Shown one piece after another: positions 1 to 64,000 of a DNA stretch of 64,000 bases (position 1 is its first letter; each line of letters opens with the position of its first letter). The stretch is taken from the NCBI GenBank assembly GCA_021296135.1, contig JAGWAZ010000002.1:1-64000 (forward strand), in the 5' to 3' direction. Position numbers and translations under genes: made by a program. Source of the DNA: Chlorobiota bacterium (lineage in GTDB: Bacteria > Bacteroidota > Ignavibacteria > OLB7). Below the pieces are notes generated by a model. The model was not told where the DNA came from and did not search any database. It saw nothing but the letters and a program-made list of their open reading frames with translations.

Positions 1-15
1 TTTCTGTTCCATTTG

Positions 16-65
16 CTGTGTCATAGTTTAATGAAGATTAACAATTATCTATGACACAGTTTTTT
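16..65 (+). terminator. Terminator-like hairpin with T-run at left edge
   Basis: Perfect 11-bp inverted repeat (CTGTGTCATAG / CTATGACACAG) with a 22-nt A/T-rich spacer, followed at once by six T. It reads as a rho-independent terminator for a gene entering from the left, but the stem is AT-rich and the loop long, so an element end is also possible. Confidence 0.45.
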
Positions 66-311
66 GAACACCCTCTTCCTACTCCGTGGTCCGTAATACC
101 TATTACCCATAAGGACTAAAGATGTTTCTATCGCTTTCCAGTTTTCAGTCTTTATCGTACCCATATCAAAGTTAGCGAGACACTATGAAGGGGTGGTAGG
201 ACAGATGTCCATTTTTATAGGACTTTTCCGAACTATTACAAAAAGATATAGTTGAGACTGAACGCCCGTTGGTTGGTTGTTGGTTGTCAGAGGCCAAGAG
301 AATCACATCGT
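66..311. other. Gene-free stretch
   Basis: No convincing coding region on either strand. The short ORFs called here (252-470, 277-639) run through the palindromic element downstream and have no protein-like composition. Confidence 0.5.
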
Positions 312-412
312 CCCAGCCGTAAAGGGCTGGGCTATGGAACGGCATTTACTCCCGAACGTTCGTCTACCCCTAGCCCCGGCGTTTACGCCGGGGTCACAAG
401 AGTACTCTCGAT
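312..412 (+). repeat. Composite palindromic (REP-like) element, copy 1
   Basis: Three palindromes lie within about 80 bp. Hairpin A is CCCAGCC/GGCTGGG with a 6-nt loop (312-331). A 10-bp perfect palindrome CGAACGTTCG follows at 353-362. Hairpin B is CCCCGGCG-TTTA-CGCCGGGG (374-393). The last 34 bp (379-412) recur at 26060-26093 with one mismatch. The GC-rich paired arms and dispersed copies resemble REP/BIME elements mobilised by REP-associated transposases; that assignment is inference. It lies just beyond the degenerate 3' side of the truncated minus-strand gene at 453-728. Confidence 0.6.
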
Positions 413-452
413 ATCAACGGATCGATCCATTATACAGAAAATCTTTGTGCCG

Positions 453-728
453 TTATTGCAAAAGGAGTGAAAACGACACAAAAGAGAGTAGAAATAAGAT
501 GGTAGCCGAACGGGAAAATCCGGGGAGGGCGAGATATCTGACGTATGAAATGCTTGATGAGATTGCTGTTGCAACAAGGATACTGCCAGCAAAGAGCCAC
601 AGTACCCACCATGGACGATTCTTGTTCGAGCTGAGGTAGGTTCCGAGAGTTTGAATAACGTCGTTTCCGACAACGGAGTAGGATGCCAGCGTAAAACCGA
701 TAGACATGACGATTACGTTTGAATCCAT
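453..728 (-). pseudogene. 5' remnant of a multi-TM membrane protein gene
   Basis: The first ~57 residues look like a real membrane-protein N-terminus: a hydrophobic helix with GFTLASYSVVGNDVIQTLGT, then RPWWVLWLF opening a second helix. From memory this resembles the start of a multi-TM family in which a VxND(V/S)IQTLGTF motif is followed by RPWWVLW; some members are likened to phosphate permeases. After about residue 57 the frame becomes serine- and leucine-rich with no recognisable continuation, and it stops at 91 residues, far short of such a family. I read it as the 5' end of a gene whose rest was lost, with the REP-like element beyond the break. A short two-TM protein cannot be excluded. 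Confidence 0.45.
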
Positions 729-947
729 TCGGGAATTGTTTGGTATTGCGATTGGAATTTGCTGAGTGGCGTTTATCCCTGCTCACTTCCCCTTGCTGCG
801 TAAGGAGCAAAGATAGCCCCTCATAGCTTCTGGAGCCCATTAAATGTGGGTATTCTGCACCTTCATACTCGGATATAGCCTGAAAACAGATTAGACTGAC
901 CGACGCTTCCTTTTCCCTATATTCTCCTTGAAGTACAAATTATCAAT

Positions 948-1616
948 ATGAGCATGAGACCACGCATCTATTATTCTTCACATCATCTCTGGGCAGCCAA
1001 TCGTTGGGCTGCTGAAGCTGGGCGTATTGAGAGTTCCTTCGATGGAACTCCTCGGACCGATATTGAACACCGTTCTTACGTGACAAATACCATCTTTTCA
1101 ACTGTGGCATTTCTCGAAGCGGCGATCAACGAACTGTTCCAGGATGCCTATGAAGAACATCTTGCCTATATCGGAACGCTCGATCCCGCTGTGCGTGAGT
1201 CGATAGGGGAATTCTGGCGCATTATTGCGGAGCATAATGTTCGAGCACGCTCACGCTTCGGAACAACTGAAAAATACGAGATTGCTCTTGCATTGACCCA
1301 CAGCGAGCCGCTTGATCGGGAGGAAGAAGAGTATCAGGACGTACGTCTTGTGATTCGTATTCAGAACGCTTTGGTTCACTACAAACCGAGCAAACTGATG
1401 CAGATCGATAAATCAGGGTTCGATGAGTCTCTGCATGGTAAGTTCCCACTGAATTCGATAATGGCAAATACTGAAAACCCGTTTTTCCCCGACAAAGCAC
1501 TTGGAGCCGGATGTGCTCGGTGGGCAATTGACTCCTGTCGTCAGTTTGCTGATGCGTTCTTTCAGGCGATTGGTGTGAAACCGAATTATCAGGTGGCCGA
1601 GTTTGCTGAGAGATGA
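948..1616 (+). CDS. Hypothetical protein with HEPN-like Rx6H motif
   Basis: Soluble 222-residue protein without signal peptide or membrane segment. It is mostly helical in appearance and contains R-IQNALV-H (Arg137 to His144) followed by YKPS. An R-x(4-6)-H motif in an all-alpha protein of this size is the hallmark of HEPN domains, many of which are RNases or toxin/defence components; others are non-enzymatic. The remainder (an acidic EEEEYQDVR stretch, a conserved-looking end) is not recognised. The ATG at 948 has no strong Shine-Dalgarno; an internal ATG two codons later is equally possible. It stands alone: upstream is the degenerate region, downstream the flippase starts ~120 bp away. No MNT-type nucleotidyltransferase partner is adjacent. 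HEPN membership is a motif-level inference. Confidence 0.55.
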   Translation: MSMRPRIYYSSHHLWAANRWAAEAGRIESSFDGTPRTDIEHRSYVTNTIFSTVAFLEAAINELFQDAYEEHLAYIGTLDPAVRESIGEFWRIIAEHNVRARSRFGTTEKYEIALALTHSEPLDREEEEYQDVRLVIRIQNALVHYKPSKLMQIDKSGFDESLHGKFPLNSIMANTENPFFPDKALGAGCARWAIDSCRQFADAFFQAIGVKPNYQVAEFAER

Positions 1617-1734
1617 TTTTCTGGCAACAGATCGTGCCAAGGTTCTTCTATCTCCTTTGAGCATAGCCTATGGTTTCTGAACACACTCTCTATCAATCCC
1701 CTTGAAGACTTCTGCGTATGTTCTTCTCTTTGCT

Positions 1735-3231
1735 ATGCGACAGCAACTGCGACAACTATCAGGAGACACGGCGATCTATGGTCTTACAACGATCATCCAG
1801 CGTTTTCTGTCTTTTCTTCTGACTCCATTCTATACCCATTTTCTTCTTCCAGCTGAACTTGGCATCCAGGCTGATCTCTTCGTCATCATTGCGTTTCTTC
1901 TGATCCTGGCAAATGCCGGGATGGAGTCAGCCTATTTCAAGTATGATTCGGTCGCGAAGAATGATGCCGAGCGACGAACAACCTTCTGGAACGCCCTTGG
2001 TATCAACTGGAGCGTTGCCGGAGCGCTTGGTATAGTGTTCATTCTCTTCCCCGACGCCCTCAATCAGATCACCTTCATGAATCTCCCCGAGAAGTATCAC
2101 TACCTGATCCGTATAGCCGGGGTGATTATGACGCTCGATTCGATGAGCATGATCCCGCTCGGGTTACTCCGTATGCGCAGGCGAGCCTTCAAGTTCGGTG
2201 TCATCAAAATCATCACGATTCTTGTCAATGTCATCGTGAATGTCATTCTGGTTGGATTTCTTGACATGAAGCTGGAAGGAATCTTCATTGCAGGTATTCT
2301 CCAGTCGGCGGTGCAGTTTGCCTTGGTTATTCCGTTTGCTTTGTTGATGCGTCCTGTCGCATTCAATGGTGCGCTGCGTCGCCTGATGGTCCGTTTCGGT
2401 CTGCCAACCATCGGGGTTGGCCTGTCGATGGTAGCATTGCAGTTGATTGATCGACCGATCATTCGCTCCATTGCTGGACATGAAGCCCTTGGGCTTTATC
2501 AGGCAAACTATCGTCTTGGCATTGTGATGATTGTTTTTGTCTCGATCTTCGAGTTTGCCTGGCGACCTTTCTTTCTTCAACAGGCATCGAAGGAGAACGC
2601 ACAGAGGCTATATGCCAGAGTCTTTACATACTTCAATCTCATTGCTGGGATGATCCTTCTGGCCGTTGCATTCTTCATTCCTGATATTGCGGCCTTCCCG
2701 ATACCATTCACAGACGCGACCTTTATCAACTCAATGTATTGGGAGGGATTGGGAATCGTACCAATTATTCTTGGAGCCTATCTCTTCAATGGTTGGTACA
2801 CAAACTTTATTGTCGGCGTCTACATTGAAAAGAGGACAAGTTCTCTTCTCTGGATTACACTCGCAGGCGCAGCGATTGAAGCTCTCCTTTGTTTTGCTTT
2901 GGTGCCGGTTATCGGAATTTATGGCGGCGCCTGGGCAACATTCAGCGCCTATGCCCTGATGGCCTTCGGGCTCTACTTCGACATCCGCCGATTCTATCCA
3001 ATTCCCTACGAGTGGGGGAGAGTGTTACTGATTTTGCTTGGTGCCGGAGGATTGTTGGCTGCTAACCTGCTTCTGATCGACATCGGCGACCTCTCTGCGG
3101 AAGCATTCTTCCTGCGTCTGCTTCTTCTGGCCGGGATGCCCCTCTGGCTGTGGATCACTGGCTTTTTCACACGGTCAGAGAGAGCAGAAATGAAGCATCT
3201 GTTTGGGATGATGAAACAGGGGGGAAGATAA
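1735..3231 (+). CDS. Polysaccharide flippase (Wzx/MATE-like MOP superfamily)
   Basis: Integral membrane protein of 498 residues from the ATG at 1735 (509 from the track's TTG at 1702). It has about 12-14 hydrophobic helices spread over the full length and the N-terminal pattern LSGDTAIYGLTTIIQRF that is typical of oligosaccharide flippases of the MOP (MATE/Wzx) superfamily. Such proteins flip lipid-linked glycans across the inner membrane for surface-polysaccharide assembly. The ATG at 1735 is preferred because family members usually start close to this motif and the TTG lacks a good ribosome site. The stop codon overlaps the next start (TAATG), so it is probably translationally coupled to the CPBP protease gene. 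The polysaccharide cassette at 44.9-50.4 kb lacks its own flippase, so this one might serve it. Confidence 0.85.
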   Translation: MRQQLRQLSGDTAIYGLTTIIQRFLSFLLTPFYTHFLLPAELGIQADLFVIIAFLLILANAGMESAYFKYDSVAKNDAERRTTFWNALGINWSVAGALGIVFILFPDALNQITFMNLPEKYHYLIRIAGVIMTLDSMSMIPLGLLRMRRRAFKFGVIKIITILVNVIVNVILVGFLDMKLEGIFIAGILQSAVQFALVIPFALLMRPVAFNGALRRLMVRFGLPTIGVGLSMVALQLIDRPIIRSIAGHEALGLYQANYRLGIVMIVFVSIFEFAWRPFFLQQASKENAQRLYARVFTYFNLIAGMILLAVAFFIPDIAAFPIPFTDATFINSMYWEGLGIVPIILGAYLFNGWYTNFIVGVYIEKRTSSLLWITLAGAAIEALLCFALVPVIGIYGGAWATFSAYALMAFGLYFDIRRFYPIPYEWGRVLLILLGAGGLLAANLLLIDIGDLSAEAFFLRLLLLAGMPLWLWITGFFTRSERAEMKHLFGMMKQGGR

Positions 3232-4106
3232 TGTTCTGGAAGCGTCGGAAGGTAGGGGTGAACGTTCAAGGGGCAGGAGTGCTGATTCTGATCACAGGCC
3301 TTATTGCCTTTGTAGCTTTTGCTCTTGCCCGATCGTTCGGATTTGCCTTTACCTCGCTGTGGGTTGGACCATTCTTCTACGGAGCGCTCTTACTTGGTAC
3401 TCTCCTGACGGTCCCTCTTTTTGATCGAATGCCGGTCGATTGGGTCGGTTTAGGAGTTCATCGCTGGGTTGGAAGAGAAATCGGATGGGGCATAGGGCTT
3501 GGCCTTGGTATGGCGACGTTCGCCTGGGTGCCGTCAGCCCTTTTGGGGACGGTTGAGTTCAGAGGAATTGAGCAGTCTTCAACGCTCCTCTATTGGTTTG
3601 TTTTCATTCTTATCGGTGCGACTGGGGAGGAACTTCTATTCCGAGGGTATCTTTTCCAGCGCGGGATTGAGGTGTTTGGCGTTCTGATTGCAACCCTCCT
3701 TTTTTCCGCTGGGTTTGCTTTGGCACATCTTGGTAATCCAGAGCTTTCGTGGCTTTCACTTATTAATACCTTCATCGCCGGAATATTCTTCTCTGCCTGC
3801 TATCTGGTAACAGAGGGGTTATGGTTGCCAATTGCTGCTCACGTTGCCTGGAACTGTATGCTATCTCTCGTGCTTGGCCTGCCAACAAGTGGCTTGATCT
3901 TCGAAGAGTCCTTGTTCCGTACAGGAGTTGAGGACCATTGTTTCCTGACCGGCGGTTCGTTTGGCCCCGAAGGTGGGATCGGAGCGACAGTTGCGTTGCT
4001 TCTGGGTGGAGCGATTCTCTATATTATTCCTGGTATCAGGATTGCTCCCTGGAGTTATGCACGTTCCTTCTGGGCGATATACAGGCAAAGGGGGGGAGAA
4101 CATTAG
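3231..4106 (+). CDS. CPBP-family intramembrane glutamic protease
   Basis: 291-residue polytopic membrane protein with about eight hydrophobic helices. It carries the CPBP (CAAX protease and bacteriocin-processing, also Abi) signature: GEELLFRGYL around residue 132 (EExxxR), FALAHLG in the next helix and a late HVAWN histidine motif. These residues form the glutamate/histidine catalytic site of Rce1-like proteases; substrates of bacterial members are mostly unknown. The track start at 3150 lies inside the flippase. The ATG at 3231 overlaps the flippase stop by one base and follows a GGGGGAAG ribosome site, so this start is firm. Coupling to the flippase hints at an envelope role, but that is inference. 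Confidence 0.85.
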   Translation: MFWKRRKVGVNVQGAGVLILITGLIAFVAFALARSFGFAFTSLWVGPFFYGALLLGTLLTVPLFDRMPVDWVGLGVHRWVGREIGWGIGLGLGMATFAWVPSALLGTVEFRGIEQSSTLLYWFVFILIGATGEELLFRGYLFQRGIEVFGVLIATLLFSAGFALAHLGNPELSWLSLINTFIAGIFFSACYLVTEGLWLPIAAHVAWNCMLSLVLGLPTSGLIFEESLFRTGVEDHCFLTGGSFGPEGGIGATVALLLGGAILYIIPGIRIAPWSYARSFWAIYRQRGGEH

Positions 4107-4245
4107 CGTGGTAGCCTCACATCCTGCAAGAAGTTTGGCATATCATGGTGAGCAAACCATTTGAGGGGATATTGGTCTACGCCAACGCCTTTACAGATAA
4201 ATAAAATGGAGAGATGTACCCTGGCTCAACTAACAGGAGAAACCG

Positions 4246-5454
4246 ATGAAAAGAACGTACAGCGCGGCGATTACAGCCATTTTCGCACTTGTGATGTTAT
4301 TTGGTCTTGGTCTTCCGCATTCGACACAAGCCCAGTGGATTCTGCTTGAAGATACTGCCCATCGTATGGTTCAGGAAGGGCTTGATGAGATGTACAATCT
4401 GAACCACAGCAAGGCCAACAAGATTTTTACATCGTTGTCAAAAATGATACCGGGGCATCCTGCTGGACCTTTCCTTCTTGGATTGAACGATTGGTGGCGT
4501 ATCAAACCGAATATTGCGGACAAGGCCGCAGTCGACAAGTACTCGAAATCGTTCAATGCCCATATGAACAGGTCGATTGTTATTTGCGATTCGTTGCTCA
4601 AAGAAAATCCGTTTGACATTGCCGGACTCTTCTTCAAGGGAGCCGCCTATGGCTATCGGGCGCGACTGAAATCTTCTGATTTACGAGCGAAGTCAGTGAC
4701 AACATGGGTGGGGGTGTTGAAGGATGCCCATGAGGGACGGAAGATGCTTCTGGAGTGTCAGCGTTTGGCCCCAGGCAATAGCGACGTACTTCTCGGTTCA
4801 GGACTGATACTCTACTGGTCAGAAGAGATCTTGAACAAGGTTCCAGGCTTAAAGACGTTGACATTGCCACCGGGTGACAAGCAGATCGGAATTCAGATGA
4901 TCCGTATATCAGCTACAAAAGCTCTCTACACAAAAGTAGAAGCGAAGTATGCGTTGCTTGAGATTATGGCTAACAACGAGAAGGACTGGGCACAAGCCCT
5001 GAACCTTTCCAAGGAGCTCTATTCGAAGTACCCGAACAATCCGGACTTTCACAAGTATTATGCTCGTGCCCTCTATTACAGAGGAAAGTTTCAGGAGTCG
5101 GATAACAAATGGCGAAAGTTGATGAAGCGTGTCAAGGCGCGTCAGTTTGGATATGAGCTTTCGTTTGTCAGGCAGGGATTATACTACCTGGGTGATATTC
5201 AGTTGCGGAAAGCAAATCCTGATCCAGCCGAGGCGGTGAGAATCCTGAAGGAGGCAATCAAAGTGAACAAGCGGTTGGATGAGGAAGATTCCGGTTACTA
5301 TGTTGCTGCAATTCTTCGCCTTGGAAACGCGTATGACAAGCTTGGAAAACGGGCCGAGGCAGAGAGACAATACAAGAAAGTACTTTCGCTTGATGATGTC
5401 AATAATCAATATCATAGCAAAGCACGAGAGTTCCTGGAAAAACCATATAGTTAA
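4246..5454 (+). CDS. Exported TPR-repeat protein
   Basis: 402 residues with a classic signal peptide (MKR, hydrophobic core, cleavage near TQAQA). The rest is helical with several degenerate TPR units, clearest in the C-terminal third (ALYYRGKFQESDNKWRKL, LGNAYDKLGKRAEAERQYKK). A long N-terminal part with regularly spaced helices matches exported TPR proteins of Bacteroidota/Chlorobiota of unknown role. The start is well supported by AGGAGA eight bases upstream of the ATG. It is monocistronic by appearance: a 139-bp gap upstream and a strong bidirectional hairpin downstream. Likely periplasmic scaffold; partner unknown. Confidence 0.8.
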   Translation: MKRTYSAAITAIFALVMLFGLGLPHSTQAQWILLEDTAHRMVQEGLDEMYNLNHSKANKIFTSLSKMIPGHPAGPFLLGLNDWWRIKPNIADKAAVDKYSKSFNAHMNRSIVICDSLLKENPFDIAGLFFKGAAYGYRARLKSSDLRAKSVTTWVGVLKDAHEGRKMLLECQRLAPGNSDVLLGSGLILYWSEEILNKVPGLKTLTLPPGDKQIGIQMIRISATKALYTKVEAKYALLEIMANNEKDWAQALNLSKELYSKYPNNPDFHKYYARALYYRGKFQESDNKWRKLMKRVKARQFGYELSFVRQGLYYLGDIQLRKANPDPAEAVRILKEAIKVNKRLDEEDSGYYVAAILRLGNAYDKLGKRAEAERQYKKVLSLDDVNNQYHSKAREFLEKPYS

Positions 5455-5574
5455 TCATAGTCGCTGGTTTCGGTGGTTCAATGTTGAACGGTTGGCCAAT
5501 GTAACCGGCAATAGATCCAGGGCTCTCGGGATTTTTCCCAATGATGAATTGATCTTCAGAGGAATTATAGAGTA

Positions 5575-5622
5575 GCAAAGAGAAGCCCTGCCGAAATCAA
5601 ATTCGGGAGGGCTTCTCTTTGC
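5575..5622. terminator. Bidirectional terminator between convergent genes
   Basis: Long near-perfect hairpin with arms GCAAAGAGAAGCCCT and AGGGCTTCTCTTTGC extended inward by CCGAA/TTCGG. It sits between the TPR gene (+) and the rhodanese gene (-), as expected for a shared terminator. No long T-run follows on either side. Confidence 0.8.
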
Positions 5623-5667
5623 AGATTCAAATCTTATGCAAGGGAATCAACTCCATCATCCCTCGAC

Positions 5668-6141
5668 TCACAATCCAGCCTGGCTGGTTGCGTTCTCATT
5701 CCACTCGAGCCATCCGCCACGAAAGACCATGACGTTTGTATAGCCATCCTTCAGAACCTTGCGTGCAGCACGCGGAGCGGCTGAGCATCGCGGTCCACCA
5801 CAATAGAAGACCATAGCGACATCTTTATCCTCAGGGAGAGTAAAGTGTGAGAAGAGAACCGCTCCCTCGATGTGTCCTTTGTTGTAGGACTCTTCGCCAC
5901 GAGCATCGATAACGTACACGTTTTCTTCCATCAGTTGGAGTAGCTGATCGTACGTAATTGAGGAGAACTGGATTTCCTCGCTCTTCTCTTCAGATTTCTT
6001 TTGCTTACTGCCTTTACATTTCTTCGCGCATTTGCTTGCAGATTTCTTGCTTGAGCAGCTTCCACCTGCTTGAGCTTGGAGCGCCTCAGCACTGAAAAAC
6101 AACGCAAATGCGGCCGCGAATGGGATCAATCGTTTAATCAT
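5668..6141 (-). CDS. Exported rhodanese-domain protein
   Basis: 157 residues. A signal peptide (MIKRLIPFAAAFALFFSAEA, cleaved after AQA) is followed by an unusual Lys/Ser/Cys-rich linker (residues 27-55, four cysteines, many lysines), then one rhodanese domain: VYVIDARGEESYNKGHIEGA and the active-site loop YCGGPRCSAA with Cys114 as predicted persulfide-carrying nucleophile. Rhodaneses transfer sulfane sulfur or act as persulfide sensors; an exported single-domain form would act in the periplasm. The linker cysteines could bind metal or form disulfides (inference). It has its own convergent terminator; ClpS lies about 130 bp upstream on the same strand. Confidence 0.88.
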   Translation of the reverse strand: MIKRLIPFAAAFALFFSAEALQAQAGGSCSSKKSASKCAKKCKGSKQKKSEEKSEEIQFSSITYDQLLQLMEENVYVIDARGEESYNKGHIEGAVLFSHFTLPEDKDVAMVFYCGGPRCSAAPRAARKVLKDGYTNVMVFRGGWLEWNENATSQAGL

Positions 6142-6270
6142 GGTAAACCCTCATTATGTTATGATGAAAAAAAACGGTGTTTTTCTGATAAATTCTAGAC
6201 GGTAACCTGACTTTCAGATTGTCTGAAATTTTACTTGATTGACGTTATAACCGGATAATTGTTCCGTCGG

Positions 6271-6654
6271 TCAGGATTCAATCGATGTGTGGAGTGCAAT
6301 TTCCTCAAGGACCGAACTGACGCGAAGGCAGCGATCAAGCTCTCCCTCAAAGACAGAAGCAAGGCCACGAGAGTCGACTTCCATGGCAATCTGCTCAGCT
6401 TCAGATGGAGGACAATCAATTGCTTTCATCAATTGGTGAATCACTTCATCGAACGTGTGGATTTCATCGTTGTAGAGGATCACTTTGGCTGGAAAGCCAA
6501 TTAAAGTATCCTCAGCAACCATTACATCTTTATCAGGAGATTCGATGATAGTAGAACCGGGCAACACTGCAGTTTTGGCAGGTGAGTTTGCCTCAGCAAT
6601 TGTGCCGAAAAAACCTCTCAGTCGGCTTAATTGTTTTCTAAGTCTATCAAACAT
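6271..6654 (-). CDS. clpS: ATP-dependent Clp protease adaptor ClpS
   Basis: 127 residues. The C-terminal ~85 match the ClpS fold: PAKVILYNDEIHTFDEVI (the N-degron pocket region, with the conserved ND and TF/DEV positions), then the helix with AEQIAMEVDSRG and the terminal helix. ClpS binds ClpA/ClpC and delivers N-end-rule substrates. The first ~35 residues are a variable, basic extension (MFDRLRKQLSRLRG), as in many ClpS proteins. No clpA/clpC is adjacent in the window. The usual helix residue pattern after 'Glu-Val-Asp' keeps a small residue (SRG) in place of the more common HxxG. Confidence 0.82.
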   Translation of the reverse strand: MFDRLRKQLSRLRGFFGTIAEANSPAKTAVLPGSTIIESPDKDVMVAEDTLIGFPAKVILYNDEIHTFDEVIHQLMKAIDCPPSEAEQIAMEVDSRGLASVFEGELDRCLRVSSVLEEIALHTSIES

Positions 6655-6718
6655 GTTTATAAAATACTTTCTGTAGATGGATGAAACAAGAGCGAGGCCT
6701 ACAAGGTTTCCATAGATG

Positions 6719-8077
6719 CTATGGAGCTACAAATTTATAAACAACGCTATTTTTTTCATCGCTGACAAAAAATGTCTTACCCTCCTTACTCCAGGTAATT
6801 CCGACTGGCCGACCCCAGAAATCTCCCTTTTCATCAATCCATCCACTGATAAAATCTGCTTGATATGGGTCTGTTCCATCGTTGTTGCTCCGAACTCTAA
6901 CAACCTTGAATCCCGTGCGTAGTTCGTTAGGACGACTGACAGCACTGATCACGTAGCCTTTATAGACGATAATCATTGCATTCTTCCATTCAGGGCCGAG
7001 AGCATCGTTCGTATAAAAGCGCATATCGGTTGGAAGAGAGTATGGTTGTAGCTCAATAACAGGGGCCTTTGGATTTTCCGGTAGCCTGGGGTCGGTATCC
7101 TTGTAATCGCTGAATTTCGGGTTTCGATAATTCTGCGAGTAGTAATAGGGATGTCCGTAGTATTGGGCCGAATGTTCTCCTGTAAGAATATTGACTTCTT
7201 CGGGTGCTAATTGTTCTGCGAGGTCGTCCATTCCTTGATCAATACCCCACACATCTCCTGTTACCGGATGGATGTCCATACCCATCGTATTGCGAAGACC
7301 TACTTTGAACAGACGTTTCGGGCGCTCACCTTCTTTCTTCATACGCAGGATGATTGCATGATCTCTGTCCCGTTCCTCACCATTGGCATTGGTTGCACCA
7401 ACACTGATATAGAAACTATTGTCGGAAGGGCGATAGCGAATCGTCCGTGTGTAGAAGTCTCCTCCCTTTTTAATTCCATCGGTTAACTGTGTGCTTGTTC
7501 CTTCGATTGAGGTTGGAGAGGAAAAGTCAAAACGGTAAACGTGAGTCTCGTCGGTATAGTAAAGCGAACCGTCAACAAACTCCATTCCGTGGGGAGTTGC
7601 CAGACCATCAGCTATAATGGTTGGTGAACCCCCTTTAGGGATGGCAAGTATCCTTCCTCCTTCAATATCACTCACGAAAAGGGTGCCATCATCACGTAAG
7701 ACAAGGCCACTTGGTTTACCGAGATTCCAGGCGTAGACTTCAGCGCTGAAGCCCGAAGGGAGATAAAGCTTTCGAGGCTGCTTTAAGGCTGCAACCTCCA
7801 GGCCTGCTGCATCGGGCACCTGAACGAGGACCGAATCCATACTCGGCAGAAACTCAACGGTTGCGAGTTTTATGACACCGTTCTCTTTGTAGTCGGCATA
7901 GTCAATCCAGGATCTCAGCTCACCCGAAAGAGTGAGCGTGTCACGTTGAAGAGCTTGTGGCTTCTTCTGATTGTAGAAGATCGATGTGAATCTACTACAG
8001 GAGATTGTGGTCAGTGAGACCGTTGAGAGCAGAATGATAAATGAGAATCGTGCAGTGCGTGAAGATTGGTCAACCAT
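6719..8077 (-). CDS. Sorbosone/glucose dehydrogenase-like beta-propeller lipoprotein
   Basis: 452 residues from the ATG at 8077; the track start at 8173 adds a non-conserved leader. The chosen ATG is preceded by AAGGAAGG and opens a signal peptide with a lipobox-like LTTISC, so it is probably a lipoprotein. The body is a six-bladed propeller of the GSDH (PQQ-dependent sugar dehydrogenase, L-sorbosone dehydrogenase) type: LPSGFSAEVYAWNLGKPSGL, TPHGMEFVDGSLYYTD, GLRNTMGMDIHPVTGDVW and the late LPTDMRFYTNDALGPEWKNA. Relatives oxidise sugars or aldehydes with PQQ, but many bind no PQQ and have unknown substrates. It is divergently transcribed from hutU across 133 bp. Confidence 0.78.
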   Translation of the reverse strand: MVDQSSRTARFSFIILLSTVSLTTISCSRFTSIFYNQKKPQALQRDTLTLSGELRSWIDYADYKENGVIKLATVEFLPSMDSVLVQVPDAAGLEVAALKQPRKLYLPSGFSAEVYAWNLGKPSGLVLRDDGTLFVSDIEGGRILAIPKGGSPTIIADGLATPHGMEFVDGSLYYTDETHVYRFDFSSPTSIEGTSTQLTDGIKKGGDFYTRTIRYRPSDNSFYISVGATNANGEERDRDHAIILRMKKEGERPKRLFKVGLRNTMGMDIHPVTGDVWGIDQGMDDLAEQLAPEEVNILTGEHSAQYYGHPYYYSQNYRNPKFSDYKDTDPRLPENPKAPVIELQPYSLPTDMRFYTNDALGPEWKNAMIIVYKGYVISAVSRPNELRTGFKVVRVRSNNDGTDPYQADFISGWIDEKGDFWGRPVGITWSKEGKTFFVSDEKNSVVYKFVAP

Positions 8078-8079
8078 AA

Positions 8080-8087
8080 CCTTCCTT
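8080..8087 (-). promoter_or_regulatory. Shine-Dalgarno fixing the start of the GSDH-like gene
   Basis: AAGGAAGG on the minus strand directly before the ATG at 8077. It decides against the upstream start in the ORF track. Confidence 0.65.
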
Positions 8088-8210
8088 GTGAGTTTGTCCT
8101 CGATACTATAATCCCGGACAAATCTACTGATTTTGATTGAACAGATACACAGCCGTACTTTCCAGCTTTCCAAGATGAGAATTGAGACTCACAAACGTTA
8201 AAAGAAACGA

Positions 8211-9884
8211 ATGAATGGTGAAACTGCCACGCGGTTGGTCCGTGCTCCAAGGGGAACCACATTGACCTGCAAGAACTGGCAAATCGAGGCAGCCTATCGT
8301 ATGATTCAGCACAACCTTGATCCCGAGGTTGCCGAAAAGCCTGATGAATTGATCGTCTATGGAGGCTACGGGAAAGCAGCTCGAAACTGGGAAGCATTTG
8401 ATGCGATTCTTGCGGCCCTCGAACGACTTGAGCCTGACGAGACTCTCCTCGTTCAATCTGGCAAACCGGTCGGGGTTGTTCCCACAGACTCTAATGCTCC
8501 TCGTGTTCTGATCGCTAACAGCAACCTTGTGCCCAAGTGGGCAACCTGGGAGGAGTTTCGGAAACTTGACGAAGCAGGGCTGATGATGTACGGACAGATG
8601 ACCGCAGGGAGTTGGATCTATATCGGAACGCAGGGGATTTTGCAGGGGACATATGAGACCTTTGCTGCCTGTGCAAAAGAACATTTTGGAAGTACCCTTG
8701 CGGGAAGGCTGGTAGTTACCGCTGGCCTTGGTGGGATGGGTGGAGCACAGCCGCTGGCTGTTGCTATGAATTCCGGTGCAGCTCTCTGCATCGAAGTTGA
8801 TGAAAGCCGTATCGACAAACGGATTCATGACCGGTATTGTGACCGTAAAACCAGTGATCTCGATGAGGCTCTTGAGTGGCTGAATGAGGCGCGTGCAAAC
8901 GGCAAGGGGCTTTCGGTTGGATTGCTCGGTAATGCTGCGGAGGTCTTGCCAGAGCTTGTTCGCAAAGGCATCACGCCAGACGTTGTGACCGATCAGACTT
9001 CAGCCCATGATCCCCTCCATGGATATTATCCGGCTGGCTTGACTAAAGAGGAAGGGGACGCTTTGCGACAGAGTGATTCCGATCAATATTTGCGCAGGGC
9101 AGGAGAATCAATCCTTGCCCATGTTGAGGCGATGGTTGCGATGAAGGATAGTGGTGCCGTTGCCTTTGACTATGGGAACAACATTCGGGCTGAAGCTGAG
9201 AAGGCGGGTTTCACTCGCGCTTTTGAAATTCCGGGATTTGTTCCGGAGTATATCCGACCTCTCTTTTGTGATGGAAAGGGACCATTTCGTTGGGTTGCTC
9301 TTTCCGGCGATCCTGAGGATATCTATGCAACCGATCGTGCTATCATGGAGCTTTTTCCCCATGATGAACCACTTTATCGATGGTTAACGATGGCAGCCGA
9401 GCGGATTGCATGGCAGGGATTGCCGTCACGTATCTGCTGGTTGGGTTACGGAGATCGTGCCAAAGCCGGGCGACTCTTTAACGATATGGTAAAGGATGGT
9501 CGAGTCTCTGCACCGATTGTGATCGGTCGTGATCACCTCGATTGCGGCTCGGTCGCCAGTCCGAACCGTGAGACTGAGGGGATGAAGGATGGATCGGATG
9601 CTGTCAGCGATTGGCCAATGCTGAACTTTGCTCTTAACGCAATTGGGGGGGCTACCTGGGTCTCATTCCATCATGGTGGTGGAGTTGGAATCGGATACTC
9701 GCAACATGCTGGGATGGTTGTTGTTGCTGACGGAACTGACGAAGCGGCTGCTCGTCTTGAGCGCGTTCTTACCTACGACCCTGCAATGGGAATCTTCCGT
9801 CATGCCGATGCAGGATATGACAGGGCAATTGACAACGCACAGAAGTTTAAAGTGGACGTACCAATGTTGAAGGGGAAAGAGTGA
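8211..9884 (+). CDS. hutU: Urocanate hydratase (urocanase)
   Basis: 557 residues, the usual length. It converts urocanate to 4-imidazolone-5-propionate in histidine degradation, with tightly bound NAD. Diagnostic stretches are the N-terminal [28 protein letters not shown], the NAD loop [29 protein letters not shown], and the signature [18 protein letters not shown] with the conserved cysteine near residue 450. Full and undisturbed. No hutH, hutI, hutG or hutC lies next to it, so the histidine-utilisation genes are scattered in this genome or incomplete. It is divergent from the GSDH-like lipoprotein gene, and a small disrupted ORF region follows. Confidence 0.97.
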
Positions 9885-9894
9885 GGATGACAAA

Positions 9895-10188
9895 ATCCCT
9901 ATGCGCTGTCTGAAGAACGAAGGAAGAGCAGAGAATACCTGATTGACTCGAAAGATGCAGTCATGGATCTTCTGGAGATGGAGTCGATGCTCGATCTGTT
10001 CAGCAAAGCTGACAGCCTTGCAGGATATTTCGCCAATTAGCGGGTATCTCTTCTTTCTCGTTATTATCTCTGGGTTTGTAATACGAAGTCAGCAGTTGAT
10101 TGAGGAGCTTGGAAGAGAAGCGCGTGCTGAAAATGGTGACTGGGTGCTAATTCATCGTGACAGACCAATAGAAGTTTCGAAAGCCTGA
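9895..10188 (+). pseudogene. Small, apparently frameshifted ORF region
   Basis: Two frames each hold protein-like sequence. One frame, open from just after the hutU stop but without a start codon, reads NPYALSEERRKSREYLIDSK and then an acidic helix ending in SLAGYFAN-stop near 10040. The second (track ORF 9943-10188) ends with QQLIEELGREARAENGDWVL. Neither alone is a convincing gene, and ATG-ACA-AAA just upstream is one base out of frame with the first. Either a frameshifted small gene or two short unrelated ORFs. Function not recognised. Confidence 0.3.
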
Positions 10189-10323
10189 ACAGAAAAGTGA
10201 AAAATTTTCTGTTCGGCCTTATCCTGTTCCTTATCTTTCAATTTGACAAGATCAGGACTCTTTGTCCGATGTCTTGTCTTTATTCTTAAAGACAAAACCA
10301 CCATTTACTTTACAAACGGGCGT

Positions 10324-11535
10324 ATGGTCAATGGCTATGACGCCAGGAGTTTATCGTTGACATCATTGAATAAAACCGTCATTGCTCCGGGTCCGAAAGT
10401 CGGATCACGTTACAACGGAACAAGCAAGGTCCCGATGGCCAAACTGGTTGAGGATTACATCCATGGTCGCATTGACATCAAAGGGGATTTTCGGGATTTT
10501 ATCGGTACTCGAACAGACTATGTCACCTATAAGTTGGTCGCCGATCACGTCAAGTTCTTCCTGACGCGGTTTATCCCTGAAGTCACAATCCACTCGAAGA
10601 AACAAGATGAACGTATCGTCCAAGATCATTATGATCGAGGCAACGATTTCTTCAACTGGTTTCTTGGTCCGCGTATGGTCTATACCAGCGCCTTCTTCAC
10701 CGACCTCAATCAGGATCTTGAAACTGCTCAGGATCAAAAGATGAAACTGGTGTGCGACAAGCTACAGTTAAAGAGGAGTGAGACCCTGCTCGATATCGGA
10801 TGTGGTTGGGGAACGCTTGTTCTGTATGCTGCTCGAGAAAGGGACGCTGATGCTACGGGCATTACGATCGCTGAAGAAGGAGCAGCGTACGCGACAGAGC
10901 AGATCGCTGAGGCTGGATACAGTGATTCGGCCCGCATTCTTCGCATGGACTATCGCGATATCCCTCACAAGAAATACAACAAGATTTCCTGCCTCGAGAT
11001 GGCCGAACATGTCGGAGTCAAGTACTTCAGCAGGTTCATGAGACAGATCTATTCGATGCTTGAGGATGACGGACTCTTCTACTTACAGATCGCAGGCCTG
11101 AAAGCAGGAGTACATATGGAAAGTCTCGTATGGGGTCTCTTCATGAACAAGTATATCTTCTCCGGCGCTGATGCAAGTATGCCTCTGAGTTTTGTTGTCA
11201 AGAATCTGGAGAAGGCTGGTTTTGAAATTCATTCGGTCGAAAATATCGGTATTCACTACTCGATTACCATTGACCGTTGGTATGATAACTGGATGCGGAA
11301 CAAGGAGGCTATTGAAAAAAAGTATGGTCAGTTCTGGTTCCGACTCTGGCAAGTCTTCCTCGGTTGGTCAGTTCATATTGCCGCTCAAGGTAACTCAACC
11401 TGCTTCCAGATTGTCTGCAACAAGAACCTTGAGACATATAACCGAAAACGTTTCGTCGGTGAGATCGGTATGGGTGAACGATTGAATGAGTCAAGTAACA
11501 ATATCCCGACCGAAATGCCTGCTGCGGTGGAGTAG
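10324..11535 (+). CDS. Cyclopropane-fatty-acyl-phospholipid synthase-like methyltransferase
   Basis: About 403 residues from the ATG at 10324; the track's TTG at 10243 gives 430, and the start is uncertain because neither has a clear ribosome site. The catalytic part is a CFA-synthase/Mycolic-acid methyltransferase fold: QDHYDRGNDFFNWFLG, MVYTSAFF, the SAM motif LLDIGCGWGTL, CLEMAEHVGVKYF and the C-terminal WYDNWMRNKEAIEKKYG. Family members add a methylene or methyl group to phospholipid acyl chains from SAM. The short N-terminal domain (VEDYIHGRIDIKGDFRDF) is kept. A terminator follows 65 bp downstream; monocistronic. Exact product (cyclopropane, methyl-branched or other) cannot be told from sequence. 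Confidence 0.86.
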   Translation: MVNGYDARSLSLTSLNKTVIAPGPKVGSRYNGTSKVPMAKLVEDYIHGRIDIKGDFRDFIGTRTDYVTYKLVADHVKFFLTRFIPEVTIHSKKQDERIVQDHYDRGNDFFNWFLGPRMVYTSAFFTDLNQDLETAQDQKMKLVCDKLQLKRSETLLDIGCGWGTLVLYAARERDADATGITIAEEGAAYATEQIAEAGYSDSARILRMDYRDIPHKKYNKISCLEMAEHVGVKYFSRFMRQIYSMLEDDGLFYLQIAGLKAGVHMESLVWGLFMNKYIFSGADASMPLSFVVKNLEKAGFEIHSVENIGIHYSITIDRWYDNWMRNKEAIEKKYGQFWFRLWQVFLGWSVHIAAQGNSTCFQIVCNKNLETYNRKRFVGEIGMGERLNESSNNIPTEMPAAVE

Positions 11536-11599
11536 GAATCATTTCTGGTCGAGGGGTAATTTCGCAGGATCACGGATGAACATTAAGTATAGAGGATAG

Positions 11600-11630
11600 C
11601 AAGGGCATTCTCCGGAGTGCTCTTGTTTTT
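11600..11630 (+). terminator. Rho-independent terminator after the CFA synthase-like gene
   Basis: Hairpin CAAGGGCAT...GTGCTCTTG (9-bp stem with G-U pairs, further closed inside by CTCCGGAG) followed by TTTTT. Confidence 0.75.
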
Positions 11631-11704
11631 CTGTGACATGCAGCAAGCTATGGCCGGATATCACGGTCCCATTTTGGTCGCAATTGAACTATCGAACTAC
11701 ACCT

Positions 11705-13918
11705 TTATTCCTTCAACAACCTTACCATCTCATCTACATCATTTGTTGGCAGCTTGCATACATAATTCTCACACACATAGACTGTCGGTTTGCCGTCGAT
11801 CATTGCTATGCTCTCAATGAATTCAAGATGCTCCGCTAATGCTTCCTGTCCAGCTCCTCCGTCAGTAAACAAGATGATTCTGTTCGGTAAGAAGAGAGAC
11901 CAGACTGCTTGAAGCATTGATTCAGTCTCTCGATCATTCTGTTTCCCTGCGATCACAATCTGCTTCGGTTTATCGAATGCAAAGTTAACGGCTGCAAGGA
12001 GTTGAGGTGATGCTGCAGGTGCTCGTTCAAGATCAGATCCAAAAATTTGGAAGATTCTCTCAGCAGTTGAACGATACTCTTCATTATCGGTCATCTCCCC
12101 CAGCCGCAACAGGTTCATCACTGAAACAGAATTCGGTGATGGCTCTGCTCCATCATAGCTATCCTTCATTCGCAGCAGTATTGTGGAGTCATTCCCTGTA
12201 GTTTCGTAATACCCGCCATTCTCCTTATCAAGAAAAAGTCGATTTTGTTGTTCCTGTAGGTTGATTGCCCAGATCAGTAACGAGACATCGAACGAAGCTT
12301 CATAGAGGTCGAGTAATCCCTGAATCAAAAAAGCATAGTCGTCAGCATAGGCAGCAATCGCAGATTCACCGTCACGGTATCGCCTGAGGAGCTCCCTTGT
12401 CTTCTTGTTGTATAGATGATCTCGAACGAAGGCCGCTGCCTGTTCTGCTGCTTCGAGATACCGGACGTCGCCAAGAGTCTGATATGCCTGAGCAAAGGCG
12501 GAGATCATCAGACCATTCCATGCGGTGATTGTCTTGTCATCGAGATGCGGACGCGGGCGTTCCTTTCGGACGTTGTAAAGCTTTGCGCGGGCTTCGGCAA
12601 GAGTGTGTTCTATCTCTTCAGGTGACTGATCGAACTTCTTCGCCGTCTCCTCAATAGTATGAGCTACGTACAGAACGTTCTTTTGAGGAAACTCTACGAA
12701 GGGGTCATTGCGCACATTACCTTTCGGTTCAACTCCAAAGTAATCATTGAAGATTTGACTTGCCTCCTTCCCGAGGATTTCTTCGATTTCGCTTTCTTCC
12801 CAAACGTAGAATGCTCCTTCTCCTTGCTCCTCAGGGTTTTCGGGCAGTGGACTGTCGGCATCTTCGGCAGAGAAAAACTGCCCTTCTCCTCCAGTCATAT
12901 TACGTAATACATAGTCAAGTACATCTCGTGCCACTCGTTCAAACTCAGGATCATGTGTGATGCGATAGGCCTCAAGGTAACTGATGGCAATCTGTGCCTG
13001 GTCGTATAACATCTTCTCGAAGTGGGGGACGTGCCAGCGTTCATCAACAGAATAGCGATGGAATCCTCCCCCTATATGATCATACATTCCTCCAGAAGCC
13101 ATCTTTCGCAGAGTTGTAAGGGCCATGTCGGTCGCCCTCTGCTCGCCATTGCTATGGCCGTAGCGGAACAGAAAATTTAATGTCACCGGTCGGGGAAACT
13201 TCGGTGCGGTGCCAAAGCCACCGTTAACCGGATCAAATCGTCCGGCTATTTGTTGATAGCTTCTGCTGAGAAGACTTTCGTCAATTACCAAACTGAAGGT
13301 CTGACGAGCATTGACCATTTCGCGAAGGCCGTTTAACGTAGCATTACCTTGGTCGATGATTTCGTCACGCTTGGTCTGCCATAGCTCGGTAATTTTGGTA
13401 AGGATATTTTTGAATCCCAGCCGTCCGCCTCGATCCTCCGGTGGAAAGTACGTACCTCCGATGAACGGCTTCAGATCAGGCGTGAGCCAGACACTAAGTG
13501 GCCAACCACCCCCACCGGTTGTTGCCTGCACAAACGTCATATAGACGTTATCAACATCCGGGCGCTCTTCGCGGTCAACTTTAACTGCTATGTAATGTTG
13601 GTTGAGAATGGCTGCCACTTCTTCGCTTTCGAACGATTCGCGTTCCATCACATGGCACCAGTGACAGGTCGAGTAGCCAATAGAGAGAAAGATCGGCTTG
13701 TCTTCGCTCCTGGCTTTCTCAAATGCCTCCTCACTCCAAGGATACCAGTCGACCGGGTTATGAGCATGTTGTTGGAGATAGGGGGACTTCTCGTTGATCA
13801 ATCTATTTGTATGAGCATGTTCGGTCTCCTTCCTTTCCTGTCCGTTTGATGAACAGGATGGAAGAAGCAGGAATACAAACAGAAGGAAGCAATGTAATGT
13901 AGCTCTGAGATTTTTCAT
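11705..13918 (-). CDS. DUF255/thioredoxin-like lipoprotein (YyaL/SSP411 family)
   Basis: 737 residues. Lipoprotein signal peptide with lipobox LLPSC (Cys22), then the DUF255 thioredoxin-fold domain (residues ~38-200): [20 protein letters not shown], the redox motif CHWC (Cys85/Cys88), [14 protein letters not shown] and [16 protein letters not shown]. The remaining ~500 residues form an alpha/alpha toroid like N-acylglucosamine 2-epimerase ([41 protein letters not shown]). Family function is unknown. The lipid anchor would place the CHWC motif in the periplasm. Length is near the family's upper range because of the leader. It runs convergent to the CFA gene; tmk lies upstream on the same strand after ~270 bp. 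Confidence 0.9.
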
Positions 13919-13949
13919 GAAGTTAAACTCTTAGCATTAAGGATTCAGT

Positions 13950-13991
13950 CTGGTGGTTTTGGGTGCGCTAGCGCCAATCTTCCAAAGCCAG
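13950..13991. other. Hairpin-forming sequence between DUF255 gene and tmk
   Basis: Nested pairings CTGG/CCAG, TTTGG/CCAAA and GCGC-TA-GCGC fold this stretch into one bulged hairpin. The surrounding 268 bp (13919-14186) hold no ORF with protein-like composition. It could be the tmk transcript terminator or leader structure of the DUF255 gene; no T-run supports the former. Confidence 0.3.
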
Positions 13992-14186
13992 TAGTGGAGT
14001 TCAGCACGCTGATTCTGTAATAGTTATGCGATCTTTCATTACACGGGTGATGTCGAATGACAATACAAAAGCGACCCAACAACAATGCCTGGTTCACAGT
14101 CTATTAACTACTAACCTACCGAAAAAGAAAGACTGTATTATCGGGCAGTGCGTTACAGGGTGGACTGAAGTTCATTGCAAGCTCAG

Positions 14187-14858
14187 TCAGGGAATCATAG
14201 GCTCTAACGCCCCATTACGGCTTGTGGAATAGCGTTCTTCTTCTGAAAGACGTTCGCTAACGAGCCTCCAGATAATGCTATGAATCTCATCAACACTTTT
14301 TCCACCGTCAATAACATAGTAACGTCCCGAATTCATATTGGCTATGCGCATGTATCCACGGATAACTCGTTTAAAAAACGTGATGCCAGCCTCTTCCATT
14401 CGATCTTGTACGATGCCTTCACGTCCGTCGGTCCTTTCAAGTGCCGTCTCCGGCGATATATCCAGATAGAATGTCATATCAGGTTCGGTCTCCTGCGTTG
14501 CAATCCGATTGATATGAACAATATCATTCAAAGGCAATCCTCTTCCGTAACCTTGATAGGCAATAGTAGAATCGGAAAAACGGTCACAAATCACGATCTT
14601 TCCTTTATGAAGCGAGGGAAGAATCACCTCGGCAACAAGCTGGGCGCGACTTGCTGAAAAAAGGAGCAGTTCTGTCCGTTCATTAATTTCTGAGTATTCT
14701 TTGTTGAGGAGTATCCCCCGGATGTGTTCGGAAAGGCGAGTGTTACCCGGTTCGCGGAGTTCGACAATATTGTGGTTGGCTTCTTGAAGTTTATTGGCCA
14801 GAAGTTGCGCCTGCGTAGATTTGCCACTGCAGTCAATGCCTTCGAATGTTATGAACAT
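14187..14858 (-). CDS. tmk: Thymidylate kinase
   Basis: 223 residues, slightly longer than the usual ~205-215. It phosphorylates dTMP to dTDP. P-loop FEGIDCSGKST at residues 4-14, the substrate motif REPGNT (normally REPGGT), the DR(F/Y) motif CDRFSDSTIAYQGYGRGL, and DLTxxxALxR as LDISPETALER. The LID segment begins GREGIVQDRMEE. The Cys in place of Gly within the P-loop (GIDCSGKS) is unusual but leaves the GKS/T core intact. The C-terminal ~20 residues are a non-conserved tail. Confidence 0.95.
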   Translation of the reverse strand: MFITFEGIDCSGKSTQAQLLANKLQEANHNIVELREPGNTRLSEHIRGILLNKEYSEINERTELLLFSASRAQLVAEVILPSLHKGKIVICDRFSDSTIAYQGYGRGLPLNDIVHINRIATQETEPDMTFYLDISPETALERTDGREGIVQDRMEEAGITFFKRVIRGYMRIANMNSGRYYVIDGGKSVDEIHSIIWRLVSERLSEEERYSTSRNGALEPMIP

Positions 14859-15033
14859 ACGCGCTCCTTGGAAAGATTTGTGATCGTAGAGAACATGTGC
14901 TGGAGATTGTTGCCGATTGTCGTCACTGACGACGTTGTCAACAATGAATGGCTATACAGATAAGATGCCAGGTTCAGCATTTCCTCAAAATAGAGTTCAA
15001 CGAAGTCAAAGTCAATAACCTTTTACGTTTTTT

Positions 15034-15810
15034 ATGATTGAAGCCCTGAAATTCTTTTTCTCGAACAATGCTAAATCTTCGTTTCCTGGTAACCTGATTG
15101 TTATACTCCTGCTATACACTGGTTGTGCCGGTTCAGGTCAGTCGAATGACTCATTGAAAAGCACGGCAATTACACTTGAGTCGATTGAAGGGAATAACGA
15201 TACGATACGATTTCATATTGGCTCTCCACTTTTTCTCCGGATGAACATTAATACCAGGTTGGCCTGCGAGGCTTTTAACGGTCACCCCTTCTTTTTTGAT
15301 GAAAAAGGCGTTCAGATTGGATGGGGATTTGAAGAAGTACAAGATACACTGGTTTTAGGGGGAGAAGAGGGATCTTGTGAAAGGTTTTTAATGCTTACTT
15401 CTGAATCCTCGAATTTGTTGGCAGAAGGCTACTACCCAATGTCGGTTGCCCTCCTAATCGACGAAAAATCCGAGCTTCGTTCCGATACTATTGTTCTTCA
15501 TCCCGTTCATGCCTCTGGAGCGGATGAACGGTCGTACAGCAGATTTATTATCGAGCAAATTATCTCGCGTTCGCCATTGCTGGACGATCCTGTCACGTTA
15601 AGGGAGCTTTTTGCCTCTCATCTCCCGCAAAGCTTTGCTTCAGACGTCTACAAAGCCGTGATTTTTTACCGAGGTGGGGATATGTTCGGAGCCGAAGAGG
15701 CTCTGACCGAAGCCGAGAAAAAGATGATGACACCTGTCGGAGAACTTTCCGTGAGCGCGCGCCGACTCTATAATGAGCTTAAACGCAGGATTTCCGATGA
15801 TACAAAGTAA
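15034..15810 (+). CDS. Hypothetical lipoprotein
   Basis: 258 residues with a hydrophobic N-terminus ending in a lipobox (LLLYTGC, Cys31), so a predicted outer- or inner-membrane lipoprotein. The body contains beta-rich stretches (PLFLRMNINTRLACEAFNGH, VLGGEEGSCERFLML) and ends in a helix-turn-helix reminiscent of one TPR unit (YRGGDMFGAEEALTEAEKKM). I do not recognise the family. The ATG at 15034 lacks a good ribosome site; a start a few codons downstream (after the first helix) is possible. It precedes the sigma factor gene by 265 bp and is probably not in its operon. Confidence 0.65.
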   Translation: MIEALKFFFSNNAKSSFPGNLIVILLLYTGCAGSGQSNDSLKSTAITLESIEGNNDTIRFHIGSPLFLRMNINTRLACEAFNGHPFFFDEKGVQIGWGFEEVQDTLVLGGEEGSCERFLMLTSESSNLLAEGYYPMSVALLIDEKSELRSDTIVLHPVHASGADERSYSRFIIEQIISRSPLLDDPVTLRELFASHLPQSFASDVYKAVIFYRGGDMFGAEEALTEAEKKMMTPVGELSVSARRLYNELKRRISDDTK

Positions 15811-16075
15811 AATAATTTTCTTTAGACAAGTTCTTGGCCTAAATCGCCGAAAACGGTTAGGTTCGCACGTTCTTTGTATCAGATGGCGATGACATGACAT
15901 AGAAATAGGGGGTGGAAAACGTGATAAGGTATCATTACTGCAGTGCACTTTTGGAAGAAAATCTGTGGATCATAGACCTGATTGAGCACAACATTATGCA
16001 GGTGTCAATCGTCGTTAAACGCTATGAAGAGAAGAAATTCTACCATTTCGATAACATCCAGAAGAGGTTTATTTG
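15811..16075. other. Intergenic region upstream of the sigma factor
   Basis: 265 bp with no convincing gene; the track ORF 15912-16313 runs into the sigma gene in another frame. It presumably holds the sigma-gene promoter, but I cannot point to a match. AGAGG just before 16073-16076 serves as ribosome site. Confidence 0.4.
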
Positions 16076-16939
16076 GTGCGTATCACAAAACAGTATACAA
16101 ATCGAGAGAGTCAGTCGCTTGATCGGTACCTGCACGAAATTGGCAAGGTTGAGTTGCTTACGCCGGACATGGAGATTGAGCTGGCAAAGCGAATCAAGCG
16201 TGGCGGCGCTGAAGGAGAGCATGCACTCGAAGCTCTCGTCAAGGCAAATCTTCGATTTGTGGTCTCGGTCGCAAAACAGTATCAGAATCAGGGTCTTTCA
16301 CTCGGTGACTTGATTAATGAGGGGAATCTTGGTCTTATCAAAGCCGCAAAACGATTTGATGAGACGCGTGGCTTCAAATTCATCTCCTATGCTGTTTGGT
16401 GGATTCGGCAGTCGATCCTGCAGGCTCTTGCCGAGCAGTCGCGTATTGTTCGTCTGCCGTTGAATCGAGTTGGGGCATTGAACAAAATTGGGAAGAAGTT
16501 TAGTGAGCTTGAGCAAAAGTATGAGCGCGCACCTACTGCTTCCGAGATTGGGGCAGAGCTTGAGATGTCCATGAACGAGGTGACCGAGACAATCAAGATC
16601 TCGGGTCGTCATCTTTCGGTCGATGCTCCATTTGCTCAAGGTGAAGATAATCGTCTCTTGGACGTGCTTACCAACGATGCACAGCCGTCTCCAGATCATG
16701 GGCTGATGAGTGAATCGTTGAAGATCGAAGTCCGCCGTGCTCTTTCGACCCTTTCAGAACGTGAGGCGGAAGTGATTCGTTTTTACTTCGGTCTCGATCG
16801 CGAACACTCTCTGACTCTTGAGGAGATCGGTGAACGCTTTAACCTGACTCGCGAACGCGTTCGTCAGATTAAAGAAAAAGCAATTCGTCGTCTGAGACAC
16901 ACGTCTCGTTCAAAGGCTCTGAGAGCATATCTCGGTTAA
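16076..16939 (+). CDS. rpoD: Primary RNA polymerase sigma factor (RpoD/SigA type)
   Basis: 287 residues from GTG at 16076 (an adjacent TTG at 16073 is the track start). Short group-1-like sigma typical of Bacteroidota: region 1.2 ([24 protein letters not shown]), region 2 with [20 protein letters not shown] and the -10-reading [17 protein letters not shown], region 3 ([19 protein letters not shown]), region 4 with [16 protein letters not shown] and the helix-turn-helix [20 protein letters not shown]. No region 1.1 or long non-conserved insert is present. Bacteroidota primary sigma factors recognise TTTG/TAnnTTTG-type promoters; whether this one does is inference. A perfect terminator hairpin follows, so it is probably transcribed alone. 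Confidence 0.95.
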
Positions 16940-16960
16940 TCAATGGAGAAACGTTTGCAA

Positions 16961-16990
16961 AGAAAGCCCCGGTTACGACCGGGGCTTTCT
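16961..16990 (+). terminator. Terminator after the sigma factor gene
   Basis: Perfect 13-bp stem AGAAAGCCCCGGT / ACCGGGGCTTTCT with a TACG tetraloop, followed by TTCATCT. Strong, with only a short T-tract inside the closing stem. Confidence 0.85.
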
Positions 16991-17016
16991 TCATCTACAA
17001 CCTCCGATCAGTAGCG

Positions 17017-18015
17017 ATGCAATCCCTTCTGACCGATTTTAGAATCAATGAACTCGTTAGTAGTATGGAGAGATGCCATATTGCTATCGTTGGCGATGTA
17101 ATGCTCGACCGCTATTACCGGGGGACAGCCTCGCGACTCTCTCCGGAAGCCCCTGTACCTGTAGTAGAGATCGTTGAAGAATCGGAGCATCTGGGGGGAG
17201 GGGCGAACGTTGCTTACAACCTTTCTTCTCTTGGCGTGCAGGCCTCAATTTTTGGCGTTGTCGGGGATGATCGTTCGGGTGAGCATCTCCGTCTCCTTTT
17301 GGAAGGATTGGGTATTGAGAGCAGCGGACTCATTGTGCAACGGGGCCGAACCACGACAGTCAAAACGCGAGTGATTGCCGATGGCCAGCATATCGTCCGT
17401 GCTGATCAGGAGACGAAAGAGAGGATCGGCTCACAGGTGCAGAAGAACTTGCTGGCCTCTCTCAATGAAAAGATTGAACAGCTCGACGGGCTCATCCTTC
17501 AGGACTATAATAAAGGGGTCTTCTCTCCTGAAGTTATTGAACAAATTCTTAGCCTTGCGCTGGCTCACAACATTCCGACGTTTGTTGATCCTAAGTTCGA
17601 GAACTTCTTTGCCTTTAAGGCGTCTACCCTCTTCAAGCCAAATAGAAAAGAGACAGAGGATGCACTACAGTGTCGTCTCACTACGCTTGATGACAAGCTT
17701 AAGGCCGCACATGAGTTGAAGAGCCGTCTCCGTAGTCGCTATGTAGTTCTAACGCTCGGTAGCGATGGAATGATTCTTGTCGGTAGTGATGACGATCCTG
17801 TCCTCGTTCCAACACGTTCGATTCAAGTCGCAGATATCTCAGGCGCAGGCGATACTGTAATTGCAATATTGGCAGCAGCTTCTTCTGTCGGAGCAACTAT
17901 GCGAGAGGCTGTTGAGCTTGCGAACCATGCAGCCGGTATTGTCTGTGAACAAGTCGGCACTGTCCCGGTTACGCGGCAGATGTTAGTCACCATGGGATCG
18001 AACGTTCATGCCTGA
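17017..18015 (+). CDS. rfaE1: D-glycero-beta-D-manno-heptose-7-phosphate kinase
   Basis: 332 residues, PfkB/ribokinase family. It makes heptose-1,7-bisphosphate for the inner core of LPS. Characteristic N-terminus IAIVGDVMLDRYYRGTASRL, SPEAPVPVVEI, the substrate loop GGGANVAYNLSSLG, and the C-terminal anion hole/catalytic base ISGAGDTV. This is the equivalent of HldE domain I; the adenylyltransferase half is a separate downstream gene starting seven bases after this stop. The pair therefore forms a split HldE operon. Confidence 0.94.
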   Translation: MQSLLTDFRINELVSSMERCHIAIVGDVMLDRYYRGTASRLSPEAPVPVVEIVEESEHLGGGANVAYNLSSLGVQASIFGVVGDDRSGEHLRLLLEGLGIESSGLIVQRGRTTTVKTRVIADGQHIVRADQETKERIGSQVQKNLLASLNEKIEQLDGLILQDYNKGVFSPEVIEQILSLALAHNIPTFVDPKFENFFAFKASTLFKPNRKETEDALQCRLTTLDDKLKAAHELKSRLRSRYVVLTLGSDGMILVGSDDDPVLVPTRSIQVADISGAGDTVIAILAAASSVGATMREAVELANHAAGIVCEQVGTVPVTRQMLVTMGSNVHA

Positions 18016-18021
18016 TGTCCA

Positions 18022-18543
18022 ATGACAAGCAACCGGCAAATCGCAGATCGGATTCTTGACCAATCGCAGCTTCAACAGGAGTGTCAGCTTATACGAGAGC
18101 AAGGGCAACGTATCGTCTTTACGAACGGTTGCTTTGATATCCTTCATCTTGGGCATGTCACCTATCTTCAACAAGCTGCTTTGCTTGGGGACAAATTGAT
18201 TGTCGGATTGAATTCAGATGAATCGGTACGGCGATTAAAAGGGGAAGGGCGACCGATTCTACCTCAAGCAGAGCGCGCAACTCTTCTTGCAGCCTTACGT
18301 TCAGTCGATTATGTCTCTTTTTTTGAACAGGATACTCCGCTTGCTCTGATCGAGACGATCCGTCCTGACCTGCTCGTAAAGGGTGGAGATTACAATACGG
18401 ATGCAACCGAAGGACCTGAGTATATTGTCGGGAGTGACATCCTCCATTCGTATGGCGGTCAGGTAAAGGTCATCAATCTGGTTGAGGGGGGTTCAACTAC
18501 AAATATCATCGAAGCTGTTCTGAAAGCTCAAAAGAGGCTTTAG
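18022..18543 (+). CDS. rfaE2: D-glycero-beta-D-manno-heptose 1-phosphate adenylyltransferase
   Basis: 173 residues, nucleotidyltransferase (HIGH) superfamily, equivalent to HldE domain II. It activates heptose-1-phosphate with ATP to ADP-heptose. Motifs: VFTNGCFDILHLGHVTYLQQA (TxGxFDxxHxGH), LNSDESVRRLKGEGRPI, DLLVKGGDYN and a terminal VEGGSTTNIIE (ISTTxxI-like). It is co-transcribed with the kinase six bases upstream, which supports both calls. The epimerase (HldD), phosphatase (GmhB) and isomerase (GmhA) are not in the window. Confidence 0.94.
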   Translation: MTSNRQIADRILDQSQLQQECQLIREQGQRIVFTNGCFDILHLGHVTYLQQAALLGDKLIVGLNSDESVRRLKGEGRPILPQAERATLLAALRSVDYVSFFEQDTPLALIETIRPDLLVKGGDYNTDATEGPEYIVGSDILHSYGGQVKVINLVEGGSTTNIIEAVLKAQKRL

Positions 18544-18745
18544 TATTCATTTTACATCGGGATGAAACCAATGCTTACCTTATGCGCCTGAGAGAGTTAG
18601 AGTTCATAGAGTATGCCAGGAATAAGGCAAGAGTTGAAGAGGGGGGAAGAATGGTTGATTAGTTGGATAGTGAAATAGTTAGAGGGGATGTAAGAGTACC
18701 GTTTCCTCGCTACACACTACCAAAGCATGATATAGCACACGAAGG
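18544..18745 (+). other. Purine-rich intergenic spacer
   Basis: About 200 bp without a gene. The plus strand is strongly A/G-biased in the middle (GAGAGAGTTAGAGTTCATAG, GTTGAAGAGGGGGGAAGAAT) with loose repetition of AGTTAGAG/GTTGAAG units. It is similar in texture to spacers at 30452, 39454 and 44203. Confidence 0.4.
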
Positions 18746-21700
18746 ATGCAACAGAAGATATATAGAGCTGCGAAGGTATTGGCAAAGCTTGGCGTTCTGA
18801 TGATCGCTCTGCTTTCGTTCCTTGGTGCTTTTGCTGTTGCAATGACTCAATATTCACCTTTCAGGAAATGGGCAATAGATCAAGGACTTGATGCTGCCAA
18901 CAAAGCCTTGGCCGGAAATCTCTCAGTCGAAGAGATTGAAGGAAATTTCCTGACCGGGTTAACAATCAAAAATGCCTACTTGAACGCAGCCGATACCCCC
19001 CTTGCCGTTATTCCTCGGATTTCGTTGCAGTATCATCTCATTCCATTCTTTGAAGCCAAGACCATCCAGGCCTCGGTTATCTTTCACAACCCTGAACTCT
19101 ATTTGCATAGGGATCAGGATGGTATCTGGAATTTTACACAGATTGCGCAACCCCCTGAGGAAGAAGAGGATAAACCTCGCCAGCCATTGGAATGGATCTT
19201 TGATATTCAAAACCTTGAAATCAGAGATGGCGTCGTCGAGTTCAATGACGAGACAACTCTACCATTCAACTCTGAGAACAACCGATTGAACTTGCTGGGT
19301 TCGCGACTTTACCGTTTCAATCTTGCACTCGGCGGATGGATTTCTGAGACGGAGCAGCAGATCGATGTAGAGCATCTCTCATTCTTGATTGACGATGTAG
19401 ATCTGAGCCTTGTCGAGCTGTCCGCGGGAATTGCTGTAGACGACAAAGGGCTTCACATAGATGGTCTTCATATCGAAACCGAAAGAAGTTACCTCGAGTT
19501 GAATCTCTCAATCGACTCCGTCGATATCTTTGACTCGACACTGGCTACATCGTGGAGAGGATATCCATTCAGTGTGAGGATGAGTGGCAAACGAGTCGAT
19601 ACCCGTGAACTGATCACTCTCCTGCCATCGCTTGGTTTCCTTGGTGGAGTTATCGGCGTTGACCTTGAGGCTTCGGGGGTCTTTTCCGATATCCTTGTTA
19701 ATCGTGTTGATCTTGAACTGGAACGGTCCCGACTGACTGGAAAAGCTCGCTTACGAGATATTGATAACTCTGTTCGTTCTCGCATTGATGCTGAATTTAC
19801 CGACTCACGTCTTTTCTACAGTGATGCCTCCGTTCACATTCCTGGCATTTCGATTCCTGATCTGAGCTATCTCGCAGAAGTAGAGGTTGAGAAGTTGACC
19901 TACTCGGGAACCTCGCGGGATTTTGTTTCTCTCTTTGATCTTTCTTCTGCAGTTGGTCGAATCAGGGGTGGAGGAGGAATGAACTTTAGTGATTTTCCCG
20001 TCTGGAGAGTTGATGCTGTAGTTGAGGAAGTTAATCCCGGGCCACTTCTTGGATCGGATGAATATGAAGGAAAGGTCTCAGCACGATTGGTTGCTGAAGG
20101 GCAAGGGTTTACGCCGGAGGCAATGTCGTCGCGGTTCCGGCTGATTGGTGGTTCCTCGCAAGTAGGGCCTCGGACTATCGAGCGACTATGGGTAGATGGT
20201 TCGTTCGGTAATGGCGGAATCCTGTCGCTCGATACAGCCATGATTGCGTGGGGAAATGAGACTCAGTCCTACATCCCGGAAATGATTGGGCTAGATCCCC
20301 TTGAACAGCTTCTTCAGGATCAGAGAATCCAACCAATGACCGGTAGCTTCGCGGAACGTCTTGTGTTCTCCGAAGCTGATGCGGCTGTCATCGATGGTCT
20401 TCCATCACTTCGCGCAAGCGGTTGGTATGATGTGAGGGAGTCTGGGCTTCCTAAATACAGGGGAGCGGTTGAGACGGACAGACTCAACCTGGCCGACATT
20501 ACTCTTAACCCCGAGCATGAAACAGAACTCGGGCTGACGTTGGTTGTTGAAGGGATTGGACTTGAACCCGATCTGATGGACGGAACCGCCCGGCTTCGTG
20601 TGACCGATGCAGTGCTTCCCAGCGGAGTCGCGCTTCGACCATTTGGTGTTGATGTCACTCTACATCGCAATGAAAATGAACGACATCTCGCGTTGAACTC
20701 TGATTTTCTTGATGCCCGGGTAGAGGGAATCTGGAGATTTGAGTCTCTTCTTCCGGCGCTTACCGGTGGATTCAAGAAGTTGGTTAACTATATCTCACGT
20801 AAAGGGACATATAGTTCCGATGAGTTCGATTTTATCCTCGCAGATGATTTTGAGATAGAGCCGATCCTTGTTGAGTATGAGTTTATGCCAAGAGACCTTT
20901 CACTACTCAAAGCATTTATTCAGGGAACGACAATTCAGATGGATGCATCATTAAAGGGAACAATCACAGGAACCTCGCAGCTTCTGGGCATTACTGCGCG
21001 GGGTGAGATAAATGAGTTTAACTATGAGAATGGAGATCAGGATGTCAAGTTTGGGGGGACTACTGTCGACGCAGAGATCTGGAACATCAGCTCCGGTTCA
21101 ATGGATGATCTTCTCGATGCTGAAATTGCTCTGCGTAGTGACTCCCTGATATATGTGAATGATCTGAGAATTGCTTTACCCCACCTTGATCTCTCTTTCA
21201 GGGATGGGTTGTTGACTGCGAATGGCGCAACCATGATTGATAATACATACTCGGTCGCTCTTGATGGGAAAATTGATGTGTTGGATGATAGAGGGTATGC
21301 AGTTGCAATGGATACCTTGATTGTCGGTTGGTCCCGTGGCTTGAAGTGGCGAAATATCGATCCGGTAAGATTTGTTCTTGCAGATGAGAAGGTCGACATT
21401 GAATCGTTCCGTCTTGTTCGTGAGGGGGCGGAGCTCATTTCAATAACCGGAGAGTTTCTTGACTATAACCGATTTGATGAGCTGCGTGTATCAGTTACTG
21501 GCACATCGCTTGAAGCTCTTCAACCTTTTATTGTTGATCCTAAAACACTGGAGATGCTTGAAACGCTCTCCGGAAGCTTGCAAGACCTTGATGTAGTTGT
21601 GAATGGAACACTTGATGCTCCGAAAATCAAGGGACATCTGAATGTAGATGGACTAAAGTATACTAACATACAGATAGGGGATCTGGAACTTGATATTGAC

Positions 21701-23485
21701 TATCGGGATCAGAATCTTACTGGAAAGGTTCGTATCCTGCGTCCTCTTACAATCGATGCTCTTTCCAATGTCTCCCTGGCGACAGTGAAGATAGAGTCGT
21801 TCCCCATCGATCTGGCAATGGCCTCGCGAGATGAGCGGATTATTACCGGAAAACCTGTTCTGATTACGGCCCAGACCAAGGAATTGCCACTCGCAATTGT
21901 TGGACCGTTTACTCCAAGCCTTGTTATCCAAAGGGGGACTGCCAACCTGGACTTTACCCTGAAAGGCAGCTATCCAAGGCTGACCTATTCGGGTAATGGG
22001 AGAATCAATGATGGTATAATGACAGTGGAGACAACAAACATCTCCTACATAGCCAACGGGAAGTTTGAATTCCGTGAGAACAGAGTTGACATTACAGGTG
22101 TTGTTCTGAACAATCTTCCCAGCGATTATCCGAGGGGAGTGGCACGAGCAAATGGTAGCATCCGTTTTGATGGATTTATCCCTGAACTGTTTGATGTTAA
22201 CATCCGTACGGGAGATGAAGGTCTTCTTGTCCTGAGTGATGCAACACAGACTGTAAACGATGCTTACTACGGTGACCTTGTGGTAGCAACCCAAGAGAAT
22301 ATCCTTCACTTTGGTGGGTCGTATGCTGAACCAACCTTGACCGGCGAAATCGTGGTTCTCAACAGCAGCCTGAAGTATCCCTATCGGGAAACGTCTGCTG
22401 CATTCGTTGATCACGTTGAGTTCACTGAATATGATGAATGGGTATCTCAAAGAGAAAAACAGTACGGACCAATTCTCTCTGATGAGCAACTCAAAGAGAA
22501 TGAAATAAAGGCTCCCGATGAATTGAAAGGAGCAGATGCAGATTCGATCCAGCCGGATGGACTTGCAAAGACAGTCGACCAGATGCAACGGCAGTCAGAC
22601 GCCGGAATATCGAAACCGATCCCACGAGGAACCTTTGCCGACAGACTACGGACAGACCTTCGTATCTCGCTCGAGAGTGGAGCAACGATCATTGTTGAGA
22701 TCGGACCGCTCCAGGAACTCCGCCTAAATCTTGTCAACGATGGATTGCCCCTTGATTTCAAGATGAAAGGACGTGATATGTCGTTGCGAGGAACAGTTCG
22801 TCTTGTTGAGGGATCGAAGTTTATCTACTTAAAGACATTCGATGCGCGAGGAACCGTCAGTTTTGAGGAGGATATAGAGAATCCCTCGTTTGATATCAGC
22901 GGTGTATGCCAAGGGCGTCACACTAGTACCAACGAATCGTTTACTGTCACTGCTCGATTGACCGGGACGCGGGAGAAACCTGAGCTCGACTTTTCCTATT
23001 CGATTGGAGGTGTTACCGCGGTTGATGATAAAGAGCGTGTGCTTGCTAATGCAAGTGCGCTTCTGTTGACCGGACGGAGAATTTCAGAGGTTGAAGGGGG
23101 AGCAATTGGAGTTCTTTTTGAGAATGCGCTCCAGGATTTTTCAAGCGCTGCTGTAAGCGTTCTGTTAGATGACATTTTCAGTGATTTTGGCGTTGATATT
23201 AACCTCGGCAACTCAGTTGATCCGGCTGAAGCAGAAGTCAACGTTGTTCGCCAGCTTAGCGAAATTCTTTTCAGATATGATGCCAAAGTCAGATCACCGG
23301 AAAGCGGTACCATTTCAATAGAAATCCCGATCTCAGTTCTGATTGATCCCATCAAATTGAACAATCTTGTCCTTGAGCTTCAGCGTGAAGTGCTTGATAA
23401 GTTTGAAAGTGGAGGGACAGGTCCCACCACTACCGAGGGAGAAGACATCTTTCGGCTTCGTATCGGTCTGAAGGAGACATGGTAA
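18746..23485 (+). CDS. TamB-like translocation/assembly protein (DUF490)
   Basis: 1579 residues. A single N-terminal membrane helix (residues ~10-32) anchors a long, almost entirely beta-strand protein of AsmA/TamB type. The C-terminal ~400 residues form the TamB/DUF490 domain: MSLRGTVRLVEGSKFIYLKT, ENPSFDISGVCQGRH, VTARLTGTREKPELDFSYSI, and a strand-rich end finishing in KETW. TamB-type proteins span the periplasm and are linked to outer-membrane protein assembly or phospholipid transport. Length is in the usual 1200-1700 range. No TamA/Omp85 gene is adjacent. A charged insert (YGPILSDEQLKENEIKAPDE) sits before the C-terminal domain. The large antisense ORF at 21653-22588 is a shadow. Confidence 0.87.
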   Translation: MQQKIYRAAKVLAKLGVLMIALLSFLGAFAVAMTQYSPFRKWAIDQGLDAANKALAGNLSVEEIEGNFLTGLTIKNAYLNAADTPLAVIPRISLQYHLIPFFEAKTIQASVIFHNPELYLHRDQDGIWNFTQIAQPPEEEEDKPRQPLEWIFDIQNLEIRDGVVEFNDETTLPFNSENNRLNLLGSRLYRFNLALGGWISETEQQIDVEHLSFLIDDVDLSLVELSAGIAVDDKGLHIDGLHIETERSYLELNLSIDSVDIFDSTLATSWRGYPFSVRMSGKRVDTRELITLLPSLGFLGGVIGVDLEASGVFSDILVNRVDLELERSRLTGKARLRDIDNSVRSRIDAEFTDSRLFYSDASVHIPGISIPDLSYLAEVEVEKLTYSGTSRDFVSLFDLSSAVGRIRGGGGMNFSDFPVWRVDAVVEEVNPGPLLGSDEYEGKVSARLVAEGQGFTPEAMSSRFRLIGGSSQVGPRTIERLWVDGSFGNGGILSLDTAMIAWGNETQSYIPEMIGLDPLEQLLQDQRIQPMTGSFAERLVFSEADAAVIDGLPSLRASGWYDVRESGLPKYRGAVETDRLNLADITLNPEHETELGLTLVVEGIGLEPDLMDGTARLRVTDAVLPSGVALRPFGVDVTLHRNENERHLALNSDFLDARVEGIWRFESLLPALTGGFKKLVNYISRKGTYSSDEFDFILADDFEIEPILVEYEFMPRDLSLLKAFIQGTTIQMDASLKGTITGTSQLLGITARGEINEFNYENGDQDVKFGGTTVDAEIWNISSGSMDDLLDAEIALRSDSLIYVNDLRIALPHLDLSFRDGLLTANGATMIDNTYSVALDGKIDVLDDRGYAVAMDTLIVGWSRGLKWRNIDPVRFVLADEKVDIESFRLVREGAELISITGEFLDYNRFDELRVSVTGTSLEALQPFIVDPKTLEMLETLSGSLQDLDVVVNGTLDAPKIKGHLNVDGLKYTNIQIGDLELDIDYRDQNLTGKVRILRPLTIDALSNVSLATVKIESFPIDLAMASRDERIITGKPVLITAQTKELPLAIVGPFTPSLVIQRGTANLDFTLKGSYPRLTYSGNGRINDGIMTVETTNISYIANGKFEFRENRVDITGVVLNNLPSDYPRGVARANGSIRFDGFIPELFDVNIRTGDEGLLVLSDATQTVNDAYYGDLVVATQENILHFGGSYAEPTLTGEIVVLNSSLKYPYRETSAAFVDHVEFTEYDEWVSQREKQYGPILSDEQLKENEIKAPDELKGADADSIQPDGLAKTVDQMQRQSDAGISKPIPRGTFADRLRTDLRISLESGATIIVEIGPLQELRLNLVNDGLPLDFKMKGRDMSLRGTVRLVEGSKFIYLKTFDARGTVSFEEDIENPSFDISGVCQGRHTSTNESFTVTARLTGTREKPELDFSYSIGGVTAVDDKERVLANASALLLTGRRISEVEGGAIGVLFENALQDFSSAAVSVLLDDIFSDFGVDINLGNSVDPAEAEVNVVRQLSEILFRYDAKVRSPESGTISIEIPISVLIDPIKLNNLVLELQREVLDKFESGGTGPTTTEGEDIFRLRIGLKETW

Positions 23486-23620
23486 GCCTTAACATCCTCT
23501 CTGCCTTCTCTGAAACTCGTTCATCTACTCTGTTTCGTGATCACAGTTAAGCCCTCCGTATCTTTCCGGAGATATGAGCCGTGACGAACGGGAACGCCTT
23601 CACGAATTCAAAAAGTCTTT

Positions 23621-24754
23621 ATGAGTCTTTCAGTATATCCTGCTCGCTCATCTTCAGAGCGAAAACAGTTCATTACAATGGTCTGGGATCTGTATCAGGA
23701 CGATCCAAACTGGGTTCCGCCATTGATTGCCGATCGCAAGAAGCTCCTCAACGCGGAGAAAAATCCGTTCTGGAGACATGCTGATATGGAGATGTTTCTT
23801 GCAAAACAGGACGGAAAAATTGTCGGACGAATTGCGGCTATTATCAACTGGGCGCACAACCAGATCCATGAGGACAAAGTTGGGTTTTTTGGCTTTTTTG
23901 AGTCAGAAAACAAGGTTTCAACGGCTCATTCTCTCTTTGGAGCAGCAGCAGAATGGCTGGCCGAACGTGATATAGAGGTGATGCGTGGGCCTGTCAATCC
24001 CTCAATCAATGATGAGGTCGGGTTGCTTGTTGATGGCTTCAACGATCCACCACAAATCCTTATGAATTATAATCCGGAATATTACAGTGCTTTAATCGAA
24101 TCATATGGTCTTACAAAGGTCAAAGACCTATATGCTTGGAGACTGACACCCGATTTCCTTTCCCCGAAGCTTAACCGTGTACAGGAAGCTGTCCGTAAAC
24201 GTGAGAATCTGAAGGTTAGAACCTTTCGGTTCAGCCCAAAATCGGCCTTCAAAGAGGATATCGAGATTCTTAGAGAGATATACAACAGAGCCTGGGAACC
24301 GAATTGGGGAGCGGTAAAAATGAATCGTGACGAGTTTAATGCGCTGGCAACCGATCTAAAACAGATGGCTGCAAAGGACCTTGTGTTGCTCGTTGAAGCA
24401 AACGCTCAACCAATCGGCTTTGCTTTGGCATTACCCGATATTAATCAGGCGTTGATACGTAACAGGAAAGGGGGAATGATTGGCGCTCTCTGGCATCTTG
24501 TAACAGGAAAGAAGCGTATAAAAAGGGGAAGAATCATTGTTTTGGGGGTTGCACCTGAGTTCCAACGGCGTGGGATAGATGGGGCACTCTATTATGAAAT
24601 CGGCACTCGTATGGTACATAACCATGGTTATGTCGAAGCCGAGGCTTCCTGGGTTCTGGATGACAACGAAATGATGAATCGGGCCGCAAAGATGTTGAAA
24701 GGCGAAATCTATAAGACCTACCGTTTGTACGACAAAACAATTAAAGAGAATTAA
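23621..24754 (+). CDS. GNAT-fold N-acetyltransferase family protein
   Basis: 377 residues. The N-terminal half begins with FITMVWDLYQDDPNWVPPLI, typical of a family of large GNAT-like proteins (YghO-like) of unknown substrate. The C-terminal half holds the acetyl-CoA-binding segment IIVLGVAPEFQRRGIDGALY (R/QxxGxx pattern) and the late EASWVLDDNEMMNRAAKMLKG. In some genomes relatives carry misleading names such as GTP cyclohydrolase. The middle region (IEVMRGPVNPSINDEVGLLV) is well ordered and conserved in the family. No operon partner: gaps of 135 and 98 bp flank it. Confidence 0.8.
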   Translation: MSLSVYPARSSSERKQFITMVWDLYQDDPNWVPPLIADRKKLLNAEKNPFWRHADMEMFLAKQDGKIVGRIAAIINWAHNQIHEDKVGFFGFFESENKVSTAHSLFGAAAEWLAERDIEVMRGPVNPSINDEVGLLVDGFNDPPQILMNYNPEYYSALIESYGLTKVKDLYAWRLTPDFLSPKLNRVQEAVRKRENLKVRTFRFSPKSAFKEDIEILREIYNRAWEPNWGAVKMNRDEFNALATDLKQMAAKDLVLLVEANAQPIGFALALPDINQALIRNRKGGMIGALWHLVTGKKRIKRGRIIVLGVAPEFQRRGIDGALYYEIGTRMVHNHGYVEAEASWVLDDNEMMNRAAKMLKGEIYKTYRLYDKTIKEN

Positions 24755-24852
24755 GTCTCCACATAACACGTTCGGCACACTTTTCGCCGTCATGGAGGAC
24801 AATGATTGTAAGCAATAACACTCTCACGTGATTTGAGAGATTTTCTTTCGGA

Positions 24853-25848
24853 GTGGTAAGTCGAATTCGAATAATGTTGAAGGCAGATTTGAGTATTCTG
24901 TTGAAATATGCTGCAGCTCGTCGAACCCGGATATGGGCCTTGATCGTTGCTGGAGCTATCGGAATGTTTGCTTTTTCAGCCGATATGTTGCTGACAGCCG
25001 GAGCGGCTCCAGGCACGGATGAAGAAGAGACTCCGATTACACCCGAAATATCCGTCGATCTCGATTCGCTTTATTCGGCCAAAGCAAGTGAAGATGAAAC
25101 GGCCGATAGTAGCTACGTCGAGATTCTGGAACCACGGCATACAATTGAGGGGCATGTCAGTTGGTACGGCGGCAGATTTCATGGTCGCAAGACAGCTAAT
25201 GGTGAGCGATTTGACATGAACAAGATGACTGCTGCACACAAAAAGCTCCCCTTCAATACAATTGTCCGAGTGGTAGATACCAGAACTGGCAAGGCAGTGC
25301 TCGTGCGGATCAACGATCGTGGCCCTTACATCAGAGGTCGCGTCCTCGATCTTTCGCGCGAGGCAGCTTCACGTCTTGGTATGAAAGGGCGTGGTACCAC
25401 CAGTGGACGTCTCGAGATGTTTAACGATGAAGAAAGAACTCTTCAGGTTGGAGACGAAGAACACGTTCTTCGGTTTGTGACCTTTGATAGGGACGTCAAT
25501 GGAGCAAAGCCTAACGGTTGGTCAGTGATGGTTATTGAGGCAGAGAGTTTTGATGAAGCTGTCAAAACACATAACGGGCTCACCGATGAGTATGACAAGG
25601 TCTTTCTGACACGAGTGATTGAAAATGGCGACACGCTCTGGAGAGTTTCAGTTGGACTCTACGATGAAGATCGCCTTTCACGTGGCCTGCATCTGGAACT
25701 TGTTGAAAACTATACCGACGCCGTAGTCATACAGTTTCAGGACGGATTTCCAGAGATACCCGCTCTCAGCAATGATGTAGCGGTAGAAGAGCTTAGCGAG
25801 GGAGAAAGTATAGCTAGCAGTCCGTTGAAAAAGTCGGAGAGTGAGTAG
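24853..25848 (+). CDS. rlpA: RlpA-like septal ring lytic transglycosylase with SPOR-like domain
   Basis: 331 residues. N-terminal membrane segment (WALIVAGAIGMFAFSADMLL), a linker rich in acidic residues, then the double-psi beta-barrel domain of RlpA (residues ~95-195): GHVSWYGGRFHGRKTANGE, LPFNTIVRVVDTRTGKAVLV, RINDRGPYIRGRVLDLSREA. These are the hallmark motifs of RlpA, which cleaves denuded peptidoglycan glycan strands at the septum. After it comes a SPOR-like repeat (WSVMVIEAESFDEAVKTHN ... WRVSVGLYDEDRL). It has a membrane anchor instead of the lipobox seen in E. coli RlpA. A GTG start at 24853 is used by the track; an ATG six codons later is equally plausible. Confidence 0.87.
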   Translation: MVSRIRIMLKADLSILLKYAAARRTRIWALIVAGAIGMFAFSADMLLTAGAAPGTDEEETPITPEISVDLDSLYSAKASEDETADSSYVEILEPRHTIEGHVSWYGGRFHGRKTANGERFDMNKMTAAHKKLPFNTIVRVVDTRTGKAVLVRINDRGPYIRGRVLDLSREAASRLGMKGRGTTSGRLEMFNDEERTLQVGDEEHVLRFVTFDRDVNGAKPNGWSVMVIEAESFDEAVKTHNGLTDEYDKVFLTRVIENGDTLWRVSVGLYDEDRLSRGLHLELVENYTDAVVIQFQDGFPEIPALSNDVAVEELSEGESIASSPLKKSESE

Positions 25849-25890
25849 AGAATGCTTAGCGTAGCGTATAGTCCCTTTACGCATATCCGA

Positions 25891-25909
25891 CCTGCCTGCA
25901 GCAGGCAGG
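25891..25909. repeat. 9-bp perfect inverted repeat upstream of transposase stump
   Basis: CCTGCCTGC-A-GCAGGCAGG. It lies 21 bp before the transposase start codon and may be part of the element's end or a leader hairpin. Confidence 0.5.
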
Positions 25910-25930
25910 CGCACAGAAGGAGTCCGTTGT

Positions 25931-26164
25931 ATGTCGATGAGCAAGCGTCGAGAAAGTCAGCAGCAGCAGATGTGGGTGCAGACACAGGACCTGCCCGAGG
26001 CGCCGGGACATCCGTTTTATACCCAACTCAATACGCTGCTGGCATCGCATCGATTTGATGCGTTTACGCCGGGGTCACAAGATTACTCTCGATGCAATCA
26101 GGCCATTGATGGCCTTGGCCTCAATCTACAGAGTCTCTTTCGGCGAATGAGAATCAAGAAGTAA
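25931..26164 (+). pseudogene. N-terminal stump of a DDE transposase (IS1182/IS5-like)
   Basis: A good ribosome site (AGAAGGAG) and ATG open a reading frame whose first ~45 residues match the start of IS1182/IS5-type transposases: QMWVQTQDLPEAPGHPFYTQ, then LNTLLASHRFDAF. In such proteins FDxFVE continues into a ~400-residue DDE domain. Here the match ends exactly at DAF, inside the first bases of the 34-bp core shared with position 379, and the rest is unrelated. So only the 5' end of the IS survives, fused to a REP-like element. The 77-residue ORF is unlikely to be functional. Confidence 0.65.
26060..26093 (+). repeat. REP-like element, copy 2 (right half only)
   Basis: 34 bp identical to 379-412 except one base. 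Only the right arm of hairpin B is present; the left arm (CCCCG) is replaced by transposase coding sequence, with GCGTTT common to both sides of the join. Thirteen bp downstream is a further palindrome, GGCCAT-TG-ATGGCC. Confidence 0.6.
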
Positions 26165-26250
26165 GGTGGGCAAGGGAAAGATTGTAGGCTGATCTATTCC
26201 TTCGTAGTTTAAAAGTCATCGGAATGTAGAACGTTTGAGTTTGAGTAATA

Positions 26251-26874
26251 ATGCCACGTCGATTTGTTTCCAATCGAGATGAAACTGTGCGGATGTTCCA
26301 GAATGATTTCATGGAATTTTTTTCACATATTCATCCGTCAATACCTGTTGTCGTCTTTCTGCCAATCACGGTCTGGATAATTTGGTTGGCATCGTCAGTT
26401 AATGGTTTATCAATACTCTCAATTCTTGGCCTGTTTCTGCTCGGCCTCTTCTTCTGGACGTTTATTGAATACATATTACATCGTTTTATCTTTCACTATG
26501 AACCGAAGACCAAGATCGGTAAACGTCTTCACTTTGTGCTCCATGGCGTCCATCATGATTACCCCCAGGACTCAACACGACTGGTGATGACTCCTACCGT
26601 CAGTTTGCCATTGGCTGCATTCTTCTACGGCGTCTTCTGGCTGGCATTCGGTTCCGAATATGTCAACGGGATTTTTGCCGGAATGACCTTTGGCTATATG
26701 TGCTATGATCTCATTCACTATGCGGCACACCATTTCAAGATGAACAGAGGCATTGGAAAATGGCTGCGACAGTATCATATGCGCCATCATTATCAGAATG
26801 AAACAGCCAAATATGGAGTAAGCGTTCCACTTTGGGATTACGTCTTTGGAACAGTCGAGAAAAGGAAAAAGTGA
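26251..26874 (+). CDS. Fatty acid hydroxylase superfamily protein
   Basis: 207 residues with four hydrophobic segments and the complete di-iron histidine set of the FA hydroxylase/sterol desaturase superfamily: HRFIFH, HGVHHDYP, HYAAHH and RHHYQ. The spacing and the DYPQDSTRLVMTP stretch resemble sphingolipid/fatty acid 2-hydroxylases (FA2H/Scs7 type) more than sterol desaturases. Predicted to hydroxylate the alpha carbon of an acyl chain, possibly in LPS lipid A, ceramide or ornithine lipids; the substrate is unknown. The ATG at 26251 fits; 2-hydroxy acids are common in Bacteroidota membranes. A terminator follows directly. Confidence 0.87.
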   Translation: MPRRFVSNRDETVRMFQNDFMEFFSHIHPSIPVVVFLPITVWIIWLASSVNGLSILSILGLFLLGLFFWTFIEYILHRFIFHYEPKTKIGKRLHFVLHGVHHDYPQDSTRLVMTPTVSLPLAAFFYGVFWLAFGSEYVNGIFAGMTFGYMCYDLIHYAAHHFKMNRGIGKWLRQYHMRHHYQNETAKYGVSVPLWDYVFGTVEKRKK

Positions 26875-26900
26875 GAAGTGCAAAAGAAGAAAAAGAAAAG

Positions 26901-26939
26901 GGCGCGTCGTTAATAGTAAACGATGCGCCTGTTTTTTTT
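26901..26939 (+). terminator. Terminator after the fatty acid hydroxylase gene
   Basis: Stem GGCGCGTCGTT / AACGATGCGCC (11 bp, one G-U pair), short AATAGTA loop, then eight T. Textbook rho-independent terminator. Confidence 0.9.
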
Positions 26940-26979
26940 GACGTTCGACTCTTAACTCCCGACCCTTGACTCAGAGCCC

Positions 26980-27450
26980 TTACTTCGTCTTCCGCAACGA
27001 CGTCACGATATTCCACTCCTTCTTGGTCACTGGCTGCACTGAGAGGCGAGATCCTTTCTTGGTGACTACCATCTCTTCAAGTCCTTTGGTCTCTTTAAGC
27101 TCATTAAGGGGAATCAGAGTATCGAATTTGCTCACGAACTTTACGTCGACCATCATCCACCGAGGGTTATCGGGCGATGCTTTTGGATCGCAGTGTATAT
27201 CATTCGGATCGAACTGTGTATGATCGGGATAGCCCTCTTTAATGATTTCCATGACTCCAGCAATCCCAGGTGGCTCAGCGTTTGAATGATAGAAAAAGGC
27301 AAGATCGCCCGGCTTCATATCGTCCCGCATGCTATTCCGAGCCTGGTAATTTCGCACGCCGTCCCAGAACGTAGTCCCATCTCGTTTCAGGTCATCAATT
27401 GAATAGCTTCCCGGTTCGCATTTCATGAGCCAGTATTTTCGAGTCGACAT
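26980..27450 (-). CDS. EVE domain protein (thymocyte nuclear protein 1-like)
   Basis: 156 residues, essentially one EVE domain. Motifs: YWLMKCEPGSYSIDDL at the start, WDGVRNYQARN, MRDDMKPGDLAFFYHSN, and PRWMMVDVKFV. EVE belongs to the PUA superfamily and binds modified bases in DNA or RNA; in prokaryotes it is linked to modification-dependent restriction or RNA-modification biology. Here it stands alone, with no nuclease partner, convergent with the hydroxylase gene. Confidence 0.93.
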   Translation of the reverse strand: MSTRKYWLMKCEPGSYSIDDLKRDGTTFWDGVRNYQARNSMRDDMKPGDLAFFYHSNAEPPGIAGVMEIIKEGYPDHTQFDPNDIHCDPKASPDNPRWMMVDVKFVSKFDTLIPLNELKETKGLEEMVVTKKGSRLSVQPVTKKEWNIVTSLRKTK

Positions 27451-28005
27451 AGCTAGTAAAATGATAATGGATAGTGAATATTAAGACTCCAAATTTAAAA
27501 CTTAGATGTGTGATGTGAGAGAGTCTGAATTATCAATCGGTTATCTTTAAACTTGTCTCTTGGAGTCTCTTCTATCAAGTAGAGACGTTAAAGTTATAAT
27601 ACTACATATTTTCTAAGTCCATCGGACTGCTCTAACCAATGCTCGAAGGCAAACGCGTGCGATTGCGGACCTGCTCAATCCAATAGCCAATCTCTGAGCC
27701 TGCATCCTCAACTGATCGGACGATGATGCGAACAAGCAACTCGACTTCCAGTTACGCGAAGAAGCTCTCACTACCGGTGGTATCCCAGCAATTTTCCCGA
27801 CGATTCCTGCTTTCGTTCTACACCCCAACTCGCAAGCAGTCCGCGAAACTCCCCAGGGCTGTCAAGTTCTGTGCTGAAAACGGGGCCTCTCTTGCCTGAC
27901 CAATTTGTTTGCATCTACCATTTGGCTTCTTTATGTTTAAGGAATTCATCTGCAAAATATCCAAAATTCTTACTTGTAAGAGCGTTGTTGAAGGAGATTT
28001 GAGCA
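27451..28005. other. 555-bp stretch without an assignable gene
   Basis: 27451-27600 is AT-rich and gene-free. 27600-27900 is more GC-rich and has ORF-like runs in two frames: a plus frame containing LDFQLREEALTTGGIPAIFP and a 71-residue minus-strand ORF. None has a start/stop layout or a family I recognise, so it may be a decayed gene. The last ~100 bp contain the holB leader with GAAGGAG before the GTG start. Confidence 0.35.
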
Positions 28006-29172
28006 GTGGCCTGGAATTCTATCATTGGACAATTGAGGGCGAAGCGAATTGTGCGGACGGCAATTTCTTCAGGGCGTGTTCCGAACGCCTGGTTGTTTAC
28101 AGGTCCGGAAGGTGTTGGGAAAGATGCTATTGCAATTGAAGTTGCGAAGGCATTGCGATGTGAGAGATTAGGGCAAAATGCTGAGCCATGTGGTACATGT
28201 CATGGATGTCTGACGGTTGCTGAATTACAAAATCCGAACGTTCAGTTTGTCTTTGCCTTGCCGTCTGGAAAAGGGGAAGATACACGCTCGGATTCACCGA
28301 TGTTGAAGCTGAGCGATAACGAAATCGCGTTGATTCGTGAGGAGGTTGCGAAGAAGGCAAGGGATCCGTATCACAACATCTCGATTCCTCGGGCACAGCA
28401 GATCAAAATCTCCTCGATCAGACAGATCAAGCGGGATGTTGCTCTTTCAACGGCAGAGCTGGGAACGCGGATTGTGATTATCAGTGAGGCTCATCAGATG
28501 CGTTCAGAGGCGGCAAACGCTTTTCTGAAGACGCTCGAAGAGCCATCGCCAAAGACGGTATTAATCTTGACGACGTCGTATCCGGAGCGGCTGCTCTCAA
28601 CGATTGTCAGTCGTTGTCAGGAAGTACGATTCGATCTCCTGAACGATGAGGAGTTGGTGCTGGCATTTCAAGAAAGGAATACGGCTGATGCTACAACAGC
28701 GGCTTTGACAGCCAAGCTTGCTGGAGGAAGCTACAGCAAAGGGGTTGAGCTGCTTCAGGGTGATCTTCGTCAGGTTCGTTTTGATATTGTCTCCTTTTTA
28801 CGGGGGGCTTTGAAGCGTAGTCCGGTGGCAGCACACAGAGAAATTGAACGGGTAACAAGCACCGGAGACCGAACGCATCTGGAACGGGTGCTTGGTCTGC
28901 TTGCTCTTTGGCTTCGAGATGCCTACGCGTTGCGATTGACAGGAAATGAATCGATTATCGTTAATCAGGATCAGCTTGACGACATTAAGAGTTTCAACGA
29001 TAAATTTGCTTCAGCTCCGACAGAGTTAATGATCGGCCATGTAGAACGAAGTATCAAAGCAATTCGCCGAAACGTCCAACCACCGCTTGTCTTAACGGTG
29101 TTGGCAATGCAATTAGCAGATGCGTGTTTTCTTCCACAGGAAGGGCATGGATCGTCTCTCGTAATACCTTAA
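28006..29172 (+). CDS. holB: DNA polymerase III subunit delta'
   Basis: 388 residues, clamp-loader AAA+ family. Start GTG at 28006 with AAGGAG about ten bases upstream. Domain I: LFTGPEGVGKDAIAIEVAKA (a modified, ATPase-inactive P-loop as usual for delta'), the zinc module CGTCHGC, IRQIKRDVALSTAELGTRIV, AHQMRSEAANAFLKTLEEPS and the SRC motif SRCQEVRFD. A C-terminal domain for clamp-loader assembly is present (WLRDAYALRLTG). It is followed after ten bases by the PSP1-family gene, an arrangement also known in Bacteroidota. Confidence 0.95.
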   Translation: MAWNSIIGQLRAKRIVRTAISSGRVPNAWLFTGPEGVGKDAIAIEVAKALRCERLGQNAEPCGTCHGCLTVAELQNPNVQFVFALPSGKGEDTRSDSPMLKLSDNEIALIREEVAKKARDPYHNISIPRAQQIKISSIRQIKRDVALSTAELGTRIVIISEAHQMRSEAANAFLKTLEEPSPKTVLILTTSYPERLLSTIVSRCQEVRFDLLNDEELVLAFQERNTADATTAALTAKLAGGSYSKGVELLQGDLRQVRFDIVSFLRGALKRSPVAAHREIERVTSTGDRTHLERVLGLLALWLRDAYALRLTGNESIIVNQDQLDDIKSFNDKFASAPTELMIGHVERSIKAIRRNVQPPLVLTVLAMQLADACFLPQEGHGSSLVIP

Positions 29173-29182
29173 TTCTTACTCT

Positions 29183-30451
29183 ATGGGTAGTCCCGACAAG
29201 CATCGAAATAATCCAGCCCAAACTCGAGACTCAAACGAGAAAACCCTGCACAACAAACCGAAGAAAGGTCCGAGCGAGAGTCCCTCTGATCTCTCTGAAC
29301 AGCTTGTTGCCGGAACTCTCCGAACCAGAAAGTCGCATTGCTCGCATTCCTGTGGTAAAGGGAATTGTGGAGCGGATGATGGTTGCGCAACCGGAGGTTG
29401 TGGCAAAGGATCTCTTCTTAAGATGATTGCCAATAACTTTGAGTACAAGGACAAACGTGATATTGTTGAGATAACCTACGAAGGACATCGAAGAGGCTTT
29501 GCCTGTGTTGAGGATAAGGGAATGAGGCTAAGCCTCCGTGATGTTCTCATCGTCAAGCATGGTAATGGACTTGACTGGGCTTCGATCTCGATGATGGGAT
29601 CACTGGTTCATGCAAAGCGCAAAGCGAAAAGGCTTTCCGGAGAGGAATTGCCAACGGTACTTCGCGTGGCTAACGAGGGTGATATCAAACGGATTGAACA
29701 GACCAAGGCTTCCGAACGTCAGGCATATTCGGTTTGTAAGACCCGTATCGAAGCCTTTGAATTGCCGATGGAACTTGTCGATGCAGAGTGGCAATTCGAT
29801 CACAAGAAGCTGACGTTTTACTTCACTGCCGATGGTCGTGTTGATTTTCGTGAGTTGGTACGAGACCTTGCGGCTATATTCAACACGCGAATCGAGCTTC
29901 GACAAATCGCAGTGCGCGATGCTGCCAAACGGCTTGGAGACGTTGGCATTTGTGGGCTAGAGCTTTGCTGCACAACACATTTGGGACGATATGAGCATAT
30001 CACGCTCGACCATGTAAAGATTCAGCAAATACCAGCTAATCCCTCTAAACTATCAGGTCAATGTGGCCGCCTCAAATGTTGTCTCCTCTATGAAATTGAT
30101 ACATACGTTGAAGGGTTGAAACGCTTTCCTCCAATCACTACGGAGGTAAAGACACCCTCTGGGATCGGTACTGTCCAGAAAATCGACCTTTTCAAGGATA
30201 TAATCTGGATCTACTACCCCGATCTTTCTTCCTGGGAGTCGTTGACGCTGGGACAATACAAAGACGTACTTGAAGGGAAGATCCCCACCTCAGTTCGAGT
30301 TGATGAAGAGATTCCCGCCTATTTCCCATCCGAACTACAGCAGGAAGAGGGCAGGAAGAGGCAGAAGGAGAAGGCGGATTCCAATGGTGGTGAAGGGAAA
30401 GCCAAAAGAGAGGGAGCACAAAAACGGAAGCCAAAGAGAGGAAAAAAATAA
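29183..30451 (+). CDS. PSP1 C-terminal domain protein (RicT/YaaT-like)
   Basis: 422 residues. A N-terminal tail contains a tight Cys/His cluster (HCSHSCGKGNC, then GCATGGCGKG). The middle and C-terminal part is the PSP1/RicT fold: KLTFYFTADGRVDFRELVRDL, TRIELRQIAVRDAAKRLGDV, GICGLELCCTT, KLSGQCGRLKCCLLYE. In Bacillus the homologue RicT (YaaT) belongs to a complex carrying [4Fe-4S] clusters that assists RNase Y; the cysteines here are consistent with Fe-S or metal binding. The C-terminus is a long Lys/Glu-rich tail. It is the second gene of the holB operon. Confidence 0.87.
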   Translation: MGSPDKHRNNPAQTRDSNEKTLHNKPKKGPSESPSDLSEQLVAGTLRTRKSHCSHSCGKGNCGADDGCATGGCGKGSLLKMIANNFEYKDKRDIVEITYEGHRRGFACVEDKGMRLSLRDVLIVKHGNGLDWASISMMGSLVHAKRKAKRLSGEELPTVLRVANEGDIKRIEQTKASERQAYSVCKTRIEAFELPMELVDAEWQFDHKKLTFYFTADGRVDFRELVRDLAAIFNTRIELRQIAVRDAAKRLGDVGICGLELCCTTHLGRYEHITLDHVKIQQIPANPSKLSGQCGRLKCCLLYEIDTYVEGLKRFPPITTEVKTPSGIGTVQKIDLFKDIIWIYYPDLSSWESLTLGQYKDVLEGKIPTSVRVDEEIPAYFPSELQQEEGRKRQKEKADSNGGEGKAKREGAQKRKPKRGKK

Positions 30452-30573
30452 AAGTGGGGAGACGCATCACAATCAGGTCAGGGATGGAGGAGATCGAGCG
30501 GGTTAAAAGCGAAAGGGGAAGAAAAAACCGAATAATCGGGGAGGGAAGAACGAAACCAAGAAATCAGAGCAGA
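30452..30573 (+). other. Purine-rich intergenic spacer
   Basis: About 120 bp of strongly A/G-biased plus strand (for example GGGATGGAGGAGATCGAGCG) between the PSP1 and DUF2064 genes. The track carries an ORF through it from 30454, but its residues are Arg/Glu/Gly-rich and outside the protein family. Confidence 0.4.
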
Positions 30574-31305
30574 ATGCTAAACAACCGAGTGGTTCATGAG
30601 AACTCTCTGCTGGTTTTTGCAAAGTATCCAAGACCTGGCAAGGTAAAGACTCGTTTGACACCTCCGTTGTCATTTGAAGAGGGAGCCGATCTCTACAGCG
30701 CATTTCTCTGTGACTCACTGGAAGTCTATCGTCGTCAGAAGGATTGCTTTGAATCGGTTCTTTACCTTTCTGATATACATGATGCAGATTTTGCAATCGA
30801 CTTGCTTGAGCATGAAGACGTTATCACTGGATCATCTACTCTCGATCTCCGTTCGCAACAGGGCGATGTGCTTGGAGAGCGACTGGTGAATGCCTTCAGA
30901 AGTGCATTTGAGGGTGGAAGCAAGAGGGTGTGTGTAATTGGCACCGATCATCCATCGTTGCCAATTGGTTACGTAGGCAAAGCGTTTGAAACATTAGAAA
31001 AAAACGATGTGGTGATTGGTCCGGCTGAAGATGGGGGATATTACCTGATCGGTATGTCTACACTGCACCCAGAATTGTTTGTCGATATGCCGTGGAGTCA
31101 GAAGAACTTATATGAAGAACTAGTGCAGGTGATAGACGAAGCAGGACTTTCTCTGCATGTCTTGCCCAGTTGGTATGACGTTGACGATGAAGATTCTTTG
31201 CGGAAGTTGATGAGTAGTGTAGGTTTGCGCAAGATTGCTCCCCGGACAGCTCAAGTTATCGACCGATTGGAATCTATTGTCGGAGATGAGAAAGATGAGC
31301 CTTGA
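30574..31305 (+). CDS. DUF2064/TIGR04282 glycosyltransferase-like protein
   Basis: 243 residues from the ATG at 30574; the track start at 30454 adds a spacer-encoded leader. Rossmann-type nucleotidyl/glycosyl-transferase: LLVFAKYPRPGKVKTRLTPP at the N-terminus, CVIGTDHPSLPIGYV with the metal-binding aspartate, VIGPAEDGGYYLIGM, LPSWYDVDDEDSLRKL. Members are called 'rSAM/selenodomain-associated transferase 1' or arsenosugar-type glycosyltransferases and resemble the CofC nucleotidyltransferase; here there is no associated radical-SAM or selenoprotein gene, so the substrate stays open. It overlaps the nadD start by 11 bp, which supports a shared transcript. Confidence 0.85.
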   Translation: MLNNRVVHENSLLVFAKYPRPGKVKTRLTPPLSFEEGADLYSAFLCDSLEVYRRQKDCFESVLYLSDIHDADFAIDLLEHEDVITGSSTLDLRSQQGDVLGERLVNAFRSAFEGGSKRVCVIGTDHPSLPIGYVGKAFETLEKNDVVIGPAEDGGYYLIGMSTLHPELFVDMPWSQKNLYEELVQVIDEAGLSLHVLPSWYDVDDEDSLRKLMSSVGLRKIAPRTAQVIDRLESIVGDEKDEP

Positions 31306-31900
31306 TCAACTGAGCAATGTTAAGTCTGTCGGGATATTCGGTGGTACGTTTGATCCAATCCATACAGGACACCTTATTCTTGCTGAACGTGCTCGCGAAG
31401 AGTTGAACCTTGATAAAATTCTCTTTATGCCGGCACACATCCCTCCTCACAAATCAAACGGTCAGAAGATTGCTTCCGGCAAGGCCAGACTTGAAATGAC
31501 TCGTTTAGCCGTCGCAAGTCACCCGGATTTTGTTGTGACTGCTATTGAACTTAAGCGCGAAGGCCTCAGCTTTGCAGTCGATTCTCTCGATCAGATCAAA
31601 CGACTCTGTCCGACGACAGAATTAGTCCTGCTGATGGGGAGCGACAATGCCCGTGATTTCTCATCTTGGCGAGAGCCGGAACGCATTCTCAAGCTTGCTC
31701 ATGTTGCTGTGTGGGAGCGTCCCGGGAGCTATTACTGGCCTGAGGTTTATCGGGGTTATATTGCTCGAAAAATCAGTTCCCCACTTATTGAGATATCGAG
31801 CACTGAGATAAGAAGTCGGGTTTTAGAAGGGTATTCTGTTCGGTATCTGACGCCTGATTCAGTTATCACATACATTAAGGAGCATGGCCTCTATCTCTGA
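31295..31900 (+). CDS. nadD: Nicotinate-nucleotide adenylyltransferase
   Basis: 201 residues from the ATG at 31295, which follows GGAG at nine bases; the track start at 31235 is upstream inside the preceding gene. It adenylates nicotinate mononucleotide to deamido-NAD. Motifs GIFGGTFDPIHTGHLILAE, MPAHIPPHKSNGQKI, LLMGSDNARDFSSW and ISSTEIRSRVLEG are all intact. It overlaps the gene before it by 11 bp and the permease gene after it by 17 bp. Confidence 0.95.
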   Translation: MSLDQLSNVKSVGIFGGTFDPIHTGHLILAERAREELNLDKILFMPAHIPPHKSNGQKIASGKARLEMTRLAVASHPDFVVTAIELKREGLSFAVDSLDQIKRLCPTTELVLLMGSDNARDFSSWREPERILKLAHVAVWERPGSYYWPEVYRGYIARKISSPLIEISSTEIRSRVLEGYSVRYLTPDSVITYIKEHGLYL

Positions 31901-32723
31901 GAAACGATTCGGTGTTGAGGGAGTAATTCGACAGTTGTTTCTGACAATCGTTCTTCTTCTTATGCTCTTCCCTCTTTTTTGGATGCTCATCATTGCCCTG
32001 CGAGAACGGACCCCCGATTTCTCTTCGTTCTTTGGTCTGCTCAGTGGGCCGTTTACTTTGACAAACTTCACTGATGTTATGACCTCTGGGCCGTTTGACA
32101 CCTACTTTTTGAACTCCACAGTAGTGGCAACCCTTGTTGTGCTCGGTAACGTTCTATTTTGCTCTATGGTCGGCTATGGCCTTGCCCGGCGAAGAATTCC
32201 GGGGAAGGCATTCTGGGGTGTGACTGTTATCGCTGTTATGATGATCCCGCCACAGGTGGTCATGATTCCGCTCTACCGCCTGATGGTCACTTTTGGTTGG
32301 ATAGATACCTATTGGGCGTTAATAGTTCCTTTCCTTGTTACCCCGTTTGGGGTCTTTCTCATGCGACAGTACATACTCGGACTTCCAATCGAAATTGAGG
32401 AGGCAGCACGTATTGACGGTGCGAGTGATCTTGGCATTCTCTTCAAAGTCGTGATGCCAATGGCCAAACCAATGCTTGTTGTTCTCTCGGTCTTCACCTT
32501 TCTGACAACATGGAATACATTTCTCTATCCTTTCCTCTTCACCAACTCCGAATCGATGCGAACGCTGACAGTTGGCCTGACCTTCTACCTCGGAAATCAG
32601 TCAATTGATTGGGGACATCTGATGGCCGGAGCAAGCATTTCAGCACTACCGGTCATTATTCTCTTCATCATCTTCCAAAAACAGATCATCGAAGGGATGA
32701 CCGCCGGAGCGGTGAAAGGATAG
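31884..32723 (+). CDS. Orphan carbohydrate ABC transporter permease (MalG-like)
   Basis: 279 residues, six predicted membrane helices. The binding-protein-dependent transport signature (EAA loop) is intact: IEEAARIDGASDLGILFKVV followed by MPMAKP. N-terminal helix TIVLLLMLFPLFWMLIIALR and the LPIEIEEAARIDGA context place it in the MalG/AraQ permease class for sugars or sugar phosphates. No ATPase, periplasmic binding protein or MalF-type partner is in the window, although MalG permeases act as heterodimers. The ATG at 31884 lies inside nadD in another frame, so it is probably co-transcribed with it. Confidence 0.88.
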   Translation: MASISEKRFGVEGVIRQLFLTIVLLLMLFPLFWMLIIALRERTPDFSSFFGLLSGPFTLTNFTDVMTSGPFDTYFLNSTVVATLVVLGNVLFCSMVGYGLARRRIPGKAFWGVTVIAVMMIPPQVVMIPLYRLMVTFGWIDTYWALIVPFLVTPFGVFLMRQYILGLPIEIEEAARIDGASDLGILFKVVMPMAKPMLVVLSVFTFLTTWNTFLYPFLFTNSESMRTLTVGLTFYLGNQSIDWGHLMAGASISALPVIILFIIFQKQIIEGMTAGAVKG

Positions 32724-32747
32724 ATGAGGCATCAGGGGTAAGACCTC

Positions 32748-32821
32748 AGACATCAGAGGGAGGGTCGATAAGTAGACCAAGCTTCTAATATCAACATACT
32801 AACGTCTGACATCTGATGTCT
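32748..32821. repeat. 10-bp inverted repeat in a convergent intergenic region
   Basis: AGACATCAGA and TCTGATGTCT, separated by 54 bp, between the permease (+) and DUF547 (-) genes. The spacer has further similar words (CATCAGGGGTAAGACCTCAG, CGTCTGACATCTGATG). Could act as a terminator or be a degenerate repeat. Confidence 0.35.
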
Positions 32822-32833
32822 AAGATCTCTTCC

Positions 32834-33856
32834 TCACTTCTTATTCAACGTCCAGTCGTACTCAAGGAACTTGATTTTGACATTCCCGGCTCCTTCTAAA
32901 CCGGACTTCATGCTCTCAGGACCATACTCTTTGGCAAAGGCGATCAATCCGGCAGTGTTATCACTGAAGTCTACCTTGTACCATTCAAAGATCTTCGAGA
33001 GATAGAGCGTCTTTGTCCTGGCATCCCAGTGGTTCTGCTTTGGATTGGCAAGATAGGCGCGAGCATTTTCGACAAGTTGCGAGCGTACGTTGGAAGCTGT
33101 ATAGGCTTTTCGGATCAGAGGAGGACAGCTTAAGGCCGCGCATACCAGACCGAAGTGAATCAGAGGTTCCTTATAAGTTGGACGTACAATGTTATTCTCA
33201 ATATCATTCAGTGTAACGCTTTTACCAGCGACCATGAACTTTTTCTTGTCGAAGAATCCCTTGGCATCAAGTGGTTGTTCGATGCCGGGATTGTTGTTCA
33301 CGTTAAGAATTACAAGCCCGTTGTATGCGTTGATCCAGAAGGCAAGTCCTTCATCAGTTGACATTGAAAGAATGTCTGCTGTTTTCAGGCTTGTGATAAA
33401 CTGAGTAAACTCATCGCTGGATTTGAAACCCCTATAATCGACTTTTCCGTTGGAGACATAGCTCTTTAGAAGAAGATCAAAGACTGCTGGATCGTACGGA
33501 ATCGGTTTCTCATCACCCGGTTCAGGGTTGAATGATATAGAAGATGAATTTGAGGAAGAATGTGCATCGGATGTCTCATTTGTTTGTGATTCTGTCATGC
33601 GAGCCAACATTGCTCCGGAATTGCTTGGAGATTGTACGTCTTGCTGGGAAGAATGAGTCATTGAATCACTCCCGATAGTTTCATCTCCATCGGCTTTTTT
33701 GTTATCTGACAAGGTTTCTACCAATGCTTCGCCAGCGTCATTTTTTTTGTTATCCGTACCTTTGTTACAGGCGATGAGCATAGTACTACCGGTGAGGATA
33801 AGTATAAGAGACAGGTGAACGAACTGAAAGATGGGGGGCGATGTTACGTTCAACAT
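32834..33856 (-). CDS. DUF547 domain lipoprotein
   Basis: 340 residues. Lipoprotein signal with LIAC (Cys ~30), then a ~100-residue low-complexity Ser/Asp/Thr-rich linker, then DUF547 (residues ~125-335): FDLLLKSYVSNGKVDYRGFK, LAFWINAYNGLVILNV (the family signature AFWINxYN), FGLVCAALSCPPL with two conserved cysteines, and IFEWYKVDF. The family is exported or surface-associated and of unknown function; a cysteine-based fold related to transglutaminase-like proteins has been proposed for it. The linker suggests display away from the membrane. Confidence 0.88.
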   Translation of the reverse strand: MLNVTSPPIFQFVHLSLILILTGSTMLIACNKGTDNKKNDAGEALVETLSDNKKADGDETIGSDSMTHSSQQDVQSPSNSGAMLARMTESQTNETSDAHSSSNSSSISFNPEPGDEKPIPYDPAVFDLLLKSYVSNGKVDYRGFKSSDEFTQFITSLKTADILSMSTDEGLAFWINAYNGLVILNVNNNPGIEQPLDAKGFFDKKKFMVAGKSVTLNDIENNIVRPTYKEPLIHFGLVCAALSCPPLIRKAYTASNVRSQLVENARAYLANPKQNHWDARTKTLYLSKIFEWYKVDFSDNTAGLIAFAKEYGPESMKSGLEGAGNVKIKFLEYDWTLNKK

Positions 33857-33958
33857 GATATAACTCCGTATTTTATGTTCAATGTAATGGCAGTAAATTC
33901 TGTATAATTTAATGCTATATCAAAGATACATGAATTTCATCAGGGGAATCGTCTTACC

Positions 33959-34441
33959 ATGACAAAACGTGTAGAGGGGCATCTGAGTGCCCAAGGACTC
34001 AAAATCGGAGTCGTGACAACACGATGGAATGAGATTGTTACCGATCGCCTTTTGGCCGGAGCGCTCGATTGCCTGAAAATGCTTGGTGCAAATGAGGATC
34101 ATATTACTGTTGTTCGTTGCCCCGGCGCATTCGAGTTGCCTGTTGTTCTAAAGGAGCTTGCAAGCTCAGGAGAATATAATGTGTTGGTAGCGCTCGGAGC
34201 GGTGATTCGCGGAGAAACACCACATTTTGATTATGTGGCGGGTGAAGCGGCATCCGGGATTTCACGCGCGGCATACGACACCGGCATTCCCTGCGGATTT
34301 GGCCTTCTGACGGTCAATAGCCCTGAACAGGCTATGGATCGAGCCGGGACGAAATCGGGCAATAAAGGATGGGAGGCTGCCCAGGCTGCTGTGGAGACCG
34401 CAACATTGCTCAAGACTATCCGTGGTCAGGCAGGAACATAA
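33959..34441 (+). CDS. ribH: 6,7-dimethyl-8-ribityllumazine synthase
   Basis: 160 residues, penultimate enzyme of riboflavin synthesis. It condenses 5-amino-6-ribitylaminouracil with dihydroxybutanone phosphate and forms large oligomeric shells. Motifs VVTTRWNEIVTDRLLAGA, RCPGAFELPVV, GAVIRGETPHFDYVAGEAA (catalytic His89) and FGLLTVNSPEQAMDRAGT. No other rib gene and no FMN riboswitch-like leader is next to it; the 100-bp upstream region is AT-rich and unstructured by eye. Confidence 0.97.
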   Translation: MTKRVEGHLSAQGLKIGVVTTRWNEIVTDRLLAGALDCLKMLGANEDHITVVRCPGAFELPVVLKELASSGEYNVLVALGAVIRGETPHFDYVAGEAASGISRAAYDTGIPCGFGLLTVNSPEQAMDRAGTKSGNKGWEAAQAAVETATLLKTIRGQAGT

Positions 34442-34543
34442 TCGATTGAACAGGGACAAATTATTCTCTTGTCGATCCCGTAAAGGCTTTCTACATTCGT
34501 TCCTTCTCATGCTAGCGGGTCATACAAACATGAAAATCATACG

Positions 34544-36832
34544 ATGACGATTATTCAATCAACGTTCTCATACGTAGCAGTATTTCTTCTGACCTTGAGC
34601 TTTATCTGGGCACCCGACCTTTCAGGGCAGGTTATTATAGAATCATGGGAGGTCTTCAGCGCACTTGACAGATCCACTGATGTTGCCGTAGATGGAGAGG
34701 GAAAAGTTTGGGTTGGATCGACCGGAGGAGCATACCAATTTGATCCAGTTACCAGAGAGGCCACTGTCTATCGGACGAATAATGGATTGCTCAGATTGAA
34801 CGTGACGGCTGTTGGTGTTGACAGAGAGAGCGATGATGTCTATTTCGGTGGTGATAACGGCGCAATTTCAATCCTGCGCCAAGGGGGATGGTGGACCTAT
34901 GTTACCGACATCACGCGACGTTCTCAGTCGCAACGAGCTATTAACGGCTTTGCTTTTGCTAACGGGCTTGCTTACATCCTTACGGAGTTTGGTGTTGCCG
35001 TCTTCGACCCATCTGACAGCGTAATCCGGGAGTCATGGACCCGGCTTGGGTCAATACATCCGAACACTTCTGTAAACGATCTGGTTTTCTACAATGATTC
35101 GGTCTGGTTGGCAACGCCGTTCGGTGTTGCCGTAGCCCAGTCTACCGGCAAATACCTTGCCGATCCTTCGAATTGGACTGTTTACGATTCAGTCTCCCTC
35201 TGTAGTAGTCTGAAAGCTCTCTCTTTAGCCGTTGTTGACGGTTCTTTACTTATTGGTACTGCCGATGGCGGTTGTGAATATATTGATGGAGTATTTACTA
35301 AACGAGGCGATCTTGGTGGAAGTATCAGGTTCGGTACTAACGGCGACCAGGTTGTTGCGGGAAATGATTATAGGCTTTACAGACGGGAGCAGAACGGACT
35401 GTTTCGTGAGGTAGGAGAACTGTCCGATCGTCTTACTGACGTCGTTGCTCTGCCGGACGGATCACCTCTCGGTTCTCTTAAACGTACCGGGGTTGCGTTT
35501 CTCTCATCAGATTCGGTTGAACTCTTTGCACCAAACGGGCCTTCCTCTAACAGATTCGTCGATCTAACGTTTGGAGCTGATGGTTCTCTTTGGGGAGCCA
35601 CTTTTGATGATGGTGTTGTTCGATTGAATGAAGGAGAATGGTTTAACTATGATGCTGCCAACACGGTGGGACTTTCTACGAACTCCGCAAGGCAAATCGA
35701 GGATGATGACTTCGGCCGAGTCTGGGTCTCAGCTTATGGAGATGGAATGTACATTTTCCAACCTGAGAATGATGGTTCGTCAAAGGTGGATGTGCAGCAC
35801 TATGATGAGACGAACTCACCATTGAGGGGGATAAACACAAATGCTGCCTATGTGATTTGTTCCGACATCTATGCAGACGGGTTTGGTACAACCTGGTTCA
35901 TCAATTGGGATAACACTTCGGGAATTCGTGGTGCGGTTCTTCTGGCAAGCGTTTACGATCCTAAGACCGGTGTCGATAATTTTCACCTTTTTCCAGCCTC
36001 TTCGACCTTCCCGGAACTGACTCGTGCGTACGCACGCCTGTCGATCGACTTTAACGGCACAATCTGGCTTGCTTCCGAGAATCAGAGCGGACTCCTCTAC
36101 TTCATTCCTGGCCAAACGCTCAACGATCAGGGTGAGTGGAGGCGCATAAGGACTGCCGATGGCTTGATCTCAAACGACCAGAATGCTCTTCTGGTCGATC
36201 CGGATGGGGAAGTATGGATTGGAACGCCAAAGGGATTGACTGTCCTGGTGAATCCTGGGGCGGTTCGGAACAATGGATCAAACGCGGCGATCTTCAGGGA
36301 AATTCGTTCTCTTAAGGATGTTGTTATCCGCGATATTGCCGTTGACGCTTTGAATAGAAAGTGGGTAGGTACCGATAATGGTCTTTTTGTTCTTTCAAGC
36401 GATGGTACAGAACTGTTGGAAACTTATACGGAGTCAAATTCTTCTCTTGTTAAGAATGAGGTACTGGCCGTTTTGCCTAACAATAAGACAGGGGAAATAT
36501 ACATTGGTACCGGATCGGGGTTGAACAAAATCCAAACCGAGGCGATTGAATCGTCGTCCGACCCCGATCAGATTCAAGTTTCACCACAACCTTTTGATCC
36601 TACTCGTGATCAATCCCTGCGGATCACAGGACTTCCCTTGAACAGCAGAGTGAAAATTCTGAAGCTTGATGGTTCCCTTATCACAGAGTTTCGTGCACCA
36701 GGTGGTGATGTCGGGTTCTGGACCGGAAGAGATGCCCGCGGTGAGTTGGTTGCGAGTGGTGTCTATATTGTCGCGGCAGAATCAGCCCTTGGTGAGACAG
36801 TTATAGGGAAAATTGCAGTTGTTCGACAATAA
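34544..36832 (+). CDS. PorZ-like T9SS beta-propeller protein with C-terminal sorting domain
   Basis: 762 residues, close to the 776 of P. gingivalis PorZ. Signal peptide (cleaved near LSGQ), then IIESWEVFSALDRSTDVAVD and many two-component-regulator-type propeller repeats (GKVWVGSTGGAYQFDP, GSLWGATFDDGVVRLNEG, GRVWVSAYGDGMYIFQPE, GEVWIGTPKGLTVLVNP, RKWVGTDNGLFVLSSDG, GEIYIGTGSGLNKIQ), enough for two seven-bladed propellers. The last ~90 residues are a FlgD/T9SS type-A-like domain (VSPQPFDPTRDQSLRITGLP; a GVYIVAAES end). In P. gingivalis PorZ works with the PorU sortase and delivers A-LPS. Presence of a PorU-like gene 14 kb away supports the call. Confidence 0.78.
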   Translation: MTIIQSTFSYVAVFLLTLSFIWAPDLSGQVIIESWEVFSALDRSTDVAVDGEGKVWVGSTGGAYQFDPVTREATVYRTNNGLLRLNVTAVGVDRESDDVYFGGDNGAISILRQGGWWTYVTDITRRSQSQRAINGFAFANGLAYILTEFGVAVFDPSDSVIRESWTRLGSIHPNTSVNDLVFYNDSVWLATPFGVAVAQSTGKYLADPSNWTVYDSVSLCSSLKALSLAVVDGSLLIGTADGGCEYIDGVFTKRGDLGGSIRFGTNGDQVVAGNDYRLYRREQNGLFREVGELSDRLTDVVALPDGSPLGSLKRTGVAFLSSDSVELFAPNGPSSNRFVDLTFGADGSLWGATFDDGVVRLNEGEWFNYDAANTVGLSTNSARQIEDDDFGRVWVSAYGDGMYIFQPENDGSSKVDVQHYDETNSPLRGINTNAAYVICSDIYADGFGTTWFINWDNTSGIRGAVLLASVYDPKTGVDNFHLFPASSTFPELTRAYARLSIDFNGTIWLASENQSGLLYFIPGQTLNDQGEWRRIRTADGLISNDQNALLVDPDGEVWIGTPKGLTVLVNPGAVRNNGSNAAIFREIRSLKDVVIRDIAVDALNRKWVGTDNGLFVLSSDGTELLETYTESNSSLVKNEVLAVLPNNKTGEIYIGTGSGLNKIQTEAIESSSDPDQIQVSPQPFDPTRDQSLRITGLPLNSRVKILKLDGSLITEFRAPGGDVGFWTGRDARGELVASGVYIVAAESALGETVIGKIAVVRQ

Positions 36833-36921
36833 GGCTATTGTCCATTTATGCCGTTGTCCTTCGTCCCGATTGCCGTATATTTATGAACGGTTTGCTTGAA
36901 TAGAGGTATAATTAATTGAGT

Positions 36922-36930
36922 GAGAGGAGG
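36922..36930 (+). promoter_or_regulatory. Shine-Dalgarno deciding the PUR protein start
   Basis: GAGAGGAGG three bases before the ATG at 36934, against the track's TTG start at 36916. Confidence 0.7.
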
Positions 36931-36933
36931 TTC

Positions 36934-37275
36934 ATGGAAGAAAATCGTGATGAGGTTTTTTCCCGTAGGGTAAGGGCAGGAAAACGTACGTACTACATCG
37001 ATGTCCGTTCAACACGCTCCGGTGGGGATTACTACCTGACAATTACAGAGAGCAAACGGACTGGGGAAAGCGAAAGAGAAAAGTTCAAAATCTTTCTCTA
37101 TAAAGAAGATTTCGAGAAGTTCAAAACAGCACTTCTTGAAGCTCTTGACTATGCCTATATAGAGCTTGAAAAGATTGATGCTCTTCCACGCGATTATTTT
37201 GCTTCAGATGAAGAGGTGAGCGACATTGACAGCGACGACAATGCTGACTCAGAGAATGATGACAAGGGATTTTGA
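36934..37275 (+). CDS. PUR-alpha family DNA/RNA-binding protein (DUF3276)
   Basis: 113 residues from the ATG at 36934. GAGAGGAGG sits right before it and the TTG used in the track at 36916 would bury that ribosome site. The domain is the bacterial PUR-alpha/DUF3276 fold: VFSRRVRAGKRTYYIDVRST, YYLTITESKRTGE, FLYKEDFEKFKTALLEAL. Bacteroidota and spirochaete members bind single-stranded nucleic acid. The C-terminus is a strongly acidic tail (SDEEVSDIDSDDNADSEND). A hairpin terminator follows 47 bp after the stop. Confidence 0.88.
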   Translation: MEENRDEVFSRRVRAGKRTYYIDVRSTRSGGDYYLTITESKRTGESEREKFKIFLYKEDFEKFKTALLEALDYAYIELEKIDALPRDYFASDEEVSDIDSDDNADSENDDKGF

Positions 37276-37322
37276 GAAGTCGAAGTTAATGATCGCAGGA
37301 AAAACGTTAATGTTAAGGGGAT

Positions 37323-37359
37323 AACTCCACATGTCTGATTCTGACAGATGTGTGGAGTT
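37323..37359 (+). terminator. Terminator-like hairpin after the PUR gene
   Basis: 15-bp stem AACTCCACATGTCTG / CAGATGTGTGGAGTT (two G-U pairs) with a 7-nt loop ATTCTGA. No T-run follows, so efficiency is uncertain. Confidence 0.6.
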
Positions 37360-37435
37360 CCATTTCCAACCCATTGGGAAGCATATAACCTTCCGTTGAT
37401 GACGTAATCAACATCACTATCTGTCAACGTAGAGA

Positions 37436-38191
37436 ATGGCATCTATACTCCTTGCTGGAGATCCCGAAAATATCAGAGCTTGTGTCAAAGATGTTTCCGA
37501 AGCATATGTCCTGTACACACTTCATGATGAGGAAATGTTACATGGCATGGATCGATTGAACAGGATTGAAGCCTTTGACCAGGTGCCGGAAGACCTCTCG
37601 GCAGTCCTTCTCCTTACAACGCGAGATGATGGTGAGATCGAATCAACCCTCACGTTTCTCGATGAGTTACTAACCGAATCGAACATTCCTCTCTTCGTTA
37701 ACACGCTATTTATGACAGCCACTGAAGTTTCTGCCCTTCTCGGAAACAGAATTCCAGTAGTCGGTATCTCCTGGATATCCGGTTTGACAAATGTGGCGGA
37801 ACGTTTGGAGGCTGCGCCAGCATTGCAAGTTGGGAGTGAAGATGCCCAGCAGGTATTGTCATTGCTCTCTACAATTGTGCCGGGAGATATTGAGCAAGTT
37901 GAGGATCGAGTTGCTCTTGTCTCAGCACGTATTTTGTCGATGATCATCAATGAGGCGGCATTTGCATTGATGGAAGATGTTGCCAATCCGGATGATATTG
38001 ATACCGCAATGAAGCTTGGTACAAACTACCCGAACGGACCTCTAGCCTGGGTCGATTCCATTGGCGCTGATGTGATCGTCCGTATCCTCCAGGCTCTCCA
38101 CAATGAATATGGTGAAGAGCGCTATCGTCCCTGTGTTCTGCTCAAACAATATGCCCGTGCAGGCAAACAATTCCACTCCCACCCAAACTAA
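37436..38191 (+). CDS. 3-hydroxyacyl-CoA dehydrogenase-like protein lacking a canonical NAD domain
   Basis: 251 residues. The last ~95 are a clear 3HCDH C-terminal (dimerisation/catalytic helix) domain: VALVSARILSMIINEAAFAL, then DIDTAMKLGTNYPNGPLAWV. The first ~150 residues have alternating strand/helix patterns (ILLAGDPENIRACVKDVS, VLLLTTRDDGEIESTL) but no GxGxxG dinucleotide loop and none of the usual N-terminal catalytic histidine context (SNTS). It therefore probably does not bind NAD in the standard way. The thiolase follows 44 bp downstream, so it may bind acyl-CoA intermediates of the same beta-oxidation-like route, as a partner or regulatory subunit (inference). Confidence 0.78.
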   Translation: MASILLAGDPENIRACVKDVSEAYVLYTLHDEEMLHGMDRLNRIEAFDQVPEDLSAVLLLTTRDDGEIESTLTFLDELLTESNIPLFVNTLFMTATEVSALLGNRIPVVGISWISGLTNVAERLEAAPALQVGSEDAQQVLSLLSTIVPGDIEQVEDRVALVSARILSMIINEAAFALMEDVANPDDIDTAMKLGTNYPNGPLAWVDSIGADVIVRILQALHNEYGEERYRPCVLLKQYARAGKQFHSHPN

Positions 38192-38235
38192 TCCAGTGAA
38201 CAAAGGAACTATCTAACCCTATTGTATACTACGTC

Positions 38236-39453
38236 ATGATGAGTGAAGCATATATTGTCTCGCCAATCAGAACACCGATCGGTCGATATGGAGGTGCCCT
38301 TGCGGGGGTTCGTATTGATGATTTAACTGCCTATGTGTTGAAGAATCTGGTGGAACGTTCCGGAATTCCTGAAGACAGGATTGATGATGTGATTATCGGT
38401 TGTGCGAATCAGGCAGGGGAGGATAATCGGAACCTTGCGCGCATGGCAACGCTTTTGGCCGGATTGCCCGATACCACGCCGGCAACAACGCTGAATCGAC
38501 TCTGTGGCTCGGCACTTGACGCAACGATCTATGCTGCTCGTGCAATCAGGTCAGGTGAGGCCGATATTATTATTGCCGGTGGAGCAGAAGTGATGTCGCG
38601 AGCGCCCTACGTTATCCCGAAAAACGCAACGGGAAAAACCCTCTTTGGTAATCTTACTGCCTATGACACGGCTCTGGGGTGGCGATTCGCAAATCCTGTG
38701 ATGCAGAAGATGTTCCCTCTGGAGTCGATGGGAGAGACTGCTGAGAACATCGCCGAACGTTGGAAGATTGATCGCGAGACCCAAGATGAATTTGCGCTCC
38801 GCTCACATCAACTTTCTTTGAAAGCCTGGGATGAAGGAAGGTACGATTCAACGGTTATTCCGGTTGAGATACCACAGCGTAAAAAAGATCCGATTGCTGT
38901 CTCGCGTGATGAGGGACCGCGACCTGACACTTCTGTTGAAAAACTTGCAACCCTCCGTCCTGCCTTCAGAAAAGATGGCAGTGTTACGGCAGGAAACTCT
39001 TCGAGTTTGAACGATGGTGCGGGTGCGCTGGTGGTTGCCGGTGAAAAGGCTGTGAAAGAATATGGGCTGAAACCGATGCTTCGATATATCTCTGGAGCAA
39101 CAGCCGGCGTTGATCCCCGCATCATGGGGATCGGGCCGGTACCCGCTTCACGAAAAGCGCTGGAACGAGCGGGAATGACAATGGACCAGATCGATCTGAT
39201 TGAGTTGAACGAGGCATTTGCTGTCCAGTCGTTAGCGGTCATCAGTGAGCTTGATATCAATATCAACAAGCTTAACGTCAACGGAGGTGCAATTGCTTTG
39301 GGACACCCTCTCGGTATGTCGGGCGTCCGTCTCGTGGCGACACTCGGTGATGAAATGGCTCGACAAGGCCTCCGCTTTGGGCTGGCAACGATGTGCATCG
39401 GAGTTGGTCAGGGAGTCAGTGGGGTTTTTGAGAGAGTTGGAGATGAACTATAA
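38236..39453 (+). CDS. Acetyl-CoA acyltransferase (thiolase)
   Basis: 405 residues, full-length thiolase. Nucleophile Cys90 in LNRLCGSALDA, the second catalytic pair GGAIALGHPLGMSGVR (His) and MCIGVGQGVSG (Cys), and the signature DLIELNEAFAVQSLAV. Sequence style is that of degradative 3-ketoacyl-CoA or beta-ketoadipyl-CoA thiolases (FadA/PcaF/PaaJ); I cannot separate these by eye. It lies behind the 3HCDH-domain gene, supporting a shared acyl-CoA degradation role. Two adjacent ATG codons (38236, 38239) are both possible starts. Confidence 0.92.
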   Translation: MMSEAYIVSPIRTPIGRYGGALAGVRIDDLTAYVLKNLVERSGIPEDRIDDVIIGCANQAGEDNRNLARMATLLAGLPDTTPATTLNRLCGSALDATIYAARAIRSGEADIIIAGGAEVMSRAPYVIPKNATGKTLFGNLTAYDTALGWRFANPVMQKMFPLESMGETAENIAERWKIDRETQDEFALRSHQLSLKAWDEGRYDSTVIPVEIPQRKKDPIAVSRDEGPRPDTSVEKLATLRPAFRKDGSVTAGNSSSLNDGAGALVVAGEKAVKEYGLKPMLRYISGATAGVDPRIMGIGPVPASRKALERAGMTMDQIDLIELNEAFAVQSLAVISELDININKLNVNGGAIALGHPLGMSGVRLVATLGDEMARQGLRFGLATMCIGVGQGVSGVFERVGDEL

Positions 39454-39593
39454 AGTGAGAAGTGGGAAGTTAGAAGAGTGAAAAAGATGGTGAGGGACCG
39501 GAGGAGATGAGAAAGAAGTATGAAGGCAGAAGTTCGAAGTGAAGGCAGTGAAGCCCATTCTTGTATCGTACTAACAACCAACGAGTAGAGATT
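39454..39593 (+). other. Purine-rich intergenic spacer
   Basis: About 100 of the 140 bp are A/G-rich on the plus strand with loosely repeated words (GTGAGAAGTGGGAAGTTAGA, GAAGGCAGAAGTTCGAAGTG). No gene; it separates the thiolase from fmt. Confidence 0.4.
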
Positions 39594-40514
39594 ATGCGCG
39601 TCATCTTCATGGGCACACCTGACTTTGCAATTCCTTCTCTTGAGGCAATTGTAGAGGCAGGATATACGATCCCTCTTGTTGTGACTCTTCCCGATAAACC
39701 GAAAGGTCGGGGACGAAAGCTGAGTCCCTCTCCGGTCAAAGCGAGAGCAGAGGAGCTTGGAATCGAGGTCGCAACTCCTGGAAAGCTTCGTGATCCGGAA
39801 TTTCTTGAGTTGCTCAGTTTCAAAAAGCCGGATGTTATCTGTGTTGTCGCATTCCGAATTCTTCCCGGAGAAGTCTTCTCAATTCCGTCTCGTGGCAGCT
39901 TTAATCTGCATGGCTCTCTTCTCCCGAAATACCGGGGAGCGGCGCCAATCAATCGAGCAATTATGGCCGGCGAAAGGGAGACGGGAGTAACAACCTTTTT
40001 TCTAAAGCGGAAGGTCGATACGGGTGATGTCATTCTAAAAAAACGGATTCCTATCGGGCCTGAAATGACTGCTGGAGAATTACGTGACATTATGAAAATA
40101 GTTGGGGCAGAGGCAGTTATTGAAACATTGAGACTGATTGAGGAGGGCGGAGTTAAACTTGAACCTCAAGCTGATGAGGAGGCAACACCAGCTCCAAAAA
40201 TCTTTCGTGAAGATTGTCGCATCGACTGGAGCCAGCCAGCTGTTCAACTCCACAATATGATTCGAGGACTCTCTCCCTATCCAGGTGCATTCACTCTGTG
40301 GGAGGGGAAGTCTCTCAAGGTGCTTCGTGCAAAGCTCGGTGAAAAACAAGGCCTTGGCCAAGGCGAAGTGCTTGTTGAGGAGGAGCGTCTCTTTGTCGGT
40401 GCGGGGGATGGCAGTCTTGAGTTAGCTGAAGTTCAACGTGAAGGTAAACGAGTCATGGGTGTTACCGAATTCTTAAGGGGAATATCAATCCCTCAGGCTA
40501 CCCGTTTCGATTGA
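39594..40514 (+). CDS. fmt: Methionyl-tRNA formyltransferase
   Basis: 306 residues from the ATG at 39594; the track's start at 39561 adds eleven unconserved residues. It formylates initiator Met-tRNA from 10-formyl-THF. N-terminal VIFMGTPDFAIPSLEAIVEAGY, the catalytic NLHGSLLPKYRGAAPINRAI (Asn-His...), TGVTTFFLKRKVDTGDV, and the C-terminal RNA-binding domain (IRGLSPYPGAFTLWEGK). No def gene is adjacent. Confidence 0.95.
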   Translation: MRVIFMGTPDFAIPSLEAIVEAGYTIPLVVTLPDKPKGRGRKLSPSPVKARAEELGIEVATPGKLRDPEFLELLSFKKPDVICVVAFRILPGEVFSIPSRGSFNLHGSLLPKYRGAAPINRAIMAGERETGVTTFFLKRKVDTGDVILKKRIPIGPEMTAGELRDIMKIVGAEAVIETLRLIEEGGVKLEPQADEEATPAPKIFREDCRIDWSQPAVQLHNMIRGLSPYPGAFTLWEGKSLKVLRAKLGEKQGLGQGEVLVEEERLFVGAGDGSLELAEVQREGKRVMGVTEFLRGISIPQATRFD

Positions 40515-40687
40515 TATCTGAGCATACCTTCACCGTTTCGATTTGTTCACTAACCCTTCAAAAGCGCCTCGCAATTACCGATGTTCATGGAACTCTACGT
40601 ATCTTTTATTCTACAAGATCCTGAGCTTCTGAATTGAAGGGAATTCAGGCCAAACTTGCTCATCGATACAACGACTTAACGTACTCT

Positions 40688-41380
40688 ATGGAATCCCAAT
40701 CCAAGCTTATAGTGGCATTAACCTCTCAAGTTGGTCGCAAATACCTTACCGGTATTACCGGAGTTCTTCTTGTCATCTTTATTATCGGTCATTTGCTTGG
40801 AAACTTGCAGTTGCTCGATTCCGATCCTGAGCGGTTTAACGCCTACGCAAAATCCCTTCACGATTTTGGACTGCTTCTCTATATCATAGAAATTGCACTT
40901 GCGGGTGTTATTCTTCTGCATGCTTTTATTGGGATCGCAATATTTATGCGAAAACTGAAAGCTCGCAAACATGGATATAAGGTCTCAGGACAAAAACAGG
41001 GGGGCAATGGAAAGCAGTCACTCGCTTCTCGATCAATGATCTACACAGGAATTGTTCTGCTGATTTTCCTGGTTGTGCACATCGCGCAATTCCGGTTTGG
41101 ACCCGCAAAAGAGACTGTAATCAATAATGAACCAGCAATGGATCTCCATGCACTTGTTATGGAGACATTCTCAAATATCTGGTGGGTCATCTTTTATGTT
41201 GGTGTAATGGTTCTGATTGGCTTTCATTTGCGTCATGGGATCTGGAGCGCTTTGCAATCGCTCGGAGCCATGAAGCCACGCTGGTCCAAAGCGATTCATG
41301 GTGCTGCGCTGATTATCGGATTATTGTTGGCGATCGGCTTCCTGGTGCTTCCGATTATTATTTACGTCCGACAGGTATAG
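40688..41380 (+). CDS. sdhC: Succinate dehydrogenase cytochrome b558 subunit
   Basis: 230 residues from the ATG at 40688; the track TTG at 40634 is less likely. Five predicted membrane helices with candidate haem histidines in [32 protein letters not shown] and [10 protein letters not shown]. This is the single-polypeptide di-haem cytochrome b of the Bacillus/Bacteroidota type, so no sdhD is expected. It anchors SdhA/SdhB and passes electrons to or from quinone. First gene of sdhCAB. Confidence 0.93.
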
Positions 41381-41456
41381 CAGGACAAGGAATAAGCCAA
41401 GGGCTCTAAGTACAAATTCTATCCTCGAAGAATCAAGCTCAAAACACGTTTCATAC

Positions 41457-43379
41457 ATGTCAGACTCAATTCTTAACGCACGGATTCCTGAAGGCCGTCT
41501 TGAAGATAAGTGGCAGAACTTCCTTGATTCCTGCAAACTGGTAAATCCGAACAACAAGAGAAAGCATACGATTATTGTTGTAGGAACCGGATTGGCCGGA
41601 GCTTCTTCCGCTGCGTCGTTGGCCGAGCTTGGATATAACGTTAAGGCATTCTGTATTCAGGATTCGGCTCGTCGTGCACACAGCATCGCAGCGCAAGGTG
41701 GAATCAATGCTGCGAAAAACTATCATGATGATGGCGATACAGTCTGGCGACTCTTCTATGATACAATCAAAGGGGGGGACTATCGTGCGCGAGAAGCAAA
41801 TGTCTATCGACTGGCACAAATCAGCAATAACATTATCGATCAGTCTGTAGCGCAGGGCGTTCCCTTTGCGCGGGAGTATGGAGGGTTGTTAGCCAACCGG
41901 TCGTTTGGTGGTGCTCAGGTTTCTCGTACGTTTTATGCACGTGGCCAGACCGGGCAACAGTTATTGCTTGGAGCCTATCAGGCGCTTTCGAAGATGGTAG
42001 ATGCTGGCAAGGTTGAGATGCTGCCACGTCAGGAGATGTTGGATCTCGTTGTTATTGAGGGCAAAGCACGAGGCATTATCACTCGGAATCTTGTGACCGG
42101 AGAGTACGAGCGTCATGTAGCAGATGCGGTTCTGCTTTGCACCGGTGGTTACGGAAATGTATTCTATCTCTCAACCAACGCAAAAAATTCGAACGTTACA
42201 GCAGCATGGCGATGCTATAAACGCGGAGCATACTTTGCGAACCCTTGTTATACGCAGATTCACCCAACCTGCATTCCGGTATCGGGGGACTATCAATCGA
42301 AACTGACCCTGATGTCGGAGAGTCTCCGGAATGATGGACGCGTATGGGTTCCGAAGAATGCCGACGACAAACGCCCTCCAAACCAGATACCGGAGTCGGA
42401 TCGCGACTATTATCTTGAACGGAGATATCCCAGCTTCGGCAATCTGGTTCCACGTGACGTTGCTTCTCGCAATGCCAAGCACGTTGTTGATGACGGGCGT
42501 GGTGTAGGGGCAAGGGGCGTGGCTGTCTACCTCGATTTTGCCGATTCAATCAATCGCCTTGGTGTGGATGCAATTTCTGCTCGATATGGAAATCTCTTCG
42601 ACATGTACGAGCGGATTACGGGAGAAAACCCCTACGAGAAACCGATGCGTATCTATCCTGCCGTTCACTATACAATGGGAGGCCTCTGGGTCGATTATCA
42701 CCTTATGAGCACAATCCCTGGTCTCTTTGTCCTCGGAGAGGCCAACTTCTCAGATCACGGAGCAAACCGTCTTGGTGCAAGCGCTTTGATGCAAGGGCTT
42801 TCTGATGGCTATTTTGTGATCTCTCATACACTCGGAGATTATATTGCCAACAACAGTTTCCCTGATGTTAGTGATAGCAACGAAGCCTTTGCCGAGGTTG
42901 AAAGCGAATCCTCACAGCGAATAGAGAAGCTTCTCTCGATTCAGGGTGAGAGGACAGTCCTCGAATTCCATCGTGATCTTGGAAAAATCATGTGGGACAA
43001 TGTCGGGATGTCCAGAAACAGGGAGGGATTAGGGAGTGCAATTTCAGAGATTCAAAAGTTGCGGGACGAATTCTGGCAGAATCTGAAAGTTCCTGGCCAG
43101 GCAACCACTTACAACAAAAATCTGGAATTTGCCGGACGTGTTGCCGATTTTCTTGAGCTTGGCGAGCTAATGGCAAAGGATGCGCTCCACCGTGAAGAAT
43201 CCTGTGGAGGACATTTCCGTGAGGAGTATCAGACCGAGGAAGGAGAGGCTCTTCGCAACGACGAAGAGTTTACCTATGTCGCTGCATGGGAGTATTCGGA
43301 CCTGAATGGTGAGTCGACGCTCCACAAAGAGAATCTTGAATTTGAGCGTGTTGCTCCGAGCCAACGAAGCTATAAGTAA
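41457..43379 (+). CDS. sdhA: Succinate dehydrogenase/fumarate reductase flavoprotein subunit
   Basis: 640 residues. N-terminal FAD-binding Rossmann [20 protein letters not shown], the covalent-FAD histidine in [14 protein letters not shown], substrate loop [10 protein letters not shown]-type sequence ([11 protein letters not shown]), and the catalytic/FAD segment [20 protein letters not shown]. It oxidises succinate (or reduces fumarate) and delivers electrons to SdhB. Sequence style is that of the b558-linked Bacteroidota enzyme. It is separated from sdhB by an 85-bp spacer with an imperfect hairpin. Confidence 0.97.
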
Positions 43380-43381
43380 TT

Positions 43382-43436
43382 AAAAATTCAAAAGGAAGTC
43401 TGGTTCTATTGCTGCATCCTCCTTTTTGAATTTTGA
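43382..43436. repeat. Imperfect AT-rich inverted repeat between sdhA and sdhB
   Basis: AAAAATTCAAAAGGAAG and CATCCTCCTTTTTGAATTTT pair imperfectly over ~14 bp around a 20-nt loop. Another run of TTGAATTTT/TTTTTG units follows. It may be a processing or attenuation structure within the operon or a degenerate simple repeat. Confidence 0.4.
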
Positions 43437-43464
43437 ATTTTTATTTTTGAACTGATCAAGCGAT

Positions 43465-44202
43465 ATGAAGCTTAGTTTGAAGATATGGAGACAAGAAGGA
43501 CCGGATAAGGAGGGACGACTTGTTCGGTACCAGGTCGAAGCCAATCCACATATGTCGTTTCTCGAGATGATCGACGTGCTCAACGAGCAACTTATCAAAG
43601 CGGGGGAGGATCCGGTAGAATTCGATCATGATTGTCGTGAGGGGATCTGTGGCTCCTGCAACATGGTGATTAATGGTGTGCCGCACGGGCCTCTACGCGG
43701 GACGGCCGCCTGTCAGTTGCACATGCGACATTACAAGGATGGAGATACTATCGTTATCGAACCCTGGCTTGCTCGAGGCTTCCCGATTATCAAAGACCTT
43801 GTTGTCGACCGGAGCGCGTTTGACAGAATTATTGCAGCTGGCGGATATGTAAGTGTGGATACAGGTTCAGCCCCCGATGCAAATGCCATCCCGATTGAAA
43901 AGGTGAAATCTGATACTGCGTTCGACTATGCAACCTGTATCGGTTGTGGCGCTTGTGTTGCTGCCTGTCCAAACGCTTCGGCTTCTCTTTTCACGGCATC
44001 AAAAATTGCACATCTTGCTCTTCTTCCTCAAGGGGATGCTGAGAGGAAGACCCGCGTGGTTCGCATGGTTGATCAAATGGAGAAGGAGGGATTTGGTGAT
44101 TGTTCAAATCATGGCGCTTGTGAAGTGGTCTGTCCAAAAGAAATTCCAATTGATGCTATTGCCTTCATGAGAAGGGAGTATATGAAGGCCGTTCTCTCGT
44201 AG
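43465..44202 (+). CDS. sdhB: Succinate dehydrogenase/fumarate reductase iron-sulfur subunit
   Basis: 245 residues with all three Fe-S centres: the plant-type [2Fe-2S] motif CREGICGSC plus a later Cys (AACQLH), then [12 protein letters not shown] and [12 protein letters not shown] for the [4Fe-4S] and [3Fe-4S] clusters. It relays electrons between the flavoprotein and the cytochrome b subunit. Third gene of sdhCAB; after it comes a purine-rich spacer and a decayed reductase gene. Confidence 0.97.
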
Positions 44203-44318
44203 TACCAGAGAACAGCGATTTCTTTAGCGCCTGTTTGTTGTAGGAGCAAAGCTTAATGAGTTGAAAGTTTATAGAGTCGAAGAGCTTGTGAGTCGAAAGT
44301 TGGGGGGTGAGAGCTTGA
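44203..44318 (+). other. Purine-rich spacer with loose 7-8-nt repetition
   Basis: The plus strand has recurring words such as GAGTTGAAAGTTTATAGAGT and GTGAGTCGAAAGTTGGGG. The reverse complement of 26941-26985 contains very similar words (GAGTCAAGGGTCGGGAGTTA, AGAGTCGAAC). No gene. Confidence 0.45.
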
Positions 44319-44778
44319 GATGTTATTATTGGTGCTGGCCCAAAGGGATTGGCTTGCGGGGTATATGCGCGACGTGCAGAACTACGACAGGTAGTAATTG
44401 AGAAAGAGACTATTGTCAATACGATTGTCGGGTATCCTCGATCGATAACGTTCTTTTCAACTCCTGAACGGCGCTCAATTGGTGATCTTCCCTTTTCATC
44501 TCCTCATTTTCGCCCATCAAGGCAAGAGGCTATTGTCTATTGAAGCCAACGTTCCCGACCTGTTTCTGGCCGGGTCGGTTGCCTGCGGGTGCAAAACATG
44601 GGAGACTTTTATTGAAAATGGACGAGAACATGCAAAAATTGTGATGGAGCAGATCCTTGCCTATGCTATTAAGAACTCAAGAGTGGAGGATCTTAATCTG
44701 AGAGGGAGGCTGAATGGTATTGTCTCCACACCGTTGCAGGGCTATATTGGGATTAATCCGTGTAAGTCTCAGGAATAA
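44319..44778 (+). pseudogene. Internally deleted YpdA-type disulfide reductase
   Basis: The N-terminal piece (44319-44543) has the FAD-binding start DVIIGAGPKGLACGVYARRA followed by TFFSTPERRSIGDLPF and HFRPSRQEAIVY, as in YpdA/thioredoxin-reductase-like proteins. It then hits a stop. The C-terminal piece, in another frame, has NVPDLFLAGSVACGCKTWET and FIENGREHAKIV, the usual end of the same family (which ends ...NVPGLYVAGSV..). About 190 central residues, including the NADPH domain, are missing. A stop codon lies directly before the first coding residue and no start is in frame, so the gene is dead. The join is at CTATTG-t-CTATTG, suggesting deletion between short repeats. Confidence 0.8.
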
Positions 44779-44889
44779 TTACGCATGATACATATCAAGT
44801 TGCTATTCTCAGGACCGGAAATCCTTCCGTCAAATCAAGCTAACTCTTCACGTAGAAAAACACACCGCTTCAATCGGAGTGGTGGTTTT

Positions 44890-46542
44890 ATGTGGTACGT
44901 TTTCCTCTTCGCATCTTTTTTTTATGTCACCAAGCTTTTCGCACAGGTGGAAGCACCGGTTAGTGGAGAAGGTCCGCGTTGGTTTGGAACTACCGGCAAA
45001 TCGTTGCCATACGATACCTCGGCCCAGGAAGCGTTGGCCGAACGTGCGCTCGCAACTGCCGGTTTGCTCGAAGGAGCTATTGACCCGGAACAATATCATG
45101 TGGGGCCAAATGATATTCTGACGGTTACAATCTGGACTTCCAGGACTCAGCAGTATGATATTCTCGTGACACCTGATGCCAAGGTTTTGATACAGACTGT
45201 GGGGGAGGTGAATTTAAGGGATAAAACGTTAGCAGAAGCAGAGAAGGAGATCAAAAAGGCGGTTGCTCGTGTCTATAACGTTGATGCTTCAGTCTCTTTG
45301 AGGAAGATGAGAGAGTTCAAAGTGAACGTTACCGGTGCCGTTCGGCTTCCCGGTGCTGTGACTGCAACGCCTGCGACGCGGGTTTCGGAAGTGGTTGGTC
45401 TTGCTGGCGGGCCTTTACAACGGGGAAACCAGCGTGACATACTCATCTATCGACGAAAGCCTGAAGGAACCCGTGAGGTAATTCGTGTTGATCTACTTCC
45501 GTTCTTTGCTTTTGCTGATCTCTCCAGCAATCAGTTTGTGTGTGATGGCGATGTTATCAAGGTAGGTATTGTCGATCCGGACAATGTTGTGCAGATCTAT
45601 GGTGAAGTTGCCATGGAGGGAGAGTATTCCTTCCAACCGACTGATTCGATCTCAACGATCATCAACGCATCGTTTGGGTTCACGGCTAATGCCCGTCGCG
45701 ATTCAATCCTGGTAATAAGTGTCACAGAGGCAGGGGAGATAAGCAGTGAGACGTGGCATAGTTATCTGAATGATGGAATACTCACAAATGATCGTGCTCT
45801 CCAGAACGGTGACAGGATATTTGTTTGGGGCAAACCCAGGTTTCGTCAGCGGGATCAGGTCGTTGTGGCTGGAGAAGTGCAGCAGCCGGGGGTCTATCCG
45901 ATTGTTCCTGGCTCGACAACCTTGCGGGAGTTGATTTCCATGTCGGGAGGATTTACTCAAGAGGCTTCCCTGATCGATGCAGTACTTATTCGCCGTGAAG
46001 CCATCGGACAACCCGATGAGTATTTCCGGTATGTTAGCGCGATTGAGTCTACGAATCGAACATTAGATGAGCAAGCATACTTCCGGACGAAGTTGTTGGA
46101 GCTAGCCAAGCAGGGTGAGATGGCAGTAGATTTTCGTGCTCTCATGAACGGAGATGAATCGCAGAATATCCCGTTGATGAGCAATGACTCACTTTACGTG
46201 CCGGTGCTTCTCGGCCATATTCGTGTTTCGGGCAAAGTGAAGAATCCGGGACACTTTCTTTACGAGTCGGGTTCAGAGTATGAGGCATATGTTGATAGGG
46301 CTGGAGGATATGGTTGGAAGGCGGATAAAGGTGAGACGCAGGTTATCAAGGGGAGATCAGGGGATCGATTCCCGGCTAAAGATGAAGAGAACTATATCCT
46401 TGAACCAGGAGATGCAATTTTTGTTCCTGAAGAGCAACCTTCAAATTTCTGGGAAAGTTTTACGATTGCGTTAACGATTGCGACGCAAACGACTGCGATA
46501 GTTGCTCTTGTCATAAGTCTGACCGGAAGCAACAATCCGTAG
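44890..46542 (+). CDS. Polysaccharide export protein (Wza-like, SLBB repeats)
   Basis: 551 residues from the ATG at 44890, preceded by GGAGTGG; the track start at 44785 is upstream of the signal peptide. Signal peptide (FLFASFFYVTKLFAQ), the Poly_export domain YHVGPNDILTVTIWTSRTQQ, and four SLBB-like units starting KVNVTGAVRLPGAVT, VQIYGEVAMEGEYSF, VVVAGEVQQPGVYPI and IRVSGKVKNPGHFLY. A C-terminal hydrophobic segment (ALTIATQTTAIVALVISLTG) may replace the amphipathic helix of Wza. Such proteins form the outer-membrane/periplasmic conduit for capsule or exopolysaccharide. First gene of the envelope run wza-wzz-GT-wzy-porU. Confidence 0.88.
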   Translation: MWYVFLFASFFYVTKLFAQVEAPVSGEGPRWFGTTGKSLPYDTSAQEALAERALATAGLLEGAIDPEQYHVGPNDILTVTIWTSRTQQYDILVTPDAKVLIQTVGEVNLRDKTLAEAEKEIKKAVARVYNVDASVSLRKMREFKVNVTGAVRLPGAVTATPATRVSEVVGLAGGPLQRGNQRDILIYRRKPEGTREVIRVDLLPFFAFADLSSNQFVCDGDVIKVGIVDPDNVVQIYGEVAMEGEYSFQPTDSISTIINASFGFTANARRDSILVISVTEAGEISSETWHSYLNDGILTNDRALQNGDRIFVWGKPRFRQRDQVVVAGEVQQPGVYPIVPGSTTLRELISMSGGFTQEASLIDAVLIRREAIGQPDEYFRYVSAIESTNRTLDEQAYFRTKLLELAKQGEMAVDFRALMNGDESQNIPLMSNDSLYVPVLLGHIRVSGKVKNPGHFLYESGSEYEAYVDRAGGYGWKADKGETQVIKGRSGDRFPAKDEENYILEPGDAIFVPEEQPSNFWESFTIALTIATQTTAIVALVISLTGSNNP

Positions 46543-46586
46543 AGAAACTATCCTACCGAGACAGGATTGATCCGATAGAAGCATAA

Positions 46587-47849
46587 ATGTGTATGGATAA
46601 TCAACGCTTGAATGAGGGGGAGAGTACCTTGTTCCCTGAGACCCCTCAACAAAGTTCAGCACGACTTTACGATTACCTTGTGGTCGTTTGGCGGCACAAA
46701 CGTTTCTTTGTCATCTTCACGATAGTTGGTCTTCTTCTTGCAATAGCCTATTCTCTGACCATCCCCTACACGTATGTTGCCACTGCAACGTTAATGCCGC
46801 CTGAGCGGGAATCGGGGTCACGGTCAAATTTTACATCGCTCATACAATCGGGTGGTATAGACCTGTTCGGTCTTGGAGAAACTTCTTCAGGGCGCATCTT
46901 TATAGAAATGCTTCAGAGTCGCACACTTGCCGACAGCTTGATAGAGCGATTGGATCTGATGGAGCGACTTGGACTCCCGGAAAGCCGTATTGTTGCGATA
47001 GATGAGTTGAAGGGGAAAATCGAGGTTGAAGAAACGAAGTCAGGCGTCATTATGATCGGGTTCAGCATAGGCACGCCCCGGTTCCCGAGTGATGAAGATA
47101 TTACCAAAGCGAAGACTCTTTCGGCAGAGATTGTGAACGAGGCCATCGAAGTCCTTGATATTCTGAACAGGGAGAAGATGGTCACTCAAGCGAAGAGCTC
47201 TCGTGAGTTCCTTGGTCGTATGGTAGAGTTGAAGCAAGCCGAGCTTGACTCAGCCCGACTGAGGATGGCTACGTTTCAGAAAGAAAACCGGGCCTTTGCT
47301 GTCGATAAACAATTAGAGCTTGTGGTTAAGTCGCTCGCTGAAACTCAGTACAGGATTCAGACGCTTGAGCTTGAGATTGCTTCAGTGGAGCAGGAATTCC
47401 GGCCTGACGCACAGGTCCTTGCCAATATGAGGGGAGAGCTTGCGGAGCTACGACAACAGCAAGCAGCAATGTCTACAAGAGATGTCCTGGGTATGAATCT
47501 GGACAATGCTCCCGATATTGCTATGGAGTATTTGAAGCGGCGACTTGATCTTGAGGTGGCAACGCAAGTATACTCCTATCTCGTGAGCCAGTACAATTCC
47601 GAACAGGTGCAGGAGGCACGTGACTTGCCAACAATTTCGGTGCTCGATCCGGCTGTTCCGCCTGAGTATCGTTCCGCTCCTCGCCGTACGTTCCTGGTAA
47701 TGATCTCATTTTTCATCATAGTCATAATTGGCGTTGTGCTGATCTTTTTGCTCGAATGGTTTGGCAAAGATGTTCGCAGGTTCAGTTCCGATTACTTCCC
47801 TCGATGGGTTAAACGAATCCTGCGTCTTCCTTCTACTTCCGGAGGTTGA
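46587..47849 (+). CDS. Polysaccharide chain-length regulator (Wzz/GNVR)
   Basis: 420 residues with two membrane helices, one near the start (FFVIFTIVGLLLAIAYSLTI) and one near the end (LVMISFFIIVIIGVVLIFLL). The periplasmic middle contains long coiled-coil helices (VELKQAELDSARLRMATFQ, LAETQYRIQTLELEI) and the GNVR-type end VLDPAVPPEYRSAPRR. Typical of polysaccharide co-polymerases; the cytosolic tyrosine-kinase domain (Walker A) of Wzc is absent, so it is a Wzz-type (PCP1/PCP2 without BY-kinase) regulator. Next gene starts 6 bp downstream. Confidence 0.9.
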   Translation: MCMDNQRLNEGESTLFPETPQQSSARLYDYLVVVWRHKRFFVIFTIVGLLLAIAYSLTIPYTYVATATLMPPERESGSRSNFTSLIQSGGIDLFGLGETSSGRIFIEMLQSRTLADSLIERLDLMERLGLPESRIVAIDELKGKIEVEETKSGVIMIGFSIGTPRFPSDEDITKAKTLSAEIVNEAIEVLDILNREKMVTQAKSSREFLGRMVELKQAELDSARLRMATFQKENRAFAVDKQLELVVKSLAETQYRIQTLELEIASVEQEFRPDAQVLANMRGELAELRQQQAAMSTRDVLGMNLDNAPDIAMEYLKRRLDLEVATQVYSYLVSQYNSEQVQEARDLPTISVLDPAVPPEYRSAPRRTFLVMISFFIIVIIGVVLIFLLEWFGKDVRRFSSDYFPRWVKRILRLPSTSGG

Positions 47850-47855
47850 GTTCGT

Positions 47856-49055
47856 ATGAATTCGGGGACTACAACTTCGGGCGATAGCTTGGAACAGATC
47901 AGGGTACTTGCTATTGACAAAACGGCTGTACTGGCGCATGTTCGTGATCGGTGGGACAGACTTTCGGCACACCAGGAGATCGATCTTGCTCTACTTTCAC
48001 CCGATTCATGGATAGAAAACTTTCGCACCTACCGATTTACATCTTCAGATGCCTATCATTTCAAGGCCGTCGTGGGGAAGGTTATCGGGATTGGCCGTGA
48101 GTTGAAAGCGATCTATCGTTCGGGATTGTTCAAAGCGTTTCGTCAGACTCGTCCTGAAGTTGTGCTGATGTTCGAGGAGTCCTTCTCCTTCTTTGCTCTG
48201 CAAACACTTATTGCCCGGAGGCTATTCGCTCCGAATGCCAGGTTGGTCTTCTACAGCAACAACGTTACTTCATATAAAATTCCTGGCTACAGGCTTTCTA
48301 GACTCTACCGTGCGATAGCCAGGATTGTCACTCCACGTTGTGATGTAGGATTATGTGTGAACGATGCCGCCGAGAGAGTCCTCCGGGAAGCGGGCTATGG
48401 AATCGAAATCCGCACGCTCTTCTATGGGATTGATGAACGCCGGTTTGCTCCTGTCGAACGGATAAAAGCACGGAATGAGGTAGGCCTTTCCCCCGATCAA
48501 AGAGTCTTGCTCTATGCGGGTCGTTTGATTGAATTGAAGGGAGTACAGGATTTGATCGCAGCCTTTGAGGGCCTGTACAAGAGACGGCCAGACGATAAAT
48601 TAAAGCTTCTGATCGTCGGTGATGGGCCTTATAGAGAAGCGTTGCTTCAACAGGCAAATGCTCTTGATGCAAAAGAAAGAATTGAGTTCCGTCAGGTAGT
48701 TCCGATCGAGTCGATGCCGACCCTGATAGGCGCCTGCGACATGTTGGTTCTTCCCTCACGGAAAGAATTCAACGAACAGTTCGGGCGTGTGAATGCTGAA
48801 ACGATGCTGTGTGGAACAACTATAGTAGCATCGACAAGTGGAGCGATCCCGAAAGTGTTAGGCGAAAACGGTTTTGTTTTCGAGGCCGGTAATGTTGAGG
48901 AATTGACTGAGAAGATTATCTATATACTTGAGCATCCTGGTGAAGCAGAGGACCGAAGAACCAAGGGGCGAGCTTATGCTTTGAAGCACTATTCTACTCA
49001 GGCGGCTATTAGGAATCTGCTTCAACTTATTAAAGATATGACCGGAGAACGATAA
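47856..49055 (+). CDS. Glycosyltransferase family 4
   Basis: 399 residues, GT-B fold. The C-terminal half has VLLYAGRLIELKGVQDLIAA, KLLIVGDGPYREALLQQA and the GT4 E-x7-E motif as EQFGRVNAE, followed by GTTIVASTSGAIPKVL. The N-terminal half (LVFYSNNVTSYKIPGY) is the variable acceptor side. It retains a nucleotide-sugar glycosyl linkage with retention of configuration; donor and acceptor are not predictable. Gene order (behind wzz, before wzy) implies a role in building the same polysaccharide. Confidence 0.9.
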   Translation: MNSGTTTSGDSLEQIRVLAIDKTAVLAHVRDRWDRLSAHQEIDLALLSPDSWIENFRTYRFTSSDAYHFKAVVGKVIGIGRELKAIYRSGLFKAFRQTRPEVVLMFEESFSFFALQTLIARRLFAPNARLVFYSNNVTSYKIPGYRLSRLYRAIARIVTPRCDVGLCVNDAAERVLREAGYGIEIRTLFYGIDERRFAPVERIKARNEVGLSPDQRVLLYAGRLIELKGVQDLIAAFEGLYKRRPDDKLKLLIVGDGPYREALLQQANALDAKERIEFRQVVPIESMPTLIGACDMLVLPSRKEFNEQFGRVNAETMLCGTTIVASTSGAIPKVLGENGFVFEAGNVEELTEKIIYILEHPGEAEDRRTKGRAYALKHYSTQAAIRNLLQLIKDMTGER

Positions 49056-49100
49056 GCGTTGCATACCCTGTTAGCTGATAGAACGCGCCGTGAAACGGCA

Positions 49101-50438
49101 ATGACACAGGATCGCTTCCTTCGCGACCCTATAGGCATGCTCATGCTTGTTCTGAGTGCGTTTATTCTGGGGTATGGTGGTGTCGGGTGGATAGAAACTC
49201 CTTTTCGAATCAAGTTCTTCGAGGCATGGGCCGGGGCAATTTTCTCCGGGATTGAGGTCATCATTTTGCTATTACCCTGTCTTGCCATGATTCGCCGCAT
49301 TGTCAGTGATGACTTCTACATATCACCATCCCGGTTGACCATGCCTGTTGTACTACTTGCTCTGTACATGGCGATCATCCCTTTCATCAGGATGACTTTT
49401 GCCGAGGGAGGATTTCGTATCCCGATGGAGGCAAACTTTGTTCCCTTCTTTATCATTATGTTTTTTACCTGGCGTCTGATCTTTCATCCATCAGATGTGC
49501 GATTGATGGTCTGGATGTTGATCGTTTGTATCGGCTTCCGATGTGTTGAAGGGGTGGCAATATGGTTCAGCAACGACATAATCTGGGGGCTCCTGACAGG
49601 TTGGAGAGATGGATTACTTCTGTCGCTCGGTCTGTGTGGTGCGTTGTTTGCCTACGTTATCAGACCGGAAGGTGAAGAATGGTACGCAAAGATTCGCAAG
49701 GCTTTGTATATGATTTTTCCCCTGGTGATTTTTGTCTTTATCGCTTCGATGCGGCGTTCCTATATGCTCGGCCTTGTGCTCACAATTCCAATCCTGGCAT
49801 TCTATCTCAAGCCCGCGGAGAGGAAGCGTCTTTTCAGGATTTTGCTTCTGGTTGCACCGTTGTTCATTGCTGCCATCTTTATAGTGGGAGCAGATCGTTT
49901 TACCAATCGAATAAGTGGGATTACTTCTCCAGGAGAAGAAAGCTCTGCAGCATGGAGGGTAATTGAGTACTACAACGTCTATCGGATGGCCCTCGAACGT
50001 CCGCTTTTTGGTTGGCCCTGGGGGTTTGCGTTCATTAATTATACCGGGATTGAGTTAACCTGGCTGAATATCCTGATCCCTCATAATGTCTATCTGTATG
50101 TTGTCATGCGTAGTGGACTTGTTGGCCTTGTCTTTTTTATCTGGTTGATCTGGAGATATGTACGACTTAGTCTCGATACCGTCAGAAATACTCCTTCACC
50201 AGGATACAGGTTCCTTGCTCTCTGGATGGCGAGTGCAACATTCCTTGTTGTCACTTCCGGTATAACAAACCCTGTCTTTGCCAGTAAATTGATAATTCTC
50301 ATCCCCTTTTTGATGACTCTTACGAGTTTTCTCCCAGGCGCTATCAGATCAAACAACAAAGGGGAAAAAAAATCCCTTGCATACTATCACGATTCGGCTG
50401 ATCTTTTCGTCAAAGAAAGGAACCATTCATCATTTTGA
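49101..50438 (+). CDS. O-antigen polymerase/ligase family membrane protein
   Basis: 445 residues from the ATG at 49101; the TTG at 49059 is the track start, four bases after the preceding stop. About 11-12 membrane helices with a large periplasmic loop (RFTNRISGITSPGEESSAAW ... WLNILIPHNVYLYVV), the Wzy/WaaL pattern: an arginine before the loop and the PHNxY motif near the end. It either polymerises repeat units (Wzy) or attaches glycan to lipid A-core (WaaL); sequence alone does not separate these. Its stop overlaps the PorU gene's TTG and precedes its ATG by 14 bp. Confidence 0.83.
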   Translation: MTQDRFLRDPIGMLMLVLSAFILGYGGVGWIETPFRIKFFEAWAGAIFSGIEVIILLLPCLAMIRRIVSDDFYISPSRLTMPVVLLALYMAIIPFIRMTFAEGGFRIPMEANFVPFFIIMFFTWRLIFHPSDVRLMVWMLIVCIGFRCVEGVAIWFSNDIIWGLLTGWRDGLLLSLGLCGALFAYVIRPEGEEWYAKIRKALYMIFPLVIFVFIASMRRSYMLGLVLTIPILAFYLKPAERKRLFRILLLVAPLFIAAIFIVGADRFTNRISGITSPGEESSAAWRVIEYYNVYRMALERPLFGWPWGFAFINYTGIELTWLNILIPHNVYLYVVMRSGLVGLVFFIWLIWRYVRLSLDTVRNTPSPGYRFLALWMASATFLVVTSGITNPVFASKLIILIPFLMTLTSFLPGAIRSNNKGEKKSLAYYHDSADLFVKERNHSSF

Positions 50439-50452
50439 GATATAACCTCTCT

Positions 50453-53400
50453 ATGCACGTACGCAGTTTACTCAGTATCACAGCCTTGCTGCTCCTGACA
50501 GCGTTCCGTTCAACCTATGCCCAAGGTGATCAGGCGTTCCCACATCCTCAAGCTGAAGTGCGGATCATCACGAGTGATGTTTCATCAGTAATCCTTGAAG
50601 TAAATCAGCTTAAACCCGTCCTGGATTCAGAGGGGTTTCTGGTTCATAATGCACGCCGCTATCTCTTCAGGGAGGAGTTTAATGCCCTTCCGGAATTGCA
50701 CTTCAGATTGGCAGTTCCAACAAATGCCGGCAGCCTCAGAGTATCAGTTCAAAAAAATGGAGAGAACGTCGAAGGGCTTGGGTCTCAAGGAGTTGTCAAT
50801 GGCCTTAATTCGCAACAGCGCGAGGAGATTGAGATTCTTGGAGAGTCAAGACTTCGTTCCCTGCGGACCGTTTTCATTGTATGGCGCCCCTTTCGACTGC
50901 AAGGAAGATCGCTGATCTGGTCACCCGAAGCTACTATCAAGCTTGAGTGGGACGCAACGGGCGACATGGAGAAGGGAGAGGGTATGATTGCCGAGGAGAT
51001 TCCGGTGATTGAAGAGGAACTCCGAAAATCTGTTCTGAACTATGACCAGGTACGATCGTTGCCCGGGTTTTCGACATCAACACAAAGAACACTTCTAAGC
51101 CGGGCAGATTCTGATTGGGGCTTAGGTGAAGAGGCACTGATTTTGCTGGTTCCGGAGACCGGAATTTATACGCTAAGTATAAAAGAGCTTGTTGCGGCAG
51201 GATTGCCTTCTGGTGTTAATATCAACGATCTCCGCCTTCGAAATCGAGAAGAATTCGTTGAAATTCTCGTTTATGACAATGGTATAAAGAATGTGTTGGA
51301 TGCCGAGGACGTTCTGGAGTTTCTTGGTGTGCGCAATCCGGGTGAGCCTGGCATTTATTTTAACGAGATTACCGATACCAATGCTTACGTGTTGACGTGG
51401 AGTGGGGGAGAGGGCAATCCCCCAGTAATAGTGCAGAGCAAGCAGAACCAATATGACAACGTAATTGAGTCATACGATTCAACAATCCATATTGAAAAGG
51501 AAGAGTTCTGGTTTGGAGGATTGACGCTGCCGAAATATTTGGATGGCGACGTCCGTACGCTCCATACGACCGAACGTGTTCCACATGAAAGGTTCTATTG
51601 GCGTAAATCAAGACTGACGATACAGAATCCACTCACCTTCGACTGCTCTCCTGTATATGGGCCGGGATTACGAACAACTATGGACGTACGCGTTGCTGGC
51701 ATTACGTATGTGGATGTTGCCAAAGGTTCCGTATCCCCTCCGCAGGAGATGACGTTCATTCTGAATGGTATTACAATAGGAACGGCATCGATTCGAGACA
51801 CCGCAGATACAACAGTCTCCTTTTCATTCCCTTCAAATTATCTCATAAACGGAACCAACAAGCTCATCGTTCGACTTACCCCGCATGATAGTATTAGGAA
51901 CGAAGTGATTATTGACTATCTGGAGTTGGAAGGACGGTGGTATGCTATGGCAGAGAACCATTCGTTAGTGGTGCCTGCAACTCCAGCTCTTCATACCGGA
52001 CTCTCCATTGTCGGTTTGCCAGGACCTGATGTCGGTTTGCCAGGACCTGATGTCCGGAGCATAGTTTCCGGGGAAACCTATCGTGCTGACTCCGTGGAAC
52101 GGGGTTATCTATTCAGACTCTCTTCCAGGGCCGGAACTGCCCTTCGCGGATTTCCCGGCTTTTACGCTAAGGTAGGGGAGGAGCAAGCTGTAGCTGATGC
52201 TCCCGGGAGAGTTGGTGTCATGGTTGTGGAAGTGGAGCCAAACTCTGAGGGGGGGCGTATCCTCCGAAGTGAACATTTCAAGACGGGAGAATCGTTCGAT
52301 GGGTGTGACGCGTTTGACAAAGCGGCCGATTTCCTCGACGAAGTCGAGGATAGCAATATTGTCCTGGCTGGACTTGCGTTTGCAACGGGTTGCAAAGAGA
52401 AGTCAGAGGCCTTTATCCAAGCATTTAAGGGACTTGGAAGCAGAGTAGTAAGTGAAAAGGATCTGTTTGCAGGTGCCTGGGTCTTTGCAGCGAGGAAGGG
52501 GGACCCAAACTCAGCGGTTGAGAAATTTGTGGCGGATGATCAGGGGATAACGGCTAACCTGTTCATTCCCGATCCAAATGGAAATAGGTGGAGAGCCGTA
52601 GCTCCAATATCAGGAGGCAATGGGGAAGAGGTCACCATCAGCACCCTTCTCGAACCCAGAATCCGACATCATAATGGTGACCAACTTATAGAAACGACAA
52701 ACCAGGCCGACCTGATTATCATCACACACTCAGCCTTCGCAAGTGAGGCTGAAAGACTTGCTTCACATCGTCGTTCACATGATGGCTATTCCGTCGTAGT
52801 TGTAGACATTGAAAGAATCTATGATGAGTTTAATGATGGAGTAAAGGATCCGGTAGCAATTCGACGCTTCCTTCAGTATGCCGATACGAACTGGGCAGAA
52901 CCCAAGCCTGCTTTCGTGACGCTCTTTGGAGATGCTTCGTGGGATTCGCAGCAACGAATGCTCGGGTCGATTATGATCGATTATATCCCGAGTTTTGGAG
53001 TCCCATCGACCGATCAACTCTATGTGGTTGCCTTTGGGGATACCACACTCACTCCCCGTCAATTCATCGGACGACTTCCGGCTACATCGTCGGCCGATGC
53101 TAAGGCAATTGTCGACAAGCTGATCGAGTACGACTCTCAGCCTCCAGCCCGATGGAACAAAAGGTTTGTCTTTGCAACCGGGGGATTGAAGGTGAGAGAG
53201 CGCGACCGGTTGCGCGATGATGCGTTGATCTTGGCCGGGAATGTGACTGGAAGTCCTCTTCAAGGAGAAGCGATTGTCATCTCCCGGTCAGGGCAGACCG
53301 ACAGTGACTTGAGTTTGCCAAGCACAGTGGATGGTGATACTGTCAGAAGAGAAGTTAATAGAGGGGCGGTATCCCTCGACTTCAACGGTCATGGTGCAAC

Positions 53401-56400
53401 TACAACCCTTGATTTGAACTTCGGTTATCCTGAAGATTTTGACAACGAGGGTCGCTACTTCATTTTTTCTACATGGTCGTGTCAGACCGGTCTATACAGT
53501 GATCCCGGCAAGACGCTCCGTAACGAACGGTTCGTGACAATACCGGGTAAGGGGGCAATTGCTTCGATAGGGGCGACAAGTTACTCCTTTACAAATGTCG
53601 ACTTCAAAATTCGTGAAGGCATTTACTCCAGATTTGCAGATCCTGATGGAAATGTTCGGCTTGGACCATTGTTTGCGCTTGCCAAGCATGATATGTTTGC
53701 ATTGTACAACTTCGGGTCGTTATATGAGCAATTCGGTCCCCGTTCGCGCACACATATGTTGATGTATAATCTGCTGGGCGATCCTTCCATGCGAATCCCA
53801 ATTCGTCGAACCCCAGAGCTTGCAATTCCAGGCGAATCCGCAGTTATCTTGAATGAGCAGAATAAAGAGCCGGAGTTAGGTGATACGCTTTTGTTAGTCC
53901 GTGCTGCCCTTTGGAATTACGGTCGTCCCCTGACCGGTATCCCCTTTGATTCGGGGGTTGTTGTCAGGGCAACGCTAATTGATCCACTTGGAGAGCAAAC
54001 ATCGGTTGAATTGAAGATTAGCCGTCTCGTCCGGTTCGATTCGATACATGCTACGTTGCCCATTGGAACCACTGCAGGCGAATATGTTGTGAAGCTCGAA
54101 GCAGATCCTGAAGGAGTTGTCGAAGAGACATGGCTCAAAGATAATATCCTGACGCTCTCATTCCTGCTACGTGGATCCCAACCGTTGCCCCTGGAGCCAT
54201 TACCTTATGGGGTTGTAGAGGCATATGATGATATAACGATTCGATTATTGAATCCTGCCTCTGGTCCCGGTGCAAAGTTTACTCTTGATACGGTGCCGAC
54301 GTTTAACTCGCGAGCCTTGATATCGAGCGATCAACACGGGAAAGTTGAGTTGCAGGAGTTGACGACAACTTGGGAGTTCTCAGTCCCATCGCAATTGAGG
54401 GATGCAACGCAGTTCTGGTGGAAAGCAATATCCACTTCCGGTGATCCTGACCTGGCAGAACGATTCCCTCTTGTTGAATCCTTTACAGTTGAGAGGGGCA
54501 ATCCAGATGTTGTCGAGGTGAGTGGAGTTTATCAGATGGCAACCACTCATCTTGTCGATCTGGTAAACACCCCTCAGGGGGTTGGACCTGGTACAAGAGC
54601 TGTTCCGATCTATCTCTACGCAGTCGGACAGACTCGAGTAGACAGTATAATCCCGAGTCTGGAACTGGATGGAAAGCGAATTACGGTGCGGATCGGGAGC
54701 ATAGATTATCGCAAGGGGAATGTGACCGGATTAAGTGTCATCGTACTGCCGCCAAACGATGTTGTCCCTCTGATTGATACTGTCTTCAACTTCGATAAAG
54801 TCCGGATTGCTGACTTTAAAGATCTTGTGGACAACCATATTGAGCCCGGCCAACGGGTCCTTCTTGGTACAAGTGGCATCTCATTCTTTTTCGGAGCTGA
54901 TGGTCCGAAAGAAATCAGGTCTGTACTCAAAATGCTTGGGAGCAGAGTCGCCGACGATACTCTGACTTTTCTTGATTATGAGGGGTCATATGCATTGATA
55001 GGTGGGAAGGGGGTTCCACCCGATCAGGTCAAAGAGGCCTGGCTGCCGGCACGCCCTCTCAGAAGAGAAGGGAAGATTCCTCCGTTCCCGGTCGAGTTGT
55101 TTGATACGATTACTGCTATTCCAAGGGCAGGAGTCTGGAAGAGTCCGACGTTCGGTCCGGCAACTGCCTTCCGACAAGCCACGTTCAGTCTCGATCCTGT
55201 CTCATCGGAATCCCTTGATGTTGTTGTGCTCGGAGTGCACCGCGATGGAATTCGAGATACACTGATTACCCAGATAATTTCTTCTGATCTAAAGAGTATA
55301 GATCTTCGCTCAATTGATGCTCTGGAATATCCACGGGTTGAAGTCCTGGCCGGATTTACAGCCGATACATTGCAGCGGCTTCAGTCGGTATCGGTTGAGC
55401 TTGATCCATCTCCCGAACTGGCCATCGTCCCTTCAACTGTCCGCCTCTCTCCCGATTCCATTCTTCAGGGTGATCCTGTGGCATTTGAGGCAACTGTAAT
55501 GAACCTGACTTCCTTCCAGTCAGCGACCAATGTTCAATTTCAGGTCGATGAGCTTGGAGAACTTGGTGGGATAATCGATTCAGGCATTATAGATGAAATT
55601 GCACCTCTCAACTCGGCTCAAGTAAAGCTTGCGATCAATACAAACAGATTCCGTTCGAACAGAGTATACAGGCTCCTTGTGAACTCAGATGACAGACCGG
55701 GCGAACCCTATACATATAACAATCGGCGTGGCCCCCTTCCTTTGAAGGTTGTCACCGATGGTATTCCCCCGGGCTTCGCCCTCTATGCAGATGATAATCG
55801 TTTAATCGACGGCGATTTTGTCTCGCCACGGCCAACGCTTGAAGCCCGTGTCTTTGATAACTCAGTTCTTGCTCTCGATTCAATTCAGGCGGTGACAATG
55901 GTACTTGATAACCAGTGGATTACTGTTAAGGAGGGTGGAATCCTCGAGTCTTTTGTTAAAGGCGATTATAGGGCATCATTCCGCTACACTCCTCCAGAGC
56001 CTTTAGCCGAGGGACCACATGATCTACTAGTTTTTATCAAAGATGCTTCTGGAAACGGGGACACTTCGGAAATCATAACATTCTTTGTCGAACCTGATGT
56101 GAGCCTCCGTACGGTAGCCAATTGGCCCAATCCGTTTGCAAAGAAGACAACGTTTACGTTTATGATAACAGGTGAAGCCCCGCCTGAATCTGGCGAGATT
56201 GCCATCTTTACTCCGTCCGGTAGAAAGATCAAGACAATATATTTGGGTCAGAGGGATCTTTCTGCAGGTGATCTTTCCATAGGCCATAATACTGTTGAGT
56301 GGGATGGTCTTGATGCGGACGGAGATCGGCTCGCCAACGGGGTATACTTTTACCGATTGAAAGTGAGCGCCGCAGGCAAAACAACAGAGGTGATTGAAAA

Positions 56401-56419
56401 ACTTGTGGTACTGAGATGA
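50453..56419 (+). CDS. PorU-like gingipain-family (C25) T9SS sortase, very large
   Basis: 1988 residues from the ATG at 50453 (1994 from a TTG at 50435 that overlaps the upstream stop). Signal peptide ending TYAQG, a long N-terminal region, then peptidase C25 (residues ~755-1115): catalytic His (NGHGATTTLD, residue 980) and Cys (STWSCQTG, residue 1010), 30 apart as in gingipains, plus FGDASWDSQQRM and NLLGDPSMRIPI. CARDB-like beta domains follow, ending in a FlgD-like T9SS sorting domain (NWPNPFAKKTTFTF, GVYFYRLKVS). PorU of P. gingivalis is ~1160 residues; Chlorobiota versions are longer. It removes C-terminal signals and attaches cargo to A-LPS. Last gene of the polysaccharide run. Confidence 0.86.
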   Translation: MHVRSLLSITALLLLTAFRSTYAQGDQAFPHPQAEVRIITSDVSSVILEVNQLKPVLDSEGFLVHNARRYLFREEFNALPELHFRLAVPTNAGSLRVSVQKNGENVEGLGSQGVVNGLNSQQREEIEILGESRLRSLRTVFIVWRPFRLQGRSLIWSPEATIKLEWDATGDMEKGEGMIAEEIPVIEEELRKSVLNYDQVRSLPGFSTSTQRTLLSRADSDWGLGEEALILLVPETGIYTLSIKELVAAGLPSGVNINDLRLRNREEFVEILVYDNGIKNVLDAEDVLEFLGVRNPGEPGIYFNEITDTNAYVLTWSGGEGNPPVIVQSKQNQYDNVIESYDSTIHIEKEEFWFGGLTLPKYLDGDVRTLHTTERVPHERFYWRKSRLTIQNPLTFDCSPVYGPGLRTTMDVRVAGITYVDVAKGSVSPPQEMTFILNGITIGTASIRDTADTTVSFSFPSNYLINGTNKLIVRLTPHDSIRNEVIIDYLELEGRWYAMAENHSLVVPATPALHTGLSIVGLPGPDVGLPGPDVRSIVSGETYRADSVERGYLFRLSSRAGTALRGFPGFYAKVGEEQAVADAPGRVGVMVVEVEPNSEGGRILRSEHFKTGESFDGCDAFDKAADFLDEVEDSNIVLAGLAFATGCKEKSEAFIQAFKGLGSRVVSEKDLFAGAWVFAARKGDPNSAVEKFVADDQGITANLFIPDPNGNRWRAVAPISGGNGEEVTISTLLEPRIRHHNGDQLIETTNQADLIIITHSAFASEAERLASHRRSHDGYSVVVVDIERIYDEFNDGVKDPVAIRRFLQYADTNWAEPKPAFVTLFGDASWDSQQRMLGSIMIDYIPSFGVPSTDQLYVVAFGDTTLTPRQFIGRLPATSSADAKAIVDKLIEYDSQPPARWNKRFVFATGGLKVRERDRLRDDALILAGNVTGSPLQGEAIVISRSGQTDSDLSLPSTVDGDTVRREVNRGAVSLDFNGHGATTTLDLNFGYPEDFDNEGRYFIFSTWSCQTGLYSDPGKTLRNERFVTIPGKGAIASIGATSYSFTNVDFKIREGIYSRFADPDGNVRLGPLFALAKHDMFALYNFGSLYEQFGPRSRTHMLMYNLLGDPSMRIPIRRTPELAIPGESAVILNEQNKEPELGDTLLLVRAALWNYGRPLTGIPFDSGVVVRATLIDPLGEQTSVELKISRLVRFDSIHATLPIGTTAGEYVVKLEADPEGVVEETWLKDNILTLSFLLRGSQPLPLEPLPYGVVEAYDDITIRLLNPASGPGAKFTLDTVPTFNSRALISSDQHGKVELQELTTTWEFSVPSQLRDATQFWWKAISTSGDPDLAERFPLVESFTVERGNPDVVEVSGVYQMATTHLVDLVNTPQGVGPGTRAVPIYLYAVGQTRVDSIIPSLELDGKRITVRIGSIDYRKGNVTGLSVIVLPPNDVVPLIDTVFNFDKVRIADFKDLVDNHIEPGQRVLLGTSGISFFFGADGPKEIRSVLKMLGSRVADDTLTFLDYEGSYALIGGKGVPPDQVKEAWLPARPLRREGKIPPFPVELFDTITAIPRAGVWKSPTFGPATAFRQATFSLDPVSSESLDVVVLGVHRDGIRDTLITQIISSDLKSIDLRSIDALEYPRVEVLAGFTADTLQRLQSVSVELDPSPELAIVPSTVRLSPDSILQGDPVAFEATVMNLTSFQSATNVQFQVDELGELGGIIDSGIIDEIAPLNSAQVKLAINTNRFRSNRVYRLLVNSDDRPGEPYTYNNRRGPLPLKVVTDGIPPGFALYADDNRLIDGDFVSPRPTLEARVFDNSVLALDSIQAVTMVLDNQWITVKEGGILESFVKGDYRASFRYTPPEPLAEGPHDLLVFIKDASGNGDTSEIITFFVEPDVSLRTVANWPNPFAKKTTFTFMITGEAPPESGEIAIFTPSGRKIKTIYLGQRDLSAGDLSIGHNTVEWDGLDADGDRLANGVYFYRLKVSAAGKTTEVIEKLVVLR
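52010..52051 (+). repeat. Exact 21-bp tandem duplication inside the PorU gene
   Basis: Two identical 21-bp units (first 52010-52030, second 52031-52051) encode VGLPGPD twice in a row, giving GLPGPDVGLPGPDV. In frame; the identity of the units points to recent or ongoing slippage. Confidence 0.9.
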
Positions 56420-56580
56420 GATGCTGCCAGAGAACCGATGTTTCGACCAGAAGGCGACAGTCTTTGGCACGGATAATTTTTGGGAAAATGGTTGATGTCG
56501 TCTGTAGCATCAAGCTGGAGGGTGATTTGTCATGTACGAAATCCCCTCTCTATGATGTTGTTGCTACAGATCAAATTAGG

Positions 56581-56928
56581 TTAGGCAATTACGGGGTCAA
56601 TTGCCCAACTGTTTGTATTTCCCAACCAGACCATTATGACTTTTGGTGAGGTAACTTCCGGAAGGTAGTGCACCGTGACGAGGGCGGATCCTTTTAGAGC
56701 GTCATACTCCTTGTATTCAACCTTTGTGACCCCGTCAAGCTTGTTAAGTGCTTCGCTATAGTCCATCAAGGCTTGTTCGTAGGGAACTCCGACAACTCGT
56801 CGTATGATAGTATGATCATTACTGAGCGTAATCCATCCACTTACAAGGCCTACTGTAAAGATCATGCTCAGACCCAGAAGGGCTATTGGGATATATTGGA
56901 CTATTGTTCTGTGTACTTGCTGTTTCAT
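56581..56928 (-). CDS. Small membrane-anchored protein of unknown function
   Basis: 115 residues: one N-terminal membrane helix (YIPIALLGLSMIFTVGLVSG) and a soluble domain of ~80 residues with a possible ferredoxin-like alternation (VVGVPYEQALMDYSEALNKL, VTKVEYKEYDALKGSALVTV, SPKVIMVWLGNTNSWAID). I do not recognise the family. It lies 122 bp downstream of the FtsE-like ATPase on the same strand, where FtsX would be expected if the pair were complete, but it has only one helix and no FtsX features. It is convergent with porU. Confidence 0.6.
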   Translation of the reverse strand: MKQQVHRTIVQYIPIALLGLSMIFTVGLVSGWITLSNDHTIIRRVVGVPYEQALMDYSEALNKLDGVTKVEYKEYDALKGSALVTVHYLPEVTSPKVIMVWLGNTNSWAIDPVIA

Positions 56929-57050
56929 CGTGAACCTCCATAGGGCATTATCTATACTCTCTTATACTCTTCAGATGTTCCTTTCATAGAAACGATTACT
57001 TTGACTTCTATCTTGTAGAAAGGTTCAATGAAAGTATCAGTCCCTATGGT

Positions 57051-57728
57051 CTATTCTTTCTCAGTACTATCCTCCTCGACCAGAGAGTTCCCTTCGAGTC
57101 GCAGAGTTCTGGCATCGGGAAAAGCTTCAAATGCCCGGTCATAGTCATGAGTTGCGATAACGAAGAGGTTACTGGTCTTTCTTCGTGCGGCCAGAAAACT
57201 GAAAATATCACGGGATGTTTCGGGATCAAGATCGCCGGTCGGCTCATCAGCAAGAATAATGGCGGGATCGCTTGATAAGGCGCGGGCAACTCCAACCCGT
57301 TGAGCTTCGCCTCCAGAGAGTTGGTCAGGGTATTTTGAACGTACATGGCTCAATCCAATCTCAGCAAGCGTCTGTAGGGCTATTCTATTGATTTCCTTCG
57401 AAGATTTTAGCCGAATGGATAGGGCAAAACGCATGTTTTCGTAGACGTTACGGTCTTCAAGAAGGCGATCATCCTGGAAGATCAGCCCCATTCCCCTTCG
57501 TATCCTTGGCAGTTTACCGGGAGCAATCGTTCCAATATCTCTATCGTTGACCTTAATACTTCCTTGCAAAGGCTTAAGATCACCGTAAAGTGCGCGGATC
57601 AGTGAAGTTTTGCCGGATCCTGTCGGGCCAATCAGCAAGACCGCTTCCCCTGGGCTAACAGTAAGGGATGCTTCCCGAATAACTGGCATTCCACGATGCG
57701 CAATTGTCACATTATCAAGTCTGATCAT
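57051..57728 (-). CDS. ABC transporter ATPase, FtsE/LolD-like
   Basis: 225 residues. Walker A GPTGSGKTSL, Q-loop region GLIFQDDRLLEDRNVYENMR, signature LSGGEAQRVGVARAL and Walker B IILADEPTGDLDPETS, with the D-loop and H (FVIATHDYDRA) intact. The RRGMGLIFQDDRLL context and short length are those of FtsE/LolD-type ATPases that drive FtsX or LolCE. No permease gene is adjacent; the next gene downstream encodes a small single-helix protein. In Bacteroidota ftsE is often separate from ftsX. Confidence 0.88.
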   Translation of the reverse strand: MIRLDNVTIAHRGMPVIREASLTVSPGEAVLLIGPTGSGKTSLIRALYGDLKPLQGSIKVNDRDIGTIAPGKLPRIRRGMGLIFQDDRLLEDRNVYENMRFALSIRLKSSKEINRIALQTLAEIGLSHVRSKYPDQLSGGEAQRVGVARALSSDPAIILADEPTGDLDPETSRDIFSFLAARRKTSNLFVIATHDYDRAFEAFPDARTLRLEGNSLVEEDSTEKE

Positions 57729-57759
57729 TCTGTCCCTTGTGTGCCATTACCGTACGTTG

Positions 57760-58764
57760 TTACCGGTCGTGCCTTCGATTATTGATGATTTTCAAGGCCA
57801 TATCTATTGCCTGTACTGTGCTTGTTTCATCGGCAATACCCTTTCCTGCGATTCCATATGCTGTACCATGATCAGGCGAGGTCCGAACAATCGGAAGCCC
57901 GGCAGTGATGTGTACGCCTGCGCCACGGGCGATCATTTTTAAGGGGATAAGTCCCTGGTCGTGATAAGAGGCCAGCACTCCATCATATTCTCCCGGCCGA
58001 TATCGGGCAAAAAAGCCATCAGCAGGAAATGGTCCCTCGGCTAAATAACCGTTGGAACAAAGGTTGTTAATTGTTGGAACAAATATTTTTTTCTCTTCCC
58101 AACCAAGTATACCATCCTCACCTGCGTGTGGATTCAGGCCAAGAAGGGCGATACGAGGGGAGGCAATACCAAAATCTTCTCGTAAAGATTTGTGGAACGC
58201 AATAAACTTCTCTTGAATCAAATCGGAAGTGATGAGAGAAGGAACATCCTGTAAGGGGAGATGTGATGTGGTCAATGCAACTCTGAGGGTCTCTGTTGCA
58301 AGAATCATCAAAGGTGCGTTTCCTCCCGAAAGATGAGTGATCATCTCTGTGTGACCTAGCCAGTTGAATCCGCCAAGGTTCAGACCACTTTTTGAGATGG
58401 GCATTGTGACAAGTCCTTCTGCCTCATCCCGAAGCAACATCTCGACACCTCGAGTAATAGATTCACCTGCTAAACGACCGATCTCAGCCGATAACGAACC
58501 GAACGCAAGGGGTTCGTTCACAGGAAGATTGAGAACCGGAACCTGGTGGGAGTTAATCGAAAGGTCGGAGTTGTCGATACGTGCTGTGGAAAGTGAAAGG
58601 GCGTCTATTGTCTCGGCAATGAGCCTGAGATTGCCGACAATTATTGGGCTGAACTTGATGATGTCGAGAGTTTTTGTCAGTCCTTTCAGCAGGACTTCCG
58701 GACCGATACCATTGCAATCTCCGATTGAGAAGACGAGGCGTGGTAAATGATCTCCTGTACTCAT
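57760..58764 (-). CDS. pdxA: 4-hydroxythreonine-4-phosphate dehydrogenase
   Basis: 334 residues, full length. It oxidises 4-phosphohydroxy-L-threonine in pyridoxal-phosphate synthesis. N-terminal SIGDCNGIGPEVLLKGL (usually GDPAGIGPE), metal-binding histidines in LGHTEMITHLSGG, YHDQGLIPLKMI and the end motif SPDHGTAYGIAGKG. Start ATG overlaps the fbp stop by four bases (ATGA), so the gene is coupled to fbp. No pdxJ in the window. Confidence 0.94.
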   Translation of the reverse strand: MSTGDHLPRLVFSIGDCNGIGPEVLLKGLTKTLDIIKFSPIIVGNLRLIAETIDALSLSTARIDNSDLSINSHQVPVLNLPVNEPLAFGSLSAEIGRLAGESITRGVEMLLRDEAEGLVTMPISKSGLNLGGFNWLGHTEMITHLSGGNAPLMILATETLRVALTTSHLPLQDVPSLITSDLIQEKFIAFHKSLREDFGIASPRIALLGLNPHAGEDGILGWEEKKIFVPTINNLCSNGYLAEGPFPADGFFARYRPGEYDGVLASYHDQGLIPLKMIARGAGVHITAGLPIVRTSPDHGTAYGIAGKGIADETSTVQAIDMALKIINNRRHDR

Positions 58765-59819
58765 GGAGTTGATGCAGCAATGTTCTCCCGGACCTCCTCA
58801 CTGATCGGATCATTCTCGACAAAGGTTTGAGCCTTTTCAACATCCTTAACACTTCCGCACATAAGAGGACAACGTTGATGTAGACTTTCGGGGACAAGGT
58901 CGAGAACTCGATTACGACCATCTACTGCAAGGCCACCTGCTTGCTCAATCAGCATCGCAAGAGGATTCACCTCGTACATCAGGCGCAATTTACCTCTTGG
59001 AGATTTTTTGTCTGCGGGATAGAGGAAGATGCCACCATACATCAGGGTACGGTGAACGTCAGCGACTGCCGTACCAATATATCGAAGGCTGTAGGGACGT
59101 TTCGTCTCTGAATCTTCGTCTTTCAGGTAAGCGATATAGTTTTGCATTCCCTCGTGCCAGCGTAATGAATTCCCTTCGTTAATCGAGTAATAGCCGCCAT
59201 GCTCCGGCATTTTGATTGAGGGGTTTGAAAGTAGGAATTCACCAAGCGTTGGATCATACGTGAACATATCGACGCCATTGCCGGTTGTATAGACAAGGGC
59301 CGTGCTCGAACCATAGAGCGCGTATCCGGCTGCAACCTGTCGGTAACCTGGCTGAGTCAGATCGTCCATATCACCTGTTTGATCAATGTCCGGGGAGACA
59401 CGGCGGAAGATCGAGAAAATGGTGCCAATCGTGACATTTATGTCGATATTGGAAGAACCGTCCAGAGGATCGAAGAGCAGCACGTAGGAGCCTTTCTGCA
59501 GAGCGTCAGGAATCGGGATAATCCCTTCAGCCTCTTCGGACGCCATAGCACAAAGATGGCCACCGTAACGCATAGCTTTGATAATTGTCTCGTTTGAAAA
59601 ATCATCGAGCTTTCGTACGGCTTCGCCATGAACGTTCTCATCACCGGTTGTGCCGAAGACATCCGCGAATCCGGCACGGCGAACCTCGCGTGAGATAACT
59701 CGGATTGCAAGCATCAGATCGCGCAGCAGACGACTGAAGGCTCCTGTTGCATACGGATGGAGATGTTGTTGGTCGGCTATATGCCGTTCAATCGTGATCA
59801 GAGAACTTCTATACGGCAT
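58761..59819 (-). CDS. fbp: Class I fructose-1,6-bisphosphatase
   Basis: 352 residues from the ATG at 59819; the track start at 59885 reaches into the upstream gene. Key gluconeogenic enzyme. Metal site ASEEAEGI and FDPLDGSSNIDINVTIGTIF, substrate segment EGNSLRWHEGMQNYIAYLKD and RYIGTAVADVHRTL, end MYEVNPLAMLIEQAGGLAVD. Its start overlaps the usp stop by one base (TAATG) and its stop overlaps the pdxA start, so usp-fbp-pdxA is a three-gene operon with overlapping codons. Confidence 0.95.
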   Translation of the reverse strand: MPYRSSLITIERHIADQQHLHPYATGAFSRLLRDLMLAIRVISREVRRAGFADVFGTTGDENVHGEAVRKLDDFSNETIIKAMRYGGHLCAMASEEAEGIIPIPDALQKGSYVLLFDPLDGSSNIDINVTIGTIFSIFRRVSPDIDQTGDMDDLTQPGYRQVAAGYALYGSSTALVYTTGNGVDMFTYDPTLGEFLLSNPSIKMPEHGGYYSINEGNSLRWHEGMQNYIAYLKDEDSETKRPYSLRYIGTAVADVHRTLMYGGIFLYPADKKSPRGKLRLMYEVNPLAMLIEQAGGLAVDGRNRVLDLVPESLHQRCPLMCGSVKDVEKAQTFVENDPISEEVRENIAASTP

Positions 59820-60301
59820 TAGCGATGTTCGCGATGTGCATGTTTGTTTACTGTATTCTTTGGACGGACTGTCAATACAGGGCATGGTGCTTCACGCACC
59901 ACACGTTCGGCAGTCGATCCAAAAATCAAATGTTTGAGTCCACGCCGACCGTGTGTTGCGATAATAATCAAGTCGATATCGTTCGCCGTTGCATACTCGA
60001 TGATAGCCGAACTTGCCCTTCCTTGTGCCAGCGCAGTCTGAGTTTTCAGTCCGGCAAGCTCTTCCGAAGAGGCAATCTTCTCGATGTTAACCCGGGCTGA
60101 CGACTCCATCTCTTCACCCAGATTCATTGTACCGATTGGGGTTAGGCCAGCTTCAGTAGGGAAGACAGCCGGCTCAATCACATTGAGTAGATGTAATTCC
60201 GCATCCCACCGTTCCGTAAACGTGCGTGCATATCCTAATGCATGATGAGCATGATCGGAAAAATCGGTCGGAGCTAATATCTTGCGAATCGAATAATGCA
60301 T
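59819..60301 (-). CDS. Universal stress protein (UspA family)
   Basis: 160 residues from the ATG at 60301 (MHYSIRKILAPTDFSDH); the track start at 60385 is upstream. Single Usp domain with the nucleotide-binding end ATHGRRGLKHLIFGSTAERV (G-x9-GS pattern) and REAPCPVLTVRP. Ends in a His/Arg-rich tail. Such proteins bind ATP and are induced by starvation or respiratory stress. First gene of the overlapping usp-fbp-pdxA operon, so its promoter (60302-60451, divergent from the M24 peptidase) probably drives all three. Confidence 0.92.
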   Translation of the reverse strand: MHYSIRKILAPTDFSDHAHHALGYARTFTERWDAELHLLNVIEPAVFPTEAGLTPIGTMNLGEEMESSARVNIEKIASSEELAGLKTQTALAQGRASSAIIEYATANDIDLIIIATHGRRGLKHLIFGSTAERVVREAPCPVLTVRPKNTVNKHAHREHR

Positions 60302-60451
60302 AATCTTGTGGTTATATCTTCCGTAGTATACAGACAAGTCGCTATACATGACAACAATTTTCTTGTATGTCACTATTTCTCGCAACGTAACCCTTAAATA
60401 ACTGAACTGAGCGAACGGCTGAGCAGAGGAGTCTCAAAACTATCAAATTAT

Positions 60452-61648
60452 ATGAAGGCTGAACAACTTAGGCGTATTCAGAACGCAATGAAAGAGGCAG
60501 GCGTGAAGGCGTGGCTTCTTTCGAATTTCCGCGATTCAAACGTCATTGCTTCTCGCCTCGTCGGTTTTTCTCCGGAGATCCATCAGACAAGGCGATGGGC
60601 GCTACTGATTCCTGATGAGGGAGAGCCAAAAGGACTTATTCATCGTATCGAATCACATCTTGCCCAATCGATGCCTGATTCAGTCACCTTCTATTCCAGT
60701 CAAAACGAATATGAGGATGGATTGCGGGGAATGCTTACCGGTCTTTCCGAAGTGGTGATGGAGTACTCGCCAAAGAACGCCCTGCCTGTGGTTGCGAAAG
60801 TCGATGCAGGAACGGTTGAGCTTGTTCGTTCTTTTGGGGTAAACGTCGTCTCCTCTGGGGAGTTGATAGCACGACTTGATAGCACGCTAAGCCATGCTCA
60901 GCTCGAGTCGGCTATTCGAGCAGGTCAGGAGTGCCGTCGCGTTATGATGGAAACCTTTGGTATGATTCGAGACAGGATTCTCGCTGAAACCCCGATAACG
61001 GAGTATGATGTAGTTCAATATATTCTTGGTCAGTTTGAGACTTCAGGATTGATCGCAGAGCATGAGCCAAACTGTTCAGTAGGTCCAAACAGCGCAAATC
61101 CACACTATCAACCGACGGCTGAGTCTGCATCCCCGGTTGAGAGGGGGTCATTTGTTTTGATCGATCTCTGGGGAAAAGAAAAGACGGAGGGATCAGTCTA
61201 TGGAGATATTACCTGGACAGGATATGTTGGCGAGACTGTTCCCGATGAGTATGAAGATGTATTCCGGATTGTCCGAGATGCCCGTGATGCCGTGCTCGAG
61301 GGAGTACGGGAAGCTTTCGAGGCTGGAAGGGGAGTGACAGGGGCTGAGCTTGATGACATTGCTCGGACCATCATTGACAATGCTGGGTATGCCGACCAAT
61401 TTATCCATCGGACTGGTCATAGTATCAGTGCAGACTTGCATGGAGCCGGGACGAACCTTGATAATTTTGAGACAAGAGATGAACGACCAATTTTTCCGTC
61501 AACTTCCTTCTCGATTGAGCCAGGGGTTTACCTGCCGGATCGTTTCGGAATACGGTCTGAGTTGGATGTTGTTATCTCCGGTTCCGGAAAAATTCTGGTG
61601 CCGACGGAGCCTTTACAGGAGCACGTTATCCCTATCCTTGCTGAATAA
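60452..61648 (+). CDS. M24 family metallopeptidase (Xaa-Pro aminopeptidase-like)
   Basis: 398 residues. N-terminal creatinase-type domain (LRRIQNAMKEAGVKAWLLSN), then the pita-bread catalytic domain with the five metal ligands: Asp in LIDLWG, Asp in YGDITWT, His in IHRTGHSISADLHG, Glu in FSIEPGVYLP and Glu in IRSELDVVI. Predicted cytosolic dipeptidase/aminopeptidase acting at Xaa-Pro; whether the substrate is proline-specific is not certain. The TPR gene follows 30 bp downstream. Confidence 0.92.
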   Translation: MKAEQLRRIQNAMKEAGVKAWLLSNFRDSNVIASRLVGFSPEIHQTRRWALLIPDEGEPKGLIHRIESHLAQSMPDSVTFYSSQNEYEDGLRGMLTGLSEVVMEYSPKNALPVVAKVDAGTVELVRSFGVNVVSSGELIARLDSTLSHAQLESAIRAGQECRRVMMETFGMIRDRILAETPITEYDVVQYILGQFETSGLIAEHEPNCSVGPNSANPHYQPTAESASPVERGSFVLIDLWGKEKTEGSVYGDITWTGYVGETVPDEYEDVFRIVRDARDAVLEGVREAFEAGRGVTGAELDDIARTIIDNAGYADQFIHRTGHSISADLHGAGTNLDNFETRDERPIFPSTSFSIEPGVYLPDRFGIRSELDVVISGSGKILVPTEPLQEHVIPILAE

Positions 61649-61678
61649 AACTGATTGAACAGAATGGAGAAGATGAAG

Positions 61679-63514
61679 ATGAATCGCCTCGTCATATTGC
61701 TGACCTGTTCCCTTGTGCTCTTTGTGAGGGATTCTCTTGTTGCCTGGTCGCAACCGGGAGATGAGGATCGACGCTACAGAATGGCGCAGAACTATGAGCG
61801 GGAAGGAGACCTTGCAAGTGCGGCACGCATCTACCTGGAACTGCTTGAGATTGATCCCGATTCCCGAAGTTACTTTGATGGATTGAAAAGGACGTGGCTA
61901 CAGCTTGGGAAGTTCACTGAACTTGAACCAATTGTTGCCCGACACCTTGAACAGTATATAGACGATGTTGAGTTGCTAATACTATATGCCGAGCTTCTGC
62001 ACCGGGCAGGCAAAACGAAACTGGCAGAGACGAAGTGGAGAGAGGCTCTTGATGCGGGTTCAAGAGATGTGGGGACGTACATCCTGGTAGGCGAATCCTA
62101 TTCCAAACTCAGGTTGTTCAGCAGGGCTGCGGAGACATACGAAACCGCTCGCAAACGATTTGGCCGCAATATGGTAGTGGTTGACCGTCTTGCCCGCCTT
62201 TACGCAATTCTTGGAGAGTACAAGAAGTCGGCAAATGACTATGTCGATCTTCTGGGCGATCAGCCAGGGCGATTGAGCTACGTACAATCCGGGCTTAGCC
62301 TGATTACAGGCACACCTGCTGGTATCGAGGCTGCAATTGAAGTAACTGCCCATCTTGCCAAGGTGAGAAAGGGACGACCCGAGTATCTTGAACTCCTTGC
62401 ATGGTTGTACACTGAAAAAGGAGATGACAGCTCTGCCTTTCAGACGGTTGTTCAACTCGACAAGTCACGCAAATCGCGCGGTTCCGATCTTTACGGTTAC
62501 GCCGACCGGATGCTTCGACAAGCAAAGTATGATGTAGCTATCAGTGCCTACGAATATTTTCTGGATGAGTTTGATCGGAATCATGCGTTGACCCCATCAG
62601 TTATCTACAACTACGTTTACGCCTTGCAGCAGAGATATAATGAGCAGGGGAGTCTTACAAAGGAAACCGCACACAACCTGATCAAACAATATCAGGAAGT
62701 CCTTCAATATGGAAAGAGGCATACTATTGGAGACCAAGCTATTCTGGCGATTGCCGAACTTCAGGCTGATGTGTTGAATGATCCGAAGGAGGCATTGAAG
62801 ACATTGCAAGGATCACAGATCGATCGGCGTTCACCGATTGCCGTTGAGACTCTGTTGATGAAAGCCAGTATCACCCTCCGTCTCGGCAAACTCGATGAAG
62901 CACGTCGTCTCTACCGTGATGTAACTCTGCATCCGGTAACATCTACTGATGCAGAGAAGTATCGTGAGCTTGCCAGACTTCGATATGCTGAGACGTTGCT
63001 TTTCACCGGAGACTATACCGAAGGGGTCGATTCACTAACTACCTTGACACAGGATGTCGGTAGTGACGCTGTTAACGATGCACTTGATTGGTTGGTTCTA
63101 TTGCAAGAACATCTTGAGGTCAACGATAGTGCGTTGCATCATTTTGTTCAGGGGCGGTACGGCCAGAGAAGGCGTGACTGGGACAAGGTCATCACTGAAA
63201 TGCAGGTAGCCTACCAGGTGAGTCCCGGGAGTGGACTGGCAGATGATGCTCTCTACTCGAAGGCAGAGGGACTTCGGCAACAAGGAAAGTTTGCGGAGGC
63301 AATTGAGACAGCGCTGGTGCTTGTTGAGCAATACCCGGAGGGTACTCACGCGGATCAGGCTCTCTTCTTCGCCGCCCGGGTTGCAGAGGATGATTTGGTA
63401 CAAAAGGAAAAAGCTATAGAACTGTATACAAAAATCCTGATCGATTACCCTCGTTCTCAGCGTTTAGGTGAGGCACGTGATCGGATCAGATCGTTGAGAG
63501 GGGAAGGAAGCTGA
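61679..63514 (+). CDS. Exported TPR protein
   Basis: 611 residues from the ATG at 61679, chosen because GGAG lies nine bases upstream; the track uses TTG at 61655 and two other ATGs are nearby. Signal peptide (MNRLVILLTCSLVLFVRDSL). The mature part is nearly all TPR helices: YEREGDLASAARIYLELLEI, LGKFTELEPIVARHL, LLHRAGKTKLAETKWREAL, LYAILGEYKKSANDYVDL, LRQQGKFAEAIETALVLV. Resembles periplasmic TPR scaffolds of Bacteroidota linked to envelope assembly. The partner is unknown; convergent with rnpB. Confidence 0.86.
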   Translation: MNRLVILLTCSLVLFVRDSLVAWSQPGDEDRRYRMAQNYEREGDLASAARIYLELLEIDPDSRSYFDGLKRTWLQLGKFTELEPIVARHLEQYIDDVELLILYAELLHRAGKTKLAETKWREALDAGSRDVGTYILVGESYSKLRLFSRAAETYETARKRFGRNMVVVDRLARLYAILGEYKKSANDYVDLLGDQPGRLSYVQSGLSLITGTPAGIEAAIEVTAHLAKVRKGRPEYLELLAWLYTEKGDDSSAFQTVVQLDKSRKSRGSDLYGYADRMLRQAKYDVAISAYEYFLDEFDRNHALTPSVIYNYVYALQQRYNEQGSLTKETAHNLIKQYQEVLQYGKRHTIGDQAILAIAELQADVLNDPKEALKTLQGSQIDRRSPIAVETLLMKASITLRLGKLDEARRLYRDVTLHPVTSTDAEKYRELARLRYAETLLFTGDYTEGVDSLTTLTQDVGSDAVNDALDWLVLLQEHLEVNDSALHHFVQGRYGQRRRDWDKVITEMQVAYQVSPGSGLADDALYSKAEGLRQQGKFAEAIETALVLVEQYPEGTHADQALFFAARVAEDDLVQKEKAIELYTKILIDYPRSQRLGEARDRIRSLRGEGS

Positions 63515-63579
63515 GGATCAGGGATAAGGGCGGAGAGAAGAAGGATGAAACAATGTTGAGAGAGATAGTGAAGAACGTT

Positions 63580-63984
63580 CCGAAGTGGATCTGTACGCCG
63601 AATTCTGTACGCTACCACCAATGTGGTTACGCTGCAGTCATTTATCTGGAAACCAGATTACTCTGATCCTCGAGCAGCCTACCCGACGCCGCTCTACCGC
63701 AGGCAGAGGAGTGGACAACTTCACGGCGTCTGCTTGGCCTTGCTCCGCGTGGGGTTTACACTGCCATCCCGGTTACCCGAAGATGCGGTAAGCTCTTACC
63801 TTACCATTTCACCCTTACCCACCGTGGCGGGCGGTCTCTTTTCTGTTGCACTTTCCGTCGTCTCTCCAGAATTCTACGCTAACTGGATTGGACGCCCCCG
63901 ATGTTATCGGGGCACGCTGTCCTGTGGAGTTCGGACGTTCCTCTCCGATACAAAGTATCGGAGCGACTGCTCGATCCACTTCGG
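63580..63984 (-). ncRNA. rnpB: RNase P RNA (class A), complete
   Basis: Read on the minus strand, the ends form a perfect 12-bp P1 helix (CCGAAGUGGAUC / GAUCCACUUCGG). Between them are the conserved class A elements: GAGGAACGTCCGAACTCCAC near the 5' side, ACAGAAAAGAGACCGCC, GGGTAAGGGTGAAATGGTAA, the P13/P14 segment GTGTAAACCCCACGCGGAGC, GGGTAGGCTGCTCGAGG and the 3' part CAGATAAATGACTGCAG. This is the catalytic RNA that matures tRNA 5' ends. It is convergent with the TPR gene across a short purine-rich spacer. Track ORFs inside it (such as 63585-63791) are shadows. Confidence 0.95.
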
Positions 63985-64000
63985 AATCTATCTCCTGTTG

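Follow-up and report, generated by a model that had tools for sequence, protein, structure and literature searches.

A family of TAG-footed REP units that pair as inverted A/B heterodimers in a Chlorobiota bacterium genome

The composite palindromic element close to the start of the window (the whole stretch of DNA analysed here, 64,000 nucleotides of contig JAGWAZ010000002.1 of a Chlorobiota bacterium) consists of two inverted REP units of different types and is one copy of a dispersed, extragenic family in this genome. It probably belongs to the GTAG-tagged superfamily of REP/BIME-class repeats, and we propose that a RAYT acting in trans spread it.

Structure of the window element and its second copy

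A repeat finder recovered from the window an inverted repeat CCCAGCC/GGCTGGG at 312-318/325-331, another, CCCCGGCGT/ACGCCGGGG, at 374-382/385-393, and the palindrome CGAACGTTCG at 353-362, all of which had been noted within 312-412. The features of this element (copy 1) and of its second copy are as follows.

289..311, minus strand: 3' flank of REP unit A, equal to the end of the dimer spacer (plus strand AGAGGCCAAGAGAATCACATCGT)
311..335, minus strand: REP unit of type A, ATAG followed by the CCCAGCC/GGCTGGG hairpin (minus strand ATAGCCCAGCCCTTTACGGCTGGGA)
336..369, no strand: inner (tail-to-tail) linker of ~34 nt, containing the palindrome at 353-362
370..394, plus strand: REP unit of type B, CTAG followed by the hairpin CCCCGGCG TTTA CGCCGGGG
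394..412, plus strand: 3' flank of unit B, TCACAAGAGTACTCTCGAT
25811..26065, plus strand: IS1182-type fragment (left end and transposase N-terminus; ORF 25931-26164), joined at GCGTTT to copy 2
26060..26127, plus strand: copy 2, a unit B truncated at its 5' end, plus the dimer spacer with a second hairpin AGGCCATTGATGGCCT at 26100-26115

The layout of three palindromes in ~80 bp, left without a name in the original prediction, is that of a tail-to-tail REP heterodimer whose linker carries a palindrome. Copy 1 is a TAG-inside A-B pair, with the TAG feet of both units pointing inward across the linker. Both units matched the family covariance model (unit A, 39.6 bits, E 3.1e-6; unit B, 39.8 bits, E 2.7e-6), and the strand of copy 1 folded better than shuffled sequence (z = -3.28). 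The 3' flank of unit A is common to C14:66153, C62:15403, C102 and other copies, and the inner linker recurs in varied form at C117, C99, C80, C4 and C82. Similarity to most copies ends within the flank of unit B, where other copies continue as GCAATCAGGCCATTGATGGCC. An Rfam scan of the window gave no match at the repeat element and identified RNase P alone, a bacterial class A RNA gene at 63578-63982 on the minus strand (271 bits).

A 34-bp core at 379-412 had been reported to recur at 26060-26093. The window indeed holds two occurrences of it and no more; they differ by a single G/T change, and the chance expectation is 0.00. The description of this second copy as the core with half a hairpin held for the core; the family homology is longer, covering 26060-26127 and including an extra hairpin. 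Copy 2 is identical at 68/68 positions to a stretch of another contig (L056, C90:4354-4421), which is nearer to it than copy 1, and shares 85-95% identity with at least 18 further places.

Nor is copy 2 intergenic by origin, as had been supposed, because its left side (25811-26065) is a fragment of an IS1182-type transposase element. This fragment has 80% DNA identity to a less damaged copy on contig C65, whose protein gave a weak match to the IS1182 transposase family NF033551 and a match to PF05598. The C65 transposase reads GATGCCTTT where copy 2 has GATGCGTTT followed by the REP stem ACGCCGGGG, suggesting that the GCGTTT with which the core begins reflects microhomology at the junction. 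The simplest reading of these alignments is that a junction formed at the shared GCGTTT and cut unit B mid-stem, and copy 2 is a chimeric scar rather than an independent half-element. The IS1182-type element, which starts at ~25811, also supplies the final ~12 codons of ORF 24853-25848, a gene that resembles an RlpA-type lipoprotein by eye.

A genome-wide family of A and B units

The assembly searched comprised 2.86 Mb in 132 contigs (99.8% complete, 0.18% contamination), and copies were counted from genome searches and retrieved stretches. The original prediction depended on there being further copies, and a BLASTN search with window positions 300-430 against this assembly returned 84 matches. 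Most of them spanned query positions 1-36 or 72-113 alone, which correspond to one hairpin each. Read in one orientation, the two hairpins share a common plan, in which the foot is TAG, the stem is GC-rich and 8 bp long, and the loop is TTTA, with ATAGCCCAGCCGTTTACGGCTGGGA as the type A unit and GTAGCCCCGGCGTTTACGCCGGGGT as the type B unit. A covariance model built on 44 distinct units gave 142 matches at E <= 0.5 across the genome. Once opposite-strand duplicates and matches weaker than about E 0.003 had been removed, ~118 distinct units were left, in ~68 clusters. This count is probably a lower bound, since 27 of the 68 clusters lay no more than 500 bp from a contig end, in zones making up 4.6% of the genome. 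The REP clusters thereby help to explain why the assembly breaks at many intergenic points.

The units behave as expected of REPs, being short imperfect palindromes in many dispersed copies with a covarying 8-bp stem. Pairing held for 92% of the stem cells in the 44 distinct sequences, and 36 stem cells had changed on both sides, compared with 13 after shuffling. The covariation score was 0.307 against 0.089 for shuffled alignments (reached in 0 of 500 shuffles). The relatedness of the copies inflates this shuffle control; slid structures, which keep the relatedness, also scored far lower (at most 0.055). With hairpins chosen blind to the foot, TAG preceded the hairpin on its 5' side in 62 of 78 type A and 28 of 30 type B units. 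The tetranucleotide foot was GTAG in 23/30 type B units, and ATAG (49/78) or CTAG (13/78) in type A units.

Neighbouring units were strongly clustered, with 50 pairs within 250 bp compared to ~10 expected from random scatter over an assumed 12% of intergenic DNA. At gaps of up to 140 bp, all 17 TAG-outside pairs and all 17 TAG-inside pairs combined an A with a B unit, where 41% would be expected, and head-to-tail pairs were A-A in 23 of 26. TAG-outside pairs had either a short spacer of 26-27 nt, TTGAAGGGTCGATGCAATCACAATC, or a long one of 87-94 nt with AGGCCATTKATGGCCT and further stems, and the TAG-inside linker was mostly ~36 nt. Inverted REP pairs with conserved linkers, the mark of BIMEs, are therefore present in both polarities with recurring spacers. 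A consensus fold of several stems was common to five long-form dimers, and the folding of three real copies gave z values of -4.5 to -5.3. At one locus (L060) the spacer is intermediate, apparently because the long form underwent a deletion between AATCA repeats. Units occurred singly, in pairs or in arrays without fixed outer ends; arrays reached five units, the longer ones being mosaic. Doublets were not significantly better conserved than singlets in these small samples (A, -0.026, p 0.78; B, +0.042, p 0.125).

Other short dispersed modules were seen amid REP units in intergenic mosaics, namely tandems of CTCCTTGTCTCC, and ATCGTTAATCTGAAATCGAAC, CATCAGTGTTTATCAGTGTTCTGTTTTAG, GGGTCGAGAGTCGAG and CCTTCGACAAGCTCAGGATG. 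Such mosaics occupied L060 (1-800), L055, L053, L057 and other intergenic stretches.

The family is extragenic. Of 44 clusters with ORF calls, 38 lay outside ORFs of at least 110 aa, and those overlapping ORFs mostly met short, doubtful ones. Where both neighbours were known, the flanking genes were tandem in 15 cases, convergent in 8 and divergent in 3; the ORF calls were mechanical, making these context counts approximate. Together with the ~118 units, the TAG feet and the inverted A/B dimers, this location bears out the prediction of a dispersed, hairpin-rich and intergenic REP/BIME-like family. The genome also encodes a T9SS sorting domain, which makes it look like a member of the Bacteroidota.

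Distribution, transposase genes and rival explanations

The window element had no match in any of 40 relatives, four of them from the same family, and among 395 other genomes of the phylum the full long-form dimer matched a single one, along just 22 nt. On the evidence of these searches, the A/B composite is confined to this genome. Among 196 other genomes of the class, 34 gave matches to the bare hairpin model; these have stems such as ATAGCCCCGACATTTATGTCGGGG, and their second hairpin is not that of this family. A two-hairpin type, ATAGCCCCGACATTTATGTCGGGG followed ~20-35 nt later by GGGCTTTAGCCC or similar, was observed in several families (L101, L104, L105, L107). Phage and plasmid collections contained no match to the repeat.

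Across all GTDB species genomes, the exact A-type hairpin was matched 8 times, by a small number of distant MAGs (Acidobacteria, Neomarinimicrobiota, Tenebribacter). These matches have unrelated flanks and are read as independent repeats of the same general type. In the Acidobacteria MAG RBC074, TAGCCCAGCCGTTTACGGCTGGG occurred four times (L092, L093, L095), again with unrelated flanks, and the same hairpin core thus seems to have arisen more than once.

A linked Y1 (TnpA-REP) transposase, for which the original prediction had called, was searched for and not found beside the repeats: searches with Y1 and REP_Tyr_transpos models revealed no RAYT flanked by REPs in this genome. Its Y1_Tnp matches were IS200-type copies and one RAYT-like gene (C125:32389-32997). 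This gene scored 53 bits where the cut-off is 80, and its place between cas9 and cas1 puts it ~19 kb from the closest REP of that contig. The same placement of a RAYT-like HUH gene, exactly between cas9 and cas1-cas2 in type II-C-like CRISPR operons, was seen in two genomes of different families (C125 here and G126:C18), the two proteins being 46% identical; a third genome (G136) carries a 77% relative of the G126 protein without cas1 beside it. A strict perfect-stem scan found no TAG-hairpins within ~1.5 kb of 19 RAYT relatives. It is very unlikely that the HUH enzyme of C125, the one REP-transposase-like enzyme left in this genome, has been co-opted by the CRISPR locus and still acts in trans on the ATAG/GTAG heterodimeric REPs. 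RAYT-type genes were present in 33 of 34 hairpin-positive genomes of the class and in 124 of 162 others (Fisher p = 0.004, uncorrected for relatedness). Their presence in nearly all hairpin-positive genomes makes a RAYT in trans, present or lost, the likeliest agent.

The repeats might instead be MITEs of a cut-and-paste or IS200/IS605 transposon present in the genome. Several IS200/IS605 tnpA copies do occur, and the IS1182-type fragment adjoins copy 2. However, the left end of the IS1182-type element is unlike the repeat, and the occurrence of units singly, in pairs and in arrays, with no fixed outer ends, is not what MITEs would show. IS200 ends were rejected as the source of the hairpins, because the IS200 copies bear other hairpins (TCGCCTTTAGGCGA, CTCGCCTTATAGGCGAG) and no repeat match was found at their ends. 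A MITE origin is accordingly quite improbable. Unlikely, too, is the view that the hairpins serve primarily as transcription terminators or as 3' structures stabilising mRNA, and multiplied through their usefulness to flanking genes. Covariation of the stems indicates that folding was maintained, and the clusters are mostly intergenic, lying mostly between tandem or convergent genes, as this view would have it. Yet no T-tract follows the stems, the terminator scan flagged none of them, and arrays of up to five units exceed what a terminator needs; presence in one genome alone also speaks for spread rather than conserved function.

Chance similarity, assembly artefact or contamination can practically be dismissed. 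The concentration of 27 clusters near contig ends does indicate that assembly was troubled there, but a short-read assembly is expected to end contigs at repeats, and many copies sit well inside long contigs, flanked by different genes (for example C65:62817-63225 and C117:22374-22457), which already refutes an artefact. The zero chance expectation of the core and the completeness and low contamination of the genome point the same way. Spread by a RAYT in trans, with the family now largely relict, remains the most likely explanation.

Proposed mechanism and comparison with known REP systems

In each REP unit, an unpaired RTAG foot precedes a GC-rich stem of 8 bp closed by a TTTA loop, and the diverged A and B versions pair up as inverted heterodimers. 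Under the proposed mechanism, a RAYT (TnpA-REP, an HUH/Y1 enzyme) would bind the hairpin as single-stranded DNA, cut at the RTAG foot and move single or paired REPs in trans to intergenic DNA. Arrays may later have grown and decayed through recombination and small deletions. We infer this RAYT step, as well as any effect that the repeats may have on RNA or DNA topology. In this genome the family seems to be a relict or to depend on an unlinked enzyme.

GTAG REPs have an unpaired TAG-type foot, a stem of 5-13 bp and a short loop, are mostly extragenic, and form homo- and heterodimers of both polarities with 20-100 bp spacers that are sometimes structured (PMC3733652). The present family shares the TAG-type foot, the stem and loop sizes, the heterodimers, the structured spacers and the extragenic location. 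It differs in that unit A mostly carries ATAG rather than GTAG, and in that head-to-tail A-A pairs, few in published GTAG families, are common (23). A linked RAYT is not obligatory for GTAG REPs, because REPtrons may be missing through deletion (PMC3733652), and the strict A/B inverted heterodimers described here, lacking a linked transposase, provide an actual example of REPs that persist with no REPtron. A survey lists GTAG repeats in Proteobacteria, Cyanobacteria, Chloroflexi and PVC, and not in Bacteroidetes (PMC3733652); the TAG-footed REP family described here belongs to a genome that looks like Bacteroidota, for which that survey lists none of the GTAG kind. The RTAG-hairpin repeats of the class (ATAGCCCCGACATTTATGTCGGGG with GGGCTTTAGCCC; L104, L107), which are multi-copy in several genomes, share the foot, the stem length and the TTTA-type loop with this family, but their stem letters and second hairpin differ and they lack the A/B composite.

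REPINs are inverted REP doublets with the TAG outside and a spacer between, over-represented relative to chance (PMC3116915). TAG-outside inverted doublets with a spacer are likewise commoner than chance here. However, each doublet joins two diverged REP types, many units are singlets, there is no cognate linked RAYT, and the conservation of doublets over singlets seen in Pseudomonas REPINs was not found. The family is of the REP/BIME kind and is not formally filed as REPIN, given the ATAG foot of type A, the many head-to-tail pairs, the lack of a doublet conservation signal and the host group. The BIMEs of E. coli consist of alternating inverted REP variants with conserved linkers, assembled into mosaic arrays. 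Alternating inverted variants, linkers and mosaic arrays are likewise features of the family described here, whose sequence, linkers and spacers are unrelated to those of E. coli.
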